Shown one piece after another: positions 1 to 64,000 of a stretch of DNA of 64,000 nt (positions are counted from its first letter, which is position 1; each line of letters opens with the position of its first letter). The notes under the pieces were generated by a model. That model searched no databases and was not told the origin of the DNA. It saw only the letters and a list, made by a program, of their open reading frames with translations. Origin of the DNA: Nitratidesulfovibrio termitidis HI1 (GTDB lineage Bacteria > Desulfobacterota > Desulfovibrionia > Desulfovibrionales > Desulfovibrionaceae); contig NZ_KI632512.1 of NCBI RefSeq assembly GCF_000504305.1, positions 2,737,469 to 2,801,468 on the forward strand. Direction: 5' to 3'. The position numbers and the translations under genes were made by a program.

Positions 1-2
1 GG

Positions 3-1228
3 GGAGCCCTGCGCGAGGACCTGCGCGAGCAGGGCAAGGCGCTGGTGGCGCAGGCCCGTCAGATCGTCACTTACCAGCGCGAGCGCATCCTGGGCATCGT
101 GGGGTCGCTGAAGCATCAGCTGCTGCTGTCCATCGGGGCCATGGTGGGGCTGGCGGCGTTCTTTTCGTGGCTTATCGGGCGGCGCATTCTGGGCGCACTG
201 TCGGTCATCGAGCGATCGGCCCGGCAGATCGTGCAGGGCAGCCTGGAACGGTTGCCCCTGCCCGCCACCAGCGACGAGACGCGCGGCGTGGTGGAGGCCT
301 TCAACCACATGCTGGTGGAGCTGGAACACCGCCAGAACCAGCTGGTGCAGGAAAAGAAGCTGGCCTCGCTGGGGGTGCTGACATCGGGCATCGCGCACCA
401 GCTGAACAACCCGCTGAACAACATTTCCACCTCGTGCCAGATACTGCGCGAGGAGCTGCGGTACGCCGCTGGCGAGGCCGACGGATCGGGCGGGCAGGGC
501 GGATCGGGTGGACAGGATGGACCGGGAGGACAGGCGGGACCGGGCGGACCGGGTGGATCGGGCGGATTGGGCGGTCCCGGTGGTGCAGGCGCCCTCGACC
601 CGGTCTTTGCCGGGCGCATGCTGGAGAACATCCACCAGGAAGTGCGCCGCTCGCGCGACATCGTGAAGGGCCTGCTGGACTTCTCGCGCGAGACGGAGTT
701 TTCGCTGAAACCCGTGGCCCTGCGCGACGTGGTGGGGCGCAGCGTGGCGCTTGTGGCCAGCGAGGTGCCCGCGTGCATCGCCATCGACGCCGATGTGCCC
801 GACGACATCGTGCTGCCGCTGGACGTGCAGCGGTTTCAGGAAGTGCTGCTGAACCTGCTCATCAACGCCATCCAGGCGGTGCAGGCCATTCAGGCGGTGC
901 AGGAGCGGGACTGCGACGCACCGGAAGGGGGAACGCCCAGCGCCGGGGCCATCACCGTCACCGCCACGCGCGACGTGGCGACGCGGCAGGTGGTGCTGCG
1001 CGTGACCGATACGGGCATCGGCATCGGGGCGGAACATCTGGGCCGCATCTTCGACCCGTTTTTCACCCTGAAGGAAGTGGGCAAGGGCACCGGCCTCGGG
1101 CTGTCCGTGGCCTTCGGCATCATTCGCAAGCACGGCGGCACCATAGGGGTGGAAAGCACCCCCGGCGCGGGCACATGCTTCACCATCCGGCTGCCGCTGG
1201 GCGCGCCGGAACCCACGGGAGACGCGGC

Positions 1229-1232
<4 letters not shown>
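3..1232 (+). CDS. Sensor histidine kinase, 5' end outside the window
   Basis: The frame is open from the first bases, so the gene starts upstream; 409 codons are visible. Numbering from the GTG at 45, a membrane segment lies at about residues 25-47, then a HAMP linker, a HisKA domain with phospho-acceptor His118 (motif AHQLNNPLNN) and a HATPase domain with N, G1 (DTGIGIG), F (FDPFF) and G2 (GTGLGLS) boxes. This is a membrane-bound autokinase for the response regulator that overlaps its stop codon (ATGA). Oddities: a Gly-rich collagen-like insert at residues 147-182, inside the HisKA helical hairpin, and a short duplication (QAVQAIQAV) in the helix after the N box. The signal sensed cannot be told because the sensor part is missing. 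Confidence 0.93.
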
Positions 1233-2755
<1,523 letters not shown>

Positions 2756-2875
2756 CCGGGCGCGTGACCTGGGCGGCGAGAAAGGCTGCGGCCACGGGCG
2801 CGAACAGGCGCGAACGGGCGCGAACCGTCTGGACGCGCCACCCCGCCCCATGCCATTCTCGCGGCGGCCCGGCAT

Positions 2876-3925
2876 GTGCCCGTCACGTCCTCCATTTCGA
2901 GACACAGGAGATTCGCCATAGCACCGCTTCTGGAACTGCGCGGCCTTGGCCGCCACTTCACCGTGCGCCGGGGCATGTTCGACCCCACGCCCGCCGTGTT
3001 GCGCGCCGTGGACGGCGTGTCGCTGACCCTGGACCGGGGCCGCACCCTGGGCCTGGTGGGCGAAAGCGGCTGCGGCAAGTCCACCCTGGCCCGCATGGTG
3101 GTGGGGCTGCTGCCCCCCAGCGCGGGGCAGGTGCTGCTGGATGGCCGCCTGTTCGCGGGGGCGGCCAGCGACGCTGCGAATGGCGGCGTGACCGGACATG
3201 CCGTCGGCCCGGCCATTGCGCGCGCCGAGGCCGCACAACTGGTGCAGATGGTCTTTCAGGACCCCTTCTCGTCGCTGAACCCGCGCCGTACAGTGGGGGC
3301 CTCCATCGGCGAGGCGCTGGCCGTGGCCGGGGCGCCCGGCGCGGAACGGCGAGCCAAAGTGGCGGACATGCTGCAACTGGTGGGCCTGCGACCGGAACAC
3401 GCCGACCGCTACCCGCACGAATTTTCCGGCGGCCAGCGCCAGCGCGTGGCCGTGGCCCGCGCCCTGATCACCCACCCGGCGCTGGTGGTGTGCGACGAAC
3501 CGGTGTCCTCGCTGGATGCATCCGTGCAGGCGCAGGTGCTGAACCTGCTGCGCGAGTTGCAGGAACAGATGGGCCTTGCCTACCTGTTCATTTCGCACGA
3601 CCTTGGCGTGGTGGGCCACATGAGCGACCACGTGGCCGTGATGTACCTTGGCAAGGTGGTGGAGGAAGCCCCGCGCGACGTGCTGTTCGCCGCGCCCGCC
3701 CACCCGTACACCCGTGCCCTGCTGGCATCGGTGCCCGTGCGCGACCCGGCCCGGCGCGCCGAACACCCGGCGCTGTCCGGCGACCTGCCCAGCCCCATTG
3801 CCCCGCCGCCCGGCTGCCCCTTTCACCCGCGTTGTCCGCAGGTCATGGACGTATGCCGCCGCGTTGTGCCCGGCTGGCATGCCGTTGCCGAAGGGCAGCA
3901 TGCGCGCTGCCACCTGCATGCCTAG
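2876..3925 (+). CDS. Oligopeptide/dipeptide ABC transporter ATP-binding protein (OppF/DppF type)
   Basis: Cytoplasmic ATPase of a peptide or nickel-type importer. Walker A GESGCGKST (residues 62-70), Q-loop VFQDPFSSLNPR, signature FSGGQRQR, Walker B VVCDEPVSSLD and the switch His in FISHD are all intact. The C-terminus carries the family's Cys-containing oligopeptide motif (HPYTRALL, then CPFHPRC). No permease or binding-protein gene is adjacent, so it is an orphan ATPase. The start is uncertain: the GTG at 2876 has no good ribosome site, whereas AGGAG at 2906-2910 sits 7 nt before an ATA codon at 2918-2920, where relatives would be expected to begin (xAPLLELRGL). The TAG stop is also the first base triplet of a repeat element (3923-4160). 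Confidence 0.88.
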   Translation: MPVTSSISRHRRFAIAPLLELRGLGRHFTVRRGMFDPTPAVLRAVDGVSLTLDRGRTLGLVGESGCGKSTLARMVVGLLPPSAGQVLLDGRLFAGAASDAANGGVTGHAVGPAIARAEAAQLVQMVFQDPFSSLNPRRTVGASIGEALAVAGAPGAERRAKVADMLQLVGLRPEHADRYPHEFSGGQRQRVAVARALITHPALVVCDEPVSSLDASVQAQVLNLLRELQEQMGLAYLFISHDLGVVGHMSDHVAVMYLGKVVEEAPRDVLFAAPAHPYTRALLASVPVRDPARRAEHPALSGDLPSPIAPPPGCPFHPRCPQVMDVCRRVVPGWHAVAEGQHARCHLHA

Positions 3926-4160
3926 GGGACTGCTTCTAACTTGTCTTTTCGCCCGTTGGCTGCGTCAAACTTCGCCCGCCATGGCTTTGCTGTCCTTATC
4001 CGTAAGACTCGCGCTACGCGCTCGCCTAACGGCTAAGGCTCGGTCGAATACGATAAGAGTATGCGCTGCGGTCGCCATCCGTAAGGCTCGCAGACTCGCC
4101 TGACGGCTGCCGCACTCCCTCATGGCAGGCTCGTTTTCCTTGCCAACGAGCGAAAATCCT
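3923..4160 (+). repeat. Structured inverted-repeat element, copy A1 (carries two inserted modules)
   Basis: The element begins at the TAG stop codon of the ABC gene (TAGGGGACTGCTTC) and runs to GCCAACGAGCGAAAATCC. Arms GTTGGC and GCCAAC plus inner pairings make a long imperfect stem, with the apical hairpin ATAC-GATAAGA-GTAT at about 4049-4062. Compared with the plain copies at 45039 and 54649 it has two extra blocks, near 3984-4040 and 4064-4113, each containing a palindromic core (CCGTAAGNCTCG then CTCGCCTNACGG). The bases from 4161 to 4368 contain no gene and nothing further that I recognise. Confidence 0.8.
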
Positions 4161-4379
4161 ACGTTAGGCGCGCTCGCTGAAAGCGTGTTTCGTTTTTGGG
4201 TGCTTCCATGTAGCTTGTGAAAAAACGTACTTGACGAGCGGCCTTGCCGTCACCATAGTGCGGGTGCCCCGCCGCGCGCCGCGTCACGACGCGATTCCGT
4301 ACGGCAGGGGCCATCGAAGACCACGAACCTCCGGCCCCGGCAACTCCGGCGGCGGGGGTGAACACGCCAAGGAGTGTCC

Positions 4380-4874
4380 ATGTCCGCGGAATTCGTCAAC
4401 GCCATCCATGCCGTCAGCGAAGTGCTGATGTTCGAAAACTGGCTGCGCTTCTATTTCATCACCGAAGAAGGCGACAAGCTGTTCATCCGCGTGCCGGAAA
4501 CGGCGGAGAAACGCATCCGCGAGGAGTATCCCCACCTGTTCGGCCTGCTGGAGCTGCTGAACAACAAGGAGATCACCTACGAAACCTCGCGCGACGCGGT
4601 GTGCAGCTTCGTGGCGTCCGACGTGGACGGTTCGCGCATGAAGGCGGGCAGTTCCGAGAAGGTCTTCGACAGCAGCCTGTTCCAGTTCGAGATGCAGCTG
4701 TTCAACATCTGGGTGCAGTCGCACGAGGAACAGCTGGACAAGGGCTTCATGGACCTGCGCAAGTGGCAGGAACTGTACGCGGAATGGAAGCGCTCGGACA
4801 AAGTCAAGGAATACATGGCCGAACTGAAGGACGCCTCCACCCGCACCGCGCCCGACTGCGATTCCGTGCAGTAG
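4380..4874 (+). CDS. Conserved-looking hypothetical protein, 164 aa
   Basis: I do not recognise a family. The start is the ATG at 4380, 5 nt after a strong AAGGAG (4369-4374). The protein is soluble, mixed alpha/beta in appearance and acidic, with a helix-rich C-terminal half (HEEQLDKGFMDLRKWQELY, then KVKEYMAELKD). There is no signal peptide, membrane segment or Cys cluster. It is monocistronic, followed by a strong terminator hairpin at 4933-4963. Codon use matches its neighbours and the ribosome site is good, so it is very likely a real gene. Function is unknown. Confidence 0.8.
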   Translation: MSAEFVNAIHAVSEVLMFENWLRFYFITEEGDKLFIRVPETAEKRIREEYPHLFGLLELLNNKEITYETSRDAVCSFVASDVDGSRMKAGSSEKVFDSSLFQFEMQLFNIWVQSHEEQLDKGFMDLRKWQELYAEWKRSDKVKEYMAELKDASTRTAPDCDSVQ

Positions 4875-4932
4875 GTCGACAATCCCTTCCTCCGTGGCGG
4901 GGGGCTGGCATGCAATGAAGACGGGAATGATG

Positions 4933-4970
4933 ACGGGGAGAATGCTGCAGGCATCCTCCCCGTTTCTTGT
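4933..4970. terminator. Hairpin terminator between convergent genes
   Basis: ACGGGGAGaATGC (4933-4945) pairs with GCATcCTCCCCGT (4951-4963) with one mismatch, followed by TTCTTGTT. It lies between the 164-aa gene and the convergent ADP-ribosylglycohydrolase-like gene and may serve both. Confidence 0.8.
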
Positions 4971-4997
4971 TGTACGCTGTCGTATCCTGCCGCGCGG

Positions 4998-5915
4998 CTA
5001 CACGCCCAGCGTGTCCAGCGCCGCCTCGATTTCAGGCCGCGCGACCAGCGGGGCCAGCCAGCGTTCGGGCATCCAGCCAAGGCCGTGCCGCGCGCCGAAC
5101 AGCATACCCAGGGCCAGGCCGCGCGCGCATGAATCGCCCCCGGCCATGACGTTGTCCACAAGTCCGGTTTCCGGGGCGGCCTCGTGCTTCAGGGCCGTGT
5201 GCACCACCCCCAGAAAGGCCCCCTGCATGCCGCACGACTGCCCGAAGCGGGCGATGGCGGCGGGGGTTTCCTCGGTCAGGGACATGTCGGCAAAGGCCAG
5301 CCAGTCTTCGGCGGGCAGGGCCGCGTAGCGGGCCGTGGCGGCATGGTCGAAGGCGGCGCGCATGTCCGTTCCGCGCAGCAGGGCGGCGGCGGCCCGCGCC
5401 ATGAATTCCGCGCCGTCGGCAATGACCGGGCTGCCGTGGGTCATCAGGGTCTGGGCGCGCGCGGCGTTGACCAGCCCTTCCTCGTCTTTGGGGTCTGAGC
5501 CCAGAACGGCCAGCAGCGGGGCCATGCGGGCCGCTCCGGCAAAGTCGTTGGTGGCGGCGCCGGTCTGTTCCGGGGCGCGTCCGGCGGCGAAGTTGGCCAG
5601 GGCCTCGCGGCTGGCCTTGTCCATGTAGCCGGTGTAGCCGCCCTCCATCAGGCCGCGCCAGCGCGCGGCAAAATCGGCCAGGTCGAACGTACCCTTGCCC
5701 GCCACCGAGCGCAGCAGCAGCAGGGTCTGGTCGCCGTAGTGCGACTGGGCTCCCGCGCCCTTGCCGCTATGGTAGTCGTTGAGGGTGGGTGGCAGCAAAT
5801 CGGTCACCCGGCCCAACTGGCGCGCGATGCGCCCCTGATCGTATTCCCAGTGCGCCCCCAGCGACAGTGCATCCGCCGCCAGCGACGCCAGAATGGCGCT
5901 GCGTATCCTGCTCAT
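4998..5915 (-). CDS. ADP-ribosylglycohydrolase family protein
   Basis: A 305-residue soluble protein of the ADP-ribosyl-glycohydrolase (DraG/ARH) superfamily. The N-terminal SAILASLAADALSLGAHWEYD resembles the family's first metal-binding region. The later GQSCGMQGAFLGVVHTAL and the C-terminal VDNVMAGGDSCARGLALGMLFGA match the characteristic 'GGDxxxxxxxxGxxxGA' block that contributes a metal ligand. The usual role is removing ADP-ribose from proteins or small molecules with Mg2+. Related proteins in bacteria also act on other substrates, so the substrate is open. The start is the ATG at 5915 preceded by GAGGTGG; longer in-frame extensions upstream have no support. It stands alone. Confidence 0.82.
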   Translation of the reverse strand: MSRIRSAILASLAADALSLGAHWEYDQGRIARQLGRVTDLLPPTLNDYHSGKGAGAQSHYGDQTLLLLRSVAGKGTFDLADFAARWRGLMEGGYTGYMDKASREALANFAAGRAPEQTGAATNDFAGAARMAPLLAVLGSDPKDEEGLVNAARAQTLMTHGSPVIADGAEFMARAAAALLRGTDMRAAFDHAATARYAALPAEDWLAFADMSLTEETPAAIARFGQSCGMQGAFLGVVHTALKHEAAPETGLVDNVMAGGDSCARGLALGMLFGARHGLGWMPERWLAPLVARPEIEAALDTLGV

Positions 5916-6280
5916 GTTCCACCTCGGGGGTTGCGGCCCGCGGCGGCGGACCGGTGAGCGACACCTCGCCCAACTATACGACACGATGCGCGCCGGGGCC
6001 AGAGGCGGCGGCAAACGAACGCGGCGGGAGCGCCGGGGCCTGCCGGGGCCTGCCGGGGAATGCCGGGGACAGGCGGGCAGATGCGGCTGCCGTGGCCGCG
6101 TGCGTGCGGGGGAGGATACGGCGAAAAACACGAAACGCACGGGGTGCACCGTGCGTTCATTGGTCTGCGTCTTGGAGGTGGATGCGTGTTTGTCAGAGGA
6201 GGGGCCGGGGAGGCCCTTTCGGGCCTCCCCGGTGCCGGAAACCGCTCGCCCGGTTTGCCGGCGGGGGCAGAGGAGGTCAG
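5916..6280. other. Intergenic stretch with a short tandem repeat
   Basis: No gene is seen. At about 6033-6075 a degenerate 10-bp unit (CCGGGGCCTG) repeats three to four times. A hairpin follows at 6206-6230. Confidence 0.6.
6206..6230. terminator. GC hairpin downstream of the 61-aa gene
   Basis: GGGGAGGCCC and GGGCCTCCCC form a near-perfect stem around a TTTC loop, about 50 nt past the stop of the minus-strand 61-aa gene. There is no T tract, so terminator function is only likely. Confidence 0.5.
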
Positions 6281-6466
6281 CTAGCTGAAGCTGACGGGGG
6301 GAGTGTCCAGGATGGACGGGGATGCCGGGGATATGCGCTGCGCTTCCCGCCAGAGGGCCGCCAGGGCCACGACGGCTTCCCTGTCTTCTTCGGGAAGGGC
6401 ATCGATAAGGGCATCCAGGGGAGGAGGGGTTGCCACTGCGTTGCGGCAAGTTTCTGGAGTGTGCAT
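6281..6466 (-). CDS. Small hypothetical protein, 61 aa
   Basis: A short acidic protein with a predicted amphipathic helix (LIDALPEEDREAVVALAALW). The start ATG at 6466 is preceded by AAGGAG at about 11 nt, longer than ideal. No family is recognised. The ribosome site, the helical pattern and a downstream hairpin support a real gene, but a gene of this size cannot be proven from sequence alone. Confidence 0.5.
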   Translation of the reverse strand: MHTPETCRNAVATPPPLDALIDALPEEDREAVVALAALWREAQRISPASPSILDTPPVSFS

Positions 6467-6717
6467 GTCTGTTGCGGCTCCTTGTTCCGTTACGCCACAA
6501 GGTTAGCAGGGACCGTGCCAAACATGTTTTATTTGTATAATCAGTATATTATGAGGATACAGCCGCTACGGGCACGCTGGCGGATGTGCAAGCGGCGACA
6601 CAGATGTGGTGCAGCGCGTTGCACATGTGCACAAGCTCGCGCCTGACTGCGTGGGTGTCCGGGCCGGGTGCTTGTCGTCGGGGGGGCGGGTGGCGTACCA
6701 CGGTGCCGGAGGTACGC

Positions 6718-7518
6718 ATGACCCGCTTCGGTTCCGATGATGCCGCCTGCCCCGGCCCGTGCATGGAGCTGTTCGGCTGTTCTGGCGGCGATGGACTGCC
6801 TGCCCTGCGCGACCTGTCGCAGCAGGCGGTGGCCCATGCGCTGGCGCGTGCGCTGACATACGTACCGACCCATGCCCCGGCCGATGCTCCGACAGGTACC
6901 GTGAAGGACGGGGCGTCGGGCGCGATGACAGGTGATGTCCCGTGGCCCGTGGCTGTGGACGGCACGGCGGGCAACGGTCATGACACGCTGTTTCTGGCCC
7001 GGCTGGTGGGCTCGCGCGGGCTTGTACACGCCTTCGACGTGCAGCCCAGGGCGCTGGCCCGCACGGCGGAACGCCTGGCGGAAGCGGGGTTGGAGGAGCG
7101 GGTGGTGCTGCATGGTCGGGGGCACGAGGAGCTGGCGGCGGCGCTGGCTGCGCCCCTGTCCGAATCCCTGTCCGAATCCCTGTCCGTGTCGACGGATGGG
7201 GCGGCATGGCCGCCCCGCATCATGGCGGCCATGTTCAACCTGGGCTTTCTGCCTGGCAGCGACCGCAGCGTGACCACCCGCTCGGAGACCACCCTGACGG
7301 CGCTGGAGGCCCTGTTGCCGCTGATGGTGCCGGGCGGGGTGATTTCTCTGCACGTCTACGCCGGGCACCCCGGCGGCGCGGACGAGGCCGCCGCGCTGGA
7401 AGAACGATTTGCCACGCTGGACTGGAACTGCTGGCGGGTGGCCCGCTACGAGTTCGCCAACAAGCCCCGCAACCCGGAGCGGCTGTTGTTGCTGTTGCGG
7501 CTGCCCGGCCCGGTGTAG
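6718..7518 (+). CDS. Class I SAM-dependent methyltransferase, YtqB-like putative rRNA methylase
   Basis: A 266-residue cytoplasmic enzyme. The SAM-binding motif I is VDGTAGNGHDTLFLA, followed by the acidic strand VHAFDVQ. The block MAAMFNLGFLPGSD matches the 'FNLGYLPGGD' signature of the putative rRNA methylase family (YtqB). The C-terminal YEFANKPRNPERLLLLLR is also typical. The start is the ATG at 6718 with GGAGGT 5 nt upstream; an in-frame extension back to 6586 is less likely. A four-residue duplication (LSESLSES) comes from a 12-bp tandem repeat at about 7158-7185 and lies in a surface-loop position. In other bacteria some family members methylate tRNA wobble modifications, so 'rRNA' is a family label only. 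Confidence 0.85.
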   Translation: MTRFGSDDAACPGPCMELFGCSGGDGLPALRDLSQQAVAHALARALTYVPTHAPADAPTGTVKDGASGAMTGDVPWPVAVDGTAGNGHDTLFLARLVGSRGLVHAFDVQPRALARTAERLAEAGLEERVVLHGRGHEELAAALAAPLSESLSESLSVSTDGAAWPPRIMAAMFNLGFLPGSDRSVTTRSETTLTALEALLPLMVPGGVISLHVYAGHPGGADEAAALEERFATLDWNCWRVARYEFANKPRNPERLLLLLRLPGPV

Positions 7519-7620
7519 TCCTTCGTCATTCCGAAACCTGCACCGCACGCCGTCCATGCCGACCGCATTCCAGGTCGCCGGGGCGCACGGTGCACAAACA
7601 TACCCCGTGAGCAGGTTGCC

Positions 7621-7863
7621 ATGACCACCGATGCTTCCGTGTTTCCCGATCCTTCCGACGACGACCTGTGGATGGCCGTGCGCGCCGACCTGGAAACCCG
7701 CTTTCCCGGTCGCTACGACGAGGCTGCCGTGCGCCGCGCCTTTGAGGCGGTGTGCGCGGGCGAGGACGACTACCTGCCCCTGCGCGCCCTGCTCAAGAAG
7801 GTGCGCATGGCCTGCATGTGGACCCGGCCCAGCCTGGATGGCCGGGCCGAAGGGGCGGAATAG
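7621..7863 (+). CDS. Small hypothetical protein, 80 aa
   Basis: An 80-residue acidic protein (MTTDASVFPDPSDDDLWMAV start), probably helical, with a Cys in VRMACMW and no signal peptide or membrane segment. The ATG follows a weak GAGCAGG. It lies 100 bp after the methyltransferase and may be co-transcribed with it. I do not recognise a family. The regular acidic/helical composition suggests a real small protein rather than a chance frame. Confidence 0.6.
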   Translation: MTTDASVFPDPSDDDLWMAVRADLETRFPGRYDEAAVRRAFEAVCAGEDDYLPLRALLKKVRMACMWTRPSLDGRAEGAE

Positions 7864-7973
7864 CCCTGCAGGACCGCACCGTTCCGGGTGCTGACGCAGC
7901 GCGCATGCATGAGGGACGAACACTGCGGAAATACGGGCCTGTGCCAGCCTGCCCCATTCCCCCCTGCCTGTAC

Positions 7974-8432
7974 TCAGGGCAGCAGAGGATGGCGGAACAG
8001 CGGGTGCGCGGCGTGGCGCTCCAGCAGCCCGGCCAGACGGTCCCGCTGGGCCGGAGACAGCCCGGCGTGAAATTCCACGAAGGCGTCGCGCGCATGGGCA
8101 TAGGCCTGCTCGGCAAGCTGGCGCTTGTCCGCAAACAGCCGGTCCAGTGCATCCGGGGCCATGGTTTCGTCGCGGATGGCCGCGTGCAGGCGCTGGCGCA
8201 AGTCCGCGTTGTGGCGGCGCAACCCGTCCAGGTTGCGTTCGTGGGCGTCCAGACGCCGGGCCAACTGCCGCGCGTCGTCCGGCGACAGATCCAGTTCGCG
8301 GGCCACGGTGCGCGCCACGCGGCGCATGTCCACCCCGGCCAGGCGCGCCGCAATGCGCCGCCTGTTGTACCACAGCACGCAGAGCACGGTGGCCTTGACC
8401 GCCCCCACCCCCACGGCGAATTCCCAACTCAT
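7974..8432 (-). CDS. Periplasmic heavy-metal-sensor-like protein (CpxP/Spy/ZraP-type helical fold)
   Basis: 152 residues. An N-terminal hydrophobic segment (FAVGVGAVKATVLCVLWY) anchors it in, or exports it through, the membrane. A long helical region follows, with the 'LSPDDARQLARRLDAHERNL' and 'LSPAQRDRLAGLLER' patterns of the Metal_resist/Spy superfamily. Such proteins bind metal or act as envelope chaperones. It lacks the Met/His-rich tail seen in the ZraP-like protein at 54057, so metal binding is not shown. The start is the ATG at 8430-8432 with GGAGAC upstream; in-frame codons further upstream run through a terminator and are not credible. It stands alone. Confidence 0.68.
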   Translation of the reverse strand: MSWEFAVGVGAVKATVLCVLWYNRRRIAARLAGVDMRRVARTVARELDLSPDDARQLARRLDAHERNLDGLRRHNADLRQRLHAAIRDETMAPDALDRLFADKRQLAEQAYAHARDAFVEFHAGLSPAQRDRLAGLLERHAAHPLFRHPLLP

Positions 8433-8567
8433 GCGGTGTCTCCGGATATGTTCGTGGCGGCATCGCACCGGACAAGGCCCGCCTCTCCGCTCAGGGGCCG
8501 GCCCAGCCGCCACCGGGTTTCGTGGTGCCAGATCGTGTCCGGTCATGTCCATCCGGCATGCACGAAA

Positions 8568-8598
8568 AAGGGGGAAGGGCCAAGGTCCCTCCCCCTTC
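8568..8598. terminator. GGGGGAAGGG-type terminator hairpin
   Basis: AAGGGGGAAGGG pairs with the CCCTCCCCCTT arm around a short loop. It is the first of three related hairpins in the 494-bp gap 8433-8926. Confidence 0.65.
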
Positions 8599-8617
8599 CA
8601 GGTTGTTGACAAAGCCT

Positions 8618-8664
8618 TTTTTTGTACGCCTCCGGCGGCCAAGGGGCTGCCGCCCCTTGGAACC
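8618..8664. repeat. Palindrome GTACGCCTCCGGCGGCCAAGG/CCTTGG, empty-site copy
   Basis: The stretch TTTGTACGCCTCCGGC followed by GGCCAAGGGGCTGCCGCC and CCTTGG recurs in inverted orientation at 16588-16684. There it is split by a 50-bp module; here it is uninterrupted. Confidence 0.7.
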
Positions 8665-8727
8665 CCATGTTTTATGCTTTCCTAATGTCCAGGAAACACA
8701 AATGAAAGTTTTGGGGGGAGGGGGTGC

Positions 8728-8765
8728 GGGGGAGGAGACCCTTTTCCAAAAGGGTCCCTCCCCCG
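8728..8765. terminator. Terminator hairpin with GACCCTTTT arms
   Basis: GGGGGAGgaGACCCTTTT pairs with AAAAGGGTCcCTCCCCC. Flanks (GAAAGTTTTGGG and GCAAGAGTTTGGG) match those of the hairpins at 14467, 14694 and 58767, so it belongs to a dispersed terminator family. Confidence 0.75.
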
Positions 8766-8794
8766 CAAGAGTTTGGGTTTGTCAGCAGTCTGAA

Positions 8795-8824
8795 AGGGGG
8801 AAGGGCCAAGGCCCCTCCCCCTTC
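8795..8824. terminator. GGGGGAAGGG-type terminator downstream of the TPR gene
   Basis: GGGGGAAGGG pairs with CCCcTCCCCC. It sits about 100 nt past the stop of the minus-strand TPR gene. Confidence 0.65.
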
Positions 8825-8893
8825 GTCATTCTTCGCGTGATCCGTGCTCCCCTGCCCGCCCTATGGCCAATGAAGCCAACTAAACCAATTGGA

Positions 8894-8929
8894 CCAACGG
8901 GCGAAAGGACAATTCAGAAACAGCCCCTA
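8894..8929 (-). repeat. Half copy A2 of the structured inverted-repeat element
   Basis: Read on the minus strand it is TAGGGGCTGTTTC followed by TGAATTGTCC and TTTCGCCCGTTGG, the left end of the element only. Its first three bases are the TAG stop codon of the TPR gene. No matching right arm is clear. Confidence 0.7.
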
Positions 8930-9550
8930 GCGGTGGGCTTCCAGATCCTTCAGGAACTCCGGACGCACCTCGAAGCCGCAGGCAGCGGCCTGATCGGCAA
9001 ACTGCACGGCCTGGACGAATTCGCCCCGCTCGAAGTGGGCCAGCGCCAGGTTGTTGTAGGCCGGGCCAAAGCCGGGTTCGCGCTTGATGGCCTCGCGGCT
9101 GATCTGGATGGAGGACTCGTAGTCGCCCTGCATGTAGTAGGCGGCGCCCATGGTGGCCATGGCCTGGATGAAGTCCGGGTCCCACTTCAGGGCTTTTTTC
9201 AGGGCCTTGATGGCTTCTTCCGGTTCGCCACGCTGCAGGTGCACGAAGCCGATGTTGCTCCACGGCACCGGGAACTTGGCGCGGCACTGGGCCGCTTCCT
9301 CGTTGTAGCGCAGGCAGCCTTCCAGGTCGCCGCGCTGCAGGCAGATGCCGCCCAGCTGCACGTAGGCTTCGGCCAGGCGGGGCGAGTTGCGCACCGCGCT
9401 CAGGAACGACTCTTCCGCCGCCACGAAGTCGCGCTTGTGCAGCAGGGCCACGCCAAGGTTGTAGTGATGGTTGGCGCAGTTCTCGCTCTTTTCTATTTCG
9501 GCCCGCAGGTCGGCGATGTACTCGTCAATGTCATCGTACTTATCCTTCAT
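8927..9550 (-). CDS. TPR-repeat protein
   Basis: 207 residues made almost wholly of tetratricopeptide repeats: about five copies of the 34-residue pattern from residue 28 on (for example NLGVALLHKRDFVAAEESFL, GGICLQRGDLEGCLRYNEEA, AAYYMQGDYESSIQISREAI, NLALAHFERGEFVQAVQFAD). There is no signal peptide, so it is probably a cytoplasmic scaffold. Its first codons overlap the last 11 bases of the upstream 130-aa gene (ATGAAGGATAA), which indicates translational coupling in a three-gene operon with the YkgJ-like gene. The stop TAG is the end of a dispersed repeat. The partner protein is not known. Confidence 0.85.
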   Translation of the reverse strand: MKDKYDDIDEYIADLRAEIEKSENCANHHYNLGVALLHKRDFVAAEESFLSAVRNSPRLAEAYVQLGGICLQRGDLEGCLRYNEEAAQCRAKFPVPWSNIGFVHLQRGEPEEAIKALKKALKWDPDFIQAMATMGAAYYMQGDYESSIQISREAIKREPGFGPAYNNLALAHFERGEFVQAVQFADQAAACGFEVRPEFLKDLEAHR

Positions 9551-9932
9551 CGACGTGACCCTCCTTGATCAGAATATTGTAGTACCACACGCAGAAATCG
9601 AACACGCCGCGGTACTTTTCGTCCTTGTTGACGATGCCGAGGGCGGTTTCAAGCGCGCCGCGGCCGTATTCGTTGGTGTAGTCCTTCTTGTTGGCGGTCT
9701 GCAGAAATTCGCGCACGAGTTGCTGGGTGGTGCGCTTGGTGATGTCCTGACGCGTGTCCAGCGGGTCGTTGGGCTTCTGGAAGGGGTCCCAGTTTTCGTA
9801 GCCGACGCGCTCCACGTACTTGCGCCGCCGGGGGGACATGGCGTCCCAGATGGCGCGCTTCTGGACTTCCTCGTCCGGTGTCAGTTCCCGCGTGGTGCTG
9901 TCGCGGAACATGGAGCCCGAGATGTTGACCAT
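9540..9932 (-). CDS. Hypothetical protein, 130 aa, middle gene of the YkgJ/TPR operon
   Basis: A basic-to-neutral soluble protein (MVNISGSMFRDSTTRELTPD start), rich in charged helices, with no Cys cluster, signal peptide or membrane span. I do not recognise a named family. The ATG at 9932 lies 2 nt after the TGA of the YkgJ-like gene, whose end supplies the AAGGAGG ribosome site, and its own end overlaps the TPR start. Tight coupling on both sides indicates one functional unit, possibly a small complex held by the TPR protein; that is inference. Confidence 0.82.
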   Translation of the reverse strand: MVNISGSMFRDSTTRELTPDEEVQKRAIWDAMSPRRRKYVERVGYENWDPFQKPNDPLDTRQDITKRTTQQLVREFLQTANKKDYTNEYGRGALETALGIVNKDEKYRGVFDFCVWYYNILIKEGHVDEG

Positions 9933-9934
9933 GC

Positions 9935-10603
9935 TCAGTCCTCCTTCTTCACCGGGCCGATGCCAAGATAGGCGTTGTCGTATCTGGTGATCAGCGCCAT
10001 GGACACCGGCACGTAGACCTGATCCAACTCGCGGTAGCGCGACTGCACGGCCACCAGGATTTCGTGGCTGAGGGCCGCCAGCCGTTCGTGGATCTTGTCC
10101 AGGGCCACGGTGGGATAACGCCCGCCGGGGGCGAAGCCGGTGCGGCCACAGGTGTGGGCCACGCCGCCAATGGCGGTGGGGATGCCGTACAGACGGCAGG
10201 TGATGGGCCGGTGGGCGTACATGGCGCAGGTGTCGTCGTCGCCCAGCAGGGGGCAGCGGATGCGTTCGCGCGCCACTTCGGCCAGCAGTTCGGCAGAATC
10301 GCGGCCGGTCAGCGATTCCTTGTACAGGCGGCGCTTCAGGCGCACGGCCTGGCGGTCTGCCGCGTCGGCCCGCTCGAGAATGGCGGAACGTTCCGCCCCG
10401 AACCCGAACGCTTCGGCGAAGCGCTGGTTCAGGTACATGGCCTCCACCAGGCCGAGGTCGAACAGGGCGTGGCAGCAATCGCTGCAGCCAAGGCCGCAGG
10501 TCACGCAGTCGGCGTGCTGCGAACGCACGCGCTCGAACAGCGCATCGGCTTCTGCCACCAGTCGTTCATATTTGGCGAAGATTTCCGTCAGGTCCACGGT
10601 CAT
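9935..10603 (-). CDS. YkgJ-family cysteine-cluster protein
   Basis: 222 residues. The Cys-rich blocks CVTCGLGCSDCC (about residues 33-44), CPLLGDDDTCAMYAHRPITC and HTCG match the YkgJ/Fli-type zinc- or iron-binding family. These proteins are thought to bind a metal cluster; their reaction is unknown. It is the first gene of a three-gene operon with a 130-aa protein and a TPR protein. The start ATG at 10603 opens a well-conserved-looking helix (MTVDLTEIFAKYERLVAEAD). Other members assemble or repair metal centres only by conjecture. Confidence 0.82.
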   Translation of the reverse strand: MTVDLTEIFAKYERLVAEADALFERVRSQHADCVTCGLGCSDCCHALFDLGLVEAMYLNQRFAEAFGFGAERSAILERADAADRQAVRLKRRLYKESLTGRDSAELLAEVARERIRCPLLGDDDTCAMYAHRPITCRLYGIPTAIGGVAHTCGRTGFAPGGRYPTVALDKIHERLAALSHEILVAVQSRYRELDQVYVPVSMALITRYDNAYLGIGPVKKED

Positions 10604-11051
10604 CCATTCTGCTCCTTGGGGGCCGCGCGTGCGCGACCGTCATGCGATGGCCCGACAGGTTGGCGTATCGGGCGCTGGGCGGACTCGGTCGTTCTGTGGC
10701 CGGAATGCACACCCCAAGGTTGCCGCCGTCGGTTGCCGTGCGGCACGGTCTGCTGGTCGGCGTGCGGACGGAGGTTCGCGCGGCTCCCGCGCGGGCGTGC
10801 GGATGTGCGGGAATACGCGGTGCGGGCGGGCGACACGCCACGGAAAGGCAACCCCCGTTTCCGTTGTGGCGTGGGGCGCGGGGCAGGGCATGGCCCCTGT
10901 CCCCTGACGGCCATGCGGGCCGCGTGCAACGCTGCCCCCCGATGGTTTCCGAAATCTGGCTCGAAGTCTGGCCCAGGCGTCTGTTGCCGACGTCAGGCCC
11001 CGGAATCAGGCCCCGAAATCAGGCCCTGACGTGTGCTTCTGATGCGGCAAA
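10604..11051. other. Intergenic stretch without a visible gene
   Basis: About 450 bp of GC-rich sequence upstream of the YkgJ operon. The only structure I see is a short direct repeat of GGCCCCGAATCAGGCCC-like units near 10998-11030. The promoter of the operon must lie here, but I find no convincing boxes. Confidence 0.5.
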
Positions 11052-11087
11052 TGCCGCCGGACGGCGCAAACGTCGTCCGGCGGCATG
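11052..11087 (-). terminator. Terminator hairpin downstream of the ferredoxin gene
   Basis: GCCGCCGGACG pairs with CGTCCGGCGGC around a short loop, starting about 27 nt after the ferredoxin stop codon. Confidence 0.75.
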
Positions 11088-11112
11088 ACGAGCAAATCCG
11101 GAAAGGCGGCGA

Positions 11113-11301
11113 CTAGTTCTCTTCGACGGTGATCGCGCCGGCTTCGCAGACTTCCACGCAGGATTCACAGCCAAGGCATTCTTCTTCGTTCACGGGAACA
11201 GCCTTGCCGTCCTGCAGTTCGTAAACTTCGACGGGGCACACGTCCACGCATTCGCCGTCGCCGGTACACTTATCGGTGTCAACAGTAACAGTCCAACCCA
11301 T
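11113..11301 (-). CDS. Small 2-cluster ferredoxin (Desulfovibrio ferredoxin I type)
   Basis: A 62-codon gene for a cytoplasmic electron carrier. The first motif is C12-x2-D15-x2-C18-x3-C22-P: the second cluster-ligand position is Asp rather than Cys. The second motif, C42-x2-C45-x2-C48-x3-C52, is complete. An Asp at this place is known from Desulfovibrio africanus ferredoxin III and Pyrococcus ferredoxin. There it permits a [3Fe-4S]/[4Fe-4S] interconvertible or unusually reactive cluster. The protein is very acidic, as expected for a partner of pyruvate:ferredoxin oxidoreductase and hydrogenases. A GGAGG ribosome site, a consensus promoter and a leader hairpin suggest high expression. The gene stands alone. 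Confidence 0.95.
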   Translation of the reverse strand: MGWTVTVDTDKCTGDGECVDVCPVEVYELQDGKAVPVNEEECLGCESCVEVCEAGAITVEEN

Positions 11302-11360
11302 GTCATCCTCCAGGCGTGTTTTTCGGCCGACGACGTAGTCGGCTTTTGGGGAACAATCTC

Positions 11361-11394
11361 CTGTCGTGATTGCATAAAAACCGCGTCACGACAG
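11361..11394 (-). promoter_or_regulatory. Leader hairpin in the ferredoxin 5' untranslated region
   Basis: CTGTCGTGA (11361-11369) and TCACGACAG (11386-11394) form a perfect 9-bp stem with a 16-nt AT-rich loop. It lies between the promoter and the ribosome site and could stabilise the messenger or be an operator. Confidence 0.55.
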
Positions 11395-11420
11395 GGTTTG
11401 ACGGCTTACCATCGAAATTG

Positions 11421-11449
11421 CAGATAGCTGGCGGCAACCGGGGTGTCAA
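11421..11449 (-). promoter_or_regulatory. Sigma-70 promoter of the ferredoxin gene
   Basis: On the minus strand a consensus -35 TTGACA (11444-11449) is separated by exactly 17 bp from TATCTG (11421-11426). The expected start of transcription is about 11414, giving a leader of about 110 nt. Confidence 0.8.
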
Positions 11450-11594
11450 GCTTTGACGCAAATTCTCATCATTGCGAGACGCGGGAATTTCGGCGCCGCA
11501 AAAATCGCGCCCCCTAGGGCTGTCCCACCTTTGGGATTTTTGCCCGGCGCCGGGGCTACCCCGTACCGCCGCGCACAACTCCCCGCGGCAGCGC

Positions 11595-13178
11595 CTACAA
11601 CGCCAGCGATACGTAGTACCCCTTGCCGCCGCGCTGGATGAGCAGGGTCACCTTGCCCGCCAGCCGGTAGCGGGCAAAAGCCTGGGCAAAGTCGCGGGTG
11701 TTGCCCACGCGCACGCTGCCCACTTGGCGCACCACGTCGCCCGGGGCCAACCCCAGCCGCGCGGCCGGGCTGGAGGGCAGCACGGCGTTGATGCGTACGC
11801 CTCCGGTTCGTTGATCCTGCGCTTCCTGCACGCGCAGCCCCCAGCGCCGCTCGGACAGCCGTTCCGCCATGTCCTGCGTGAACACGGCCGGGGTCATGCG
11901 CAGGGTGGTCGTTCTGCCTTCGCGCAGCAGGCCCACCTCCAGCGTGTCGCGGTGGGTGTAGTTGCGCAGCAGCATGATGTAGGCGTCCTTGTCTTCCACG
12001 GGGTTGCCGTTGAGGGAGACCAGCACGTCGCCCGCGCGCAGCCCGGCCTTTGCCGCCGGGGTGTCCTGCTGCACTTCGGTCACCAGCATGCCCGAGGCGC
12101 GCTTCAGCCCCAGCCAGGCCGCCGTGCGCTGGTCGATGTCCTGCCCCAGCACGCCCAGCCACACCGGGTCCACCCGGCCCTGGCCCAGCAGTTCCTCGAC
12201 CACGCGGCGGGCCTTGTCCACGGGAATGGCGAAGCCGATGCCCTCGCCCTTGGCGTAGACCGCCGTGTTGATGCCGATGAGCTCGCCCATGATGTTCAGC
12301 AGCGGCCCGCCGCTGTTACCGGGGTTGATGGCGGCGTCGGTCTGGATGAGGTCGGTGATCATGCCCTGTTCCACCTTGATGGACCGGCCAAGGGCCGAGA
12401 CCACCCCGGTGGTCACCGTGTGCGCGAAGCCGAAGGGGTTGCCGATGGCGATGACCGTTTCGCCGGGCATCAGGTCGGACGAGGTGGCCATCTTCACGGC
12501 GGGCAGGTTCTGCGCGCCGGGCACGCGCAGCACGGCGATGTCGAAATCGGTGTCCGCCCCCAGCAGTTCCGCATCCAGCGAGCGGCCATCCAGCAGGTGC
12601 ACGGCGATGCCCGTGGCCCCGGCGATGACGTGGGCGTTGGTCAGCACGATGCCGGTGTGCCCGCCGTCGGGGTTGATGATCACCCCGGAACCCAGACTGC
12701 GCCGGGTCTGGCGCTGGGTGGGCAGGCTGGGGAACATTTCGCGCGCGGCCTCGTCGTCCATCAGGCCGGGGAAGGGGTTGAAGTTGCGTTCCACCACCCG
12801 CGCGGTGGTGATGTTGACCACGGCGGGGGCCACGGCGCTGACCGCGCGCACCACCGGGGTGAGGCGCGGGCTGTTGTCCGGAATGCCGGGTGGCAGGGAG
12901 GGCGAACGCGGCGTGGGCACGGTGATGGCCGCGCGGCCCGGCTGCGAGGATACCGGCTGATCCGCCTGCAACGGCGCGGGCCGGGATTCCACCGCCAGCG
13001 CGGGCCGGGGCGAAAGCGGGAACGCGTGGGGCAGCGGGGCGAAGGCGATGGCTACCGCCAGGGCGGTCAGGGCCAGGGTCGCGCGTCCGGCGATCCGGGC
13101 GATCAGGACAAGGCAACCGGCGTGGGCGGCACGGCGGGGCGTTGCGGTACGGCGGGACAACAATCCATGCATGAACAT
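11595..13178 (-). CDS. HtrA/DegP-family periplasmic serine protease
   Basis: 527 residues. A hydrophobic N-terminal segment (about 24-48) acts as signal or anchor. A Pro-rich linker is followed by a trypsin-like domain with the catalytic triad His183 (TNAHVIAG), Asp213 (DFDIAVLRV) and Ser289 (NPGNSGGPLL). Two PDZ domains follow, one near IDQRTAAWLGLKRASG, the other at the C-terminus (INAVLPSSPAARLGLAPGD). It degrades or refolds damaged envelope proteins. The start at 13178 has AGGGGAG 8 nt upstream; an earlier ATG (MRAKIENLRG) is possible but lacks a ribosome site. It is divergent from cobT. The second PDZ is shorter than in DegP, closer to DegS/DegQ-like proteins. Confidence 0.93.
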   Translation of the reverse strand: MFMHGLLSRRTATPRRAAHAGCLVLIARIAGRATLALTALAVAIAFAPLPHAFPLSPRPALAVESRPAPLQADQPVSSQPGRAAITVPTPRSPSLPPGIPDNSPRLTPVVRAVSAVAPAVVNITTARVVERNFNPFPGLMDDEAAREMFPSLPTQRQTRRSLGSGVIINPDGGHTGIVLTNAHVIAGATGIAVHLLDGRSLDAELLGADTDFDIAVLRVPGAQNLPAVKMATSSDLMPGETVIAIGNPFGFAHTVTTGVVSALGRSIKVEQGMITDLIQTDAAINPGNSGGPLLNIMGELIGINTAVYAKGEGIGFAIPVDKARRVVEELLGQGRVDPVWLGVLGQDIDQRTAAWLGLKRASGMLVTEVQQDTPAAKAGLRAGDVLVSLNGNPVEDKDAYIMLLRNYTHRDTLEVGLLREGRTTTLRMTPAVFTQDMAERLSERRWGLRVQEAQDQRTGGVRINAVLPSSPAARLGLAPGDVVRQVGSVRVGNTRDFAQAFARYRLAGKVTLLIQRGGKGYYVSLAL

Positions 13179-13362
13179 CGTGGGTGCTCCCCTGAGGTTC
13201 TCGATTTTTGCACGCATCACTATGCGACCTGCGGCGGGCAACGGCAAGGGGCAGGGGCGCAGAAGCCCTGTGTCCCGGCCCGTTTCGTCCGGCTTGCCTT
13301 GCCCGGCCCGTGGCGCTACCGTGCGCCGGTTCCTGTTCCACACCGACACTCCGGGGGTTCCC

Positions 13363-14442
13363 ATGCCGTCTCCGTCTCCGCAGCTTCTCGACCTCATCGC
13401 CGCCATCGACCCCGTGGACCACGGCCACGACCCGGCCGGGCAGGCCCATCTGGACAACCTGACCAAGCCGCGCGGCAGCCTGGGCCGTCTGGAAGACCTG
13501 GCCCTGCAACTGCACCACATTCAGGGCGGCGCGCGCCCCCTGGCTGCCGATCCTGCGCGCATTTTCACCATTGCGGGCGACCACGGCGTGGCCGCGGAGG
13601 GCGTCTCGTTGTTTCCGCAGGAAGTGACCCGCCAGATGGTGCTCAATTTCCTGAACGGCGGCGCGGGCATCAACGTGCTGTGCGCCACGGCGGGCATCGA
13701 CCTGCGCGTGGTGGACGCCGGGTGCCTGGGCGACGACTTTGACCCGCACCCGCAGCTGATTCGCCGCAAGGTGGCCCCCGGCACCGCCAACATGACCCAT
13801 GGCCCGGCCATGACCCGCGAACAGTGCGAGGCTGCCCTGCTGCTGGGCGCCGAACTTGCCGCGCAGGCCGCCGCCGACGGCTGCCGCTGCGTGGGCACCG
13901 GCGACATGGGCATAGCCAACACCACGCCGTCCACCGCCCTGTACTGCGCGTACCTTGGCCTTGAACCCGAAGCCGTCACCGGCCCCGGCACCGGTCTGGA
14001 TGCCCACGGCGTGGCGCACAAGGCCCAGGTCATCCGCGCCGCCCTGGCCGCCAACCGCCGCACCGTCGAATCCGGCGACCCCGTGGATATTCTGGCCGCC
14101 GTGGGGGGCCTCGAAATCGCCGCGTTGGCCGGACTCATCCTTGGCGCGGCCCGCCACCGCATGGTGGCCGTCATCGACGGGTTCATTTCCACCGCCGCCT
14201 ACACCGCCGCGTGGAAAATCGCCCCCGCCGTGGCCGGGTACTGCGTGTTCAGCCACGCCTCCGCCGAGCAGGGCCACAAGGCCATCCTGCACAAGCTGGA
14301 CATCCGCCCCCTGCTCGACCTTGGCCTGCGCCTCGGCGAAGGCACCGGCGGCGCGCTGTCCATCTTCCTGCTGCGCAGCGCCGCCGATATCTTCGAAAAG
14401 ATGGCCACCTTCGGCGATGCCGGGGTGGATGCCGGGAAGTAG
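13363..14442 (+). CDS. cobT: Nicotinate-nucleotide--dimethylbenzimidazole phosphoribosyltransferase
   Basis: 359 residues, the length of the Salmonella enzyme. It joins the lower-ligand base to ribose phosphate from nicotinate mononucleotide in cobalamin assembly, in the cytoplasm. Supporting motifs are the N-terminal LDNLTKPRGSLGRLE, the AGDHGVAAEGVSLFPQEVT block, GTGDMGIANTTPSTAL and the C-terminal LRLGEGTGGAL, whose Glu is the catalytic base of the family. The start ATG at 13363 follows a poor ribosome site (GGGGG). No cobalamin riboswitch is visible upstream and no other cobalamin gene is adjacent; the gene is divergent from the HtrA gene. Confidence 0.96.
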   Translation: MPSPSPQLLDLIAAIDPVDHGHDPAGQAHLDNLTKPRGSLGRLEDLALQLHHIQGGARPLAADPARIFTIAGDHGVAAEGVSLFPQEVTRQMVLNFLNGGAGINVLCATAGIDLRVVDAGCLGDDFDPHPQLIRRKVAPGTANMTHGPAMTREQCEAALLLGAELAAQAAADGCRCVGTGDMGIANTTPSTALYCAYLGLEPEAVTGPGTGLDAHGVAHKAQVIRAALAANRRTVESGDPVDILAAVGGLEIAALAGLILGAARHRMVAVIDGFISTAAYTAAWKIAPAVAGYCVFSHASAEQGHKAILHKLDIRPLLDLGLRLGEGTGGALSIFLLRSAADIFEKMATFGDAGVDAGK

Positions 14443-14466
14443 AAGAAGGCTTGATAAAGGCGAACC

Positions 14467-14506
14467 GGGGGAAGGGAACTTTTGAAAAAGTTCCCTTCCC
14501 CCGGAC
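14467..14506. terminator. Terminator hairpin after cobT
   Basis: GGGGGAAGGGAACTTTT pairs with AAAAGTTCCCTTCCCCC almost perfectly. The flank CGGACCCCCATCCCTC and AAAACTTT matches the dispersed terminator family at 8728, 14694 and 58767. Confidence 0.85.
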
Positions 14507-14689
14507 CCCCATCCCTCAAAACTTTCTGTATGGGGTGGCGCGGTGGGCATTTCCGTGGCCCTTTCCCTTTCGCCAAGTGGGCAGGGCCACGCCCAGAGAT
14601 AAGAATTTTCATACCCCATAGGCATTGCACCTCGGAAGTTGTGCCGCAATCGCTCACCGGACCAATTAAAAAGTTTGGGAGGATGGGGG

Positions 14690-14736
14690 GCTCGGGGGGA
14701 AGGAACCTTTTTTAAAAGGTTCCTTCCCCCCGATTC
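14690..14736. terminator. Terminator hairpin downstream of the LysR-type gene
   Basis: GGGGGGAAGGAACCTTTT (from 14694) pairs with AAAAGGTTCCTTCCCCCC. It is in inverted orientation to the cobT terminator and lies just past the argP-like stop. Between 14507 and 14690 I see no gene. Confidence 0.85.
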
Positions 14737-14756
14737 ATTTCATGGATTGTCTTCGC

Positions 14757-15707
14757 CTATTCCTGCGCCAGCACTTGGTGGGCGTGGCTGACCACATGCT
14801 GGGTCAGGGCATCGAGCAGGCGGGTGCGCAGTCCCCAGCAGTGCCAGTAGAGGCGGATGGGCACGGCGTGGCCGGGGGCGAGGTCGACCAGACGACCTTC
14901 GGCAAGGTGCTGGCGGGCCTGGGGCAGGGGGATCATGCCGTAGGCAAGGCCCTGGGCCACCACATCCACGAAGCGTTCGGACGAGGGGATGTAGTGCAGG
15001 GGCAGGCTGCGGGCGATGCGGTCGAAGGACGCGGTGCTGGGCAGCAGGCCGCGCAGGAACTGGTGGTGTACTTCATCGGCGCGGTTGAAGATCACGGCGG
15101 GCGCGCGGCACAGGGCGGCTTCGGTCAGCCCGGCGGGGAACCACTGCGCGGCGAAGTCGGGCGCGGCCAGGCACAGGTAGTCCACCCGGCCCAGCGGAAG
15201 GCAGCGGCAACCCTGAACTGCGGCGGCGCGGGTAGACACGGCGGCGGCCACGTGGCCGTCGCGCAGCAGCAGATGGGTGCGCTCCTGATCGTCCACGGAA
15301 AGGTCCAGCAGGGCGCGCTCGGCCCGCAGAAACGGGGCCACGGCATCGGGAAACCATGTGGCCAGACTGTCCGCATTCACGGCCACGGGCAGGGTGGTCC
15401 ATGGAACATGCGGGATGTCGGGGATGTCCGCGTCCGGCGAATCGGAACCGCCCTCGGGCCGCAGCGCGGCGGCAAGGTCGGTTTCCAGCAGCCCCACCTT
15501 GTCGCAATGGGCCAGCAGGCGGCGGCCCTCGCCGGTGGCGCGGGCCGGGGTGGCGCGCACCACCAGCACGGTGCCAAGCTGGTCCTCCAGCGCCTTGACC
15601 CGCTGCGACACGGCGGACTGCGTCAGGTGCAGCACCCGCGCGGCCCGTTCGAAGCCCCCTTCACGGATGACGGCGGCCACGGCTTCCACAAGTCGATAGT
15701 CGAGCAT
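14757..15707 (-). CDS. argP: LysR-family regulator of the ArgP/LysG type
   Basis: 316 residues. The N-terminal winged helix-turn-helix (residues 1-60, with FERAARVLHLTQSAVSQRVK) is followed by a periplasmic-binding-like effector domain. ArgP/LysG proteins bind lysine or arginine and activate amino-acid export genes. The divergently oriented LysE/ArgO-type exporter at 15920 is the classic partner, so this is the likely target. The 212-bp gap between them should hold the operator; an AT-richer stretch at 15715-15755 is the best candidate. The sensed amino acid is inferred from family knowledge only. Confidence 0.86.
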   Translation of the reverse strand: MLDYRLVEAVAAVIREGGFERAARVLHLTQSAVSQRVKALEDQLGTVLVVRATPARATGEGRRLLAHCDKVGLLETDLAAALRPEGGSDSPDADIPDIPHVPWTTLPVAVNADSLATWFPDAVAPFLRAERALLDLSVDDQERTHLLLRDGHVAAAVSTRAAAVQGCRCLPLGRVDYLCLAAPDFAAQWFPAGLTEAALCRAPAVIFNRADEVHHQFLRGLLPSTASFDRIARSLPLHYIPSSERFVDVVAQGLAYGMIPLPQARQHLAEGRLVDLAPGHAVPIRLYWHCWGLRTRLLDALTQHVVSHAHQVLAQE

Positions 15708-15919
15708 GGCCGATCATTACGTTTGCTTATGTAACAGCACAACAAGTAATTTCACGCATGACGCGGAACGGGGTAGAGCAGGGGCGTCACGGCGGATCGC
15801 CGCCCGTACGGTACGAATCCCGGAGATATCCGCTCAGGAGTCTCCCCTTTGGACGACGTGTGCCGACGGACGACGGGCGGCGTCTGCCGGGCATTCATTT
15901 CTGCTTCCGGAGTTGTGCC

Positions 15920-16549
15920 ATGCAGCTTGCCCCGTATCTTCAGGGCCTCGGCATCGGGGCCAGCCTGATCATCGCCATTGGCGCGCAGAACGCCTTCGTG
16001 CTGACCCAGAGCCTGCGCCGCAACCACCACATGACCGTGGCCGCGCTGTGCGCGCTCATCGACGTGGTATTGATCACCGCCGGGGTGGCCGGGGTGGGCA
16101 CGGCGGTTGCTGCAAGCCCGCTGCTGCGGCAGGGCGCCGCCGTGGGCGGGGCGGTGTTTCTGGCGTGGTTCGGGTTCGGGGCGCTGCGCGCGGCCCTGCG
16201 GCCCGGCATTCTGGAAGCCGACCGGGCGGTGGGGGACGGCGGGCGTACCAGCCTGCGCCGGGTGCTGGGGGCCACGCTGGCCGTGTCCCTGCTGAACCCG
16301 CACGTGTACCTCGATACCGTGGTCATGCTGGGCGGCATCAGCGGGCACTACCCGGCCCCGGAGCGCCTTTCGTTCGGCGCGGGCGCGGCCACGGCCTCGT
16401 GCCTGTGGTTTTTTGCCCTTGGCGGCTGCGGCAGGGTGCTGGCCCCGCTGTTCCGCAAGCCCGTGGCCTGGCGCGTGCTGGATGGCAGCGTGTGCCTGGT
16501 GGTGTGGGGCGTGGCCGTGTCGCTGGCCCGGCAGGCCTGGGCGGGGTAG
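15920..16549 (+). CDS. LysE/ArgO-type amino-acid exporter
   Basis: 209 residues with about six membrane segments. The opening YLQGLGIGASLIIAIGAQNA contains the family hallmark GAQNAFV. The later SLLNPHVYLDTVVMLGG is the second conserved block. It exports basic amino acids (arginine, lysine) across the inner membrane. The ATG at 15920 follows GGAG. It is divergent from the ArgP-like regulator, which probably activates it when lysine or arginine accumulates. A repeat-laden terminator region follows (16588-16740). Confidence 0.88.
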   Translation: MQLAPYLQGLGIGASLIIAIGAQNAFVLTQSLRRNHHMTVAALCALIDVVLITAGVAGVGTAVAASPLLRQGAAVGGAVFLAWFGFGALRAALRPGILEADRAVGDGGRTSLRRVLGATLAVSLLNPHVYLDTVVMLGGISGHYPAPERLSFGAGAATASCLWFFALGGCGRVLAPLFRKPVAWRVLDGSVCLVVWGVAVSLARQAWAG

Positions 16550-16587
16550 GGAAACATTTGAGAACAGACTGCTGCCCCCCCAAAGGG

Positions 16588-16684
16588 ATCCAAGGGGCGG
16601 CAGTCGCTCTGCAATCGCCATCCGTAAGGCTCGCAACCTCGCCTAACGGCTGCCGTCCTTGGCCGCCGGAGGCGTACAAAAACA
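16588..16684. repeat. Palindrome CCAAGGGGCGGCAG/CCTTGGCCGCCGGAGG split by a 50-bp module
   Basis: Compared with the uninterrupted copy at 8618-8664, the sequence CCAAGGGGCGGCAG is followed by an extra block at about 16604-16655 before CCTTGGCCGCCGG resumes. The block holds the palindromic core CCGTAAGGCTCG (16622-16633) and CTCGCCTAACGG (16638-16649). Confidence 0.8.
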
Positions 16685-16703
16685 GACGCTGCCAACAAAA
16701 CAG

Positions 16704-16738
16704 AAGGGAGGACACGTTACCGTGCCCTCCCTTTTCAT
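16704..16738. terminator. Terminator between the exporter and helicase genes
   Basis: AAGGGAGGaCACG pairs with CGTGcCCTCCCTT, followed by TT on the plus strand and preceded by AA-rich sequence. It lies 20 nt past the stop of the minus-strand helicase gene and can serve both directions. Confidence 0.85.
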
Positions 16739-16758
16739 TGTCCTTGCGGCTGCGCCAC

Positions 16759-18354
16759 CTATTCCCGGTCGCGCGGGGTCGCGGGCTCCACCCCAAGGCG
16801 GAAGCCCCGGATCTGGTTGCCGTTCATCACAGAGATGACTTCCTGCGCGTACTCGGCGGGCACTTCCACGAACGACACGCGGTCGCGGATGTCGATGGCC
16901 CCGATCATGCGACCGGGAATGCCCGTCTCGCCCGCGATGGCCCCCACGATGTCACGCGCGGTGACGCGCATCTTGCGGCCCACGTTCAGGAACAGGCGCA
17001 CCATGCCGGGTTCTGCGCCGGTGCCTGCCGGGGTCTTTTCACCACCGGGCACGGCGTCGCCCAGTTCGCGGCGCATCAGCAGCTTGAGCAGCGCGGCGGC
17101 CATGTCCACGGTGGTCACGTCCTCGTCAAGGAACGATTCGATGATGTCGGTGAACTTTTCCAGTTCACCCGCCTCGATGTGGCGGCGCACTTCGGCCAGC
17201 AACTGGTTGGTCTTCACCGTGGCCACGTCGCTGGACGTGGGCACCTGGTGCTGCACGATGTGCGCCTTGGTGAACTTCTTGATGTCGCGCAGCTTGTAGA
17301 AGTCGCGCCCGGAAACAAAGGTGAACGCGCGGCCCGAACGCCCGGCGCGGCCCGTGCGGCCGATGCGGTGCACGTAGTGTTCGACGGCGTTGGGGATGTC
17401 GTAGTTGACCACGGCTTCCACGTCGTCCACGTCGATGCCGCGCGCGGCCACGTCGGTGGCGACCAGGATTTCGATGCCGTTGCTGCGGAAGCGCGCCATC
17501 ACCCGGTCGCGCTGCGACTGGTTGAGGTTGCCGTGCAGGCCGTCGGCCTGGTAGCCGCGCCCCTGCAGGTGCTGGGTCAGTTCATCCACGCCGCGCTTGG
17601 TCGAGCAGAACACGATGGCGCGCTTGGGGTTGTACAGGTCCAGCACCCGGCACAGCGCCTCCAGCTTCTGGAAGGGACGCACCTCGTAGTAGATCTGTTC
17701 GATGCTGGGCACGGTGACCTGCTTCTGGGTCACCTTGAGGAATTCGGGCGTCTTCAGGAAGCGCTGGGCCATTTCGAGAATGGCCGGGGGCATGGTGGCG
17801 GAGAAGAAGACGGTCTGCGCTTCCTTGGGCACCTGGCCCAGGATGTGTTCGATGTCGTCGCGAAAGCCCATGTCGAGCATTTCGTCCGCTTCATCCAGCA
17901 CGGCCATGCGCACCGTGGAAAGGTTGATGGTGCCGCGTTCCATGTGATCCATGACGCGGCCCGGGGTGCCCACCACCACCTGCGCGCCGCGGCGCAGGGC
18001 CTTGAACTGGCGGTCGATGGGCTGCCCGCCGTACACGGGCAGCACGTACAGCCCGCGCTTGCGCGAGGCAAGCTGGGTAAGTTCTTCCGCCACCTGGATG
18101 GCCAGTTCGCGCGTGGGGCACAGGATGATGCCCTGGATGTCCTTTTCGCGCGGGTCGATGCGTTCCAGCAGGGGGATGCCGAAGGCGGCCGTCTTGCCGG
18201 TGCCGGTCTGGGCCTGGCCGATGACGTCGCGGCCTTCGAGGATGTGCGGGATGGCCAGCGCCTGGATGGGCGAGGCTTCTTCGAAGCCCATCTCTTCGAT
18301 GGCCTTCAGGATTTCCTTTGAAAGGGTCAGTTCTTCAAAGCGTAAGGTTTCCAT
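16759..18354 (-). CDS. deaD: DEAD-box ATP-dependent RNA helicase (DeaD/CsdA type)
   Basis: 531 residues. All helicase motifs are present: Q motif FEEASPIQ, I AQTGTGKT, Ia PTRELAIQ, Ib TPGR, II DEAD, III SAT, IV IVFCST, V VATDVAARGIDV and VI HRIGRTGRAG. The C-terminal DbpA-type RNA-binding domain (from about residue 440) ends in FVEVPAEYAQEVI. It unwinds structured RNA in ribosome assembly and messenger turnover. Two ATGs compete: 18360 overlaps the upstream gene's stop as ATGA but has its GAAGGA directly adjacent, while 18354 has 6-nt spacing and is preferred. It is coupled to the upstream GIY-YIG gene. Confidence 0.95.
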   Translation of the reverse strand: METLRFEELTLSKEILKAIEEMGFEEASPIQALAIPHILEGRDVIGQAQTGTGKTAAFGIPLLERIDPREKDIQGIILCPTRELAIQVAEELTQLASRKRGLYVLPVYGGQPIDRQFKALRRGAQVVVGTPGRVMDHMERGTINLSTVRMAVLDEADEMLDMGFRDDIEHILGQVPKEAQTVFFSATMPPAILEMAQRFLKTPEFLKVTQKQVTVPSIEQIYYEVRPFQKLEALCRVLDLYNPKRAIVFCSTKRGVDELTQHLQGRGYQADGLHGNLNQSQRDRVMARFRSNGIEILVATDVAARGIDVDDVEAVVNYDIPNAVEHYVHRIGRTGRAGRSGRAFTFVSGRDFYKLRDIKKFTKAHIVQHQVPTSSDVATVKTNQLLAEVRRHIEAGELEKFTDIIESFLDEDVTTVDMAAALLKLLMRRELGDAVPGGEKTPAGTGAEPGMVRLFLNVGRKMRVTARDIVGAIAGETGIPGRMIGAIDIRDRVSFVEVPAEYAQEVISVMNGNQIRGFRLGVEPATPRDRE

Positions 18355-18356
18355 TC

Positions 18357-18674
18357 TCATTCCTTCGTGCGCGGGGCGCTCGGCGGCGCCGCGACGGGAA
18401 GTGCGTTGGCGTAACGTGCCAGTGCTTCCTGCTTCCTGTCGGGGGGCAGCCGTTTGACGTGATGCTCGGCCTTCTGTGCGGTGCTGCGGTCAGGGAACGG
18501 GGCGGTGGCGACCAGCGTGACCGGGCGGCGCGAACGCGTGTAGCGTGCGCCCCTGCCCCGGTTGTGCTCGCCAAGGCGCCGTTCCATGTCCGTTGTGACG
18601 CCGCAGTACAGCGTCCCGTCGGCACAGCGCACCAGATAGACAACCCATTTGTATGTTACCGCCGCGTGTTCCAT
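18357..18674 (-). CDS. GIY-YIG nuclease-superfamily protein (UPF0213/YhbQ-like)
   Basis: 105 residues. The GIY-YIG core reads VVYLVRC then LYCGVTTDMERRLGEHNRG, with the catalytic Tyr/Arg/His pattern (YLV, YCG, ERRLGEHN) and the family ending HHVKRLPPDRKQEALARY. Small stand-alone GIY-YIG proteins are presumed DNA-binding nucleases of unknown role. The start is set at the ATG 18674 because homology begins just after it, though no ribosome site precedes it; a start further upstream is possible. Its stop overlaps the start region of the helicase gene. Confidence 0.82.
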   Translation of the reverse strand: MEHAAVTYKWVVYLVRCADGTLYCGVTTDMERRLGEHNRGRGARYTRSRRPVTLVATAPFPDRSTAQKAEHHVKRLPPDRKQEALARYANALPVAAPPSAPRTKE

Positions 18675-18916
18675 GGAGGTACCGAACCGAGGCACACACC
18701 CCGTTCGCTCCGGACCTCCCGCGCACGATGCCAGCCGCACGCGAAACCGGAGGCGATGCCTTGCGTCCGTGGGCCGGAATCCGCATTCCGGCGCGTTGCG
18801 CGCAAGGCGTGTTGCAGTGTTGATGATGCGGGTCCGTTGCCGCGAGCGCGCGGCTGGTGCCCGGTTCTTTCCAAAATACCCGTAGTGAGCGTTGGCGCGC
18901 GAGTATTACTTGCGCA

Positions 18917-18936
18917 CTGGCGGGGCAGCCCGCCAG
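18917..18936. terminator. Hairpin near the end of the UPF0173 gene
   Basis: CTGGCGGG (18917-18924) and CCCGCCAG (18929-18936) are perfectly complementary. It lies 25 nt past the minus-strand stop; the T run precedes rather than follows it, so function is uncertain. Confidence 0.4.
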
Positions 18937-18958
18937 CGGCAAAAAAGACCGCGTGCGA

Positions 18959-19687
18959 TCAACAGTACGCGCAGCCCCGGCCGTCCTCGCCCATGTCCAG
19001 GGTGATGGCGTCGCCGGGCTTCATGTCGAACAGCCGACAGTCCGGGGCATGGTTGCGCAACTGCTCGCGAAAGCGCTCGGTGTTCTGTTCCAGCACCGGA
19101 AAGGTGCCCCAGTGCATGGGCACCACCGAGCGGGTGCGCAGCATGGCGCTGGCCATGGCCGCCTGCCGCGCGTCCATGGTGAAGGTGCCGCCGATGGGCA
19201 GCATGGCCAGGTCGATGGAATGCAGCCGTCCCCACAGTTCCATCGACGAGAAGATGCCCGTGTCACCGGCATGGTAGAAGGTGAATCCGCCCGGCATGGT
19301 CACGATGTACCCCACGGGCGCGCCCGATTCGGACGAGTGAAAGGCCTGGGTCATGGTGACGCTGATGTCCTTGTGGGTCACCGTGCCGCCGATGTTGAAG
19401 CCGATGGAATTCAGCAGCAGGCCGGGGCGCAGCCCCTCTTCCAGCAGGCGCTGGGCCGTGCCCACGATGCAGCCCAGCAGGGCGCCGGTGGTGTTGCAGA
19501 TCTGCACTGCCTGGCCCACGTGGTCTCCGTGGTCGTGGGTGACCAGCACGAGGTCCGGCGGGGCGATGTCGCTCCACGGGGTGGACGCCGAGGGGTTGCC
19601 CTCGAAAAACGGGTCCACGAGCACGTTGGCCCCGTCGCAGGAAATCTGGAAATTGGCGTGGCCGTGCCATGTGAGGCTGTACTGCAT
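18959..19687 (-). CDS. UPF0173-type metal-dependent hydrolase (metallo-beta-lactamase fold)
   Basis: 242 residues. The fold is shown by WHGHANFQI at the N-terminus and the zinc motif [10 protein letters not shown] (HxHxDH type). Further metal-ligand regions are the central [12 protein letters not shown] and the late MHWGTFP. Members hydrolyse unknown substrates (UlaG-like). The start is the ATG at 19687 with AGGCAGGA upstream; longer frames are unsupported. It is separated by 263 bp from ubiX upstream and may or may not share a transcript. Confidence 0.88.
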
Positions 19688-19950
19688 GGTCTGATCCTGC
19701 CTTTCCGCAAAAAAGGTTTCCGCTTCGCCGTGGCCTGTCCCCGTGCAATCCGCGCACGGGGGGACCGGTTGGCGATGCGGCGGGGGGAGCGTTGTTCCGG
19801 CTTCTTCCGGTATCGACGCAATACCGGGGGAACCGGCGTTCCCGTTCTGTGCCGCGCGGCGGCCGCATGCCGCGGATGTCCGGTGTGCAATCCGGGCGCG
19901 ACCCTGCGCCCGACCCTGGCCGGTCATCCATCGCAAGCGCCGTGGCGCGG

Positions 19951-20541
19951 CTATTCCGTGTCGGCGGCCTCGCCCCAGCGGGCGGCAAGGGCGTTGGGCA
20001 CGCCGATCTGGTCCAGAATGCGCCCGGCAAGGTGGTCCAGGATGTCCTGTACACTGGCAGGCCGGGTGTAGAAGCCGGGGCAGGGCGGCATGATCACCGC
20101 GCCCGCCTCTGCGGCGGCCAGCATGTTGCGCAGGTGCACCCGGCTTACGGGCGTTTCGCGTACCACCAGCACTAGCGGGCGGCGTTCCTTCAGGGTGACG
20201 TCGGCGGCGCGGTGCAGCAGGTTGCTGCCGGTGCCGTGGGCGATGGCGGCCAGCGTGCTCATGGAGCAGGGGCAGACCACCATGCCGTCGTGCTGCCACG
20301 ACCCGCTGGACGGCGGCGCGCCAAAGTCGCGCGCATCGTGGACCACGTCGGCCAGGGCCAGCAGGTCTTCCGCGCGCAGGTCCGATTCCAGCGCCAGCAC
20401 CTGCCGGGCCGCCTCGGACACCACAAGGTGCACCTGGATACCACCGGGCAGGGCGCGTGCGGCATCGCGCAGCCCGCGCAGCAGGGTGACGGCCAGGGGC
20501 ATGCCGCTGGCGCCGGATATGCCGACCACGAAGCGTTTCAT
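19951..20541 (-). CDS. ubiX: Flavin prenyltransferase UbiX
   Basis: 196 residues, standard family length. The Rossmann-like flavodoxin fold opens with [14 protein letters not shown]. Later motifs [38 protein letters not shown] and [28 protein letters not shown] are diagnostic. The enzyme attaches a dimethylallyl group to FMN to make the prenylated cofactor used by UbiD-type decarboxylases. No ubiD is adjacent. In anaerobes it may serve menaquinone synthesis or aromatic acid decarboxylation; which applies is not shown here. Confidence 0.94.
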
Positions 20542-20969
20542 GAAATCTCCGGATTCATGCCCGTTTCCATGGCGCTGCGCGGCGCTGCCGCGTTGTGCGC
20601 AGGCAACCTGCGCACAATCTGCGCGAAGCCGGTGCGCGCCTGTGTCCGCGGGTCGTGGGCATCCTGCGGTGCGGACCGGGCCGATGCCGTGTCAGCCGGA
20701 GTGGAAAAACGGACGGACAGCGGTCGGGCGGGAGGGGCGACGCAATGGAGGTGGGGTGGGGATGTTTTTATCGAAAATGTGCACGACGCGCCATGCCTGC
20801 AAGGCCGTCCGACACGATTTTTTTCAAGACCGTCACACATTGGCGGCCATTTGCGCGTGCACGGAGCGCGTGGCGGCGAAAATCCGGAGCCAGAAAGTCA
20901 TGTTTGCGTCTGGCAGTGGGGCGCGCCCTGGGCGGTTGGCGTCTGGTGCGCGCCGGAATCACATATGTC
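20542..20969. other. Intergenic stretch without a visible gene
   Basis: About 430 bp upstream of ubiX and the tRNA gene. It holds T-rich patches around 20760-20830 but no open frame I can support. Confidence 0.5.
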
Positions 20970-20997
20970 TTGACAGTGCCGGTGGGCAAGCGATAGT
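20970..20997 (+). promoter_or_regulatory. Sigma-70 promoter of the tRNA-Arg gene
   Basis: Consensus TTGACA (20970-20975), 16-bp spacer, GATAGT (20992-20997). The predicted start of transcription, about 21004, lies a few bases before the tRNA. Confidence 0.7.
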
Positions 20998-21010
20998 TGT
21001 CCCGTTTCGC

Positions 21011-21087
<77 letters not shown>

Positions 21088-21098
21088 CGCGACCCTTG

Positions 21099-21133
21099 GG
21101 GGCGTCTTCGCACACGGCGAAGACGCCCCTTTT
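21099..21133 (+). terminator. Terminator of the tRNA-Arg gene
   Basis: GGGGCGTCTTCGC (21099-21111) pairs perfectly over 13 bp with GCGAAGACGCCCC (21117-21129), followed by TTTT. Confidence 0.92.
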
Positions 21134-21234
21134 GCGTGCCCCCCGTTCTTGACGGCACTCGCCGTCGTCGTCCCGCCGCGTAATTTTGCGCCGCCACTCC
21201 CTTTGCGGCCCGGTTTTGCAAAAAAATAATGCCT

Positions 21235-21283
21235 CGTGCCAAAAAAATTTATCCGATTTTTCGGACGCCAATGACTTGGCACG
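21235..21283. promoter_or_regulatory. Nested inverted repeat CGTGCCAA...TTGGCACG
   Basis: CGTGCCAA (21235-21242) and TTGGCACG (21276-21283) are perfect complements 33 nt apart, and inside them ATCCGA and TCGGAC pair across TTTT. It may be a regulatory site or hairpin upstream of the lactate permease. One arm resembles a sigma-54 -24 box but lacks a matching -12 box. Confidence 0.4.
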
Positions 21284-21569
21284 TCTCTGTCCGGGGGTGA
21301 CGCATCGTTATGAAATAGCGAGCAGGCACGTCATGTATTGCCGTGTGGGGTGTGCCCGGGCGCGGCATCATGTCCGCAAGTCGCCACGGCGCAAGGCAAA
21401 CGGAGGGAGGGGGTTTTGCCGCACGGCGCAGCCGCGTCGTTCGCTCGTTCGCTGTGAGCGCCGACATGTTCGGAGCACGCAGCACGCCCGTTTTTGCAGT
21501 CTGGAAAAGGTGTGCTGGGGGTGGGTATGGATGCGGACAACGTCATGCCAATAAGAAATTACGTCTTGA

Positions 21570-21960
21570 AAAGCATATCATGGCAGGTATTATGCATTAG
21601 TACGGCATGCAAGATATTGCCAAGAGTTTAATAATCAATTTAGATATGGTTGTATGAAAACATATCAATTGTCATGAGTGTGCATAGCATCATTGTGTTA
21701 TGATATTGTCTGCACTGAATGAGTTTGTTTTTGATGATATTTAGTGTCTATGAAAACTAATAAAGATATTGTTTGTATGAACAATTTGGATTTTTGTGTG
21801 TACTGAAAAAGATTGAGCATGATTTTTTACCTAAATCATACGTCAAGTCTGAAAAAAAAGATTCTTCTCCCTTCTTGAAGTCGTGTTTTCCATGCGCTAA
21901 TGCGACCATCAAGAGCAAGCCCATGGGCTGGGGCCGGTGCAGGCCCTCATCATAAATCCG
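21570..21960 (+). promoter_or_regulatory. AT-rich upstream region of the lactate permease gene
   Basis: About 390 bp far more AT-rich than the rest of the window, with no credible gene. GATATT recurs at 21613, 21702, 21736 and 21765. It ends just before the permease ribosome site GGGAGGA at 21964-21970. A bent or protein-coated activator region, or long leader, is the likely role. Confidence 0.5.
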
Positions 21961-21975
21961 TAAGGGAGGAGTTTC

Positions 21976-23631
21976 ATGAACTGGGTGCAGAACTACGATC
22001 CGCTCTCGAACATCCTTTTGTCGGCACTGGTCGCAGCCGTGCCGTTGTACGTTCTTTTCTACATGCTGGCCGTGCGCCGCGCGAAGGGGCACTTCGCCGC
22101 CGCCCTCGGCACCACTGCGGCCGTGCTGCTCGCCATCCTGGTGTGGGGCATGCCCGTCGGCCTGGCCGTCAATGCAACCCTGTACGGTGCAGCGTACGGG
22201 TTGTTCCCCATCGTCTGGATCGTCATCACGGCGGTGTGGATCTACAACATGACCGTTGAGTCCGGCGAATTCGAAATCATCAAGGATTCGCTGGCACGCC
22301 TTACCGACGACCGCCGCTTGCAGGCCATCTTCATCGCCTTCGCGTTCGGTTCGTTCATCGAAGGCACCGCCGGTTTCGGCACGCCCGTGGCCATCACCGC
22401 CGCCATGCTGGTGGGCCTGGGCTTCAACCCGCTGTATGCCGCGGGTATCTGCCTTATCGCCAACACCGCCCCGGTGGCCTTCGGCGCCATCGGCATTCCG
22501 GTCATCGTCGCCGGTCAGGTGTCCGGCCTCGATACCATGCACATCAGCCAGATCGTGGGCCGTCAGCTGCCCTTCCTGTCGATCCTGGTGCCCCTGTGGC
22601 TGTGCGTGACCATGTGCGGCTTCAAGCGTTCGCTCGAAGTGCTGCCCGCCGTTCTCGTGGCCGGTGTGTGCTTCGCCGGTTCGCAGTACGCCTTCTCGAA
22701 CTTCCACGGCCCGACCCTGCCCGACATCATGTCGGCCATCATCACCATCATCGGCCTCGTGCTGCTGCTGCGCGTGTGGAAGCCCGCCACCACCTGGCAC
22801 TTCCCCGACGAAACCCCCTCGACCGTCACCGGACCCTCGCCCTACTCCTTCGGCGAAATCATTCGCGCCTGGATGCCCTACATCATCCTGGCCGTCATGG
22901 TGTTCTTCTGGGGCCTGCCGGAAATCAAGCCCTTCCTCGACGGCGCCCTGGGCGCTGGCTACACCCCGCTGGCCGCCAAGGGCTTTGCCTGGCCGGGCCT
23001 GCACAACGCCATCGAAAAGACCACGCCCATCGTGGCCGCCAACGCTCCGTACGGCGCCATGTTCAAGCTGAACATCATCTCCGCCGCCGGTACCGCCATC
23101 CTGTTCACCGGCCTTGCCGCGGTGCCCATGATGCCCAAGTACGGCTACGGCCAGGCCATTCCCTGCCTGTTCCGCACCATGCATCAGCTGCGCTTCCCCA
23201 TCGTGACCATCGCCATGATCCTCGGCCTTGCCCAGATCATGAACTACTCCGGCATGAGCTCGACCATGGGCCTCGCCTTCACCAAGACCGGCTGGCTGTT
23301 CCCGTTCTTCTCGCCGCTGCTGGGCTGGCTGGGCGTGTTCCTGACCGGTTCGGACACCTCGTCCAACGCGCTGTTCAGCGGCCTGCAGCGCACCACCGCC
23401 ACCAGCGTGGGCATGGACCCGCACCTGGCCGTTGCCGCCAACTCTTCGGGCGGCGTCACCGGCAAGATGATCTCGCCCCAGTCCATCTCGGTCGCCACCG
23501 CGGCCACCAAGATGGTCGGCCAGGAAGGCCAGCTGTTCCGCTTCACCCTGTGGCACTCCTTGGCCATGACCGGGTTCATCTGCCTGCTCACCATGCTGCA
23601 GGCCTACCCGCTGAAGTGGATGCTGCCTTAG
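21976..23631 (+). CDS. L-lactate permease (LctP family)
   Basis: 551 residues with about 13-14 membrane segments. Conserved blocks include FIEGTAGFGTPVAITAAML, NTAPVAFGAIGIPVI, APYGAMFKLNI and LTGSDTSSNALFSGLQ, followed by GVTGKMISPQSISVA, all hallmarks of LctP/LldP proteins that import L- or D-lactate or glycolate with protons. Lactate is a main electron donor for this type of sulfate reducer. The ATG at 21976 has the strong site GGGAGGA. It is a single-gene unit ended by a strong terminator. The long AT-rich region before it suggests tight regulation. No lactate dehydrogenase genes are nearby. Confidence 0.94.
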   Translation: MNWVQNYDPLSNILLSALVAAVPLYVLFYMLAVRRAKGHFAAALGTTAAVLLAILVWGMPVGLAVNATLYGAAYGLFPIVWIVITAVWIYNMTVESGEFEIIKDSLARLTDDRRLQAIFIAFAFGSFIEGTAGFGTPVAITAAMLVGLGFNPLYAAGICLIANTAPVAFGAIGIPVIVAGQVSGLDTMHISQIVGRQLPFLSILVPLWLCVTMCGFKRSLEVLPAVLVAGVCFAGSQYAFSNFHGPTLPDIMSAIITIIGLVLLLRVWKPATTWHFPDETPSTVTGPSPYSFGEIIRAWMPYIILAVMVFFWGLPEIKPFLDGALGAGYTPLAAKGFAWPGLHNAIEKTTPIVAANAPYGAMFKLNIISAAGTAILFTGLAAVPMMPKYGYGQAIPCLFRTMHQLRFPIVTIAMILGLAQIMNYSGMSSTMGLAFTKTGWLFPFFSPLLGWLGVFLTGSDTSSNALFSGLQRTTATSVGMDPHLAVAANSSGGVTGKMISPQSISVATAATKMVGQEGQLFRFTLWHSLAMTGFICLLTMLQAYPLKWMLP

Positions 23632-23658
23632 CGTGACAGGACTTTCGTCCGAAAGCGC

Positions 23659-23690
23659 GGGGCGGGCATGCATGCTCCCGCCCGCCCCGC
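23659..23690 (+). terminator. First hairpin after the lactate permease
   Basis: GGGGCGGG and the CCCGCCCgCCCC arm flank the loop CATGCATGCT. It precedes the stronger hairpin at 23722. Confidence 0.5.
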
Positions 23691-23721
23691 GCCCCGCGTG
23701 CACCCGCCGGGCGAAAACAAG

Positions 23722-23759
23722 CACCCCCTGGACCTGGTCCGGGGGGTGTCCCTTTTTTT
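23722..23759 (+). terminator. Strong terminator of the lactate permease gene
   Basis: CACCCCCTGGACC pairs with GGTCCGGGGGGTG (one mismatch) around a single base, followed by TCCC and a run of seven T. Confidence 0.9.
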
Positions 23760-23890
23760 GGGGGGCGGGCACAGCAAGGGCCCCCTGCGAAAGCATGCCG
23801 CCGTCACCAGCGGCACGGCGGGACCAACGCGGAACAGAACAGCCCGGCAGTGGTGCCCGCAGCCGTCGACGATACAGAGCAGAACGCAAA

Positions 23891-23916
23891 CGGGCCGGTC
23901 CATGTGGACCGGCCCG
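23891..23916 (-). terminator. Terminator of the chemoreceptor gene
   Basis: CGGGCCGGTCC (23891-23901) pairs perfectly over 11 bp with GGACCGGCCCG (23906-23916); TTTGCGTT follows on the minus strand. Confidence 0.8.
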
Positions 23917-23947
23917 CCGTCGCAGTTTCGGGTCTTGCCGGGGCGGG

Positions 23948-26035
23948 TTACTTGCCGCCCTTGAGCTCACGGATGATGCCCCCGATCAGGGCCATCTGTT
24001 CCGACAGCTCGCGCACCGCATCGGAGGTGCGGGCCACGCCGTGGGCGGTGTCTGCCGTGATGCGGTTGATTTCGTCGATGGACCGGTTGATCTCGTCGCT
24101 GGTGGCCGACTGCTGTTCGGCGGCGGTGGCGATGCCCCGGATCTGGTCGGCGGATGTTTCCACCTCGCGCACGATCTCGTCCAGCACCTGGCCGGAGGTG
24201 CCTGTCAGTTCCACCACCTGCGCCATGTCCTGCACCGCGCCTTCCACGGCCTGCATGTTCTGGCGCGCCTCGGCCTGGATGGCCCGGATGGAATCGCCCA
24301 CCTGCTTGGTGGCCCCCATGGTCTTTTCGGCCAGCTTGCGTACCTCGTCGGCCACCACGGCAAAGCCGCGCCCGGCGTCGCCTGCGCGCGCCGCCTCGAT
24401 GGCGGCGTTCAGCGCCAGCAGGTTGGTCTGGTCCGCGATGTCCTCGATGACGGTCATGATGGTGCCGATGGACTCTGCCTGGCGGCCCAGGTTGTCCATG
24501 TTGGCCTTCAGCCCCATGGTACGGTCGCGGGTGCCCCGCATGGCTTCGATGGAGCGCTGCACGGTGCGTTCACCGTCCACGGCCTTGTCCCTGGCGGCGG
24601 AACTTTCCGTGGCGGCCTTGCCCGCGTTGCGGGCCACTTCCAGCACGGTGGCGTTCATTTCTTCCATGGCGGTGGCCGTTTCGGCAATGCGCTGGCCCTG
24701 CACCACGGCACCATGGCGGATTTCCTCGGTCTGACGGGCGATTTCTGCAGAAGCGGCGGTAACGTGGGCCACCACGTCCTCCAGCCGCAGCGCGGCGGCC
24801 TGCATGCCCTCGCGCTGAGCCACCTCGGCCATGGCGCAGGCGGCCTCTGCCCGGCCAGACGCCTCCTGGGCGTCTCGGGCCCGGAGTTCGGCCTCTTTGG
24901 TCTTACGGGTGATTTCGGCGATGTTGCCTTCCAGCGTGGCGGCCATGTCGTCCAACGCGGTGTAGATCTGGCCGATCTCGTCGCGCCGGGCAAGGCCGAT
25001 GCGCGCCGCGTAGTTGCCCTGCGAGATGCCCCGCAGGAACGCGGTGACCCGCAGCAGCCCGCGCACCACCAGGCGGTCCATGAACAGCCCCAGCGCCGCC
25101 AGGATCACCGCCACGGACACGGCCATGATCACGCCGATCTGCAGCAGCAGGTCGTTGGCCCCCGCCAGCACCTCGGCCCTGTCGATGATGCCGATGAACC
25201 TCCAGCCCAGTTTGGGCGAGGTGAACACCTCGGCCAGGCACGGGGTGCCGCCGATGGTCACCTGCGTCGAGCCGGAGCCGTGATCGAACAGGGTCTTGAA
25301 GGCCGGGTCGCCCGCGTCGGCGATGTTCTTGAAATTCATGGTCTTGTCGCGCGGGTTGGCGATGACGGTGCCGTCGCCCTGCACCAGCATCACGTAGCCG
25401 CTCTTGCCCAGACGGATGGTGGCCATGGCGTCGGAAAGCTCGTTCAGGGTCAGGTCGATGGCGGCCACGGCCACGGCCTCGCCGCTGCGCACGTAGGCCT
25501 TGGCCACGCTGATCATGGCATCACCGGTGGTGCCCTTGTAGGCGGCGGTGACCTGCGGCTGCGAGGTGTCCTTCAGCGCCACCTGCCACCACACCCGGGA
25601 GCGTGGGTCGTAGCTCTTGCGGGTGCCCTGCACGTTGCTGAGCACGTTGCCGCCCCAGCGGGTGCCTATGTACACGCTGTCGTAGCTGGGGTGGGTGGTC
25701 TTGATCCACTGCAACAGCGGGCTCATCTGCTGGCCGTAGGCATCGTCGTCGGCGGGGGTGCGGGGCTTTTCCTCGGGGCCGAGGTAGCTGGTCACCCGTT
25801 CGTCGATCAGTCCGTTCAGGGGGCTGGCGGCGATCATGGCCGCGTTGCGCCGGGCGTCGTCCAGCAGAAAGCCCATGGCCCGGTCCACCTGGGTGATCTC
25901 GTTGCGGGTGGCCGTGGAGAAGGCCGCCACGGCCTGGTCGCTGACCCGCGAATGGATGATGGAATAGATGGCTACGAAGGGCACGATGACGGCAAGGCAA
26001 AGGCCCACGAGCAGGGTGAGCTTGATGGAGCGCAT
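23948..26035 (-). CDS. Methyl-accepting chemotaxis protein with a dCache-type sensor
   Basis: 695 residues. N-terminal membrane segment (about 6-28), a long periplasmic domain with double-Cache features ([40 protein letters not shown]), a second membrane segment near 300-322, HAMP, and the cytoplasmic signalling domain whose hairpin tip reads [20 protein letters not shown]. Such receptors bind small carboxylates or amino acids and steer the flagellar motor through CheA. The ATG at 26035 has CAGGAGA upstream. It is convergent with the lactate permease gene, which hints at, but does not prove, a carboxylate ligand. No C-terminal CheR-docking pentapeptide is seen. Confidence 0.93.
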
Positions 26036-26405
26036 GGGGGTCTCCTGTGTGCGGGGCAACGGTATGCCCGAACGGGTGCGCGGGGCGACACTGCCGCCCG
26101 GGACGCGGACGGCAATCAGTGCGGGCAGTGTATGGGGACGCCGGGTGTGCGGAAAGTATACCCCGCGACAACCCGGAGATGCGTGACGGATTTCCGACCG
26201 CCGACAGACGGTCGGGTGAATGCGCCTGGAGTTGGTGGCAAGGGGAGGGCTGCCGGGAGCGGGAGCGTGAGGACAACGGTGCGCGAAGCGCCCCATTCCA
26301 CGAACTGGGCGCACAGTCAAGTGGAGAGGAGGGGGGTGGAAGCGCCGTGGCTGACGGGGTGTCTGGCTGGGAGAAGCGCGGCGAAAGGCGGGCGCCCGTA
26401 CTGCC
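26036..26405. other. Intergenic stretch without a visible gene
   Basis: 370 bp between two minus-strand genes. It must hold the chemoreceptor promoter; AAAGTATACCCC near 26154 is a weak -10-like site, and nothing else stands out. Confidence 0.4.
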
Positions 26406-27632
26406 CTACCAGATGCCCAGGCCGCGCCTGGTGTCGATCCTGCGCAGTTCGGCGTATTCCGGGCTGGCGGTCTGCTTCAGGATTTCGCAGGCAAAGCGGA
26501 TGTAGCGCCCCGCGTGCAGGGCCTTTTCGCGCTCGCCCAGTTTGTCCAGCACGTAGAAGCGCTGGTAGTGCGAACGCACGGAGGGCTCATGGCGCAGCAG
26601 GTTGTCGGCCTCGGCCAGGGCCATGTCCTTGCGGCGCAAGGACAGCCAGGCCAGCATGGTCAGCCAGCCCGCGCTCCAGCAGTAGCCGTGGGTGTTGCGG
26701 TACAGTACGGCGTGCAGCAGGGCCGCGCGGGGCCGCCCGCGGGCCAGGTGGTCCTGCACCGTGGCATACAACTGGGCCTCGTCGGCGCAGGCGGCGTTTA
26801 CGTCCAGATGCGCATCGTCACGGTAGGGCTGACCGGTATCCACGGCCTGGCGCAATCGCAGCGAACGCTGGTGCGACAGGGGCCGCCACGCCGCCGTGGG
26901 GCGGGTGGCCTGGCGCCAGAACCCCTCCAGCTTGCGCAGGTCGCCGAGTTCGTGGTTGTCGGCCCGGCCCCGGCGCATCTTGGCCTCGTAATCCTGCTGC
27001 GATTTGAACAGGTAGTGGTTCAGCTGCACGATGTCCGCCGTGAAGGGGGCAAAGGCGCTGGTCACCGGGCTGCCGTGCTCGTCCACGCAACCGTGGCCGG
27101 GAGTGAAGAGGAACTGGTGCGGGTCGCGCGCTCTCTCGGTACGGGCGGGCTGCACGATGCTCTTCACGTGCAGGTTGTCGGGCAGATTGTCGGTGAAGAA
27201 TTCCGTGTAATTGTCCAGCACGAGTCCGCCAGGCCTGCCCAGATGCCCGGCAGAACCGTGGGTGACCCAGTGCACGGCCAGACCCGCGTGGGCCTCATAC
27301 TCGAACAGCAGCAGGCGCACGTCGGCATGGCGCTTGAGGATCAGGAATTCGTCCGCGTCGATGAAGGCGATCCAGCGCGCCTTGTGGCGGTAATCCTGGA
27401 TGCACTGGGTGTAGCAGGGCATCTGCATGCTTTTGCCCACCACCCGGTACACATCGGCAATGCCGCGCGCCACGTATTCCTTCAGGGTTTCGCGCACGGG
27501 GATGGCGCTTTCGTTGTCGTAGAAGATGAACTTCTCGAAGCCGATGGCGTGGTGGTAGGCAACGAACTCCGGCAGGGCGAGGTGTTCGTCCTTCACGATG
27601 GCGCAGAGGGCGGCGTAGTACGGGCATCCCAT
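26406..27632 (-). CDS. Glycosyltransferase, family 92/GT2_4-like
   Basis: 408 residues, cytoplasmic. The N-terminal half matches the 'DUF23/Glyco_tranf_2_4' group: [32 protein letters not shown], then [15 protein letters not shown] with the DxD metal motif (IDADEF), and later [18 protein letters not shown]. The C-terminal quarter looks like TPR-type helices ([20 protein letters not shown]). It probably transfers a sugar to a surface polysaccharide or glycan; donor and acceptor are unknown. The ATG at 27632 is preceded by GGAG; upstream in-frame codons are Pro-rich and unlikely to be coding. Confidence 0.83.
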
Positions 27633-27955
27633 GCTGTCGACTCCGATGGCAGGGGGTGGGGCACCGGCGCGATATCCGGGGGTGTGCTTCCGATGTGCAG
27701 GATGCGGGCGCGGGGCGTCAAGCGGTGGGGGCAAAATAGCTCAACTTCACCTGCTGCATTCCGGTGCTGCACCCCGTTTGTCCTGTCTGGCCCTCGTTTC
27801 ACCCTGTCACGGCCGAAATCGCTCCGGTTCGATGCGTCCCGATGTCGCCTGATGTGTTCTGGTGCGCGACAGCTCAGATGTTCCCTGCCATGCCGGTGTG
27901 CAACGGTGCGTCACGATTGCCATCCTCGCTCCTCTTATCCCGGCATCAGGTGCGT
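27633..27955. other. Intergenic stretch without a visible gene
   Basis: 323 bp between two minus-strand genes. No hairpin or promoter of quality is seen. Confidence 0.4.
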
Positions 27956-29251
27956 CTACGCCCTGCCGCCCAGATATTCGCAGGCAAACCCCACCATTGA
28001 ACTGGCCGCGCCAAAGCCGCATACCCCGGCCCAGCCGAAGTGCGCGTATGCCTGTGCGCCAATGGCGGTGCCCAGTGCGCCGCCGATGAACATCATGGTC
28101 ATGTACACGGTGTTCAGGCGGCTGCGCGCCCCGGCGTCCAGCGCATAGACCCGCGCCTGATTGGCGACCATGGACGCCTGCAACCCCGCGTCCATCAGGA
28201 TGATGCCCGCCACCAGCGCGGCCATGGACGCACGCCCCGCCCAGAACAGCGCGAACGAGGCGGCCACGGCGGCAGCCCCCAGCACGATGATGCGCCGGTT
28301 GCCGTCCTGCCCGCGCCACTTGTCGGCCAGCCGTCCTGCCAGCGGCGCGATCATGACCCCGACGATGCCGATGACACCCAGCGCCCCGGCCACGGCGCTG
28401 CCCATGCGGAACGGGGGCTGCTCCAGAAAGAAGGCCAGGCTGGCCCAGAACGACACGAAGCCCGCGAACAGCAGCCCCTGCACCAGGCCGGAACGGCGCA
28501 GCAGGCCGTGCGTGCGAAACAGTTGCAGCAGCGAGAGCAGCAGCCGGGGGTAGCTGATGGTGGTGGCGGGCCGGACAATGGGCAGGCGTGCGGCCAGTAC
28601 CGCCGCCAGCACCGCGCATACCCCACCCGCCGCCCAGAAGAGCAGACGCCAGCTGGCGTATTCCGAAACCAGCCCGCTGACCGTACGCGACAGCAGGATG
28701 CCGGACAGCAGCCCCGCCATGACCAGACCCACCACGCGGCCCTTCTGGTTGTCCGGGGCCAGTTGCGCGGCCATGGGGATGATCTGCTGGGCCACGGTGG
28801 CCAGTGCGCCCACGGCCAGGCTGGCGGCGGCCAGCGTCCACAACCCCTGCGTGAAGCCGGACAGCACCAGCGCCGCGGCCAGGGCGGACACGCTCCAGAC
28901 GATGAGCCCGCGCCGTTCCAGCCGGTCGCCCAGGGGCGTGAGCAGCAGCAGCCCGGCGGCATAGCCCGCCTGCGTCAGGATGGGGACGAGCGAGATTTCG
29001 TCCTGCCCGGCATGAAAGGCGCGGGCCAGAATGCCCAGCATGGGCTGGTTGTAGTAGATGCTTGCTACGCACAGGCCCGCGGCGGCGGCCATGAGCAGCA
29101 CCAGCGCGCCGCTCAGCTCGCGGCCTTGTCCGTGCCCGGACATCCTGTCCGGTTGGGCATCCGGTTCGGTGGTGGCGGCGCGGGGTGCAGTGGCGGCCTG
29201 GGAATAATCCGGCGAGGCAGGGGAAGGCATGGAGGAAACGATGGGGGACAT
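27956..29251 (-). CDS. MFS transporter (drug/solute exporter type)
   Basis: 431 residues with 12 predicted membrane segments after a 45-residue cytoplasmic lead. The A-motif-like loop GDRLERRGLIV lies between segments 2 and 3 and a degenerate repeat (GRLADKW) between 8 and 9. The opening SIYYNQPMLGILARAF is typical of a group related to YnfM/sugar-efflux MFS proteins. The start at 29251 has GGAG upstream. Its promoter overlaps a perfect 13-bp palindrome and the adjacent upstream gene encodes a TetR regulator, so it is very likely a repressed efflux pump. The substrate is unknown. Confidence 0.88.
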   Translation of the reverse strand: MSPIVSSMPSPASPDYSQAATAPRAATTEPDAQPDRMSGHGQGRELSGALVLLMAAAAGLCVASIYYNQPMLGILARAFHAGQDEISLVPILTQAGYAAGLLLLTPLGDRLERRGLIVWSVSALAAALVLSGFTQGLWTLAAASLAVGALATVAQQIIPMAAQLAPDNQKGRVVGLVMAGLLSGILLSRTVSGLVSEYASWRLLFWAAGGVCAVLAAVLAARLPIVRPATTISYPRLLLSLLQLFRTHGLLRRSGLVQGLLFAGFVSFWASLAFFLEQPPFRMGSAVAGALGVIGIVGVMIAPLAGRLADKWRGQDGNRRIIVLGAAAVAASFALFWAGRASMAALVAGIILMDAGLQASMVANQARVYALDAGARSRLNTVYMTMMFIGGALGTAIGAQAYAHFGWAGVCGFGAASSMVGFACEYLGGRA

Positions 29252-29277
29252 GCTGCGGGCTCCTTTTAATAGAAACG

Positions 29278-29290
29278 ATACGGACCGTAT
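29278..29290. promoter_or_regulatory. Probable TetR operator upstream of the MFS gene
   Basis: ATACGGACCGTAT is a perfect palindrome around one central base. It overlaps the -10 box of the MFS promoter (29288-29293), the right position for repression by the neighbouring TetR-family protein. Confidence 0.75.
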
Positions 29291-29316
29291 TTAAAATTAG
29301 AATGAGGCGGCGTCAA
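29288..29316 (-). promoter_or_regulatory. Sigma-70 promoter of the MFS gene
   Basis: Minus strand: TTGACG (29311-29316), 17-bp spacer, TAAATA (29288-29293). Confidence 0.7.
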
Positions 29317-29424
29317 GTGGCGAAGTGTGAGGAACGCAAAAAAACTCCGGCGCGGCATGCGGCGGAGGTTCTGGCATGGAAACGAGGGGGCAGGGGGGGC
29401 AGGCATGGCCGTGGGGCCAAGCCG

Positions 29425-29540
29425 AATCAGTCGGGGCCAGTCAGGACCAGTCGGGGGGCAGTCAGGACCAGCCATGATCGGGTCAGGATCGGGCCATGAT
29501 CGGCCATGATCGGGTCAGGATCGGCCATGATCGGTCGGAG
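29425..29540. repeat. Short direct repeats CCATGATCGG/GTCAGGACCAG
   Basis: Units CAGTCAGGACCAG and GGGTCAGGATCGGCCATGATC alternate through about 115 bp between the TetR stop and the MFS promoter. The unit CCATGATCGG appears at least four times. Role unknown; it could have grown by slippage. Confidence 0.6.
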
Positions 29541-29550
29541 GCTGAGGGGC

Positions 29551-30150
29551 TTACCGGGGCAGCACCACGGAGGCGAACGCCGTGGCGGCGACGGCGCGGA
29601 TGAACGCATCGTCCAGCGGCCCGTGCTGCAACAGCAGGCGGTGGAAAATGGGCGCGTACAGCGCGTCCACCAGCAGATCGAGATCGATGTCCGGGCGCAG
29701 TTCGCCCTGGGCGATGCCGCGCCGCAACGTGTCCTTGGCCGCCGCGCGGCGCGGCAGCAGGTAGCTTTCCACGAAGGCGGCCAGGGTTTGCGGATCGCCC
29801 TGGCCAAGTCCGATGAGTTCGCGCACCAGCCGTCCGGTAACGCCGCGATAGGCGGCGGCCAGCAGATGCATCTGGGCGGTCACGTCGGCCACGGCGGAGT
29901 CGGTGTGGGGAAAGTCGATGCGCGGGTTGGTGGCGTCCATGAACGCCTCCATGGCCACGGCCCCCTTGCCCGGCCACCAACGGTACAGGGTGGCCTTGCT
30001 GACCCCGGCGCGCGCGGCAATGCCCTCCATGGTCAGGCGGGCGTAGCCGACTTCCTCGAGCAGGGCGTTGGTGGCCTCCAGGATCTGCGTGCGCGAGGCG
30101 TCGCAGCGGGGGCGGCCACGGGGGCGTTTCTTGGGGGCGGGTGTGTCCAT
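29551..30150 (-). CDS. TetR-family transcriptional regulator
   Basis: 199 residues. After a basic lead (KKRPRGRPRCDASRTQI) comes the helix-turn-helix LTMEGIAARAGVSKATLYRW (about residues 34-53), then a helical ligand-binding domain with a C-terminal TetR_C-like pattern (LLVDALYAPIFHRLLL). It probably represses the downstream MFS gene through the palindrome at 29278-29290 and is released by the pump's substrate. The start is the ATG at 30150; in-frame sequence upstream looks non-coding. The ligand is unknown. Confidence 0.88.
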   Translation of the reverse strand: MDTPAPKKRPRGRPRCDASRTQILEATNALLEEVGYARLTMEGIAARAGVSKATLYRWWPGKGAVAMEAFMDATNPRIDFPHTDSAVADVTAQMHLLAAAYRGVTGRLVRELIGLGQGDPQTLAAFVESYLLPRRAAAKDTLRRGIAQGELRPDIDLDLLVDALYAPIFHRLLLQHGPLDDAFIRAVAATAFASVVLPR

Positions 30151-30278
30151 GGTGCTCGGGAATGCCGTGCGGGTGGCGTTGCGTGTTGACTCGGAATCGT
30201 CAGAACCCGGTATGCCGGGTGTGCAGGATGCGCCGCCCCGCGTCAAGTTGGGCACTGCGGGGGATACGCAGCGCTGTC

Positions 30279-30598
30279 CTAGGAGTTGTTTCTGATTGAG
30301 GAGTTTCGTTCGTTGGCAAGGAAAACGAGTTTGCCATGAGGGAGTGCCCTAGCCGTTAGGTGAGCGAAGCGAACCTTACGGATAGGGACCGCAACGCGCG
30401 GCAGCCGTTATGCGAGTCTTCGAGCGTTACGGATGGCGACCGCAACGCGCGGATAAGGACAGCAAAGCCATGGCGGACGAGGTTTGACCTCTCTGCGCTC
30501 GATGCCCGTAAAGCTCGCAAGCTCGCTTAACGGACACACTCCGTGCCCTTCGGGTCGATCAGCCAACGGACGAAAGGACCATTTAGAAGCAACTCCTA
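30279..30598 (-). repeat. Structured inverted-repeat element, copy A3 (expanded)
   Basis: On the minus strand it starts TAGGAGTTGCTTCTAAATGG (the TAG is the stop codon of the LysE gene) and ends with the complementary arm CCTTGCCAACGAACG then CTCCTAG at 30279. The outer arms pair over nearly 40 imperfect positions. The interior holds three of the palindromic modules (near 30347, 30400 and 30503) in place of the simple apical hairpin of other copies. The remainder of the gap, 30151-30278, contains nothing that I recognise. Confidence 0.78.
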
Positions 30599-31213
30599 CC
30601 GTCTGCTGACCGCCAGCATCCCCGCCGCGCCGAACAGGATGGCCGCCGTGGTCTTGTGCTGGAGGTGCTCCAGCGACCGGCGCCGCAGCCAGCGGAACAC
30701 CCGCGCCCCGAACAGGGCGTACGACACCGCGCTGCTGCCCTGAATGACAAAGAAGCTGCCCGCAAGAATGCAGAAGTGCGCGGTGTAGTGGGCGGGCTCG
30801 ATGAACTGCGGAAACAGCACGGTGAACACCAGAATGGACTTGGGGTTGGACATGCCTGTGGCAAAGCCCAGGCAGAACTGCCTGCGCGGGGCCGGAGCGG
30901 GCCGGGCGTCCTCTTCGTCACTGGCCATGGGCACGGCGCGCCAGTTCTTCACGGCCAGCGCCACCAGGTAGGCCACGCCCACCCACTTGATGCAGTTGAA
31001 CACCACCACCGAGCCCTGCACGATGGCCCCCAGGCCGAAATACACCACCACCATCTGCACGCAGTAGGCGCACGAGCCGCCCAGAATGGCGGGCACGGTG
31101 CGCGCGAAGCCGTTGCGCACGCTGGTGGACATGGAGAACATGGTCATGGGCCCCGGCGTGTACGCAATGGCCGTCATGAGCAGAAAATAGGTGAACCATG
31201 TGCCGAATGCCAT
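30596..31213 (-). CDS. LysE/RhtB-family exporter
   Basis: 205 residues, six membrane segments. The N-terminal FGTWFTYFLLMTAIAYTPGPMT carries the family TPGP motif, followed by GFARTVPAILGGSCAY; the second half has GFATGMSNPKSILVF, the NPK block. These proteins export amino acids such as homoserine, threonine or lysine. The ATG at 31213 has GGGGAGG upstream. Its TAG stop is supplied by the end of a dispersed repeat element. It lies just downstream of tRNA-Ala on the same strand, with a terminator between them. The substrate is unknown. Confidence 0.87.
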   Translation of the reverse strand: MAFGTWFTYFLLMTAIAYTPGPMTMFSMSTSVRNGFARTVPAILGGSCAYCVQMVVVYFGLGAIVQGSVVVFNCIKWVGVAYLVALAVKNWRAVPMASDEEDARPAPAPRRQFCLGFATGMSNPKSILVFTVLFPQFIEPAHYTAHFCILAGSFFVIQGSSAVSYALFGARVFRWLRRRSLEHLQHKTTAAILFGAAGMLAVSRR

Positions 31214-31243
31214 GCTGCCCTCCCCGGTGTGGCGTGTGGGACG

Positions 31244-31283
31244 CAAAAAGGCGCAGGGGTTACCCTTTCGGATAACCCCTGCG
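31244..31283 (-). terminator. Terminator of the tRNA-Ala gene
   Basis: GCAGGGGTTA pairs with TAACCCCTGC, with an inner CC/GG pairing, and on the minus strand is followed by GCCTTTTTGCG. Confidence 0.85.
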
Positions 31284-31289
31284 AAATTC

Positions 31290-31365
<76 letters not shown>

Positions 31366-31401
31366 AAGCGGAAGTAAGTTCTTGCCCGAAACCCTGCGGG
31401 T

Positions 31402-31407
31402 TGTCAA
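31402..31407 (-). promoter_or_regulatory. -35 box of the tRNA-Ala promoter
   Basis: A perfect TTGACA on the minus strand about 37 nt before the tRNA. No convincing -10 box is seen at 16-18 bp. Confidence 0.4.
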
Positions 31408-31736
31408 CAGTCTTGTGTGTGATTCGTGCGGATTGGCCGGATTCGTGGAATTCATGGGGTGCGCCGGGGCGTACGGTAAGGGCGGGGGAGTGCGAACGCG
31501 TGACGGCTGCCGATCGGGTGGGAACTGCCGGCGTGCTCCTTCCGCCAGGCGTTGTGGCGGTTTTCTGCCCGTGTGATGGCGGTTCCGCTTCCCCGCACGC
31601 CCGGCATTGACGGAAGCGGACACTGGTCGTACCACAGCGTCGGGTGTTTGCCCCCCGTGCGCGGCCTGCGCCGTCCGCTTTGCCAGGCGTCGCCGCCCCA
31701 CCCCTTTCCGCAACCCAAGCATCACCGGGAGTCCCG
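31408..31736. other. Intergenic stretch without a visible gene
   Basis: About 330 bp between tRNA-Ala and lgt. No repeat or clear promoter is seen. Confidence 0.4.
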
Positions 31737-32534
31737 ATGCTCGCATATCCCCGCATAGATCCCGTGGCCGTTTCCATCGGCCCGTTGCAGTTCCGCTGGT
31801 ACGGGCTGATGTACCTGTTCGGTTTCGTCTCCGGCTGGTGGCTGGGCCGACGCCGCGCCGCGCAGCCCGGCAGCGACTGGCACCCGCAGCAGGTGGACGA
31901 CATGGTCACCTGGGCCATCTTCGGCGTGGTGCTGGGGGGGCGGCTGGGCTACATCCTGTTCTACGACCTGGCCTATTACGTCAGCCAGCCCGCCGCCATC
32001 TTTCAGATATGGAACGGGGGCATGTCCTTCCACGGCGGATTGCTGGGGGTGCTGTTCGCGGTGTGGCTGTACGCCCGGCGTGCAGGGCGCGAGTTCCTGT
32101 CCGTAGTGGACTTCGTGGCGCCGCTGATTCCGCCGGGGCTGTTCTTTGGCCGCATCGGCAACTTCATCAACGGCGAGTTGTGGGGCGCGCCCACCACGCT
32201 GCCGTGGGCCATGGTGTTTCCCGATGGCGGCCCCTTCCCCCGCCACCCTTCGCAATTGTACGAGGCCACGCTGGAAGGCGTGGTGCTGTTTGCCGCCGTA
32301 TGGTGGTTTTCCGGCCGCAAGCGCCCGGTGGGTGCAGTGTCCGGCCTGTTCGGCCTGCTGTACGCGGTCTTCCGCTTTGCCGTGGAATTCGTGCGCGAGC
32401 CCGATCCGCAGCTGGGCTATCTGGCCTTCGGCTGGCTGACCATGGGGCAGGTGCTGTGCCTGCCGCTGTTTGGCGTGGGGCTGTGGCTGCTGCTGCGCAG
32501 CCGTAGGACGGCGCAAGGGCCTGCCGCGCGATAG
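31737..32534 (+). CDS. lgt: Prolipoprotein diacylglyceryl transferase
   Basis: 265 residues with seven membrane segments. The enzyme moves a diacylglyceryl group from phosphatidylglycerol to the lipobox Cys of prolipoproteins, the first step of lipoprotein maturation at the inner membrane. Diagnostic motifs are FRWYGLMYLFGF, GGMSFHGGLLG (catalytic His region), the Lgt signature GRIGNFINGELWG and RHPSQLYEA. The ATG at 31737 has GGGAG 5 nt upstream. It stands alone before infA. Confidence 0.96.
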   Translation: MLAYPRIDPVAVSIGPLQFRWYGLMYLFGFVSGWWLGRRRAAQPGSDWHPQQVDDMVTWAIFGVVLGGRLGYILFYDLAYYVSQPAAIFQIWNGGMSFHGGLLGVLFAVWLYARRAGREFLSVVDFVAPLIPPGLFFGRIGNFINGELWGAPTTLPWAMVFPDGGPFPRHPSQLYEATLEGVVLFAAVWWFSGRKRPVGAVSGLFGLLYAVFRFAVEFVREPDPQLGYLAFGWLTMGQVLCLPLFGVGLWLLLRSRRTAQGPAAR

Positions 32535-32697
32535 AAGGCGGGTCACCCCGCCATGGTCGGCCTCCGATAGCCGTTGCCCGTTCATGCCCTGCCCGTTCAT
32601 GCCCTGCCGTTCCACGCGCAATGGGCCGCCGGAGCACAGTGGAAACACAGCATCCGGTTCCGCAGTCCGAAACGGGGCGCGAACCCTTGTGCGGCGC

Positions 32698-32715
32698 GGT
32701 TTTGTTGACAAAACC
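32698..32715. promoter_or_regulatory. Palindrome GGTTTTGT-TG-ACAAAACC upstream of infA
   Basis: Perfect 8-bp arms around TG, embedding a TTGACA -35-like hexamer (32706-32711). It could be an operator or part of the infA promoter; the -10 box is not clear. Confidence 0.45.
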
Positions 32716-32789
32716 GGCGTTATGTGAAATGGCGATGCAGTTGTTTTGCCCCGCCCGCACGGGGTGCGAGAGAACGAGACGGAGGAACC

Positions 32790-33008
32790 ATGGCAAAGGA
32801 AGATGCCATCGAGGTTGACGGCGTTGTGCAGGAAGCCCTGCCCAACGCGATGTTTCGTGTGGAACTCGAGAACGGCCACGAAGTGCTGGCCCACATCTCC
32901 GGCAAGATGCGCAAGTTCTACATCCGCATCCTGCCCGGCGACCGTGTGAAGGTAGAGCTTTCGCCGTACGACCTGACGCGTGGCCGCATCACCTACCGCA
33001 TGAAATAG
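32790..33008 (+). CDS. infA: Translation initiation factor IF-1
   Basis: 72 residues, the universal length. It is a single OB-fold with the conserved [13 protein letters not shown] start, [22 protein letters not shown] and the ending [20 protein letters not shown]. It binds the ribosomal A site during initiation with IF-2 and IF-3. GGAGG lies 4 nt before the ATG. An 18-bp palindrome with TTGACA lies 75 bp upstream. It stands alone. Confidence 0.98.
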
Positions 33009-33588
33009 CCTCCGTCCCACGCCGCGTTTCGCGGCCTCGGTTCTTCCCCTCGCCTCGGCGTGTGTCGCATGCCGGGCGGAAGTGCGTCCCCCTTCGGCCT
33101 TCGGGGCCAGTCATCTTGCCCGCCGTCTTCGCGCCCGCGCGAACGTGGCGGGCTTGTTGCGTCCGGCGTCCGGTGCGCCTGCGATGGTGCGGCGCAATGC
33201 CGCGCCGGTGGGCACGGGCTGCGCCATCCTGCCCCTGTTTCCGCCCCGGCCCCGCGTTTCCGCGCCCGGCTCGCAAAACGCCCCACGCGCCACAACGTAC
33301 GAGGGACGCCGTGCGGCGTCCCCCCCCCCCCATGGTCCGGCCATAATCCGGCCATACTCCGGCCATGGCCCGGCCATGCCGGGATACCATCCGTTGTCAT
33401 TCAAGGAGAGGGCACCGCAGACTGAAAGAGCCGCAGCGCGCGCGAATCCGCCACGCCTCTCTTCTGTTGCCATCGCCCGCGCGTTGTCTTCGCACTTTCC
33501 TGCGGCGAAGTCCGGTGAAGGCGGCCAAAGGCCATCAGCGGAACGGTGCGGACTGAATCCGGGGAATGGTGCGGGCCGAATCCGGCGA
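33009..33588. other. Intergenic stretch with a C12 run and GGCCAT repeats
   Basis: 580 bp without a credible gene. A small hairpin GCCGCG-ttt-CGCGGC at 33021-33035 may end infA. A run of twelve C lies at 33320-33331. From 33334 to 33380 the unit CCGGCCAT recurs four to five times. Confidence 0.6.
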
Positions 33589-35598
33589 TCACGCCCGGGG
33601 TGACGGGTCGGGCGGGCCGCCTGCCCCGTCATTTTCCGGCGTATTCGAATCGTCGGCCGCGGCGTCCATTTCCGTGGCCGCAGCGGCATGCAGCATTGCC
33701 GAGGTGTCCGGGGTGTCCGGGGTAATCGGGGTAGCCGGGGCGCTGTCCATTCCGCCACCGTCCATTCCGTCATCATCCGGCCCGTTTTCGTCCAGCCCTT
33801 CGTCCTCGGGCCGGGGGGCGAACAGCATCACGAAGAACGCGGCCCCGGTGCGGGTGACGGCATCCAGCGGGCTTTCCACCCAGATGTCCCCGCCGTGGCT
33901 CATGACGATGCGGCGGCAGATGGCCAGGCCCAGGCCCGCGCTGCCGTTCTTGGCGCCGTCGCCGTCGCGGTCCAGGCGGTAGAAACGTTCGAAGATGCGG
34001 TCGCGGCTCTTTTCCGGAATGCCCGGTCCCTGGTCGCTCACGCACAGGGTCACCCTGCCGTCGGCGGCGGTGGCGGACACGGCCACCCGCGTCTGCGGGG
34101 GGCTGTACTTGATGGCGTTGTCCAGCAGGTTGCGGAACACCTCCACCAGTCCGTCGCGGTCGGCCAGCACCGCCAGGGGGCCCGCCCCCACGCCGTTTTC
34201 CAGCGTGATGTCCTTGCGCGTGGCCACCGGCTCCAGTTCGCGCACGGTCTGGCGCAGCACCTCCGCGGCGTCCACGCCGGTCAGGGCCACCTTGTCGCCC
34301 TTGTGCTCCGAACGGGCCAGCACCAGCAGGCTGTTGACCATCTTGGTCATATGGTTGGCATTCTTGAGGATGGTGCGCAAAAAGGCGGACATCTGGTCGC
34401 GCGAGGCGGGCGGCCCTTCCAGCAGCGTTTCGGCATAGCCCTTGATGCTGGTAAGCGGGGTCTTGAGCTCGTGCGAAACGTTGGCCACGAAGTCGCGGCG
34501 GATGTGCTCCAGCTTTTCGCGCTCGCTGATGTCGTGGAACACCAGCACCATGCGCTGGCCCGAGGCATCGCGGAAGGGCACCAGCGAAATCTCGAAGGCG
34601 CGTCCCTCGCCCAGGTCGGCCTGCATGCTGGTGCCGCGCGCGTTGGGCGAAACCAGCATTTCATCCACCATGCGCTGCAGTTCCGGTTTCATGGTGGCTT
34701 CCAGCGGGGTGGCCCCCAGCTTGTTGCCGATGCCCGTGAACATGGCGGTAAGCGCGCGGTTCATGGACTCGATGCGCCCGGCGGCGTCCAGCACCATGAC
34801 CCCCTCGTGCATGCCGTTGAACACGGCCTCCAGCCGCCCCTTCTGTTCGTTCAACTGGTGCAGGTGCTGCTCGATGTTGTGGGCCATGCCGTTGATGGCG
34901 TGGGCCAGGGGCCTCAGCTCGCGGCCCGGTATGTCGCGGATGCGGCGTCCGTATTCGCCCTGGCCGATGGCCTGGGCCGCCATGGCCATGGTTTCCATGC
35001 CGCGCAGCAGGGGCCGCGTGACCAGAAGGCCCAGCGCGCCGCTGGCCATGAGCGAGAACAGGAAGGCCCACACCAGCCCCTTTTCCATGCGGTCCAGCCG
35101 GTCGTGCACCACCGACAGGGGCAGGGCCAGGCGCAGGGTGCCGGGGTCCAGCCCGGCGATGCCGTCCACCTTGCGGGCGGCGTAGATCAGATCCTTGCCC
35201 AGGGTGGCGCTGAAGCGCACGTCGGTGCCCAGCGCGCCGGTGCGGGCCGCCACCACCTCGGGCCGGGTGGCGTGGTCCTCCAGCGTGGACAGGCGCTCGT
35301 ACGGCACGTCGGAATCGGCCATGACGTGGCCGTCCACGATGTAGGTGATGCGGGTGCCGGTGCGGCGGGAGAATTCCGTGACCCAGGCGTTGAGATGCCG
35401 GTACGAGGGAAAGCGCGGGTGCTCGCGCAGCAGCCAGTAGGTGGTGTCCACGTCCTCGGCGGCGCGGGCCTTGGCCTCCAGCAGCACGTCGCGGCGCAGG
35501 GTCTTGTCGAAATAGAGATAGGGCGGCAGCAGCGCCACGATCAGCAGCAGCCAGGTGCCCACGACGAGCCGTTTGCGCAGGGAGTACTGTTTCATCAT
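33589..35598 (-). CDS. PhoR-like membrane sensor histidine kinase
   Basis: 669 residues. Membrane segments near 12-28 and 175-197 enclose a periplasmic domain of about 145 residues. Then come HAMP, a PAS domain (GVMVLDAAGRIESMNRAL), HisKA with the phospho-acceptor in VANVSHELKTPLTSIKGYAE, and HATPase boxes (NLLDNAIKYS, DQGPGIP, GLGLAI). This order is that of PhoR/PnpS-type kinases, which monitor phosphate, but no response regulator or phosphate gene is adjacent, so it is an orphan. The C-terminal 60 residues are an acidic, Ala/Pro/Thr-rich tail. ATG codons at 35598 and 35595 compete; AAGG is very close to both. Confidence 0.9.
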   Translation of the reverse strand: MMKQYSLRKRLVVGTWLLLIVALLPPYLYFDKTLRRDVLLEAKARAAEDVDTTYWLLREHPRFPSYRHLNAWVTEFSRRTGTRITYIVDGHVMADSDVPYERLSTLEDHATRPEVVAARTGALGTDVRFSATLGKDLIYAARKVDGIAGLDPGTLRLALPLSVVHDRLDRMEKGLVWAFLFSLMASGALGLLVTRPLLRGMETMAMAAQAIGQGEYGRRIRDIPGRELRPLAHAINGMAHNIEQHLHQLNEQKGRLEAVFNGMHEGVMVLDAAGRIESMNRALTAMFTGIGNKLGATPLEATMKPELQRMVDEMLVSPNARGTSMQADLGEGRAFEISLVPFRDASGQRMVLVFHDISEREKLEHIRRDFVANVSHELKTPLTSIKGYAETLLEGPPASRDQMSAFLRTILKNANHMTKMVNSLLVLARSEHKGDKVALTGVDAAEVLRQTVRELEPVATRKDITLENGVGAGPLAVLADRDGLVEVFRNLLDNAIKYSPPQTRVAVSATAADGRVTLCVSDQGPGIPEKSRDRIFERFYRLDRDGDGAKNGSAGLGLAICRRIVMSHGGDIWVESPLDAVTRTGAAFFVMLFAPRPEDEGLDENGPDDDGMDGGGMDSAPATPITPDTPDTSAMLHAAAATEMDAAADDSNTPENDGAGGPPDPSPRA

Positions 35599-35762
35599 CC
35601 TTGTCTCGCGCGGGTCCGTGTCGCGCCCGTCACATGGATGTTACAATTCGTCGAACGTGTGTCGGCCCGCGTGTCGATCAGGGTGCCGGGGGCGTGCCGT
35701 TGCGCGTCGCCGCCCGTGGGGAACATGCCTGATTCCGTCCGCTCTTCCGGGGGGGAAATCCG

Positions 35763-37403
35763 TCACGCGGACTCGCTGTCGTGGAACACGACGCAGCATT
35801 TCCCGGCGCGCTTGGCCGCGTACAGGGCGGTGTCCGCAAGGCGCAGCACCTCGTGGACGTCTTCCGCGTCCAGGGGCCATACCGCCGCGCCCACCGAGCA
35901 GCCAGCGTGCACCAGTTCCCCGGCGATGGCGAACGGCCTGCCCAGGGCCTGGACGACACGGTCGGCCACCAGCAGGGCGCCGTCGCGGGGGTGGTCTTCC
36001 GCACTGGGCAGTACCATGACGAACTCGTCGCCGCCAAGCCGGGCCACCACGTCGCCTTCGCGCAGGCAGTCGCGCAGCCGCTCGGCCACCTGCCGCAGCA
36101 GTGCGTCGCCCACCTGATGCCCCAGGGTGTCGTTGACCGCCTTGAATCCGTCAAGATCCATGAACAGCAGGGTCAGCGCCCTACCGCCCCGGCGCGACTG
36201 GCCCACGGCGCGGGCAAGGTGTTGTTCCAGGGCGCGGCGGTTGGGCAGCCCGGTAAGCTTGTCGTTAAGGGCCATGGCTTCCATGTGGTCCAGGGCGTGC
36301 TGCTTGTGGGTCAGGGCGTCCACCATGCCCCGCAGCGAGGCGGACAGCACTTCGATTTCGGGCACGCCGCGCAGTTCGGGAATTTCCTGGTGCCCGCCGT
36401 TGCGCAACCGGTCGGCGGCCCGGGTCAGAAGGCGCAGGGGCCGGGCCACGGACCCGGCCACGAACCAGCCGATGACGGCGAACAGCAGGCCCATGAGCAG
36501 GCCCGCGACCAGCACGTCGTGTTCCAGCGCCCGCACGGGCGCGTGGGCGCTGGCCAGGGGCTGGCGGGCCAGCACCGTCCAGCCGAGGCCCCTGTAATCC
36601 TCGAAGCCCGCGCCCGTGGCGTAGCCGGTCAGATAGTCCTGGCCGTCGGGCCAGCGTTCCACGCTCCACCCCACGGCGCCCGTGCGGGCGCTGGCCACGA
36701 CATCGAGCGGCAGCGGGGTGCCCGGCGCGGGCGAGGTGCCCAGCAGTACGGTGTCGTCGGCGGCCACCACGAACACCTCGATGCTCTGGTCTATCCGCTG
36801 TGAACGAAAAATGGTGCGCTCGATCTGGTGTGCCCATTCCCAGCTCAGGTGGGCGGCCAGCACCCCGGCCAGACTGCCGTCGGGCGCGGCCACGGGCACG
36901 CTGATGTCCACGAACTTCATGGGTTCGCCCGAGGGATTGGGCAGCAGTCTGGCCAGCAGCACGGCATCGTGCACGTCGCCCACGAAGGGGGCTTTCGAAC
37001 CTTTGGCGAACACCGGCCGCGCGGAAATGTCCACGCCTTCCAGAACGCCCCCGGTGGCCGCCAGCACGCGGCCCGAGGCATCGGTGAAGCCCACCCACGA
37101 AAAGATGGGCAGGGCGTGTTGCAACTGGTCGAGCAGGGCGCGCACCGACCGGGTATCGTCGGGTTTGCGCAGGGCGTCCAGTGTCGCCAGCATGTTGATT
37201 TCGCCGCTCCGCGCCCACATGGAGCGGTCGAGCTTGTCGGCCATCTGGTAGGCCGTTTCGGACAGCATGCTGCCGATCCGGGCGCGGACCAGCTGGCCGG
37301 ACCGGTGCCCCACCAACAGGCCGAGGCAGACGGACAGGACAAGGATGAGCCCCGCGAAGGTCAGGGCGAAGCGTGCCCGCAGGCTGAGAGAAGGGAGTTT
37401 CAT
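35763..37403 (-). CDS. Membrane diguanylate cyclase with a Cache-type sensor
   Basis: 546 residues. Membrane segments near 10-28 and 300-322 flank a periplasmic domain resembling dCache (VGFTDASGRVLAATGG, GTPLPLDVVASARTGAVGWS). HAMP and a GGDEF domain follow. The active site is intact (RLGGDEFVMVLP), and REGD five residues before it fits the RxxD inhibitory site. It should make cyclic di-GMP from two GTP under feedback control. The start MKLPSLSLRARF is chosen because the membrane segment follows at once; the ribosome site is weak. It is upstream of, but 165 bp from, the PhoR-like kinase gene on the same strand. Confidence 0.92.
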   Translation of the reverse strand: MKLPSLSLRARFALTFAGLILVLSVCLGLLVGHRSGQLVRARIGSMLSETAYQMADKLDRSMWARSGEINMLATLDALRKPDDTRSVRALLDQLQHALPIFSWVGFTDASGRVLAATGGVLEGVDISARPVFAKGSKAPFVGDVHDAVLLARLLPNPSGEPMKFVDISVPVAAPDGSLAGVLAAHLSWEWAHQIERTIFRSQRIDQSIEVFVVAADDTVLLGTSPAPGTPLPLDVVASARTGAVGWSVERWPDGQDYLTGYATGAGFEDYRGLGWTVLARQPLASAHAPVRALEHDVLVAGLLMGLLFAVIGWFVAGSVARPLRLLTRAADRLRNGGHQEIPELRGVPEIEVLSASLRGMVDALTHKQHALDHMEAMALNDKLTGLPNRRALEQHLARAVGQSRRGGRALTLLFMDLDGFKAVNDTLGHQVGDALLRQVAERLRDCLREGDVVARLGGDEFVMVLPSAEDHPRDGALLVADRVVQALGRPFAIAGELVHAGCSVGAAVWPLDAEDVHEVLRLADTALYAAKRAGKCCVVFHDSESA

Positions 37404-37563
37404 GGGCTTTTGTCGTGCGGGCATGGCCGCGTGGCGTATTGCGTGGAAGGCGCCTTGCGGGCCTGGGCATGATGCGGCGGGCGCCCGCGCGCCCGCCAGG
37501 TCCATGCGCGATATCCCGTTGCGATGCAAGACGTGAAGGCGTGCTTACCGGAATACGCCGGAG

Positions 37564-37588
37564 CAGGCGGCGCAGTTCGCGCCGCCTG
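37564..37588 (-). terminator. Hairpin downstream of the MerR-like gene
   Basis: CAGGCGGCGC and GCGCCGCCTG pair perfectly over 10 bp around AGTTC, 33 nt past the stop. No T tract. Confidence 0.6.
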
Positions 37589-37621
37589 GGCGTGTTGCCG
37601 ACATGGGGGCGGCGGCAGGCC

Positions 37622-38845
37622 CTAGCCCTGCACCGCGCGCAGGAAGCCGTAGATTTCGGTGGGGTGGCTTTCCACGCCGTTGGCCACGTAGCGGCGCACC
37701 ACGGCCACCTGGTTGCCGCGCGGGGTAACCGATTCGTCCACCAGCAGCACCACGTCGTACGGGGTTTCGGCCTGCGGCTGCTCCAGGGTCAGCCACCAAC
37801 CGCCGTCCTCGGCGGGTTCGCTGCGCAGGACGTAATTGTCCGGCGGCTGGAAGGCGAAGGCCAGCATGGCCTTCAGGTCGTTGATGCAGAAGCGGCCACG
37901 GGCCCGCCCGGCCACGCCCAGGAATTCGCCCTGGGGCGACTGCACCACCAGCGGCAGGGCCAGCAGGTGGCGCGGTGGATCCTGCGGCGCGGGAAAGGCG
38001 GCGTCCAGAGAGGTGGGGCCGTTGGGGACGTCGGACGCCGGGACGGCCATGCCGCCGGGGAAGGGCACCACCCGGCCGCCGGAAAGGGCAGAGGGGGCGG
38101 AGGACGCGAGAGCGGCGTCGGCCTCGGCGTCGGTTGCTTCGCCGCCAGGTGTCGCGGGGGCGGGGTTCTCCGGCGTTGCGGGGGCGGAGGACGGGGCGCG
38201 GGGCGCAGCCACGGATGCGGGGTGCCCCGCGTCAGCGCCCTCGGGACCGGCCACGGCGCCCAGCAGGGCCTCGAACCGCGCGGCCAGCGCCTGCGCCTCG
38301 TCCAGCCAGGCGGGGCGGCCCTGCAAGCCGGTCGCGCCCGGTGTGCCAGTTTCGCCAGTCGCGCCCGGTACGCTTCCATCACCGGACACGGGGGCCAGCG
38401 CGGTGATCAGGGTCTCGATGTGCTGCACCCGCTTGAGGATGGCGTTCTGCTGCTGGGTCAGCCCCACCATGCTCTTGGCCAGGTTGCTCACGGCCAGGGT
38501 GAAGTCCTGCGGCAGTTCCACCCGCGCGGGCTGGGCCGAGGTGGCAGGTGCGGCGGGTTCGGCGGATTCCGCATCGTCCCGGTCGTCACTGGCAGGGGCT
38601 TCCGGCGTTATCCACACGAACTCGGCGGCCAGGCGGGCGCGCACCTCTTCCACCGACATGCCCATCTCGAACAGGTCGCGGATGCGCAGGGACACCGCCG
38701 CCGCCTCCGCCGTGAAGCGGATGGGCTTGCCCTGGCTGGCCACGGGGATGCAGTCCGGGAACTTGCGGCGGTAGCTTTTGACCGTGGTTTCGGAAACGCC
38801 CAGCAGGCGGGCGAGGTCGCGGTGGGTCAGGTTGCCTTCGGTCAT
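37622..38845 (-). CDS. MerR-like helix-turn-helix regulator with a long low-complexity middle
   Basis: 407 residues. The N-terminal MerR-type DNA-binding region is LTHRDLARLLGVSETTVKSYRRKF, followed by a wing and the RIRDLFEMGMSVEEVRARL segment. A coiled-coil-like helix comes near LTQQQNAILKRVQHIETLI. Residues of about 155-290 are Pro/Ala/Gly-rich, including a collagen-like GATGETGTPGATGLQG run. The C-terminal 110 residues form a compact domain of unknown type (RHLLALPLVVQSPQGEFLGV...). The ATG at 38845 has AAAGGA 5 nt upstream. Targets and ligand are unknown. I infer that the order DNA-binding/coil/C-domain makes it a dimeric regulator. Confidence 0.78.
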   Translation of the reverse strand: MTEGNLTHRDLARLLGVSETTVKSYRRKFPDCIPVASQGKPIRFTAEAAAVSLRIRDLFEMGMSVEEVRARLAAEFVWITPEAPASDDRDDAESAEPAAPATSAQPARVELPQDFTLAVSNLAKSMVGLTQQQNAILKRVQHIETLITALAPVSGDGSVPGATGETGTPGATGLQGRPAWLDEAQALAARFEALLGAVAGPEGADAGHPASVAAPRAPSSAPATPENPAPATPGGEATDAEADAALASSAPSALSGGRVVPFPGGMAVPASDVPNGPTSLDAAFPAPQDPPRHLLALPLVVQSPQGEFLGVAGRARGRFCINDLKAMLAFAFQPPDNYVLRSEPAEDGGWWLTLEQPQAETPYDVVLLVDESVTPRGNQVAVVRRYVANGVESHPTEIYGFLRAVQG

Positions 38846-39433
38846 GGAAATCCTTTTGGTGTGTCGCGGCAGGTGCGATGCGTGGTGCGCCGTGCGGGCA
38901 GGGTGGGCGGTGGGGCGGGCCCCGCTGTGGGGGCCCTTGTGCGCTGCCGCGTTCCGTGTCCGCTGAGCCCGCCGCACCCGCCGTACCCGCCGTACGGGCG
39001 CGGGTGCGCGTTGCGGCGTTGTGTGCTAGGCTGCGCCCATTGCAATGTCCGGCGTGACTGACCAGGCAGGCAGTGGTCAGGCAGACAGTGGTCAGGCAGA
39101 CAGTGGCCGGGCCGGGTGGCCGGACGGCCAGCGGGGCGCGACGGGGGTTGAACCCTGCCGTGCGAGCGGCTATGGTGCGCGCCCCCGCAGGTCTGGCAGC
39201 GGCCTGGAGACAGCCCGACGACCATCTGTGTGTGGGGCCCGCCGAGGAGCGCCTTTCCCGCAGGGTGAATATCGCATGCTTATCATACGGCTATCGGTAT
39301 TTCAACCTGTGACGGCATGGTATTCCCGCTGCGGCATCGTGCGCTTTCCGCAGGGTTTCCGATGCGGGGCCGCGGTTTTTCCGCCGTGCCCCCGCCGCCG
39401 ATTTTTCCCTTCCGCCACCTTCTGAGGACTGCC
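38846..39433. other. Intergenic stretch upstream of the TRAP operon
   Basis: 588 bp without a credible gene. A 16-bp unit (CAGGCAGACAGTGGT) repeats about three times at 39064-39105. An AT-richer patch at 39265-39305 (TATCATACGGCTATCGGTAT) is the likely promoter area of dctP. Confidence 0.5.
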
Positions 39434-40525
39434 ATGCATCGTTTCCTTCGCACGCTCCGTTTCCTCCATGCCCTTCGTCCGCAAATGACTGCCCTGTCCT
39501 GCTGCCGCCGGGGACGCCCCCTTGCCGCGTCCCTTGGGCTGGCCCTGGCCTGCCTGGCGGCCATCCTGCCTGGCTGGCCCCGCCCCGCCTGCGCCGCGCC
39601 CACGGAACTGACCCTGGCCGTGGTGACCACCCCCGGTTCGGCCCAGCACGTCTGCGCCGAACGGTTCCGGCAGTTGCTCGAAGAACGCTCGCACGGGGCC
39701 TACCGGGTGGTGGTGCACCATTCCGGCACCTTGGGCACCGAGACGGAAATCCTGCAGCAGTTGCAATTGGGCGGCGTGCAGCTGGCCATCATCACCCTGG
39801 GCGTGCTGGACCCGTTCGTGCCCGAGGTGAAGGTGCTGGACTACCCCTTCCTGTTCCGCGATGCGGCAGAAGCGGACCGCGTGCTGGACGGGCCGGTGGG
39901 AAGGTCGCTGCTTGATGCGCTGGAGCGGGTGGGCCTGAAGGGGCTGCACTTTTCCGAGAACGGCTTTCGGCATCTGACCAACAACGTGCGCCCGGTGCGC
40001 AACGCGGACGACGTGCGCGGCCTGAAGATCCGCGTGCTGGAATCCACCCTGCACCGCGAACTGTGGCGTACCCTTGGCGCCAATCCCACGCCCATGGGCT
40101 GGCCCATCTATGCGGAATTGCAGCAGGGCACCATCGACGGGCAGGAAAACCCCCTGTGGGTCATCGCGGAATACCGCATGCCCGAGGTGCAGAAATACCT
40201 TTCGCTGACCGGGCACGTGTATTCCGCCCACGCGGACCTGGCCAACCTGGCCTGGTTCAACGGGCTGCCCGAGGCGGACCGGGCGCTGGTCATGCAGTGC
40301 ATGGCCGACGCCGCCGTGTACCAGCGGGACTACAACCGCCGGAAGGACGCCGATTATCTGCGCCAACTGCGCGAAGCAGGCATGCAGGTGGTGGATGCGC
40401 CGGACCTGGATTCGTTCCAGACCCGTGCCGACGCGTTGCGCCAGAGCCCCATGTTCACCCAGCCGGGCACCCGCGACATGCTGGCCCGCGTGCTGGCGGC
40501 GGTGGGGCGTCAGGGGGCGGAATGA
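39434..40525 (+). CDS. TRAP transporter solute-binding protein (DctP type)
   Basis: 363 residues. A signal peptide ends near ACAAPTEL (about residue 55). The mature protein has the DctP fold: [70 protein letters not shown] and [17 protein letters not shown], with the Arg that clamps the substrate carboxylate. It captures C4-dicarboxylates or similar acids in the periplasm. The ATG at 39434 has TGAGGA upstream. It is the first gene of a dctP-dctQ-dctM operon; its stop overlaps dctQ (ATGA). Confidence 0.9.
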
Positions 40526-41367
40526 CGGCGGGAGGCACTGCCGCATCGCCCGCGCCGGGCACCCTTGAAGCCGCGTCCCCGCGCAGTGGGACCGGGAGCG
40601 ACGTGTCCGGGAGCGACGTGTCCGGGAACGACGTTTTCGGGGACAACGTGACCGGAACCAACGGGGCAGGGGGCAATGGCGGGGGCCGTGGCCCCGGCCC
40701 TGCCGCCACCCGGGCGCTGCTGTCCGTGTCCGCGCGCTGCGACGCCGTGGCCCGCGTCTGGCTGATCGGCGCAACACTGGTCATGGCCGGGCTGCTCATC
40801 GCGCAGGTGGTGTTTCGCTACGCCTTCAACAATTCGCTGTTCTGGTCGGAGGAACTGGGCCGCGCCCTGCTGGTGCAACTGACCTTCATCGGCGCTTCGG
40901 TGGCCTGGCGGGGGCGGGCGCACATCGGCATGGACGCGCTGGTGGCGCGTTTTTCGCCGGAGTGGGCATGGCGGGCGCGGCTGCTGGTGTTGTGCCTGTG
41001 CGTGGCCTTTTTCGCCGCCGTGGCCTGGCATGGCGCACGGTTTACCCTGTTTCTGCTGCCGCAGCAGACGGCGGCGCTTGGCGTGTCGCGGGCCGTGGTC
41101 TTTGTGGCCGTGCCTGTGGGCGGGGCGTTGCTGACCCTGCACGGACTGGCGGACCTGCTGGCCCACCTGTGGCCCTTTGCTGCCGGTGGTGCAGGTCGTG
41201 CCGGTGGTGCCGGGCAGGGCATGGGCGACGCCTCGCTGCCGTGCGGCATGACGGGCCCTGATATGGATCGTGACGCGGATCGTGATGTGGACCGTGACGC
41301 GGGACGAGACGCTGCCGCCCCGCCGTCTTCCGCAACCATGAAGGCCCCTGCCCCGGAGGGCCGCTGA
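40522..41367 (+). CDS. TRAP transporter small membrane subunit (DctQ type) with unusual tails
   Basis: 281 residues, against about 160-200 in most DctQ proteins. Four membrane segments lie at about residues 78-205, with family motifs [20 protein letters not shown] and [12 protein letters not shown]. DctQ joins the large permease DctM to form the importer. The extra length is an N-terminal Gly/Asp/Ser stretch from 12-bp repeats ([11 protein letters not shown]) and a C-terminal Asp/Arg repeat ([15 protein letters not shown]). It overlaps dctP by ATGA and is 1 nt from dctM. Confidence 0.87.
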
Positions 41368-41368
41368 C

Positions 41369-42652
41369 ATGGTGGCCCTGATCCTGTTCGGCGGCATGGT
41401 GCTGCTGTTCGCGCTGAACGCCCCGGTGGCCGTGGCCCTGGGCGGTGCGGCCTTTGCCGCCGTGCTGGCCAAGGGGCTGACCATGCCCGGCGGGCTGGAA
41501 CCCATGCTGGCCGTGCAGCGGCTGTATGCCGGAGCCGATTCCTTTCCCCTGCTGGCCGTGCCGCTGTTCATGCTGGCGGGCGAACTGATGTCCGCCGGGG
41601 GCATTTCGCGGCGCATCGTGGCCCTGGCCGATGCGCTGGTGGGCCATCTGCCGGGCGGTCTGGCGGCTGTTTCGGTGGTGTCGGCCATGTTCTTTGCCGG
41701 GGTGTCCGGCTCTGCCGCCGCCGATACGGCTGCCGTGGGGTCCATCCTTATTCCGGCCATGATCCGGCGCGGCTACCCGGCCCCGCTGGCGGGCGCGGTG
41801 CAGGCCGCGGGGGGATGCATCGGGGTGATCATTCCACCCAGCATCCCCATGATCGTGTTCGGTGCGCTGACCGGGGCCTCCATCGGGCGGCTGTTTGCGG
41901 GCGGGCTGTTGCCGGGGCTGCTCATGGGCATGTCGCTGGTGGTCCTGTGCGTGGTGGAGGCGCGGCGCACGGGCCGGGTGCCGGAACGGCGCTTCGACGC
42001 GCGCGCCCTGTGGCCCGCCGTCCGCTCCGGGGCATGGGCGCTGGGTGCGCCCGCCATCATCCTGGGGACCATCATCGGCGGGGTGGCTACCGCCACCGAA
42101 TCGGCGGCCATGGCCGTGGCCTACGCCCTGCTGGTGGGGCTGTACGTCCACCGCGAACTGCGCTGGCGCGATCTGCCGCGTCTGGCCCTGTGCGCCGGGG
42201 TGACGTCCGCCGTGGTCATGCTGATCATCGCCGCCGCATCACTGTTCGGATGGGTGATGGCGCTGGAACGGCTGCCGCAGGCCATTGCGGGTGGCCTGCT
42301 GTCCCTGACCGGAGACCGGGTGGCGCTGTTGCTGCTGGTGAACCTGCTGCTGCTGGTGGTGGGCGCGTTTCTGGAAACCACCGCCGCCATACTGCTGTTC
42401 GTGCCGGTGCTGGTGCCGCTGCTGCCCGCATTGGGCATCGACCTGGTGCACCTGGGGGTCATCGTGGTGGTGAACCTGGCCATCGGCATGCTGACCCCGC
42501 CGCTGGGGGTGTGCCTGGTGGTGTCGTGTTCCATCGCCCGTACGCCGCTGTCGGCCATCAGCCGGGCCATAATGCCCCTGCTGGCGGTGCTGCTGGCCGA
42601 CCTTTTGCTGGTGACCTTCTGGCCGCCGCTGGTGCTCTGGCTGGGCGGATAG
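41369..42652 (+). CDS. TRAP transporter large permease (DctM type)
   Basis: 427 residues with 12 or more membrane segments. Conserved blocks are FPLLAVPLFMLAGELM, FFAGVSGSAAADTAAVG, GCIGVIIPPSIPMIVFG and MLTPPLGVCLVVSC. It carries out sodium-driven uptake of the substrate delivered by DctP. The start ATG is 1 nt after the dctQ stop, so the three subunits are coupled. A LysR regulator gene lies convergently just downstream and may control the operon. Confidence 0.94.
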   Translation: MVALILFGGMVLLFALNAPVAVALGGAAFAAVLAKGLTMPGGLEPMLAVQRLYAGADSFPLLAVPLFMLAGELMSAGGISRRIVALADALVGHLPGGLAAVSVVSAMFFAGVSGSAAADTAAVGSILIPAMIRRGYPAPLAGAVQAAGGCIGVIIPPSIPMIVFGALTGASIGRLFAGGLLPGLLMGMSLVVLCVVEARRTGRVPERRFDARALWPAVRSGAWALGAPAIILGTIIGGVATATESAAMAVAYALLVGLYVHRELRWRDLPRLALCAGVTSAVVMLIIAAASLFGWVMALERLPQAIAGGLLSLTGDRVALLLLVNLLLLVVGAFLETTAAILLFVPVLVPLLPALGIDLVHLGVIVVVNLAIGMLTPPLGVCLVVSCSIARTPLSAISRAIMPLLAVLLADLLLVTFWPPLVLWLGG

Positions 42653-42704
42653 GTCGCACCATCCGCAGGGAGGCGGGGCGGATTCGCGCGCCACTGCGGC
42701 TCTT

Positions 42705-43742
42705 TCAGTCTGCGGCACCATCCCCTTCCGTGTCTTCTCGGTCCGTACCATTCGAATGCCCCGTGAACGGCGGTACGGTGTCATCGTCTGCTGATTCGCC
42801 GGCGTTGTCTTGCCCGCTGAATTTTCCCACCACGTCCAGAAAGCCGCGCAGCAGGGCGTCGTCGCGTCCGGCGCGCCATACCAGATCCAGACGGATATCG
42901 GGCAGGCCGGGCCGGATGTCCGGCAGACCGGGTGCATCGCCCGTACCCCCATTGCCTGCGGCCACGTCGCGGTACACCACGCCCTCGCGCGGTTCGCTGC
43001 GGGCGGATGCGGGCACGATGGCCGCGCCCACCCCCGCCGCCACCAGCGCGCGCTGGGTATTAAGCCCCACTGCTTCCTGCGGCACCCGGGGCGAAAAGCC
43101 CGCCGCCCTGCATGCGGCGATGATGGCGTCGTACGCCGCCGGAAACACCCGGCGCGGGTAGAGGATCAGCGGCACCCCGGCCAGTGCGGCCAGCGGCACC
43201 ACCTGAAGCCCGGCCAGGGGATGCTGCGCGGGCAGGGCCACCACCTGCGGCTCGTGCAGGAACGGCGCGTGGTCGAAGCCCTCCGGCAGGCCGTCCAGAT
43301 TGCGCAGCAGGCCCACGTCCAGATCCCCGGATTCGATGCGCCGCAGTTGCAGCAGGGTGCCCATTTCGCGCAGTTCCAGCCGCACGTCTGGGCAGCGTTC
43401 CCGATAGGCGGCAACCGCCTGCGGAAAGCGCGTGGCTGCCGCGCTGACCACGAATCCCAGTCGCAGCCGCCCCCGCTCGCCCCGCGCCGTGCCGCGCGCC
43501 CGCTCCACCGCCGCGTCCAGTCCGGCCAGCAGGTCGCGCACGTCGTCGCGCAGGGCCTCGCCCGCCGGGGTGGCCCGCACCGTGCGGCTGGTGCGGTCGA
43601 ACAGGCGTACCCCCAGTTCCTCTTCCAGCGCCTGAATCTGCTGGCTGAGCGGCGGCTGCGAAACATGCATGCGCCGGGCGGCCCGCCCGAAGTGCAGTTC
43701 TTCGGCCACGGCCAGAAAGTAGCGCAATTGGCGCAGCTCCAT
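42705..43742 (-). CDS. LysR-family transcriptional regulator
   Basis: 345 residues. The N-terminal winged helix is FLAVAEELHFGRAARRMHVS, then QPPLSQQIQALEEELG; the effector domain contains RLRLGFVVSAAATRFPQAVAAYRERCPDVRL. This opening is typical of the CatR/BenM-like branch of the family, often tied to aromatic or organic-acid genes. The ATG at 43742 has AGGAG 9 nt upstream; an ATG at 43760 is less likely. It is convergent with the TRAP operon (52 bp), a possible target. A duplicated PGLPDIR segment and an acidic tail occupy the C-terminus. Confidence 0.88.
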   Translation of the reverse strand: MELRQLRYFLAVAEELHFGRAARRMHVSQPPLSQQIQALEEELGVRLFDRTSRTVRATPAGEALRDDVRDLLAGLDAAVERARGTARGERGRLRLGFVVSAAATRFPQAVAAYRERCPDVRLELREMGTLLQLRRIESGDLDVGLLRNLDGLPEGFDHAPFLHEPQVVALPAQHPLAGLQVVPLAALAGVPLILYPRRVFPAAYDAIIAACRAAGFSPRVPQEAVGLNTQRALVAAGVGAAIVPASARSEPREGVVYRDVAAGNGGTGDAPGLPDIRPGLPDIRLDLVWRAGRDDALLRGFLDVVGKFSGQDNAGESADDDTVPPFTGHSNGTDREDTEGDGAAD

Positions 43743-43933
43743 TATCAATATCTCCTGCATATCAATTTATAAGAAAATTCGAATTGGACATATCATTCGG
43801 CGCGCCGTAGCGTCCAGACCATGCACTCGGCCCCTGTGGCCGGTTGGTGCGTACGGACAGGTGGAGCACGACAGGCGGTTCGGGAAGGTCCCGACCGCCC
43901 GCTCCATCCCTCCGCAACCTTACGGAGCATGTC

Positions 43934-44065
43934 ATGTTTGCCCTTGCCCTTATTCAGCCCCGCCCAGACCGACGCCCGCCCGTGCTGGTGCGTCTGGCCC
44001 TGGCCGTGCTGATGGGTGCGGTGCTGGGCGTGGCCATGGGCCTTGGCCCCTCGCTGGTACCGTAA
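43934..44065 (+). CDS. Small membrane protein, 43 aa
   Basis: The ATG at 43934 follows GGAG at 6 nt. The product has a basic lead and one hydrophobic segment (LVRLALAVLMGAVLGVAMGL). No family is recognised. A perfect 10-bp terminator lies about 60 nt past the stop, which supports transcription of the unit. It begins 190 bp from the divergent LysR start, so it could be a LysR target. Confidence 0.55.
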   Translation: MFALALIQPRPDRRPPVLVRLALAVLMGAVLGVAMGLGPSLVP

Positions 44066-44128
44066 CGTTCACCCCATTCGACCGCCACGCGCCTACGGGT
44101 CCGCCTGAAGCCCGGACGCGCGAAACAG

Positions 44129-44161
44129 GACGCCCCCTACCTGCCGGAGGGGGCGTCTTTT
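44129..44161 (+). terminator. Terminator after the 43-aa gene
   Basis: GACGCCCCCT (44129-44138) pairs perfectly with AGGGGGCGTC (44148-44157), followed by TTTTGTT. Confidence 0.88.
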
Positions 44162-44365
44162 GTTGCGTGCGATGAGCAGCGGCGCAGAATGCGTGGGGGA
44201 ATCCGCAGTATCAGATGGGGGCGTGTGGCGGCGGTCATTACACGCACCAAAAAGTGCCTGCTTGACCATGATGCCCGGCGCGGTATGTAGGGAATAGTGA
44301 CCAAACCGCGCCCGACATCCGGCAGCCTGTTTCTGCGGGCGGGCGCACAGCTTAGCGAGGTTGCC

Positions 44366-44950
44366 ATGAACGTGCTGATCATCAATGGGCACGAGCCCTA
44401 TCCCCATTCGCCCGGCGGGCTGAACCGCCACCTGATGGAACTGGCACGCACCACGCTGGAAGGGCTGGGCCACGCCGTGCAGGTGACCGAAACCGCGAAA
44501 CCCTATGATGTGGCGGCGGAAATCGACCGCCACCTGTGGGCGGACAGGATCATCGTGCAGTCGCCGGTGAACTGGATGGGCTTTGCGTGGAGCTGCAAGA
44601 AGTACATGGACCTGGTCTATTCCACGGGCACCGATGGCAGGCTGTGCAAGGGGGATGGCCGCAGCCGCTCCGCGCCGGAGTTGCAGTACGGTTCGGGCGG
44701 GTCGCTGCACGGCAAGCAGTATATGCTTTCGCTGACCTTCAACGCGCCCGCCGAGGCCTTCGGCGATGCCGGTCAGTACCTGTTCGGCGGCAAGACCGTG
44801 GATGACCTGTTCTTTCCCGCGCACATGAATTTCCGGTTTTTCGGCATGACGCCGCTGCAAACCTTCTGCTGCCACGACGTGATCAAGAATCCGCGCATCG
44901 AGGAAGATTGCGAACGGTACAGGGCGCATCTGGCGCGGCTGTTCGGGTAA
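44366..44950 (+). CDS. MdaB-type NAD(P)H quinone reductase (flavodoxin-like fold)
   Basis: 194 residues. The N-terminal NVLIINGHEPYPHSPGGLNR is the FMN/FAD-binding opening of the MdaB/NQO family. ADRIIVQSPVNWMGFAWSCKKYMDLVYS is the second conserved block and LQTFCCHDVIKNPRIEED a third. It should reduce quinones by two electrons and so limit redox cycling. The ATG at 44366 has GCGAGG upstream. It stands alone and ends in a 15-bp hairpin. Confidence 0.88.
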   Translation: MNVLIINGHEPYPHSPGGLNRHLMELARTTLEGLGHAVQVTETAKPYDVAAEIDRHLWADRIIVQSPVNWMGFAWSCKKYMDLVYSTGTDGRLCKGDGRSRSAPELQYGSGGSLHGKQYMLSLTFNAPAEAFGDAGQYLFGGKTVDDLFFPAHMNFRFFGMTPLQTFCCHDVIKNPRIEEDCERYRAHLARLFG

Positions 44951-44963
44951 GTACGGATGCAGC

Positions 44964-44998
44964 ATGAGGGCGGAAGGTCGTATACCTTCCGCCCTCAT
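44964..44998 (+). terminator. Hairpin after the MdaB-type gene
   Basis: ATGAGGGCGGAAGGT (44964-44978) is a perfect 15-bp complement of ACCTTCCGCCCTCAT (44984-44998) with a 5-nt loop. Confidence 0.85.
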
Positions 44999-45038
44999 TG
45001 TCTAATGGCGGGCTAGGGCTTCTTCAATGCAGGCAGGA

Positions 45039-45171
45039 CTGCCAAATCGGAGATTTCGTTCGTTGGCGAGGAAAACGCCGCCTGCCATGAGGGAGTATAC
45101 TCTTATCGTATTCGACCGAAATGGGAGGCGGCGTTTGACGACGCCAACGGGCGGAAGCTCCGATTTGGCTA
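45039..45171 (-). repeat. Structured inverted-repeat element, copy A4 (plain)
   Basis: On the minus strand it starts at the U32 gene's TAG stop (TAGCCAAATCGGAGC). It then has GTTGGCG, AAACGCCGCCT, the apical hairpin TAC-GATAAGA-GTA, the complementary AGGCGGCGTTT and CGCCAAC, and ends TCCGATTTGGCAG. No module is inserted, so it shows the empty-site arrangement. Confidence 0.82.
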
Positions 45172-47787
45172 CAGCAGCGGAATGTCCCAGTTGAAAGGAC
45201 TGGTCCGCCGAGGTTCGGGCACGGTCAGGGGCGGGTGCTCGTCGATGCGCACGAACAGGGTGTACCCGGCGGCTTCCAGTTGGCCTCGGCGGTCCTCGAT
45301 ATCCAGCGGCCAGCCGGGGTATATCCAGGTGTTCTGGCCGTAGCGGCGCGCCCAGAACACCTCGTTCTTGGGGCTGTTGAACGGTTCGCCCGGCTTCAGC
45401 CCCTCCAGATGGTGGCGGGTGACGCCCATGGGCCAGTAGCCGGACAGCACCACGCCCAGCGGCAGACAGCTTTGGCGCGGCAGGGCCAGGATGTCTTCAC
45501 CGGGCAGTTCGGGGCTGACGATGGCGGCGGCAAAGCCCAGCTTGCGCAGCACGGCCAGCGCCGCCGGGTTCGACGTGTTGCAGAACGGACCGGCGGTCAG
45601 CACCAGGTCGCGCCGGGCGTGCGCATCCCCGAACAGGCCGACCTGCCACGGGGCGTTCAGCACGAAGTGGCGTGCGCCGTCGCGGGTGGCTTCGCGGACC
45701 ATGCGCAGCCACTGGGCTTCCTCGTCCGGCCAGATCACCGGCGGCAGCCACCACGAGATGCGCGGGTACAGCGTGCGCGATACCTCGCGCAGGGCTTTCG
45801 GCGACAGCCACAGGCCCATCACCGTGCCGGGACGTACCCCGGCCTTGCCCTCGCGGCCATGCGGCAGCGAACCGCGCAGGATCACGTCCAGCGGGCGGGC
45901 AGGCTTGCCGGGGGCGGGGTAGCTGGGCGTGAAGTCCACCGCGCCGCCTTCGCCGCCGCCCCTGCGGTGGCGTTCCAGCTTGGCCTGCCAACTGCGCACT
46001 TCGCGCGTCAGTTCCGGCTCGCGGCGGTCGATGAGGAACACCGGCGTGCCCAACTTGGGCGTCTTGTGGCGCGGCAGGCGCAGGTTGAAGGTGCCCGCCT
46101 TGGGGATGTGGCGGGCCACCGGCAGGGTGGTGTGCCACGATTCGTCCTCGTACCCGATGCGCAGCAGGTCCTGCGGCAGCAGTTCGAAGCGCGGCTTGAA
46201 GAAGATGCCCCCTTCCGGCGTCTGGCCCACCTTGCCCGCCAGCAGGCCGGAACTGGTCTGCTCGCCGGGGGCAGTGGGGTCGTCGCCGCGCTGGGGGAGA
46301 AAGCGCGAATGGGTGCCGGGGCGGCCCAGCGCCATTTCAAGGATGTCCTCGGCCTGCTTGCGGGCCTTGGGGTCGTCCGGGTTGTCGCGCAGCAGGCGGT
46401 AGGCCGACACCGCGTAGTACACGTAGTGCGGCCCCTTCTTGCGGCCCTCGATCTTCCACGAGGCCATGTGCGGTATGGACAGCAGCGTTTTTGCCAGCAC
46501 GTCCAGCGAAAGATCCAGACACGAGAAGAAACGGCCCTCGCGGCCCTTCTGGCGGTACACCCGGCGGCACGGCTGCACGCAGCGGCCCCGCAGGCCGCTT
46601 TTGCCGCCCATGTAGCTGGACCAGTAGCAGCGGCCCGACACGCAGTAGCACAGCGCCCCGTGCACGAAGAATTCCAGGTCCAGATCGTCCGGGCAGGCGT
46701 TTCCGCAGGCGCGGATTTCGTCGATGTTCAGTTCGCGCGGCAGGATCACCCGGCTGGCGCCCAGGTCGCGCGCCACGGTGAGCGCGGCGGGGTGGGTGAT
46801 GTTGGCCAGCGTGGACAGGTGCAGTTCACCCGTAAACCCGGCCTGCCGGGCGATGTCCAGCATGCCGAGGTCCTGCACGATGAGCGCGTCGGGCCGCACG
46901 TCACGGGCAAGGCGCGCCACCAGGCGGCCTGCCGCGCCGGGATCGCCGGGCTTCAGCATGGAGTTCATGGCCACGTAGATGCGGCGGCCCTCGGAATGGG
47001 CCAGGTCCGTCAGCGCGGCCAACTCGCCGGTGGAGAAGTTTTCTGCCTGCATGCGGGCCGAAAAGTGCTTCAGGCCCAGGTACACGGCGTCGGCCCCGGC
47101 GGCGAATGCGGCCAGCGCGGCCTGCATGTCGCCCGCAGGGGCAAGGATTTCGGGCGTGCGCAGGCTGGCCGCCGGAGCGGGCGCGGCGCTGCCGGATGCG
47201 TCAGCCCCGGCGGTGACGCTGGGGGGCAGCAGTTCCGCCAGTTCCGCATCGCTCAGGCGGGTGCGGTGATGTTCGCGTTCCGGGGCGCGGTTGTCCACGA
47301 ATTCGTCGGCCTTGCCTGCCGATTGAGCCGGACGGGTCGGATGTGCGGGGCGGGCAGAGCGATCAGGGCGGGCACCGGAGCGGTCGTCTTTCCGGTCTTC
47401 ACGGCGGCTGTCATGACGGTCGCCGCCACGAGGATCAGTGGTCCAGTCGTCGTTGTCCCGCTTGCCCGTGCGTTTGTCGGGCTTTCGGCCAGACGGCTTG
47501 CCCTGCTGCCCGCCCTGAGGCGCAGCGGGGCGCTTGCCGCCGCGCGGGCCGGTGGGCTTGGGGGCGTCCTGTCCGTCTTCCCGGCGCGGGCGGCGGGGGC
47601 GGTCTTCGCGTTCGGTCTGTGCGTCGTTGCCCTTACGGGCCGGGCGGGCCGGGCGGTCGTCACGCCCGCGCGAACGGGGGGCGTCGCCCGTATCGGGCTT
47701 GCCGGATTTTTTCTGACCTGCCGGGCGCTTGCCCGTGGCGGCACCACCCTTGGGGCCGGATGCAGGGCGTGAAGGCTTGCTGGGCAT
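45169..47787 (-). CDS. U32-family peptidase-like protein with a long charged disordered N-terminus
   Basis: 872 residues. Residues 1 to about 205 are a low-complexity, Arg/Lys/Asp/Gly/Pro-rich region, probably disordered and nucleic-acid-binding. The U32 TIM-barrel follows (EILAPAGDMQAALAAFAAGA, VYLGLKHFSARMQAENF, DALIVQDLGMLDI) with the four-Cys set in CYCVSGRCYW and GRCVQPCR, expected to bind a [4Fe-4S] cluster. The C-terminal part is the YdcP/DUF3656-like extension. Relatives are not classical proteases: RlhA makes 5-hydroxycytidine in 23S rRNA, TrhP acts on tRNA and UbiU/V on quinones. The RNA-friendly N-terminus fits an RNA substrate. The ATG at 47787 has GGAG upstream. Confidence 0.87.
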   Translation of the reverse strand: MPSKPSRPASGPKGGAATGKRPAGQKKSGKPDTGDAPRSRGRDDRPARPARKGNDAQTEREDRPRRPRREDGQDAPKPTGPRGGKRPAAPQGGQQGKPSGRKPDKRTGKRDNDDWTTDPRGGDRHDSRREDRKDDRSGARPDRSARPAHPTRPAQSAGKADEFVDNRAPEREHHRTRLSDAELAELLPPSVTAGADASGSAAPAPAASLRTPEILAPAGDMQAALAAFAAGADAVYLGLKHFSARMQAENFSTGELAALTDLAHSEGRRIYVAMNSMLKPGDPGAAGRLVARLARDVRPDALIVQDLGMLDIARQAGFTGELHLSTLANITHPAALTVARDLGASRVILPRELNIDEIRACGNACPDDLDLEFFVHGALCYCVSGRCYWSSYMGGKSGLRGRCVQPCRRVYRQKGREGRFFSCLDLSLDVLAKTLLSIPHMASWKIEGRKKGPHYVYYAVSAYRLLRDNPDDPKARKQAEDILEMALGRPGTHSRFLPQRGDDPTAPGEQTSSGLLAGKVGQTPEGGIFFKPRFELLPQDLLRIGYEDESWHTTLPVARHIPKAGTFNLRLPRHKTPKLGTPVFLIDRREPELTREVRSWQAKLERHRRGGGEGGAVDFTPSYPAPGKPARPLDVILRGSLPHGREGKAGVRPGTVMGLWLSPKALREVSRTLYPRISWWLPPVIWPDEEAQWLRMVREATRDGARHFVLNAPWQVGLFGDAHARRDLVLTAGPFCNTSNPAALAVLRKLGFAAAIVSPELPGEDILALPRQSCLPLGVVLSGYWPMGVTRHHLEGLKPGEPFNSPKNEVFWARRYGQNTWIYPGWPLDIEDRRGQLEAAGYTLFVRIDEHPPLTVPEPRRTSPFNWDIPLL

Positions 47788-48257
47788 GTATGATTCTCCG
47801 CAAGGGGGATGAAATATGCGTGGGGGTTGCCCGCCGGGCGCAAAGGCCGGGTATGGCCGCGAAAGGGGCTGGCCAGCTGATGCAGATGATCCGGCTGACC
47901 GGGGGCAACATGGCGGCGGGGACGGATGGCGTCGCGGTGGCCGCACGGGGAGCAGTGCATCTAACCATAGAACGCCCGCATGGCAACTGCAATGGCCTGT
48001 GCGGTTTTCCGGCGATGGGCGCAGGGCGCGCTGACGGCAGCGCGGAGCCCGCTCCCCCCCCTCGCCCCGAAATTGCGCATCCGCGCCACCTGCGCGGCCC
48101 CGCACCACTTCGCACCGCTTGACCCCGCCCGCGCCGCCGACTACACCCGTATGCACGGGGGGCACGCGCGGTTCCCGTCCGGCCCGTCTGGGGGGTGCGC
48201 CCGTACCCCGGCTGCCTACGACGCGGCCACATTTTTTTCGAGGACACCATCATCGCC
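47788..48257. other. Intergenic stretch without a visible gene
   Basis: 470 bp between the divergent U32 and pyrK genes. Promoters of both must lie here; I cannot pick out convincing boxes. A T7 run at 48233-48239 lies just before pyrK. Confidence 0.45.
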
Positions 48258-49127
48258 ATGAACACACCCGCCTGCACCGACCTCAAGGTGCTCGACCTCG
48301 TTCCCTTCGGCCAGACCGGAGGCGAGGCCCGCTTTTTCGCCCTGCGTCTGGAACGCCCCGAGTGGGCCGACTGGAAGCCCGGCCAGTTCGTCATGCTGCG
48401 CCCCGCCGGATGGGCGCTGGACATGCTGTGGGCACGTCCCTTCTCCATCTGCCGCATCAGCGCGCGCGACCTGGTCATCTTCTTCCAGGTGGTGGGGCGC
48501 GGCACTGCCCGTCTTGCCCAACTGCGCTCCGGCGACATGGTGCACGTGTGGGGGCCGCTGGGCAACGCCTTTGCCATGGAGCCGGACACCCCCACCCTGA
48601 TGCTGGCCGGGGGCATCGGCATTGCGCCGTTCATCGGCTATGCCCACACCCACCCCAAGCCGTGGAACCTGTGGATGGACTTCGGCCACCGCATGCCGCT
48701 GGGGTGCTACCCCTTCGAGAGCATCAACGAAAAGATCATGGCCGACAGCCACCACGAGGAAGGCCCCGAGGACCTTTCGCGGTTCATCGAGACCATGGGC
48801 CGCCGGATGCGCGAATTCCGCGACCAGAACGGGCTGGTGCTGGCCTGCGGGCCCACCCCCTTCCTGCGCACGGTGCGCTCGTTCGCGCTGGAATACGGCG
48901 TGCGCACCCAGCTTTCGCTGGAAACGCGCATGGCCTGCGGCGTGGGCGCGTGCCTGGGCTGCGTGTGCCGCACCACCGAGCAGTGGCCCGACCCGGCCAA
49001 GGCGGGCGGCAACGTGCAGACCTGCACCCAGGGCCCGGTGTTCTGGGCGGAGCAGATCACCTTCGACGACGAAACCGCCGCCCCGCCCACGGCTGCCGAT
49101 GCGCCCGTGCAGGCGTGTGAGCGCTAA
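48258..49127 (+). CDS. pyrK: Dihydroorotate dehydrogenase electron-transfer subunit PyrK
   Basis: 289 residues. It has the ferredoxin-reductase-like arrangement: an FAD domain (WKPGQFVMLRP, RPFSICRI), an NAD domain (LMLAGGIGIAPFIGYA, LACGPTPFLRTV) and the C-terminal [2Fe-2S] site CGVGACLGCVC with a last Cys in VQTC. It passes electrons from dihydroorotate oxidation in PyrD to NAD+, in the cytoplasm. GAGGA lies about 13 nt before the ATG, a long spacing. pyrD follows after 57 bp, the standard pairing. Confidence 0.94.
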   Translation: MNTPACTDLKVLDLVPFGQTGGEARFFALRLERPEWADWKPGQFVMLRPAGWALDMLWARPFSICRISARDLVIFFQVVGRGTARLAQLRSGDMVHVWGPLGNAFAMEPDTPTLMLAGGIGIAPFIGYAHTHPKPWNLWMDFGHRMPLGCYPFESINEKIMADSHHEEGPEDLSRFIETMGRRMREFRDQNGLVLACGPTPFLRTVRSFALEYGVRTQLSLETRMACGVGACLGCVCRTTEQWPDPAKAGGNVQTCTQGPVFWAEQITFDDETAAPPTAADAPVQACER

Positions 49128-49184
49128 CGAACATCCTGATTTGGAATCCGTCCCCGGGATCCGGGACATAGGATCAGAAAAGTC

Positions 49185-50111
49185 ATGATCGACATGCACG
49201 TTACCCTTCCCGGCGGGCTGCACCCGCTGACCCTGAACAACCCGGTCATGACCGCCTCGGGCACCTTCGGGTACGGGGTGGAGTTCACCCCCTACGGCGA
49301 CCTGACCAAGCTTGGCGGCATCGTGGTCAAGGGGCTGTCGCTGGCCCCGCGCCGGGGCAACCCCATGCCCCGCGTGGCCGAAACGCCCTGCGGCATGCTG
49401 AACGCCGTGGGCCTGCAGAATGACGGCGCCGAATACTTCGTGCGCACCACCCTGCCCAAGCTCCCGTGGCGCGAGGTGCCCATCGTGGCCAACCTGTACG
49501 CCTGCGACCCCGGCGAATTCGGCGAACTGGCCAGCGTGCTGGCCGCCGAAGAAGGCGTGGCCGCGCTGGAAGTGAACATCTCGTGCCCCAACGTGAAGGA
49601 AGGCGGCGTGATCTTCGGCCAGGACCCGCGTCAGGCCGCCAAGGTGACCGAAGCGGTGAAGATGCACGCGGGCAGCAAGCCGGTCATCGTCAAGCTGTCA
49701 CCCAACGTCACCGACATCGCCCACATGGCCCGCGCCGTGGAAGACGCCGGGGCCGACGTGCTGTCCTGCATCAACACCCTGACCGGCATGGGCGTGGACA
49801 TCAACACCCGCAAGCCCCTGCTGGCCAACGTGGTGGGCGGCCTGTCCGGTCCGGCCATCAAGCCCGTGGCCCTGCGCTGCGTGTGGCAGGTGGCGAAAGC
49901 CGTGTCCATTCCGGTCATCGGCATCGGCGGCATCACCAGCGCAGAGGACGTGCTGGAATTCATGCTCGTCGGCGCGCACGCCGTGCAGGTGGGCACCGCC
50001 AACTTCATCCGCCCCGACTTCGTGTTCCGGCTGGTGGACGAACTGGCCGCCCTGTGCGAGCGCATGGGCATCGAGCAGTGGGATGATTTTCGGGGCACGC
50101 TGAAGGTGTAG
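49185..50111 (+). CDS. pyrD: Dihydroorotate dehydrogenase, class 1B catalytic subunit
   Basis: 308 residues, an FMN TIM-barrel. It oxidises dihydroorotate to orotate in pyrimidine synthesis. Supporting motifs are NPVMTASGTFGYG, PRRGNPMPRVAETPCGMLNAVGL, the active-site block EVNISCPNVKEGG with the Cys base of class 1 enzymes, GLSGPAIKPVALR and IGIGGITSAEDVLEFMLVGA. Pairing with pyrK makes it the NAD-dependent 1B type. AGGAT precedes the ATG. The gene is followed at once by a long structured repeat (50127-50235). Confidence 0.96.
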   Translation: MIDMHVTLPGGLHPLTLNNPVMTASGTFGYGVEFTPYGDLTKLGGIVVKGLSLAPRRGNPMPRVAETPCGMLNAVGLQNDGAEYFVRTTLPKLPWREVPIVANLYACDPGEFGELASVLAAEEGVAALEVNISCPNVKEGGVIFGQDPRQAAKVTEAVKMHAGSKPVIVKLSPNVTDIAHMARAVEDAGADVLSCINTLTGMGVDINTRKPLLANVVGGLSGPAIKPVALRCVWQVAKAVSIPVIGIGGITSAEDVLEFMLVGAHAVQVGTANFIRPDFVFRLVDELAALCERMGIEQWDDFRGTLKV

Positions 50112-50126
50112 CGCGGCGCGCTGCGT

Positions 50127-50235
50127 TCTTTCGCCCTCCGGCTGCGTCAGATTCGTTTTTTACTCCGGTCACGTACGACAAAAGTACGCTCCCTTCGTAA
50201 AAAACGAATCTTCCTTGCCGGAGAACGAAATTTCC
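50127..50235 (+). repeat. Structured inverted-repeat element, divergent copy A6
   Basis: CTCCGGC (50136-50142) pairs with GCCGGAG (50217-50223), AGATTCGTTTTTTAC (50149-50163) with GTAAAAAACGAATCT (50197-50211, perfect 15 bp), and CGTAC with GTACG around the 7-nt loop GACAAAA. The layout and unpaired segments match the other copies while the stems differ by compensating changes. It follows pyrD immediately. Confidence 0.78.
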
Positions 50236-50270
50236 GCAGCGCGAGCTGGTGTGAATCCCTGTTCAAAAGA

Positions 50271-50306
50271 AACGGCACGGCTGTAATACGCCGTGCCGTT
50301 CTATTG
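50271..50306 (+). terminator. Terminator of the pyrKD unit
   Basis: AACGGCACGGC (50271-50281) pairs perfectly with GCCGTGCCGTT (50290-50300), followed by CTATTG. Confidence 0.82.
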
Positions 50307-50378
50307 TGGGTTCTCCGGGCGGAAGGTGTGGGGAATGTTCCCCTCTCTCGGTTCCTCACGCAATGGACTGAAATTAAA

Positions 50379-50416
50379 CGGGCCGCGCACCATGCAGTGC
50401 GCGGCCCTTGTTGTTT
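50379..50416. terminator. Bidirectional terminator downstream of putA
   Basis: GGGCCGCGCAC (50380-50390) pairs with GTGCGCGGCCC (50397-50407) around CATGCA; TTGTTGTTT follows on the plus strand and GTTTAATTT on the minus strand. Confidence 0.85.
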
Positions 50417-50457
50417 GGTTCGTCCTGATTCGTTGGCGTATCCGTCCGGTGTCGGGT

Positions 50458-53400
50458 CTACCCGATCCAGTCGTCGTCTTCCTCGATGGGGGCAAAGCCC
50501 CGGCGCATGGTGTTTTCGGTCACGCAGCGCGGGTCCATGAACTGCAGCAGGTAGTCGGGGCCGCCGGTCTTGGAGCCTACGCCGGACATCTTGAACCCGC
50601 CGAAGGGCTGGCGTTCCACCATGGCCCCGGTGGAGCCGCGGTTCAGGTACAGGTTGCCCACGCGGAAGTCGCGGCGGGCCTTGGCCAGGTTTTCGGGGCT
50701 GCGCGAGAACACGCCGCCGGTCAGGGCAAAGCGGGTGCCGTTGGCGATGGTCAGCGCCTCGTCAAAGCTGCCCGCGCGCATCACGGCCAGCACCGGGCCG
50801 AAGATTTCCTCCTGCGCAATGCGGTGATGCGGCTTGATGCCTTCCACGATGGTCAGCGGCACGTAGCAGCCCTCTGCGGGGATGTCGGTGCGCTTCACCA
50901 GCACCTTGCCTTCCTGCTCGGCCACCTTCACGTATTCCAGTATGTTTTTTTGCAGGGACGCATCGGCCACCGGGCCCATGTAGTTGGCCGGGTCTTCCGA
51001 CGGGCCGATCTTGATGGCCTGCGCCGCCTTGACGAGGCGCTCCACGAAGCGGTCGTAGATGGGGTCCAGCACGATGACCCGCGAGCAGGCCGAGCACTTC
51101 TGCCCCTGAAAGCCGAACGCGGAATACAGCACCTGCAGCACGGCCTCGTCGAGGTCGGCGTCGTCGTCGATGATGATGGCGTTCTTGCCGCCCATTTCCG
51201 CGATGACCCGCTTGCACTGCATCTGTCCGGGCTGCACCTTTGCCGCCTTTTCCTGAATGCGCAGGCCCACTTCCATGGATCCGGTGAAGCAGATCATGCT
51301 CACCTGCGGGTGTTCCACCAGGTAGTCGCCCATGACCGAGCTGCGGCCCGGCACGTAGTTGAACACGCCCTCTGGCAGGCCCGCCTCGCGGAAGATTTCC
51401 GCAAGGTTGTACCCGATGCGCGAGGCGATGGACGACGGCTTGAAGATCACCGGGTTGCCGGTGACGATGGCGGCAGAGGCCATGCCGATGGCGATGGCGA
51501 AGGGGAAGTTCCACGGCGCGATGACTGCGGCAATGCCCTTCGGCTGGTAGAACAGGTGGTTCAGCTCGCCGGGGGCGCGGCCCATGCGGCGCGGCGCGCC
51601 AAGGCGCAGCATTTCGTGGGCGTAGTAGTCCAGAAAGTCGATGCCTTCGCCCACGTCATGGAAGGCCTGGTCCCACTGCTTGCCCACTTCCAGCACCTGC
51701 CAGGCGGACAGTTCGAACATGCGGCGGCGGGCGATGTCCGCCGCGCGATGCAGGAACATGGCCCGGTCTGCCGGGGATGTGTCGCGCCAGGCCGGGAAGG
51801 CCTTTTCGGCGGCCTCGATGGCGGCGTCCACCTCCGGCTTGCCGCCCTGGCAGACCCTGGCGATGACTTCCGCCGGGTTGGCCGGGTTGGTGGAGGCGAT
51901 GGTGTCTTCCGTGGTTACGTCCTTGCCGCCGATGAACAGCGGAATCACCCCGCCCGCCTTGCCGCGCACGTCCGCAATGGCGTTCACGAAGCCCGCGCGG
52001 TTGGCCGGTATGGTCAGGTCCAGCATGCTTTCGTTGACGAACGGGGGCAGGCCGTCGGGGCCGGGCTGGGCCAATGGGGCGGGGCGCGGCGGCGGGGCGG
52101 CGGCCAGTTCGCGCTCCAGCGTGGCCTGCGGGTTTTCCAGCAACCGTTCCAGTTCCGCGCCGTCCACGAAGCTCTGGCGCAGGAAGGATTCGTTGGCGGT
52201 GTTTTCCAGCAGGCGGCGCACCAGGTAGGCCATGCCGGGGATCAGTTCGCCGTAGGGGCAGTACAGGCGCACGCGCCCGGCCACGTTCTTCAGCCCCTTC
52301 CGCACCGGCTCGGCCATGCCGTACAGCACCTGGAACTCGTAGCGGTGGGCGGGCACGTTGAGCGCGCGGGCCGTTTCCATCACCGTGGCGATGGTGCGCA
52401 CGTTGTGCGAGGCGCAGGCGAAGTAGACGAGGTCGTTGTTTTCAAGGATGCGGCGGGCCAGCTTTTCGTAGCAGATGTCCGATTCCGGCTTGCGGGTCCA
52501 CACGGGAATCTCCCAGCCGTTCTGCTTGGCCATCACCGTTTCGTAGTCCCAGTACGCGCCCTTCACCAGGCGGATGCCGAAGGTCAGCTTTTCGGCGCGG
52601 CCCCATGCCAGCAGGTCGTCCAGGTCGTGTTCCGTGCAGCGCAGGTAGGCCTGCAGCACGATGGACAGGTGCGGGTAGCTGCGGAATTCCGGCATGGTGC
52701 GCAGCCGCTTGAACAGTTCCAGCGTCATTTCGCGGTACTTCAGCTGCTCCATGTCGATGCACAGGAAGCCGCCCATCTCCACGATCTTGCGGTAGATGGG
52801 CACCAGGCGCGACAGGATGCCCTGCACCGACCCTTCAACGTCGCCGGGCTTGGCCTGCGAGTAGAGGGCGGAAGGCTTGATGGACACATTGACCTTGGGG
52901 GTGTGGCCCCAGTCTTGCGAGGCATCGGGGCCGCCAGAGCCCCCCGCGGTCGTGCCGCTGGAATTGGTCGAATCGGCCAGCGGCGCCCACCTGGCGTGTT
53001 CCTTGGCAATGGCGTCCAGCACTTCCAGGTAGCCGTCGCGGTAGGCGTCGGCTTCTTCCTCGCTCACCGTGGCCTCGCCCAGCAGGTCCACGGTGAAGGC
53101 AAAGCCTTCCTTGCGCAGCTTGGCCAGGCCCTTGATGGCTTCCTTGGTGTTTTCGCCGATGATGAAGGTGCGGGCCATGCCTTCGATGTTGGACCGGATG
53201 AACTTGCCCATGAGCATGCCGGTGAAGGCCCCGCCGAAACCGGCTGCGCCCGCGCCCCACTTGAGCACGGGGGGCACGTCCGCGCCATCGGCGGAAAAGT
53301 ATTCGCGGATGTGGCGGGTGAGCGCCTCGGAGGTGTTCAGGTAGGGCAGGACGTCCACGAAGCGGAACAGCTGGACCTTGAAGCCCTCGTTCTGCATGGC

Positions 53401-53520
53401 CCAGTCCATGACCTTGCCTGTCCAGAAGCCCTTGTTGAAAATGGACGGGGCTTCGCCGCTGATGCTCTTGAAAAATTCCTTGCCGCGCTCGACGATGCGG
53501 GCATCAAGATGCTGTTCCAT
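50458..53520 (-). CDS. putA: Bifunctional proline dehydrogenase / L-glutamate gamma-semialdehyde dehydrogenase
   Basis: 1020 residues. The N-terminal FAD-dependent proline dehydrogenase barrel (about 100-480) contains VNVSIKPSALYS, FGIRLVKGAYWDYE and YEFQVLYGM. The C-terminal aldehyde dehydrogenase (about 510-1000) contains IAPWNFPFAI, MICFTGSMEVG, VIAEMGGKNAIIID and the catalytic Cys in GQKCSACSRV. Together they oxidise proline to glutamate with intermediate channelling. The protein lacks the ribbon-helix-helix of enterobacterial PutA, so it does not repress itself. A Ser/Gly/Thr-rich insert lies near residues 182-205. The ATG at 53520 has GAGGAAC upstream. It stands alone. Confidence 0.95.
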   Translation of the reverse strand: MEQHLDARIVERGKEFFKSISGEAPSIFNKGFWTGKVMDWAMQNEGFKVQLFRFVDVLPYLNTSEALTRHIREYFSADGADVPPVLKWGAGAAGFGGAFTGMLMGKFIRSNIEGMARTFIIGENTKEAIKGLAKLRKEGFAFTVDLLGEATVSEEEADAYRDGYLEVLDAIAKEHARWAPLADSTNSSGTTAGGSGGPDASQDWGHTPKVNVSIKPSALYSQAKPGDVEGSVQGILSRLVPIYRKIVEMGGFLCIDMEQLKYREMTLELFKRLRTMPEFRSYPHLSIVLQAYLRCTEHDLDDLLAWGRAEKLTFGIRLVKGAYWDYETVMAKQNGWEIPVWTRKPESDICYEKLARRILENNDLVYFACASHNVRTIATVMETARALNVPAHRYEFQVLYGMAEPVRKGLKNVAGRVRLYCPYGELIPGMAYLVRRLLENTANESFLRQSFVDGAELERLLENPQATLERELAAAPPPRPAPLAQPGPDGLPPFVNESMLDLTIPANRAGFVNAIADVRGKAGGVIPLFIGGKDVTTEDTIASTNPANPAEVIARVCQGGKPEVDAAIEAAEKAFPAWRDTSPADRAMFLHRAADIARRRMFELSAWQVLEVGKQWDQAFHDVGEGIDFLDYYAHEMLRLGAPRRMGRAPGELNHLFYQPKGIAAVIAPWNFPFAIAIGMASAAIVTGNPVIFKPSSIASRIGYNLAEIFREAGLPEGVFNYVPGRSSVMGDYLVEHPQVSMICFTGSMEVGLRIQEKAAKVQPGQMQCKRVIAEMGGKNAIIIDDDADLDEAVLQVLYSAFGFQGQKCSACSRVIVLDPIYDRFVERLVKAAQAIKIGPSEDPANYMGPVADASLQKNILEYVKVAEQEGKVLVKRTDIPAEGCYVPLTIVEGIKPHHRIAQEEIFGPVLAVMRAGSFDEALTIANGTRFALTGGVFSRSPENLAKARRDFRVGNLYLNRGSTGAMVERQPFGGFKMSGVGSKTGGPDYLLQFMDPRCVTENTMRRGFAPIEEDDDWIG

Positions 53521-53922
53521 GCGGTTCCTCCTGGGCGTCGCGCGGGGGTGGTCCCGGCGGGTGCGGTGTGGGTGCGAGTCTTGCGGTGTGGTGAAAAGGC
53601 TCCTGCTGTGTCGCGCGGCGGCGGGGCGGGCGGTCCGCTTTCCGTACCGTCGTGAGGCATGATTTTTCGATATTCGGAATGGTTGTAGGCGCTGGAATGC
53701 CAGAAATCAAGCCCGCGCCGGGTCGGAGTGGAGCGGTCGCTCTTGCGTCCAGACGGGCCGGGGCCTGGCGGGCTATGGGCTGTTTTCGGGGACGGATGCC
53801 GGGCCGGGAGAACTGCGGCAGGTAATAGGAACAACGCGGTCAAACCGGACAAACCGACCAGACCAGAGAAGTCAGACAGGCCAGAAAAGCCGCATGAGCC
53901 GGGCTGGCGAACAGAACGGAAA

Positions 53923-53956
53923 AGGGCCGTCCGTGTCGTGCGACGCGGGCGGCCCT
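53923..53956 (-). terminator. Terminator downstream of the ZraP-like gene
   Basis: AGGGCCG and CGGCCCT with inner CCGTGTCG/CGACGCGG pairing form a long stem; on the minus strand TTTTCC follows. The rest of 53521-54056 has no gene; a degenerate 9-bp repeat lies near 53838-53890. Confidence 0.82.
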
Positions 53957-54056
53957 CTGCTTCAGTCATGCGGGGCGCGGAGGCGGGAAGGCGGGAAGTC
54001 CTCTGTGAAGGGTGAAGGCTGATCAATGCGCCCCGAAGGTTTCGTCCTTGTCCGGG

Positions 54057-54608
54057 CTACTGGTTGGCCTGGGGCATCACGCCGTCATGCATGGGGCCGT
54101 GGCCCATGCCCTGGCCGCCCATCATGCCACCCTGGCCGCCCATTCCGCCCATTCCGCCATGACCCATGCCGTGGCCACCCATCATGCCGCCGCCCATGCC
54201 CATGTGGCCCATGCGGCCGTAACCGGGGTTGACGCCCACTTCCTTTTCCAGGCGGGTGTCGAGAGCGGTGTATTCGTTGCGGATCTGGGTGCGCAGGTCG
54301 GACAGTTCGCCCGTCAGCTTGGTGATGGCTTCAGGCTTGGTGTTGGGGTTGCCGGACAGGGCGTTCAGTTCGGTGCGCTTGGCCCAGGCCTTGTCCTTCA
54401 GCGGCTGGATGCGGGCGTCCGCTTCCTTGTAGATGGCGTCGTACTTGGCCTGCTTTTCCGGGGTCAGGGCGTTGTACACCGCGCCGGTGGCGCAACGACC
54501 GCCCATGCCCATGCCGCCCATGCGGGCAAAGGCGCTGTCGGTGATGCCGGTGAAGGCGAGCAGGCCCGCAAGGGCGACGGTGCCGAGGACGAGATGCTTG
54601 GTCTTCAT
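54057..54608 (-). CDS. ZraP-like periplasmic zinc/metal-stress protein
   Basis: 183 residues. A signal peptide (about 1-28) ends near SAFA. The helical Spy/CpxP/ZraP domain runs from LTPEKQAKYDAIYKEAD to YTALDTRLEKEVG. Residues 130-177 are a Met/Gly/His-rich tail (GMMGGHGMGHGGMGGMGG pattern) able to bind soft metals. ZraP proteins bind zinc, act as chaperones and dampen ZraS signalling. It is divergent from a ZraS/ZraR-type pair. A near-consensus sigma-54 promoter at 54854-54870 points at it and CAGGAG precedes the ATG. A dispersed repeat (54649-54785) lies inside its leader. Confidence 0.9.
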   Translation of the reverse strand: MKTKHLVLGTVALAGLLAFTGITDSAFARMGGMGMGGRCATGAVYNALTPEKQAKYDAIYKEADARIQPLKDKAWAKRTELNALSGNPNTKPEAITKLTGELSDLRTQIRNEYTALDTRLEKEVGVNPGYGRMGHMGMGGGMMGGHGMGHGGMGGMGGQGGMMGGQGMGHGPMHDGVMPQANQ

Positions 54609-54648
54609 GATGTGTGCTCCTGTACGGTTGGTTGATTCGTTGCCGCAT

Positions 54649-54785
54649 TCCAAATGATCTTTTCGCCCGTTGGCTGCGTCAAACTTCACCAGCCACTTCG
54701 GTCAAATACGATTAGAGTATGCTCCCTCGTGGCAGGCTCGTTTTCCTTGCCAACGAACGAAAATCCTCATTTGGAAACAGCCCCT
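54649..54785 (+). repeat. Structured inverted-repeat element, copy A5 (plain), in the zraP-like leader
   Basis: Outer arms TTCCAAATGA and its complement, then GTTGGC (54669-54674) with GCCAAC, and the apical hairpin ATAC-GATTAGA-GTAT (54706-54720). No module is inserted. Unlike the other copies it is not next to a stop codon but between a sigma-54 promoter and the zraP-like start, in antisense to that transcript. Confidence 0.82.
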
Positions 54786-54853
54786 GATGTCTTCGCTGCA
54801 TGCACCATGTACTGTGGTGCGGGGCTGGTGCGCTTGTTGCTTGACCCGGTAAA

Positions 54854-54870
54854 AGCAACCGGCGTGCCAA
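54854..54870 (-). promoter_or_regulatory. Sigma-54 promoter of the zraP-like gene
   Basis: On the minus strand TTGGCACG-CCGG-TTGCT matches the -24/-12 consensus with correct spacing. It points to the zraP-like gene and leaves a leader of about 235 nt. The adjacent ZraR-like activator is the obvious partner. The rest of 54609-55078 contains no gene; possible upstream activator sites around 54940-54990 are not identified. Confidence 0.85.
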
Positions 54871-55078
54871 GGTACATGAATCGTATACAATATGCTGTAA
54901 TTGCAGGTGAAATTTGTTTTTGTTCCATCCCGAAATGCCGGCAGCAGTCTGCACGAAAACCATGCACATGTATAAAAACTATACGCAGCCGCGCGGGTAG
55001 CGTATGAAAATCGAACAGGCGTCGCGGTATCGTACAGCCTAGCCCCTGGGCGGACACCGCACACCGCAAGGAACTCCC

Positions 55079-57301
55079 ATGCGTATCAACAAGGCGGCCA
55101 ACGCGCCGCTGCCTTCGCCGTGGCTGATCATCGGGGCAACGGCGGCCCTGGCCCTGGTGCTGGCCGTGCTGACCGTGCTGAACCACGATGGCGAGCAGGA
55201 ATCCATGCGGCGCATCCTTTCCGAAAAGGGTGCTTCGCTGATCCGGGCCTTCGAGGCCGGTGCGCGCACCGGGCTGCGCGGGCGCGCCGGAGGCGAGCTG
55301 CGTTTGCAGATATTGCTGGAGGAAATGGCCGACCAGCCGGACATCCAGTTCATCGCCGTCACCGACAGGCAGGGCGTGGTGCTGGCCCACAGCGATCCGC
55401 AGTGGATCGGCCGTCCCCTGGTCGACCCGGCCACCATGGCGGCCTTGGCGGTGCCCCCGCCGCCCGCTCCTTTGGGGCGTGACGGGAATCAGCAGCCGCG
55501 CGACGAGGTCGGCTGGCGGCTGATGGAGGCGGGCGGCCAGCGCGCCTTTCTGGTGTACCGTACCTTCATTCCCTTGCAGCGCACAGCCCGGCACATGGAT
55601 CTGGGGAGCATGGGCGGCCACATGATGGGGCACGGCATGCGTGACCGCGGGCATGGCGGTCAGCCGGGGGGCCAAATTGGCGGCATGTCGGGCGGCATGA
55701 TGATGGGGGGCATGCCCGGCTGGCTGCGCCGCGAGATGGAGGCGGACTCCCAGGCTGACCGCGATGCCCCGCCCCCGGTGATCATCGTGGCGCTGGACAC
55801 GGCCCCCTTCGACGCGGCCCAGGCGTCCGACCGCCAGCATACCCTGATCATGCTGTCCATCCTGGCCCTGCTGGGCGGGGCCGGTGCGCTTTCGCTGTTG
55901 TGGTCGCGCCATGCCCGCGCCTCGCGGCGGCTGGTGCGGCAGGCCCAGTCCTTTGCCCTGCACGTGGTCACCAGCCTGCCCGACGGGCTGGTGGTGCTGG
56001 ACGGCGCGGGCCGCGTGGCCACCTGCAACGCGGCGGCGCGCGACCTGCTGCGTCTGGGCGATGGCGTGACCGCCGGGGCCGCGCCGGAAGCGGTGCTGCC
56101 CCCCCCGCTGGCGGAACTGGCCGGGCGGTTGACCCGCGGAACGCCTGGCGATGGAGATGCCGATGCCGCTCCGTCCTTCGGAACGGAAGTGACCCTGGAT
56201 TGCCCCGTGGCGGGCGGCCCGCCCGTGCCCATGAGCGTGCGCGGGGTGCGCATTGCCGCCGGAGACGCCGCCGACGCCGGGGCCATCCTGATCCTGCGCG
56301 ACCTGCGCGAGGTGCGCCGCCTGCAGGACGAGGTGCGCCGCCGCGAAAAGCTGGCCGCCATCGGCAGCCTGGCCGCCGGGGTGGCCCACGAACTGCGCAA
56401 CCCGCTCAGCTCCATCAAGGGCTATGCCACCTATTTCGGCAGCCGCTTCGCCGAGGGCAGCGAAGACCGCGAGGCCGCACGGGTGATGGTGCAGGAGGTG
56501 GAGCGGCTGAACCGGGTCATCTCCGATCTCATCGGCTTGTCCCGACCTTCGGACATTGCTCCCCGTCCGGTGGACGCCGGATTTCTGGTGCACCACGTGC
56601 TGCGGCTGGTGCGGCAGGACGCCGCCCATCGGGGCGTGGCCGTGCGGGTGGAGACGCCGGCCGGCATGCCAGACGGGATGCCAGACGGGCTGCGCGCTGG
56701 AGCGGAAGGCGGTGTGCCCGGCGCCCTGCCCCGGGTCATGCTGGACCCGGACCGTTTTTCGCAGGCGCTGCTCAACGTGTTCCTGAACGCGCTGGAAGCC
56801 ATGCCCCACGGCGGCGAACTGGCCGTGCGCTTGGCCGCCGCGCCGGGCAACCGCATTGCGGTTTCGGTGCGCGACACGGGCACCGGCATTGCGCCGGAGC
56901 ACCTGGCCACCATCTTCGACCCCTATTTCACCACCAAGAGCCAGGGCACTGGCCTGGGCCTTGCCATCGTGCACAAGATCGTGGAGGCCCACGGCGGCGA
57001 GATGTCGCTGCGCTCAACCCTTGGCCAGGGCACGGAGATCACCTTCCTGCTGCCCGCCGAACCGGTGCAGGGGCAGGAGCACGCGCGGGACGCGGCTGGC
57101 TCCGGCGCTGACGAGGTCGCTCCGGTTGCCGCTTCCGCCACGGCCCCGGCTGCAGGTCCGGCGGTATTCACCGCCGTTTCCTCCTCACGATTCGAATCTG
57201 CCGAATCTGGCGCGTCTGGCGAATCTGGCACATCTGCCGAATCTGGCGCAGCCGTCATATCCGGACGATCCGGCACTACCACAAAGGACGACACGCCATG
57301 A
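55079..57301 (+). CDS. ZraS-like sensor histidine kinase with a Met/His/Gly-rich sensor insert
   Basis: 740 residues. Membrane segments at about 15-34 and 255-276 enclose a periplasmic domain. Within it residues 172-213 are Met/Gly/His-rich (GGHMMGHGMRDRGHGG pattern), like the tail of the divergent ZraP-like protein. A PAS domain (LPDGLVVLDGAGRVATCNAA), HisKA (GVAHELRNPLSSIKGYA) and HATPase boxes (NVFLNALEAMPHGG, DTGTGIA, GTGLGLAIV) follow. It should sense periplasmic metal and phosphorylate the ZraR-like regulator, whose ATG overlaps its stop. The last 60 residues are an Ala/Ser/Glu/Gly repeat tail. Confidence 0.92.
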   Translation: MRINKAANAPLPSPWLIIGATAALALVLAVLTVLNHDGEQESMRRILSEKGASLIRAFEAGARTGLRGRAGGELRLQILLEEMADQPDIQFIAVTDRQGVVLAHSDPQWIGRPLVDPATMAALAVPPPPAPLGRDGNQQPRDEVGWRLMEAGGQRAFLVYRTFIPLQRTARHMDLGSMGGHMMGHGMRDRGHGGQPGGQIGGMSGGMMMGGMPGWLRREMEADSQADRDAPPPVIIVALDTAPFDAAQASDRQHTLIMLSILALLGGAGALSLLWSRHARASRRLVRQAQSFALHVVTSLPDGLVVLDGAGRVATCNAAARDLLRLGDGVTAGAAPEAVLPPPLAELAGRLTRGTPGDGDADAAPSFGTEVTLDCPVAGGPPVPMSVRGVRIAAGDAADAGAILILRDLREVRRLQDEVRRREKLAAIGSLAAGVAHELRNPLSSIKGYATYFGSRFAEGSEDREAARVMVQEVERLNRVISDLIGLSRPSDIAPRPVDAGFLVHHVLRLVRQDAAHRGVAVRVETPAGMPDGMPDGLRAGAEGGVPGALPRVMLDPDRFSQALLNVFLNALEAMPHGGELAVRLAAAPGNRIAVSVRDTGTGIAPEHLATIFDPYFTTKSQGTGLGLAIVHKIVEAHGGEMSLRSTLGQGTEITFLLPAEPVQGQEHARDAAGSGADEVAPVAASATAPAAGPAVFTAVSSSRFESAESGASGESGTSAESGAAVISGRSGTTTKDDTP

Positions 57302-58740
57302 GCACCGCCACCATCCTCATCGTGGACGACGATATGGCGCACCGCTCCATGCTGCGCACCATGCTGCGCGGTTGGGGCTACGCCACGGAAGAAGCCGACG
57401 ACGGCGAAACCGCCGTGGAAAAGGTACGCCAGCGCGCCTGGGACGCCGTGCTCATGGACGTGCGCATGGCCCGCATGGACGGCATTGCGGCGTTGCATCA
57501 CATCCTGGACTGGAACCCGGCCACGCCGGTGCTGATCATGACGGCCTTCTCGTCGGTGGATACCGCCGTGGAGGCCCTGCGCACCGGGGCCTACGATTAT
57601 CTGACCAAGCCGCTGGACTTCGACGTGCTGCGCCACACCCTGGAACGGGCGCTGGACCACACCCGCCTGGCCAGCGAAAACCGCGAACTGCGCGAGCGAC
57701 TGTCGTCACAGGGGGGGCAGGGGGCAGCGGGAGCGCCGTACGGCATCATCGGACGCAGCGCGCCCATGCACGAACTGGTGGAGATGATCGCCACCGTGGC
57801 CCCCTCCGAGGCCACCGTGCTGATTACCGGCGAATCGGGCACCGGCAAGGAACTGGTGGCCCGGGCCCTGCACTCCGCCAGTCATCGGGCCACGAAGCCG
57901 CTGGTCACCGTGAACTGCGCCGCACTGACCGAAACCCTGCTGGAATCGGAACTGTTCGGCCACGAGCGCGGGGCCTTTACCGGGGCCGACCGGCGGCGAG
58001 AGGGGCGTTTCGTGCAGGCCGACGGCGGCACCCTGTTCCTGGACGAGATAGGCGAGATGCCCCTGACGTTGCAGGCAAAACTGCTGCGCGCCCTGCAACA
58101 GGGCGAGGTGCAGCGGGTGGGCAGCGACACCCCGCTCACCGTGGATGTGCGGGTCATTGCCGCCACCAACCGCGACCTGCGCGAAGAGGCGGCGGCGGGG
58201 CGGTTCAGGGAAGACCTGTACTACCGGCTCAACGTCATCGCCGTGCACGTGCCCGCCCTGCGCGAGCGCGCGGGTGACGTGCCCCTGCTGGCCGCGTTCT
58301 TTCTGGACCGCTATACCGAAAAGAACCGCAAGCACCTCAAGGGGTTCACCCCGCAGGCCATGGACCTGCTGTTGCGCCACGACTGGCCGGGCAACGTGCG
58401 CGAACTGGAGAACGCCATCGAGCGCGCCGTGATCCTGGCCACCGGCGACTACGTGACCGGGCGCGAACTGCCGCTGCATTTCGGAAACGGGAGCGGCGGG
58501 ACAGCCGGGGACGGCGGCAACGGTGGCAGCGGCGGCAGCGGCGATGCAGGCGCGGGGAATGGCACCGCCGACGGCGACGGACTGGCCCCCTACGCCGGGC
58601 TGTCGCTGGAAGATCTGGAACGCCGGGCCATCATCGCCACCCTGCGCGAAACCGGCGACAACAAGAGCGAGGCCGCGCGTCGCCTGGGCATCACCCGCGC
58701 CACCCTGCACAACAAGCTGAAGAAGTACGATCTGGAGTAG
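57298..58740 (+). CDS. ZraR-like sigma-54-dependent response regulator
   Basis: 480 residues. Receiver domain with phospho-acceptor Asp54 (VLMDVRMARMDG). The AAA+ domain (about 145-390) has GESGTGKE, the canonical GAFTGA loop and GTLFLDEIGE. A Gly-rich linker (about 400-430) leads to the Fis-type helix-turn-helix (NKSEAARRLGITRATLHNKL). It should activate the sigma-54 promoter of the zraP-like gene at 54854-54870 when phosphorylated by the overlapping kinase. Coupling is by ATGA. A terminator filled with repeat modules follows. Confidence 0.94.
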   Translation: MSTATILIVDDDMAHRSMLRTMLRGWGYATEEADDGETAVEKVRQRAWDAVLMDVRMARMDGIAALHHILDWNPATPVLIMTAFSSVDTAVEALRTGAYDYLTKPLDFDVLRHTLERALDHTRLASENRELRERLSSQGGQGAAGAPYGIIGRSAPMHELVEMIATVAPSEATVLITGESGTGKELVARALHSASHRATKPLVTVNCAALTETLLESELFGHERGAFTGADRRREGRFVQADGGTLFLDEIGEMPLTLQAKLLRALQQGEVQRVGSDTPLTVDVRVIAATNRDLREEAAAGRFREDLYYRLNVIAVHVPALRERAGDVPLLAAFFLDRYTEKNRKHLKGFTPQAMDLLLRHDWPGNVRELENAIERAVILATGDYVTGRELPLHFGNGSGGTAGDGGNGGSGGSGDAGAGNGTADGDGLAPYAGLSLEDLERRAIIATLRETGDNKSEAARRLGITRATLHNKLKKYDLE

Positions 58741-58766
58741 GCAGAGAAAAGCTGGAAACAGTACGC

Positions 58767-59060
58767 GGGGGAAGGAACCTTTCGCTCTGCGGTCGCCATC
58801 CGCGCGTTGCGGTCCCTATCCGTATGGCGCGCAAGCTCGCCTAACGGCTAGGGCAAGACTCGCGCGTCATGCACCATATCCGTGGGTTCGCGAGGTGACC
58901 GAACGGTCACGCATTGTGTCTTTCGAGTCGGCCTTCGCGCTCGCCTGACGGCTGCCGCAAAAGGTTCCTTCCCCCGCACCCCCAGCGCTGCTGTCGCCAT
59001 CCGTAATGTTCGCGCTATGCGCTCACATAACGGCTGCCGCTCCTCCCAAACTTTTCATTT
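58767..59060. repeat. Terminator repeat split by palindromic modules
   Basis: Terminator arms GGGGGAAGGAACCTTT (58767-58782) and AAAAGGTTCCTTCCCCC (58959-58975) are those of the compact hairpin at 14694, but here 176 nt separate them, made of at least two palindromic modules and the inverted repeat GTGACCG-aa-CGGTCAC (58895-58910). A further module (about 58984-59040) splits the flank CACCCCC...CTCCCAAACTTTTCATTT. No gene lies in 58741-59145. Confidence 0.8.
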
Positions 59061-59145
59061 GGTCCGTTGTGTAGGGAAGGTGGACGTGTGACGGTGGGAT
59101 TCCTTGCCGAAACGAAAGGTGCAAAGGAAGAAGGAAGATTGCCCG

Positions 59146-60315
59146 CTACAGCCCCACGCGGGAGAAAATCTCCCCCGCCCGTGCCGCGCCCATGCGGGCC
59201 ACGAACAGTTCGCGCAGGGTGCGGATGTCGGCGGCACGGGGAATGATTCCCCGCGTGAACGGCACCGCCCACGGCTCGCCGCGCAGCAGAGCCCGCGCCC
59301 AGGCCCGTACCTCGGACTCGAAGAAGGCCGGGTTGTCGCGCACGATGCGCGCCTTGGCCCTGCCGTCGTCGGCGCGGGCCGCGTGCGAGTAGTTGGCGTC
59401 GTGGAAGACGTAGTGCAGCAGCGGCCGGGCCACGCGCACCACGCCGAAACCCGCCATGGCTGCCTGCACCCAGAAGTCCCAGTCCTCGTAGGCCGTTGCG
59501 GCGCGAAAGCCCCGGCTGGCCAGCCATACCTCGCGCCGCATCAGCGAGGTGGTGTGGATGAGGTTCTGGGTGCGCAGCAGATCCGGATGAAAGTCCGGCA
59601 CCTGCACCACCCGCGCTCCCGTGGGCGATTCCTCGAAGTAGTCGGTGCAGGCGATGTGGGCGCGGATGGCACCGTGCGGTGGCATGCCGCCGGGCTGGCT
59701 TTCGACCCTGTTTCCAGGGAGGTCGCCGGGCGCAAGGCCGCCTTCGACACCGGCAGCTTGCAGGGCCGCGCGGGCAAGATCGCGCAGGGCACGCGTGCCG
59801 GGGGCGGTGCCGGTGATGCCGGGCGCTTCACCCGATGTGCGCGCTCCGTCCGCCGGAGCGGCGAGGCCGGGTTTGCCAGGCGCGCCCGTGTCGACATATC
59901 CGCCTGCGGACTCCGTTTTGCCTGACACCCCCCGTTCGCCCAACCGTTCCTGTCCGGACTGCCCGCTGGGCATCGTCAGGGCCGCGTGGGTGCGGTGCAG
60001 AAAGTCCGGGGCCAGGTAGTCGTCCGGGTCGCAGAACAGCAGGAAGGGACCGCGCGCCGCCTGTGCCCCGGCGTTGCGCACCGGACCGGGCCTGCCCACG
60101 CGCGGCAGGGCCAGCACGCGGAACGCCGTCCATGGGCCATCGGCCTGCCAGCGGCGGGCGCGCTCGCGCGAATCGTCGCTGCTGGCGTCATCCACGAAGA
60201 CCACTTCCACCGCGTCGGGCGGAAAGGTCTGCGCGGCCAGCGCGCCGAAGAAGCGGTCGAGAAAGCGCCCGTAGTTGTGGTTGGCCACCACCACGGATAT
60301 GCGCGGCGCGTGCAT
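59146..60315 (-). CDS. Family 2 glycosyltransferase
   Basis: 389 residues, GT-A fold. ISVVVANHNYGRFL opens it, EVVFVDDASSDDSRE gives the first Asp pair, FLLFCDPDDYLAPDF holds the DxD-type metal site, and TAYEDWDFWVQAAMAG is the acceptor-side acidic motif. It probably adds a sugar to a cell-surface glycan. Residues of about 115-205 are a long Gly/Ala/Ser insert (APGKPGLAAPADG, APGITGTAPGTRA) absent from typical GT2 enzymes. The ATG at 60315 has no strong ribosome site. It stands alone. Confidence 0.87.
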   Translation of the reverse strand: MHAPRISVVVANHNYGRFLDRFFGALAAQTFPPDAVEVVFVDDASSDDSRERARRWQADGPWTAFRVLALPRVGRPGPVRNAGAQAARGPFLLFCDPDDYLAPDFLHRTHAALTMPSGQSGQERLGERGVSGKTESAGGYVDTGAPGKPGLAAPADGARTSGEAPGITGTAPGTRALRDLARAALQAAGVEGGLAPGDLPGNRVESQPGGMPPHGAIRAHIACTDYFEESPTGARVVQVPDFHPDLLRTQNLIHTTSLMRREVWLASRGFRAATAYEDWDFWVQAAMAGFGVVRVARPLLHYVFHDANYSHAARADDGRAKARIVRDNPAFFESEVRAWARALLRGEPWAVPFTRGIIPRAADIRTLRELFVARMGAARAGEIFSRVGL

Positions 60316-60446
60316 GACGCTGCCCCCCGGGTTCTCCGGCGTTCTCCCGGTTTCCCCCTGTATCCCTTGCCGCCTGTCATCGCCGTGTGAAGGGCGTGGC
60401 GCGCAAGGCGTCCGCTGGTCTTTTCGGTGTGACGGCGCAAAGGTTT

Positions 60447-60476
60447 AGCGCCCCCGGCGGAAAAACCGGGGGCGCT
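60447..60476 (-). terminator. Terminator of the LysE-family gene
   Basis: AGCGCCCCCGG (60447-60457) pairs perfectly with CCGGGGGCGCT (60466-60476); the loop on the minus strand holds TTTTT. Confidence 0.75.
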
Positions 60477-60595
60477 GAAGCGGCGGGCACGCCGCCGGGG
60501 CAGGAATCGAGTCGGGAACGCGACTGTAGGGCCGAGGCGTGCCGCAGGCGAATGCGGCAGGAATGCCGTGCGCCGGGTGGCGCATGCAGGCCGGG

Positions 60596-61282
60596 TCAGC
60601 GGGTGGCGATGGCCGCGCCCGTGCCCACCATCACCGCGCCCGCGCCGCGATGCAGCAGCCGGGTGGCGCGCGGGGTGGACAGCATGCGCCGGGCGCGCGC
60701 GGCCATCACCGCGTAGCCGCCCAGCACGCAGCCCACCACGCCCACCGTGGTGGCGGCCACCAGCGCGGCACCGGTGGCGTCCAGGGTGCGCAGGTCCACG
60801 AAGGTGGGCAGAAAGCCCACATAGAACACGATGACCTTGGGGTTGCCAAGGGTCAGGGCCAGGCCGCCGCAGAGGGTGCGCAGCAGGCGCAGTGGGGCCG
60901 CCCAGGGCTGCGGCGCGGTGCCGGTTTGGTCCTTCCCGCCTCCGCACGCCGAATTTCCTGACGCAGCGCCTTCGGACGCCGTTAACGGCTTGGCGGTGGC
61001 CGCGCCGCGCCACAGGCCGATGCCCAGCCAGATCAGGTAAGCCGCGCCGCCAAGGCGCACCATCAGGAACAGTTCACCCATGCTTTCCGCCAGCACGGTC
61101 AGCCCGGCCATGGCCAGCAGCAGAAAGATCAGGTCGCCGCAGATGATGCCCGCCGTGAGGGCCAGCGCGGTGGGCAGGCCGCGCCCCAGGGCGGCGGACA
61201 GCACGGCGAACACGCCGGGGCCGGGGGTGATGGCCAGGATGAACAGGGCAACGGCTAAGGCGGCAAGGGAATGGGCGGTCAT
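60596..61282 (-). CDS. LysE/RhtB-family amino-acid exporter
   Basis: 228 residues, six membrane segments. FILAITPGPGVFAVLSAALG carries the TPGP motif; LALTLGNPKVIVFYVGFLPTF is the NPK block. Residues of about 120-140 form a Gly/Ser-rich cytoplasmic insert. Family members export amino acids or related metabolites. The ATG at 61282 has GGAGGA upstream. It is the third LysE-superfamily exporter in the window (with 15920 and 30596). The substrate is unknown. Confidence 0.88.
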   Translation of the reverse strand: MTAHSLAALAVALFILAITPGPGVFAVLSAALGRGLPTALALTAGIICGDLIFLLLAMAGLTVLAESMGELFLMVRLGGAAYLIWLGIGLWRGAATAKPLTASEGAASGNSACGGGKDQTGTAPQPWAAPLRLLRTLCGGLALTLGNPKVIVFYVGFLPTFVDLRTLDATGAALVAATTVGVVGCVLGGYAVMAARARRMLSTPRATRLLHRGAGAVMVGTGAAIATR

Positions 61283-61724
61283 GGAATCCTCCGGGCAGGC
61301 CCCCGCCCCCGAGGGCAAGAGGCGGCGTGGCGCGATCCGTGGCGGGGCAGGCGCAGGGGGGGCGAATCCGCCAGACGCGCATTCCCGCCCGCCGCGTCTG
61401 TCCGCCGTATTCGGCGGACGCGTTTATACATTTATGGATGCGGCAGGGTGGAGTGACGCCGCGCGAGCACACCTTCCGCCAACTGCCCGTCCTGCATAGC
61501 CCCGCGTGGTGCGGCAGGCAAGTGGTGCGCGGTGCGGCACCCCCCGCCGAGGCTCCGTTGCCCCTCGACAAGGTGGGGGTCCTGCCGCTACGGTGCGCCT
61601 TGCCGCCCGGCATTTTCACGCTTTCGTGAACCGGCCCGATTCGCGCATGCCTGCATGCGCTCGTGCCTGTCCCGACCACCGTCGCTCCGTCCACGCAGTT
61701 GCGCGCACCCCGCGCGGAGACGCC
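61283..61724. other. Intergenic stretch with a small hairpin
   Basis: 442 bp between divergent genes. GTCCGCC-gtattc-GGCGGAC at 61400-61419 is a perfect 7-bp hairpin next to TATAAA (minus strand, 61423-61428), possibly the promoter and operator of the LysE gene. No gene is seen. Confidence 0.5.
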
Positions 61725-62216
61725 ATGTCAGCTACGCCGCCCGCCTCCCCTTCCGCCGGTTTGCCTGTTCCAGGTGACGACATGGAACACGTCCGCCGGT
61801 TCATCGCCGAGCGCGACATGTTCGCCAGGCATCTGGGCATCGAAATCACCGAGGCCGCGCGCGGCTACGCCCGCGCCGTCATGCCCCTGGACGCGCACCA
61901 CCGCAACGGCGTGGGCATGGCCCACGGCGGGGCCATCTTTGCCGTGGCCGACCTGGCCTTTGCCGTGGCCTGCAACACGCGCGGCAGGGTCAGCGTGAAC
62001 CTGAACACCTCCATTTCGTTCCTGGCGCCCGGCAAGCGCGGGCCGCTGACGGCGGAGGCGCGCGAGATCAGCGCCGCCCGGCGGGTGGCCACCTACGATA
62101 TCCGCATCACCGACGGCGAGGGCACGCTCATCGCCATCTGCCAGGCCACCGCCTACAGCAAGGACCAGCCGGTGCCCGGCATGGACTCCGCCGGGAAACC
62201 CCGGAGCGCGGACTAG
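61725..62216 (+). CDS. PaaI-type hotdog thioesterase
   Basis: 163 residues. The hotdog fold is marked by MPLDAHHRNGVGMAHGGAIFAVADLAFAVA, where HRNGxGxxHGG and the Asp on the following helix are the PaaI active-site pattern. VSVNLNTSISFLAPGKRGPLTAEA follows. It hydrolyses acyl-CoA, often phenylacetyl or hydroxyphenylacetyl-CoA, acting as a release valve for trapped CoA. The ATG at 61725 has GGAGA upstream. It is 56 bp upstream of the TyrR-like gene and may be co-transcribed with it, a pairing that suggests a link to aromatic-acid metabolism. Confidence 0.88.
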   Translation: MSATPPASPSAGLPVPGDDMEHVRRFIAERDMFARHLGIEITEAARGYARAVMPLDAHHRNGVGMAHGGAIFAVADLAFAVACNTRGRVSVNLNTSISFLAPGKRGPLTAEAREISAARRVATYDIRITDGEGTLIAICQATAYSKDQPVPGMDSAGKPRSAD

Positions 62217-62272
62217 CCGCAGCATCCATAACAGGGAAGCCGCCACGCCCACCCGTACCGGAAGACGCACGC

Positions 62273-64000
62273 ATGAAACTACGAATGGAATGCATCTTTC
62301 GCGACAGGGTGGGCATCGTGTCCGACCTTTCCTCGCTGCTGGCCGGACAGGCGCTGTCCATCGTCTCCATGGAAGTGGAGCGCCGTCCCGGTGGTGCTGC
62401 GGCCCCGCTCGCCAGCGGTTCGACCCCCGACCCCGCTCCCGCCCCTGCGTCCGCCTCCATCCCCGGCATGGACCGCGCCTTTGTGTATCTGGAGGCCGAC
62501 AGCCCCAGCGACGTGGACCGCGCCGCCCTGTTCGAGACGCTGGGCCGCATCCCCGACCTGCTGGAATTCCGCATCGTGGACACCCTGCCCGCGGAGGAGC
62601 GCGCCAACCGCTTTCTGGTGCTGCTGGACAACCTGCGCGACGGGGTGCTGTCCATCGACGCGCAGGGGCGGGTGACCTCCATCAACAAGGTGGCCCGCGA
62701 GGCCTACGGGTGTACGGGCGGGGCTGTCGAATCTGGCACGTCGGGCGTGACAGGCAAGCCGGGCACGCCGGGGAGCGCACCCGCCGCAGACCTGTCCGGC
62801 CTGCCCCTGGACGCGCTGGGTCTGCCCGACCGGGGCATCCTGGACTGCCTGTCCGGGCGCGAACTGGTGGACGCCAAGCGCGAGGTGGCGACCCCAAGCG
62901 GCGGGCGGCTGCAATTCTTCGTCACCCGCAGGCCCATCCGCGACGGTGAGGGGCGCATCATCGGCGCGGTGGAAGTGGCCCGCGACATGCGCGAAATCCG
63001 CAAGCTGGCCCGCTCCATCACCGAGCCCGTGCAGGTGACCTTCGGCGACATCGTGGGCCAGCACCCGGCCATCGGCTTTGCCATTTCCTTTGCCCGGCGC
63101 GTGGCCGCCACCGATTCCATCATCGCCATCCGGGGAGAGAGCGGCACCGGCAAGGAACTGTTCGCGCGGGCCATCCACACCGCCAGCGGGCGGCAGGGGC
63201 CGTTCGTGCCGGTGAACTGCGCGGCCCTGCCGGAACAGCTGCTGGAAAGCGAACTGTTCGGCTACGAGGCCGGGGCATTCACCGGCGGGCGGCGCGAGGG
63301 CAAGCCCGGCCTGTTCGAGACGGCGCGCGGCGGCACGGTGCTGCTGGACGAGATAGGCGACATGCCGCTGGCCTCGCAGGCCAAGATGCTGCGGGTGATG
63401 CAGGAGGGCAGCGTGCGCCGGGTGGGCGGCACGGCGGAGGTGCCCGTGGACGTGCGCATCATCACCGCCACCAACCGCACCCTGGAACGGCTGGTGGAGG
63501 AGGGGCGCTTCCGGCAGGACCTGTACTACCGCATCAACGTGCTGCCCATTCACATTCCGCCCTTGAAGGAACGGCCAGAGGACATCGCCGTGCTGGCCGA
63601 GCATTTTCTGCTGGGGCTGGCCGCCCGGCTGGGCGGGCCGGTGCGCAGCCTGTCGCCGGGGGCGCTGGCGCGCCTGGCCGGTCACCACTGGCCGGGCAAC
63701 GTGCGCGAACTGAAGAACGTGGTGGAGCGCGCGGCCATCCTGTGCCCGGACGAGGTAGTGGGGGCGCGGTTCATCCTCTTTGCGCACGAGCTGGAAGGCG
63801 GGCTGTTCGGCGAGTCGGCCCGGCTGGCTGACGGCGTGGCCGATACCGTGGCCGACGCGGCGGCCCTGGCCTCTGGCCACGAGCATCATGGTGACGGTGA
63901 AGGACGGCTCAAGGACATGATTGCCGTTTTTGAAAAACGGATCATCGCCGATGCCGTGGCTGCCGCAGGAAGTGTGCGCAAGGCTGCACGAAAGCTGGGA
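62273..64000 (+). CDS. TyrR-like sigma-54-type regulator (ACT-PAS-AAA+), 3' end outside the window
   Basis: 576 codons are visible and the frame is still open at the window end. An N-terminal ACT-like domain (MKLRMECIFRDRVGIVSDLS) resembles TyrR, which binds aromatic amino acids. A PAS domain follows (DNLRDGVLSIDAQGRVTSIN), broken by a Gly/Ser/Thr-rich insert near residues 145-172. The AAA+ domain has GESGTGKE (about 287), GAFTGG (about 334), VLLDEIGD and WPGNVRELKN. The start of a Fis/TyrR-type helix-turn-helix (SVRKAARKLG) is at the end. The near-intact GAFTGG loop suggests it can contact sigma-54, unlike Escherichia coli TyrR. It probably controls aromatic or amino-acid metabolism, perhaps with the upstream thioesterase gene. 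Confidence 0.9.
   Translation, partial: MKLRMECIFRDRVGIVSDLSSLLAGQALSIVSMEVERRPGGAAAPLASGSTPDPAPAPASASIPGMDRAFVYLEADSPSDVDRAALFETLGRIPDLLEFRIVDTLPAEERANRFLVLLDNLRDGVLSIDAQGRVTSINKVAREAYGCTGGAVESGTSGVTGKPGTPGSAPAADLSGLPLDALGLPDRGILDCLSGRELVDAKREVATPSGGRLQFFVTRRPIRDGEGRIIGAVEVARDMREIRKLARSITEPVQVTFGDIVGQHPAIGFAISFARRVAATDSIIAIRGESGTGKELFARAIHTASGRQGPFVPVNCAALPEQLLESELFGYEAGAFTGGRREGKPGLFETARGGTVLLDEIGDMPLASQAKMLRVMQEGSVRRVGGTAEVPVDVRIITATNRTLERLVEEGRFRQDLYYRINVLPIHIPPLKERPEDIAVLAEHFLLGLAARLGGPVRSLSPGALARLAGHHWPGNVRELKNVVERAAILCPDEVVGARFILFAHELEGGLFGESARLADGVADTVADAAALASGHEHHGDGEGRLKDMIAVFEKRIIADAVAAAGSVRKAARKLG

Follow-up and report, generated by a model that had tools for sequence, protein, structure and literature searches.

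Covariation in a pyrD-linked repeat of Nitratidesulfovibrio termitidis HI1 and its apparent origin in a family of mobile hairpins

Introduction

REPs are high-copy palindromes found near the 3′ side of coding regions, with lengths of 20-40 bp and stems of 5-13 bp; as Di Nocera et al. (2013, PMC3733652) describe them, GTAG REPs often supply a TAG stop, and CGTC REPs occur without a dedicated transposase. REPINs, according to Bertels and Rainey (2011, PMC3116915), are mobile hairpins whose ends are highly conserved and whose spacer varies; they have a RAYT transposase and often show compensatory changes. The insertion sequence IS1272 is reported to replace an existing inverted repeat, recognised as a structure, though it is a full element with its own transposase (PMC5678879). 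In Geobacter metallireducens, multicopy palindromic families have been reported, one described there as predicted RNA elements (PMC2700814), and these are possibly related to the repeats studied here.

The present analysis concerns a repeat behind pyrD in the sulfate reducer N. termitidis HI1, lying in a stretch of 64,000 nt that was analysed as a whole (the window), and the family of about 100 genomic copies to which it is assigned (family A). Like the GTAG and CGTC REPs, family A is high-copy and sits close behind coding regions. CGTC REPs have an unpaired CGTC (or TGTC/CCTC) at one end of the palindrome; in family A, an unpaired GCGTC is located at the foot of the inner hairpin, inside an internal loop of a larger hairpin. 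In contrast to the 20-40 bp of REPs, its elements measure about 110-150 nt when free of nested inserts and have several internal loops; in contrast to the CGTC REPs, with stems of 8-9 bp and loops of 4-5 nt, its stems are multi-looped and its loops are 6-7 nt long. Further, the tetranucleotide preferred before the family A hairpin is YTAG rather than the GTAG that stands unpaired at the foot of GTAG REPs, and, unlike the situation of GTAG REPs with RAYT/Y1, the transposase domain PF01797 has 0 matches in the HI1 genome. Family A is similar in scale to the REPINs of Bertels and Rainey and shares their common compensatory changes; unlike REPINs as that paper presents them, its ends vary, its inner loops are conserved, and its genome is without a Y1 transposase match. 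Replacement at family A sites recalls the IS1272 report, but an IS1182-type domain is found in just one of eight genus genomes, and the printed empty sites, unlike the IS1272 targets described there, show no hairpin by eye.

Unlike MITEs, family A copies have by eye no common terminal inverted repeats. Integron attC sites are hairpins with variable stems placed behind stop codons; unlike them, family A is tracked by no integrase, and at the compared sites its neighbouring genes are not carried along as cassettes. The word Desulfovibrio is absent from the main text of PMC3733652, and the open-access literature searched yielded no earlier description of family A in Desulfovibrio.

Results and Discussion

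The pyrD reading frame (49185-50111, + strand; PF01180 dihydroorotate dehydrogenase, E 6.5e-66) ends in a TAG stop (50109-50111, +), five bases 5′ of a hairpin that spans 50117-50243 and encloses the segment 50127-50235 reported in the first-pass annotation. That segment is the family A core (+; R1 match, 116.1 bits). By fold and coordinates, the 5′ outer arm CGCGCTGCG (50117-50125, +) pairs with the 3′ outer arm CGCAGCGCG (50235-50243, +) in a 9-bp outer stem, whose 5′ arm by eye differs from the outer arms of most other copies and is identical in the ortholog of genome G007. From outside inward, the core begins with the stems TTTCG/CGAAA and CTCCGGC/GCCGGAG (50136-50142/50217-50223, +), followed by an internal loop TGCGTC/TTCCTT, a 15-bp stem AGATTCGTTTTTTAC/GTAAAAAACGAATCT (50149-50163/50197-50211, +), an internal loop containing GGTC/CTCCC, and an apical stem CGTAC/GTACG (50172-50176/50184-50188, +) with the loop GACAAAA (50177-50183, +). 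All stems that the annotation had quoted for this copy were found where it placed them.

Folded as RNA, positions 50112-50242 reach -60.6 kcal/mol (z of -7.2, with 0 of 200 shuffles equally good); as DNA, both strands of the hairpin fold, with z of -6.4 and -7.1. The terminator scan flagged nothing at the element, its sole site being downstream at 50380-50407. At gathering thresholds, Rfam found two tRNAs in the window and nothing at the elements; near pyrD, a search at E<=10 gave nothing relevant, merely a 13-bit match beside the element (E 5.4). A search of phage sequences with the pyrD copy gave no match. The two inner internal loops (50143-50148/50211-50216 and 50165-50171/50189-50193) resemble each other in an asymmetric motif, GTCA opposite TCC, which gives the impression of one hairpin unit set inside another.

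The window contains four other family A copies. Two of them, at 3923-4172 (+; G000:C1:2741418; right limit approximate; TAG at 3923-3925, +) and 30280-30598 (- strand; limits approximate; TAG at 30598-30596, -), hold by eye two and three nested hairpins of a second repeat, B, respectively, and are absent from the R1 hits. The other two are R1 hits: the copy at 45041-45171 (-; TAG at 45171-45169, -), called A4 in the annotation, has the stem AAACGCCGCCT/AGGCGGCGTTT, and the copy at 54650-54774 (+) has a shortened 5′ outer arm and no coding stop codon within 200 nt upstream. Plasmid sequences searched with the latter (the 54648 copy) gave no match.

Across the 4.26-Mb genome, a covariance model built from ten copies placed family A at 104 positions at E<=0.1. 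This is a minimum count, as it comes from 150 scored candidates and misses the window copies that hold nested inserts. The ten weakest places were left out of the extraction; 105 matches were aligned from 90 loci, three that were reverse-strand duplicates of other matches were dropped, and a place hit in more than one overlapping locus was counted once. The resulting 95 copies include three of the five window copies, namely those without nested inserts. A copy consists of a core of about 110 nt and outer arms that are paired within a copy and differ between copies, with by eye no terminal sequence in common. The asymmetric internal loops stay while the stems vary (GCGTC opposite TTCCT, GGTC opposite CTCCC); in particular, GCGTC 5′ of the inner hairpin, itself in an internal loop, is kept in most of the copies printed and in other genera. 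The four apical loops that the annotation gave for its four named window copies are correct, but its wider statement that the loop is always 7 nt fails genome-wide: the 64 insert-free copies gave 54 parsable loops, 41 of them 7 nt long and 13 of them 6 nt.

Family A is present in all eight genomes of the genus examined (67-94 hits each), and genomes searched singly gave 88 hits in G007 and 120 in G006. Including HI1 itself, 19 of 39 relatives have a hit; in a phylum-wide sample of 395 genomes, again with HI1 included, 50 have one at E<=1e-5 under stricter filtering. Exact matches to the apical pattern, among those listed, occur in Nitratidesulfovibrio liaohensis, N. oxamicus and Desulfovibrio sp. 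A2.

The proposal that the copies form one family, in which pairing is conserved through two-sided changes, is borne out by pairing counts and by a tree-based test. In alignment A2 (98 distinct rows, three being reverse-strand matches), 95.0% of cells are paired, compared to 77.5% after shuffling and 37-47% with one side slid, and for 27 of the 31 pairs, one row or more shows both sides changed. Where the annotation had counted a lack of significant covarying pairs against its own claim, a tree-based, R-scape-like test returned 14 of 31 pairs at E<0.05 and 0 significant pairs outside the structure, using a null from the 64 insert-free HI1 copies with 12 simulated alignments and a fitted tail. 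Both alignments had been fitted to a model of the same structure, which favours that structure. Covariation alone does not single out RNA, because REPINs, a form of mobile DNA, are also reported to show compensatory changes often (PMC3116915). The covariation is genuine, and the family that shows it has the look of mobile hairpins; the annotation's reading of the covariation as selection on an RNA fold is only partly supported.

Placement behind stop codons is strongly biased. In 72 of 95 copies, a simple coding test places a same-strand stop codon 9-26 nt before the core, a span that by eye is taken up by the outer arm; contact between stem and stop was read by eye, because automatic detection of the outer-stem base over-extended and was discarded. 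Another 11 copies have their same-strand stop at 27-200 nt, and in nine of these, as we read them, a nested hairpin in the first internal loop shifted the model start; no stop was seen within 200 nt of the last 12, including one whose flank is too short. On the opposite strand, a stop is 9-26 nt away in 0 of 95 copies and 27-200 nt away in 19.

The stops at copies are TAG in 58 cases, TAA in 7 and TGA in 7, compared to 289, 79 and 181 in a background of long coding frames from the window and 800 kb of G004, mainly a relative and not the HI1 genome itself (P 4e-6). Moreover, YTAG accounts for 43 of the 58 TAG cases but for 93 of 264 TAG stops in the 800 kb of G004 (P 7e-8), whereas GTAG accounts for 13 of 58 and 132 of 264, respectively. 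Within the same 800 kb, 119 YTAG occurrences fall at stops and 447 at other places between genes, so that sequence preference alone would put about 21% of copies at stops if insertions in genes were purged; the stop-codon bias is thus unexplained by YTAG. RelE-type mRNA cleavage at UAG was dropped as a candidate cause because some copies sit at no stop codon.

Helices of RNA pass through G-U, and the balance of G-U and A-C cells therefore bears on whether an RNA fold is kept. In 77 deduplicated insert-free rows (HI1 and congeneric), there are 21 G-U and 32 A-C among 2,387 cells (P 0.17); before deduplication, 119 rows that contain repeats of one copy and orthologs gave 28 and 46 among 3,689 cells (P 0.047). 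Among HI1 copies alone, the counts were 17 and 31 in the 64 insert-free rows (P 0.06) and 17 and 25 in a set of 59 rows (P 0.28), while a first count of 25 and 73 in 95 rows had taken in misaligning rows with nested inserts. The row filter handles G-U and A-C alike. In contrast, a small control of eight G004 tRNAs with readable bracket notation has 11 G-U and 0 A-C in 170 cells, and deduplicated family A differs from it in Fisher tests that treat cells as independent (P 3e-4 for the split, P 3e-6 for G-U per cell). Since G-U does not exceed A-C, unlike in the tRNA control, there is no sign of selection on the sense RNA. The A-C tilt has a P of 0.17 once deduplicated, and no strand preference is therefore claimed.

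Orthologous sites separate change in place from replacement. From 64 comparisons between HI1 and congeneric genomes, three repeats of the pyrD site were left out and 61 were scored; these are partly non-independent, as some share an HI1 copy. The 20 comparisons with cores at least 92% identical contain 14 one-sided pair changes (9 A-C, 3 G-U and 2 other) and 2 two-sided ones, compared to 38 one-sided and 39 two-sided in the 15 comparisons with cores 70-90% identical (P 0.005 between classes), where 4 further changes on both sides that lack two standard pairs stayed uncounted. The 26 of 61 comparisons below 70% core identity, which involve nested inserts and broken or empty sites, were not counted. 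At c3240671, in the 70-90% class, the two species' copies differ by one-sided changes, with 0 clean two-sided ones. The contrast between classes indicates that two-sided changes are found mainly at sites occupied by a more divergent copy, and do not stem from repair in place.

Further, the presence of the element varies among congeneric species whose flanks are about 85-98% identical. A gap of 6-36 nt stands in place of the element in 6 of the 64 ortholog comparisons, and two further empty sites were seen by eye at 2253440 and 3160634. In G004, empty or nearly empty sites with conserved flanks are located at 2253440, 2259105, 2327321, 3160634 and 3174041, and less clean ones at 2261575 and 2263810. 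Of the congeners compared at the pyrD stop, G007 carries the element, with three small changes in its core, five by eye lack it, and one further locus was unreadable; this is not a clean empty site, because the sequence further downstream is rearranged. At 1131152, an older copy adjoins the TAG in G007, but in HI1 the two are separated by another copy, which contains a nested hairpin. At c2998571, c3240671 and c3019939, two species carry different copies after the same stop codon, followed downstream by what appear by eye to be 3′ remnants of another copy. A possible 3-4 bp repeat of the stop codon is visible at 2253440, 2327321 and 1131152, though its right-hand copy also fits as a stem partner. 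Judged from these aligned sites, family A copies are evidently gained, stacked and replaced between species.

These results bear directly on a host-selected structured RNA in the 3′ UTR, which would protect the mRNA 3′ end or affect termination and whose fold would be kept by selection on the host gene. The sense orientation and stop proximity of 72 of 95 copies, the strong covariation and the stable fold all agree with it; however, G-U is no commoner than A-C, highly similar orthologous copies show mostly uncompensated pair changes, close species differ in presence, and the terminator scan flags nothing at the element, only the site downstream. The first three of these observations run against the annotation's view of a conserved RNA fold kept for the host, and we regard this explanation as unlikely.

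Less probable still is that the paired changes were made rather than selected, with template switching or intrastrand repair copying one arm onto the other. Such copying would account for the many two-sided and fewer one-sided changes among paralogs and for the rarity of G-U intermediates, but it should erase the asymmetric internal loops, which are seen across genera, and it does not match the 2 two-sided and 14 one-sided changes where cores are at least 92% identical. Finally, recombination sites of an integron system, folded as the bottom strand behind a gene's stop codon in the manner of attC, share with family A the stop-codon proximity, the variable stems with conserved unpaired features and an A-C over G-U tilt (non-significant after deduplication, P 0.17), yet they are a very improbable explanation, as no integron integrase (TIGR02249) exceeds the curated cut-off in any of the eight genus genomes, the conserved outer sequences by eye misfit the R-box consensus, and genes such as pyrD stay put while the element changes.

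Comparison with relatives suggests that these are mobile DNA hairpins and not an RNA maintained for the host gene; the pyrD-linked sequence is probably one member of a large family of such small elements, REP/REPIN- or MITE-like in character. A putative trans-acting enzyme would recognise the folded single strand by its asymmetric loops and would move only those copies still able to fold. Because only foldable copies would be moved, the pairing, and not the letters, would be kept across the moving lineage, while settled copies would decay without compensation. The covariation is most economically explained by selection for movement in the folded state. More tentatively, family A may represent a class of structure-recognised mobile DNA in Desulfobacterota, in which the letters are free, the loops are read by a candidate enzyme, insertion occurs in the sense direction directly behind stops, and newcomers displace older copies, so that a 3′ region would record successive insertions.

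Among the mobilising enzymes considered, the Y1 transposase has partial or stop-broken PF01797 matches in two of seven congeners; a reverse transcriptase is found in two of the eight genus genomes, HI1 included; and an IS1182-type DDE domain is found in one of the eight. Neither of the last two tracks copy number, and RAYT/Y1, reverse transcriptase, integron integrase and IS1182-type transposase were all set aside as mobilisers since none does so. In the relative G015, which has 55 family A hits, the IS1182-type domain is matched 11 times. No long element with a gene between its halves was seen when the window and 800 kb of G004 were scanned by motif, though the left-half motif used was strict and passed over many complete copies.

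Compensatory changes in a repeat family need not signal a functional RNA, as a mobile hairpin can leave the same trace; counts of G-U against A-C, together with orthologs compared in place, can separate the two. For REP-like palindromes that lack a known transposase, family A is a tractable system for testing: each genome holds about 100 copies, empty sites can be read, insertions are stacked, and none of the tested enzymes explains the strong bias towards stop codons.

The second repeat B, CCGTAAGGCTCGC...CTCGCCTAACGG, occurs both alone and inside family A internal loops. Stand-alone B hairpins are located at 16606-16655 (+) and 58804-58853 (+), both in repeat family D6, with a B hairpin at 4063-4112 listed beside them. 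A loose pattern gives B-like matches in 44 of the 95 family A copies, as a rough count, and the presence of B differs between HI1 and G004 at 2379806 and 3232902. By eye, the outer stem of B varies by paired changes (CCTTA/TAAGG, CCCTA/TAGGG, CCTCA/TGAGG).

Several other arrangements were seen. On contig C1 of G203, positions 14631-15348 (L272) hold five tandem family A hits at a constant start-to-start spacing of 152 bp. In G018, two copies lie 147 bp apart at 1354-1610 (L041), and the TAG of a 315-codon open frame lies 18 nt before the core of the first. The apical pattern of family A is present in one viral contig, IMGVR_UViG_2901948472_000007, at 4317-4344 (L418). Within the window, positions 57187-57264 consist of short tandem 9-bp repeats resembling ATCTGGCGA (family D4).
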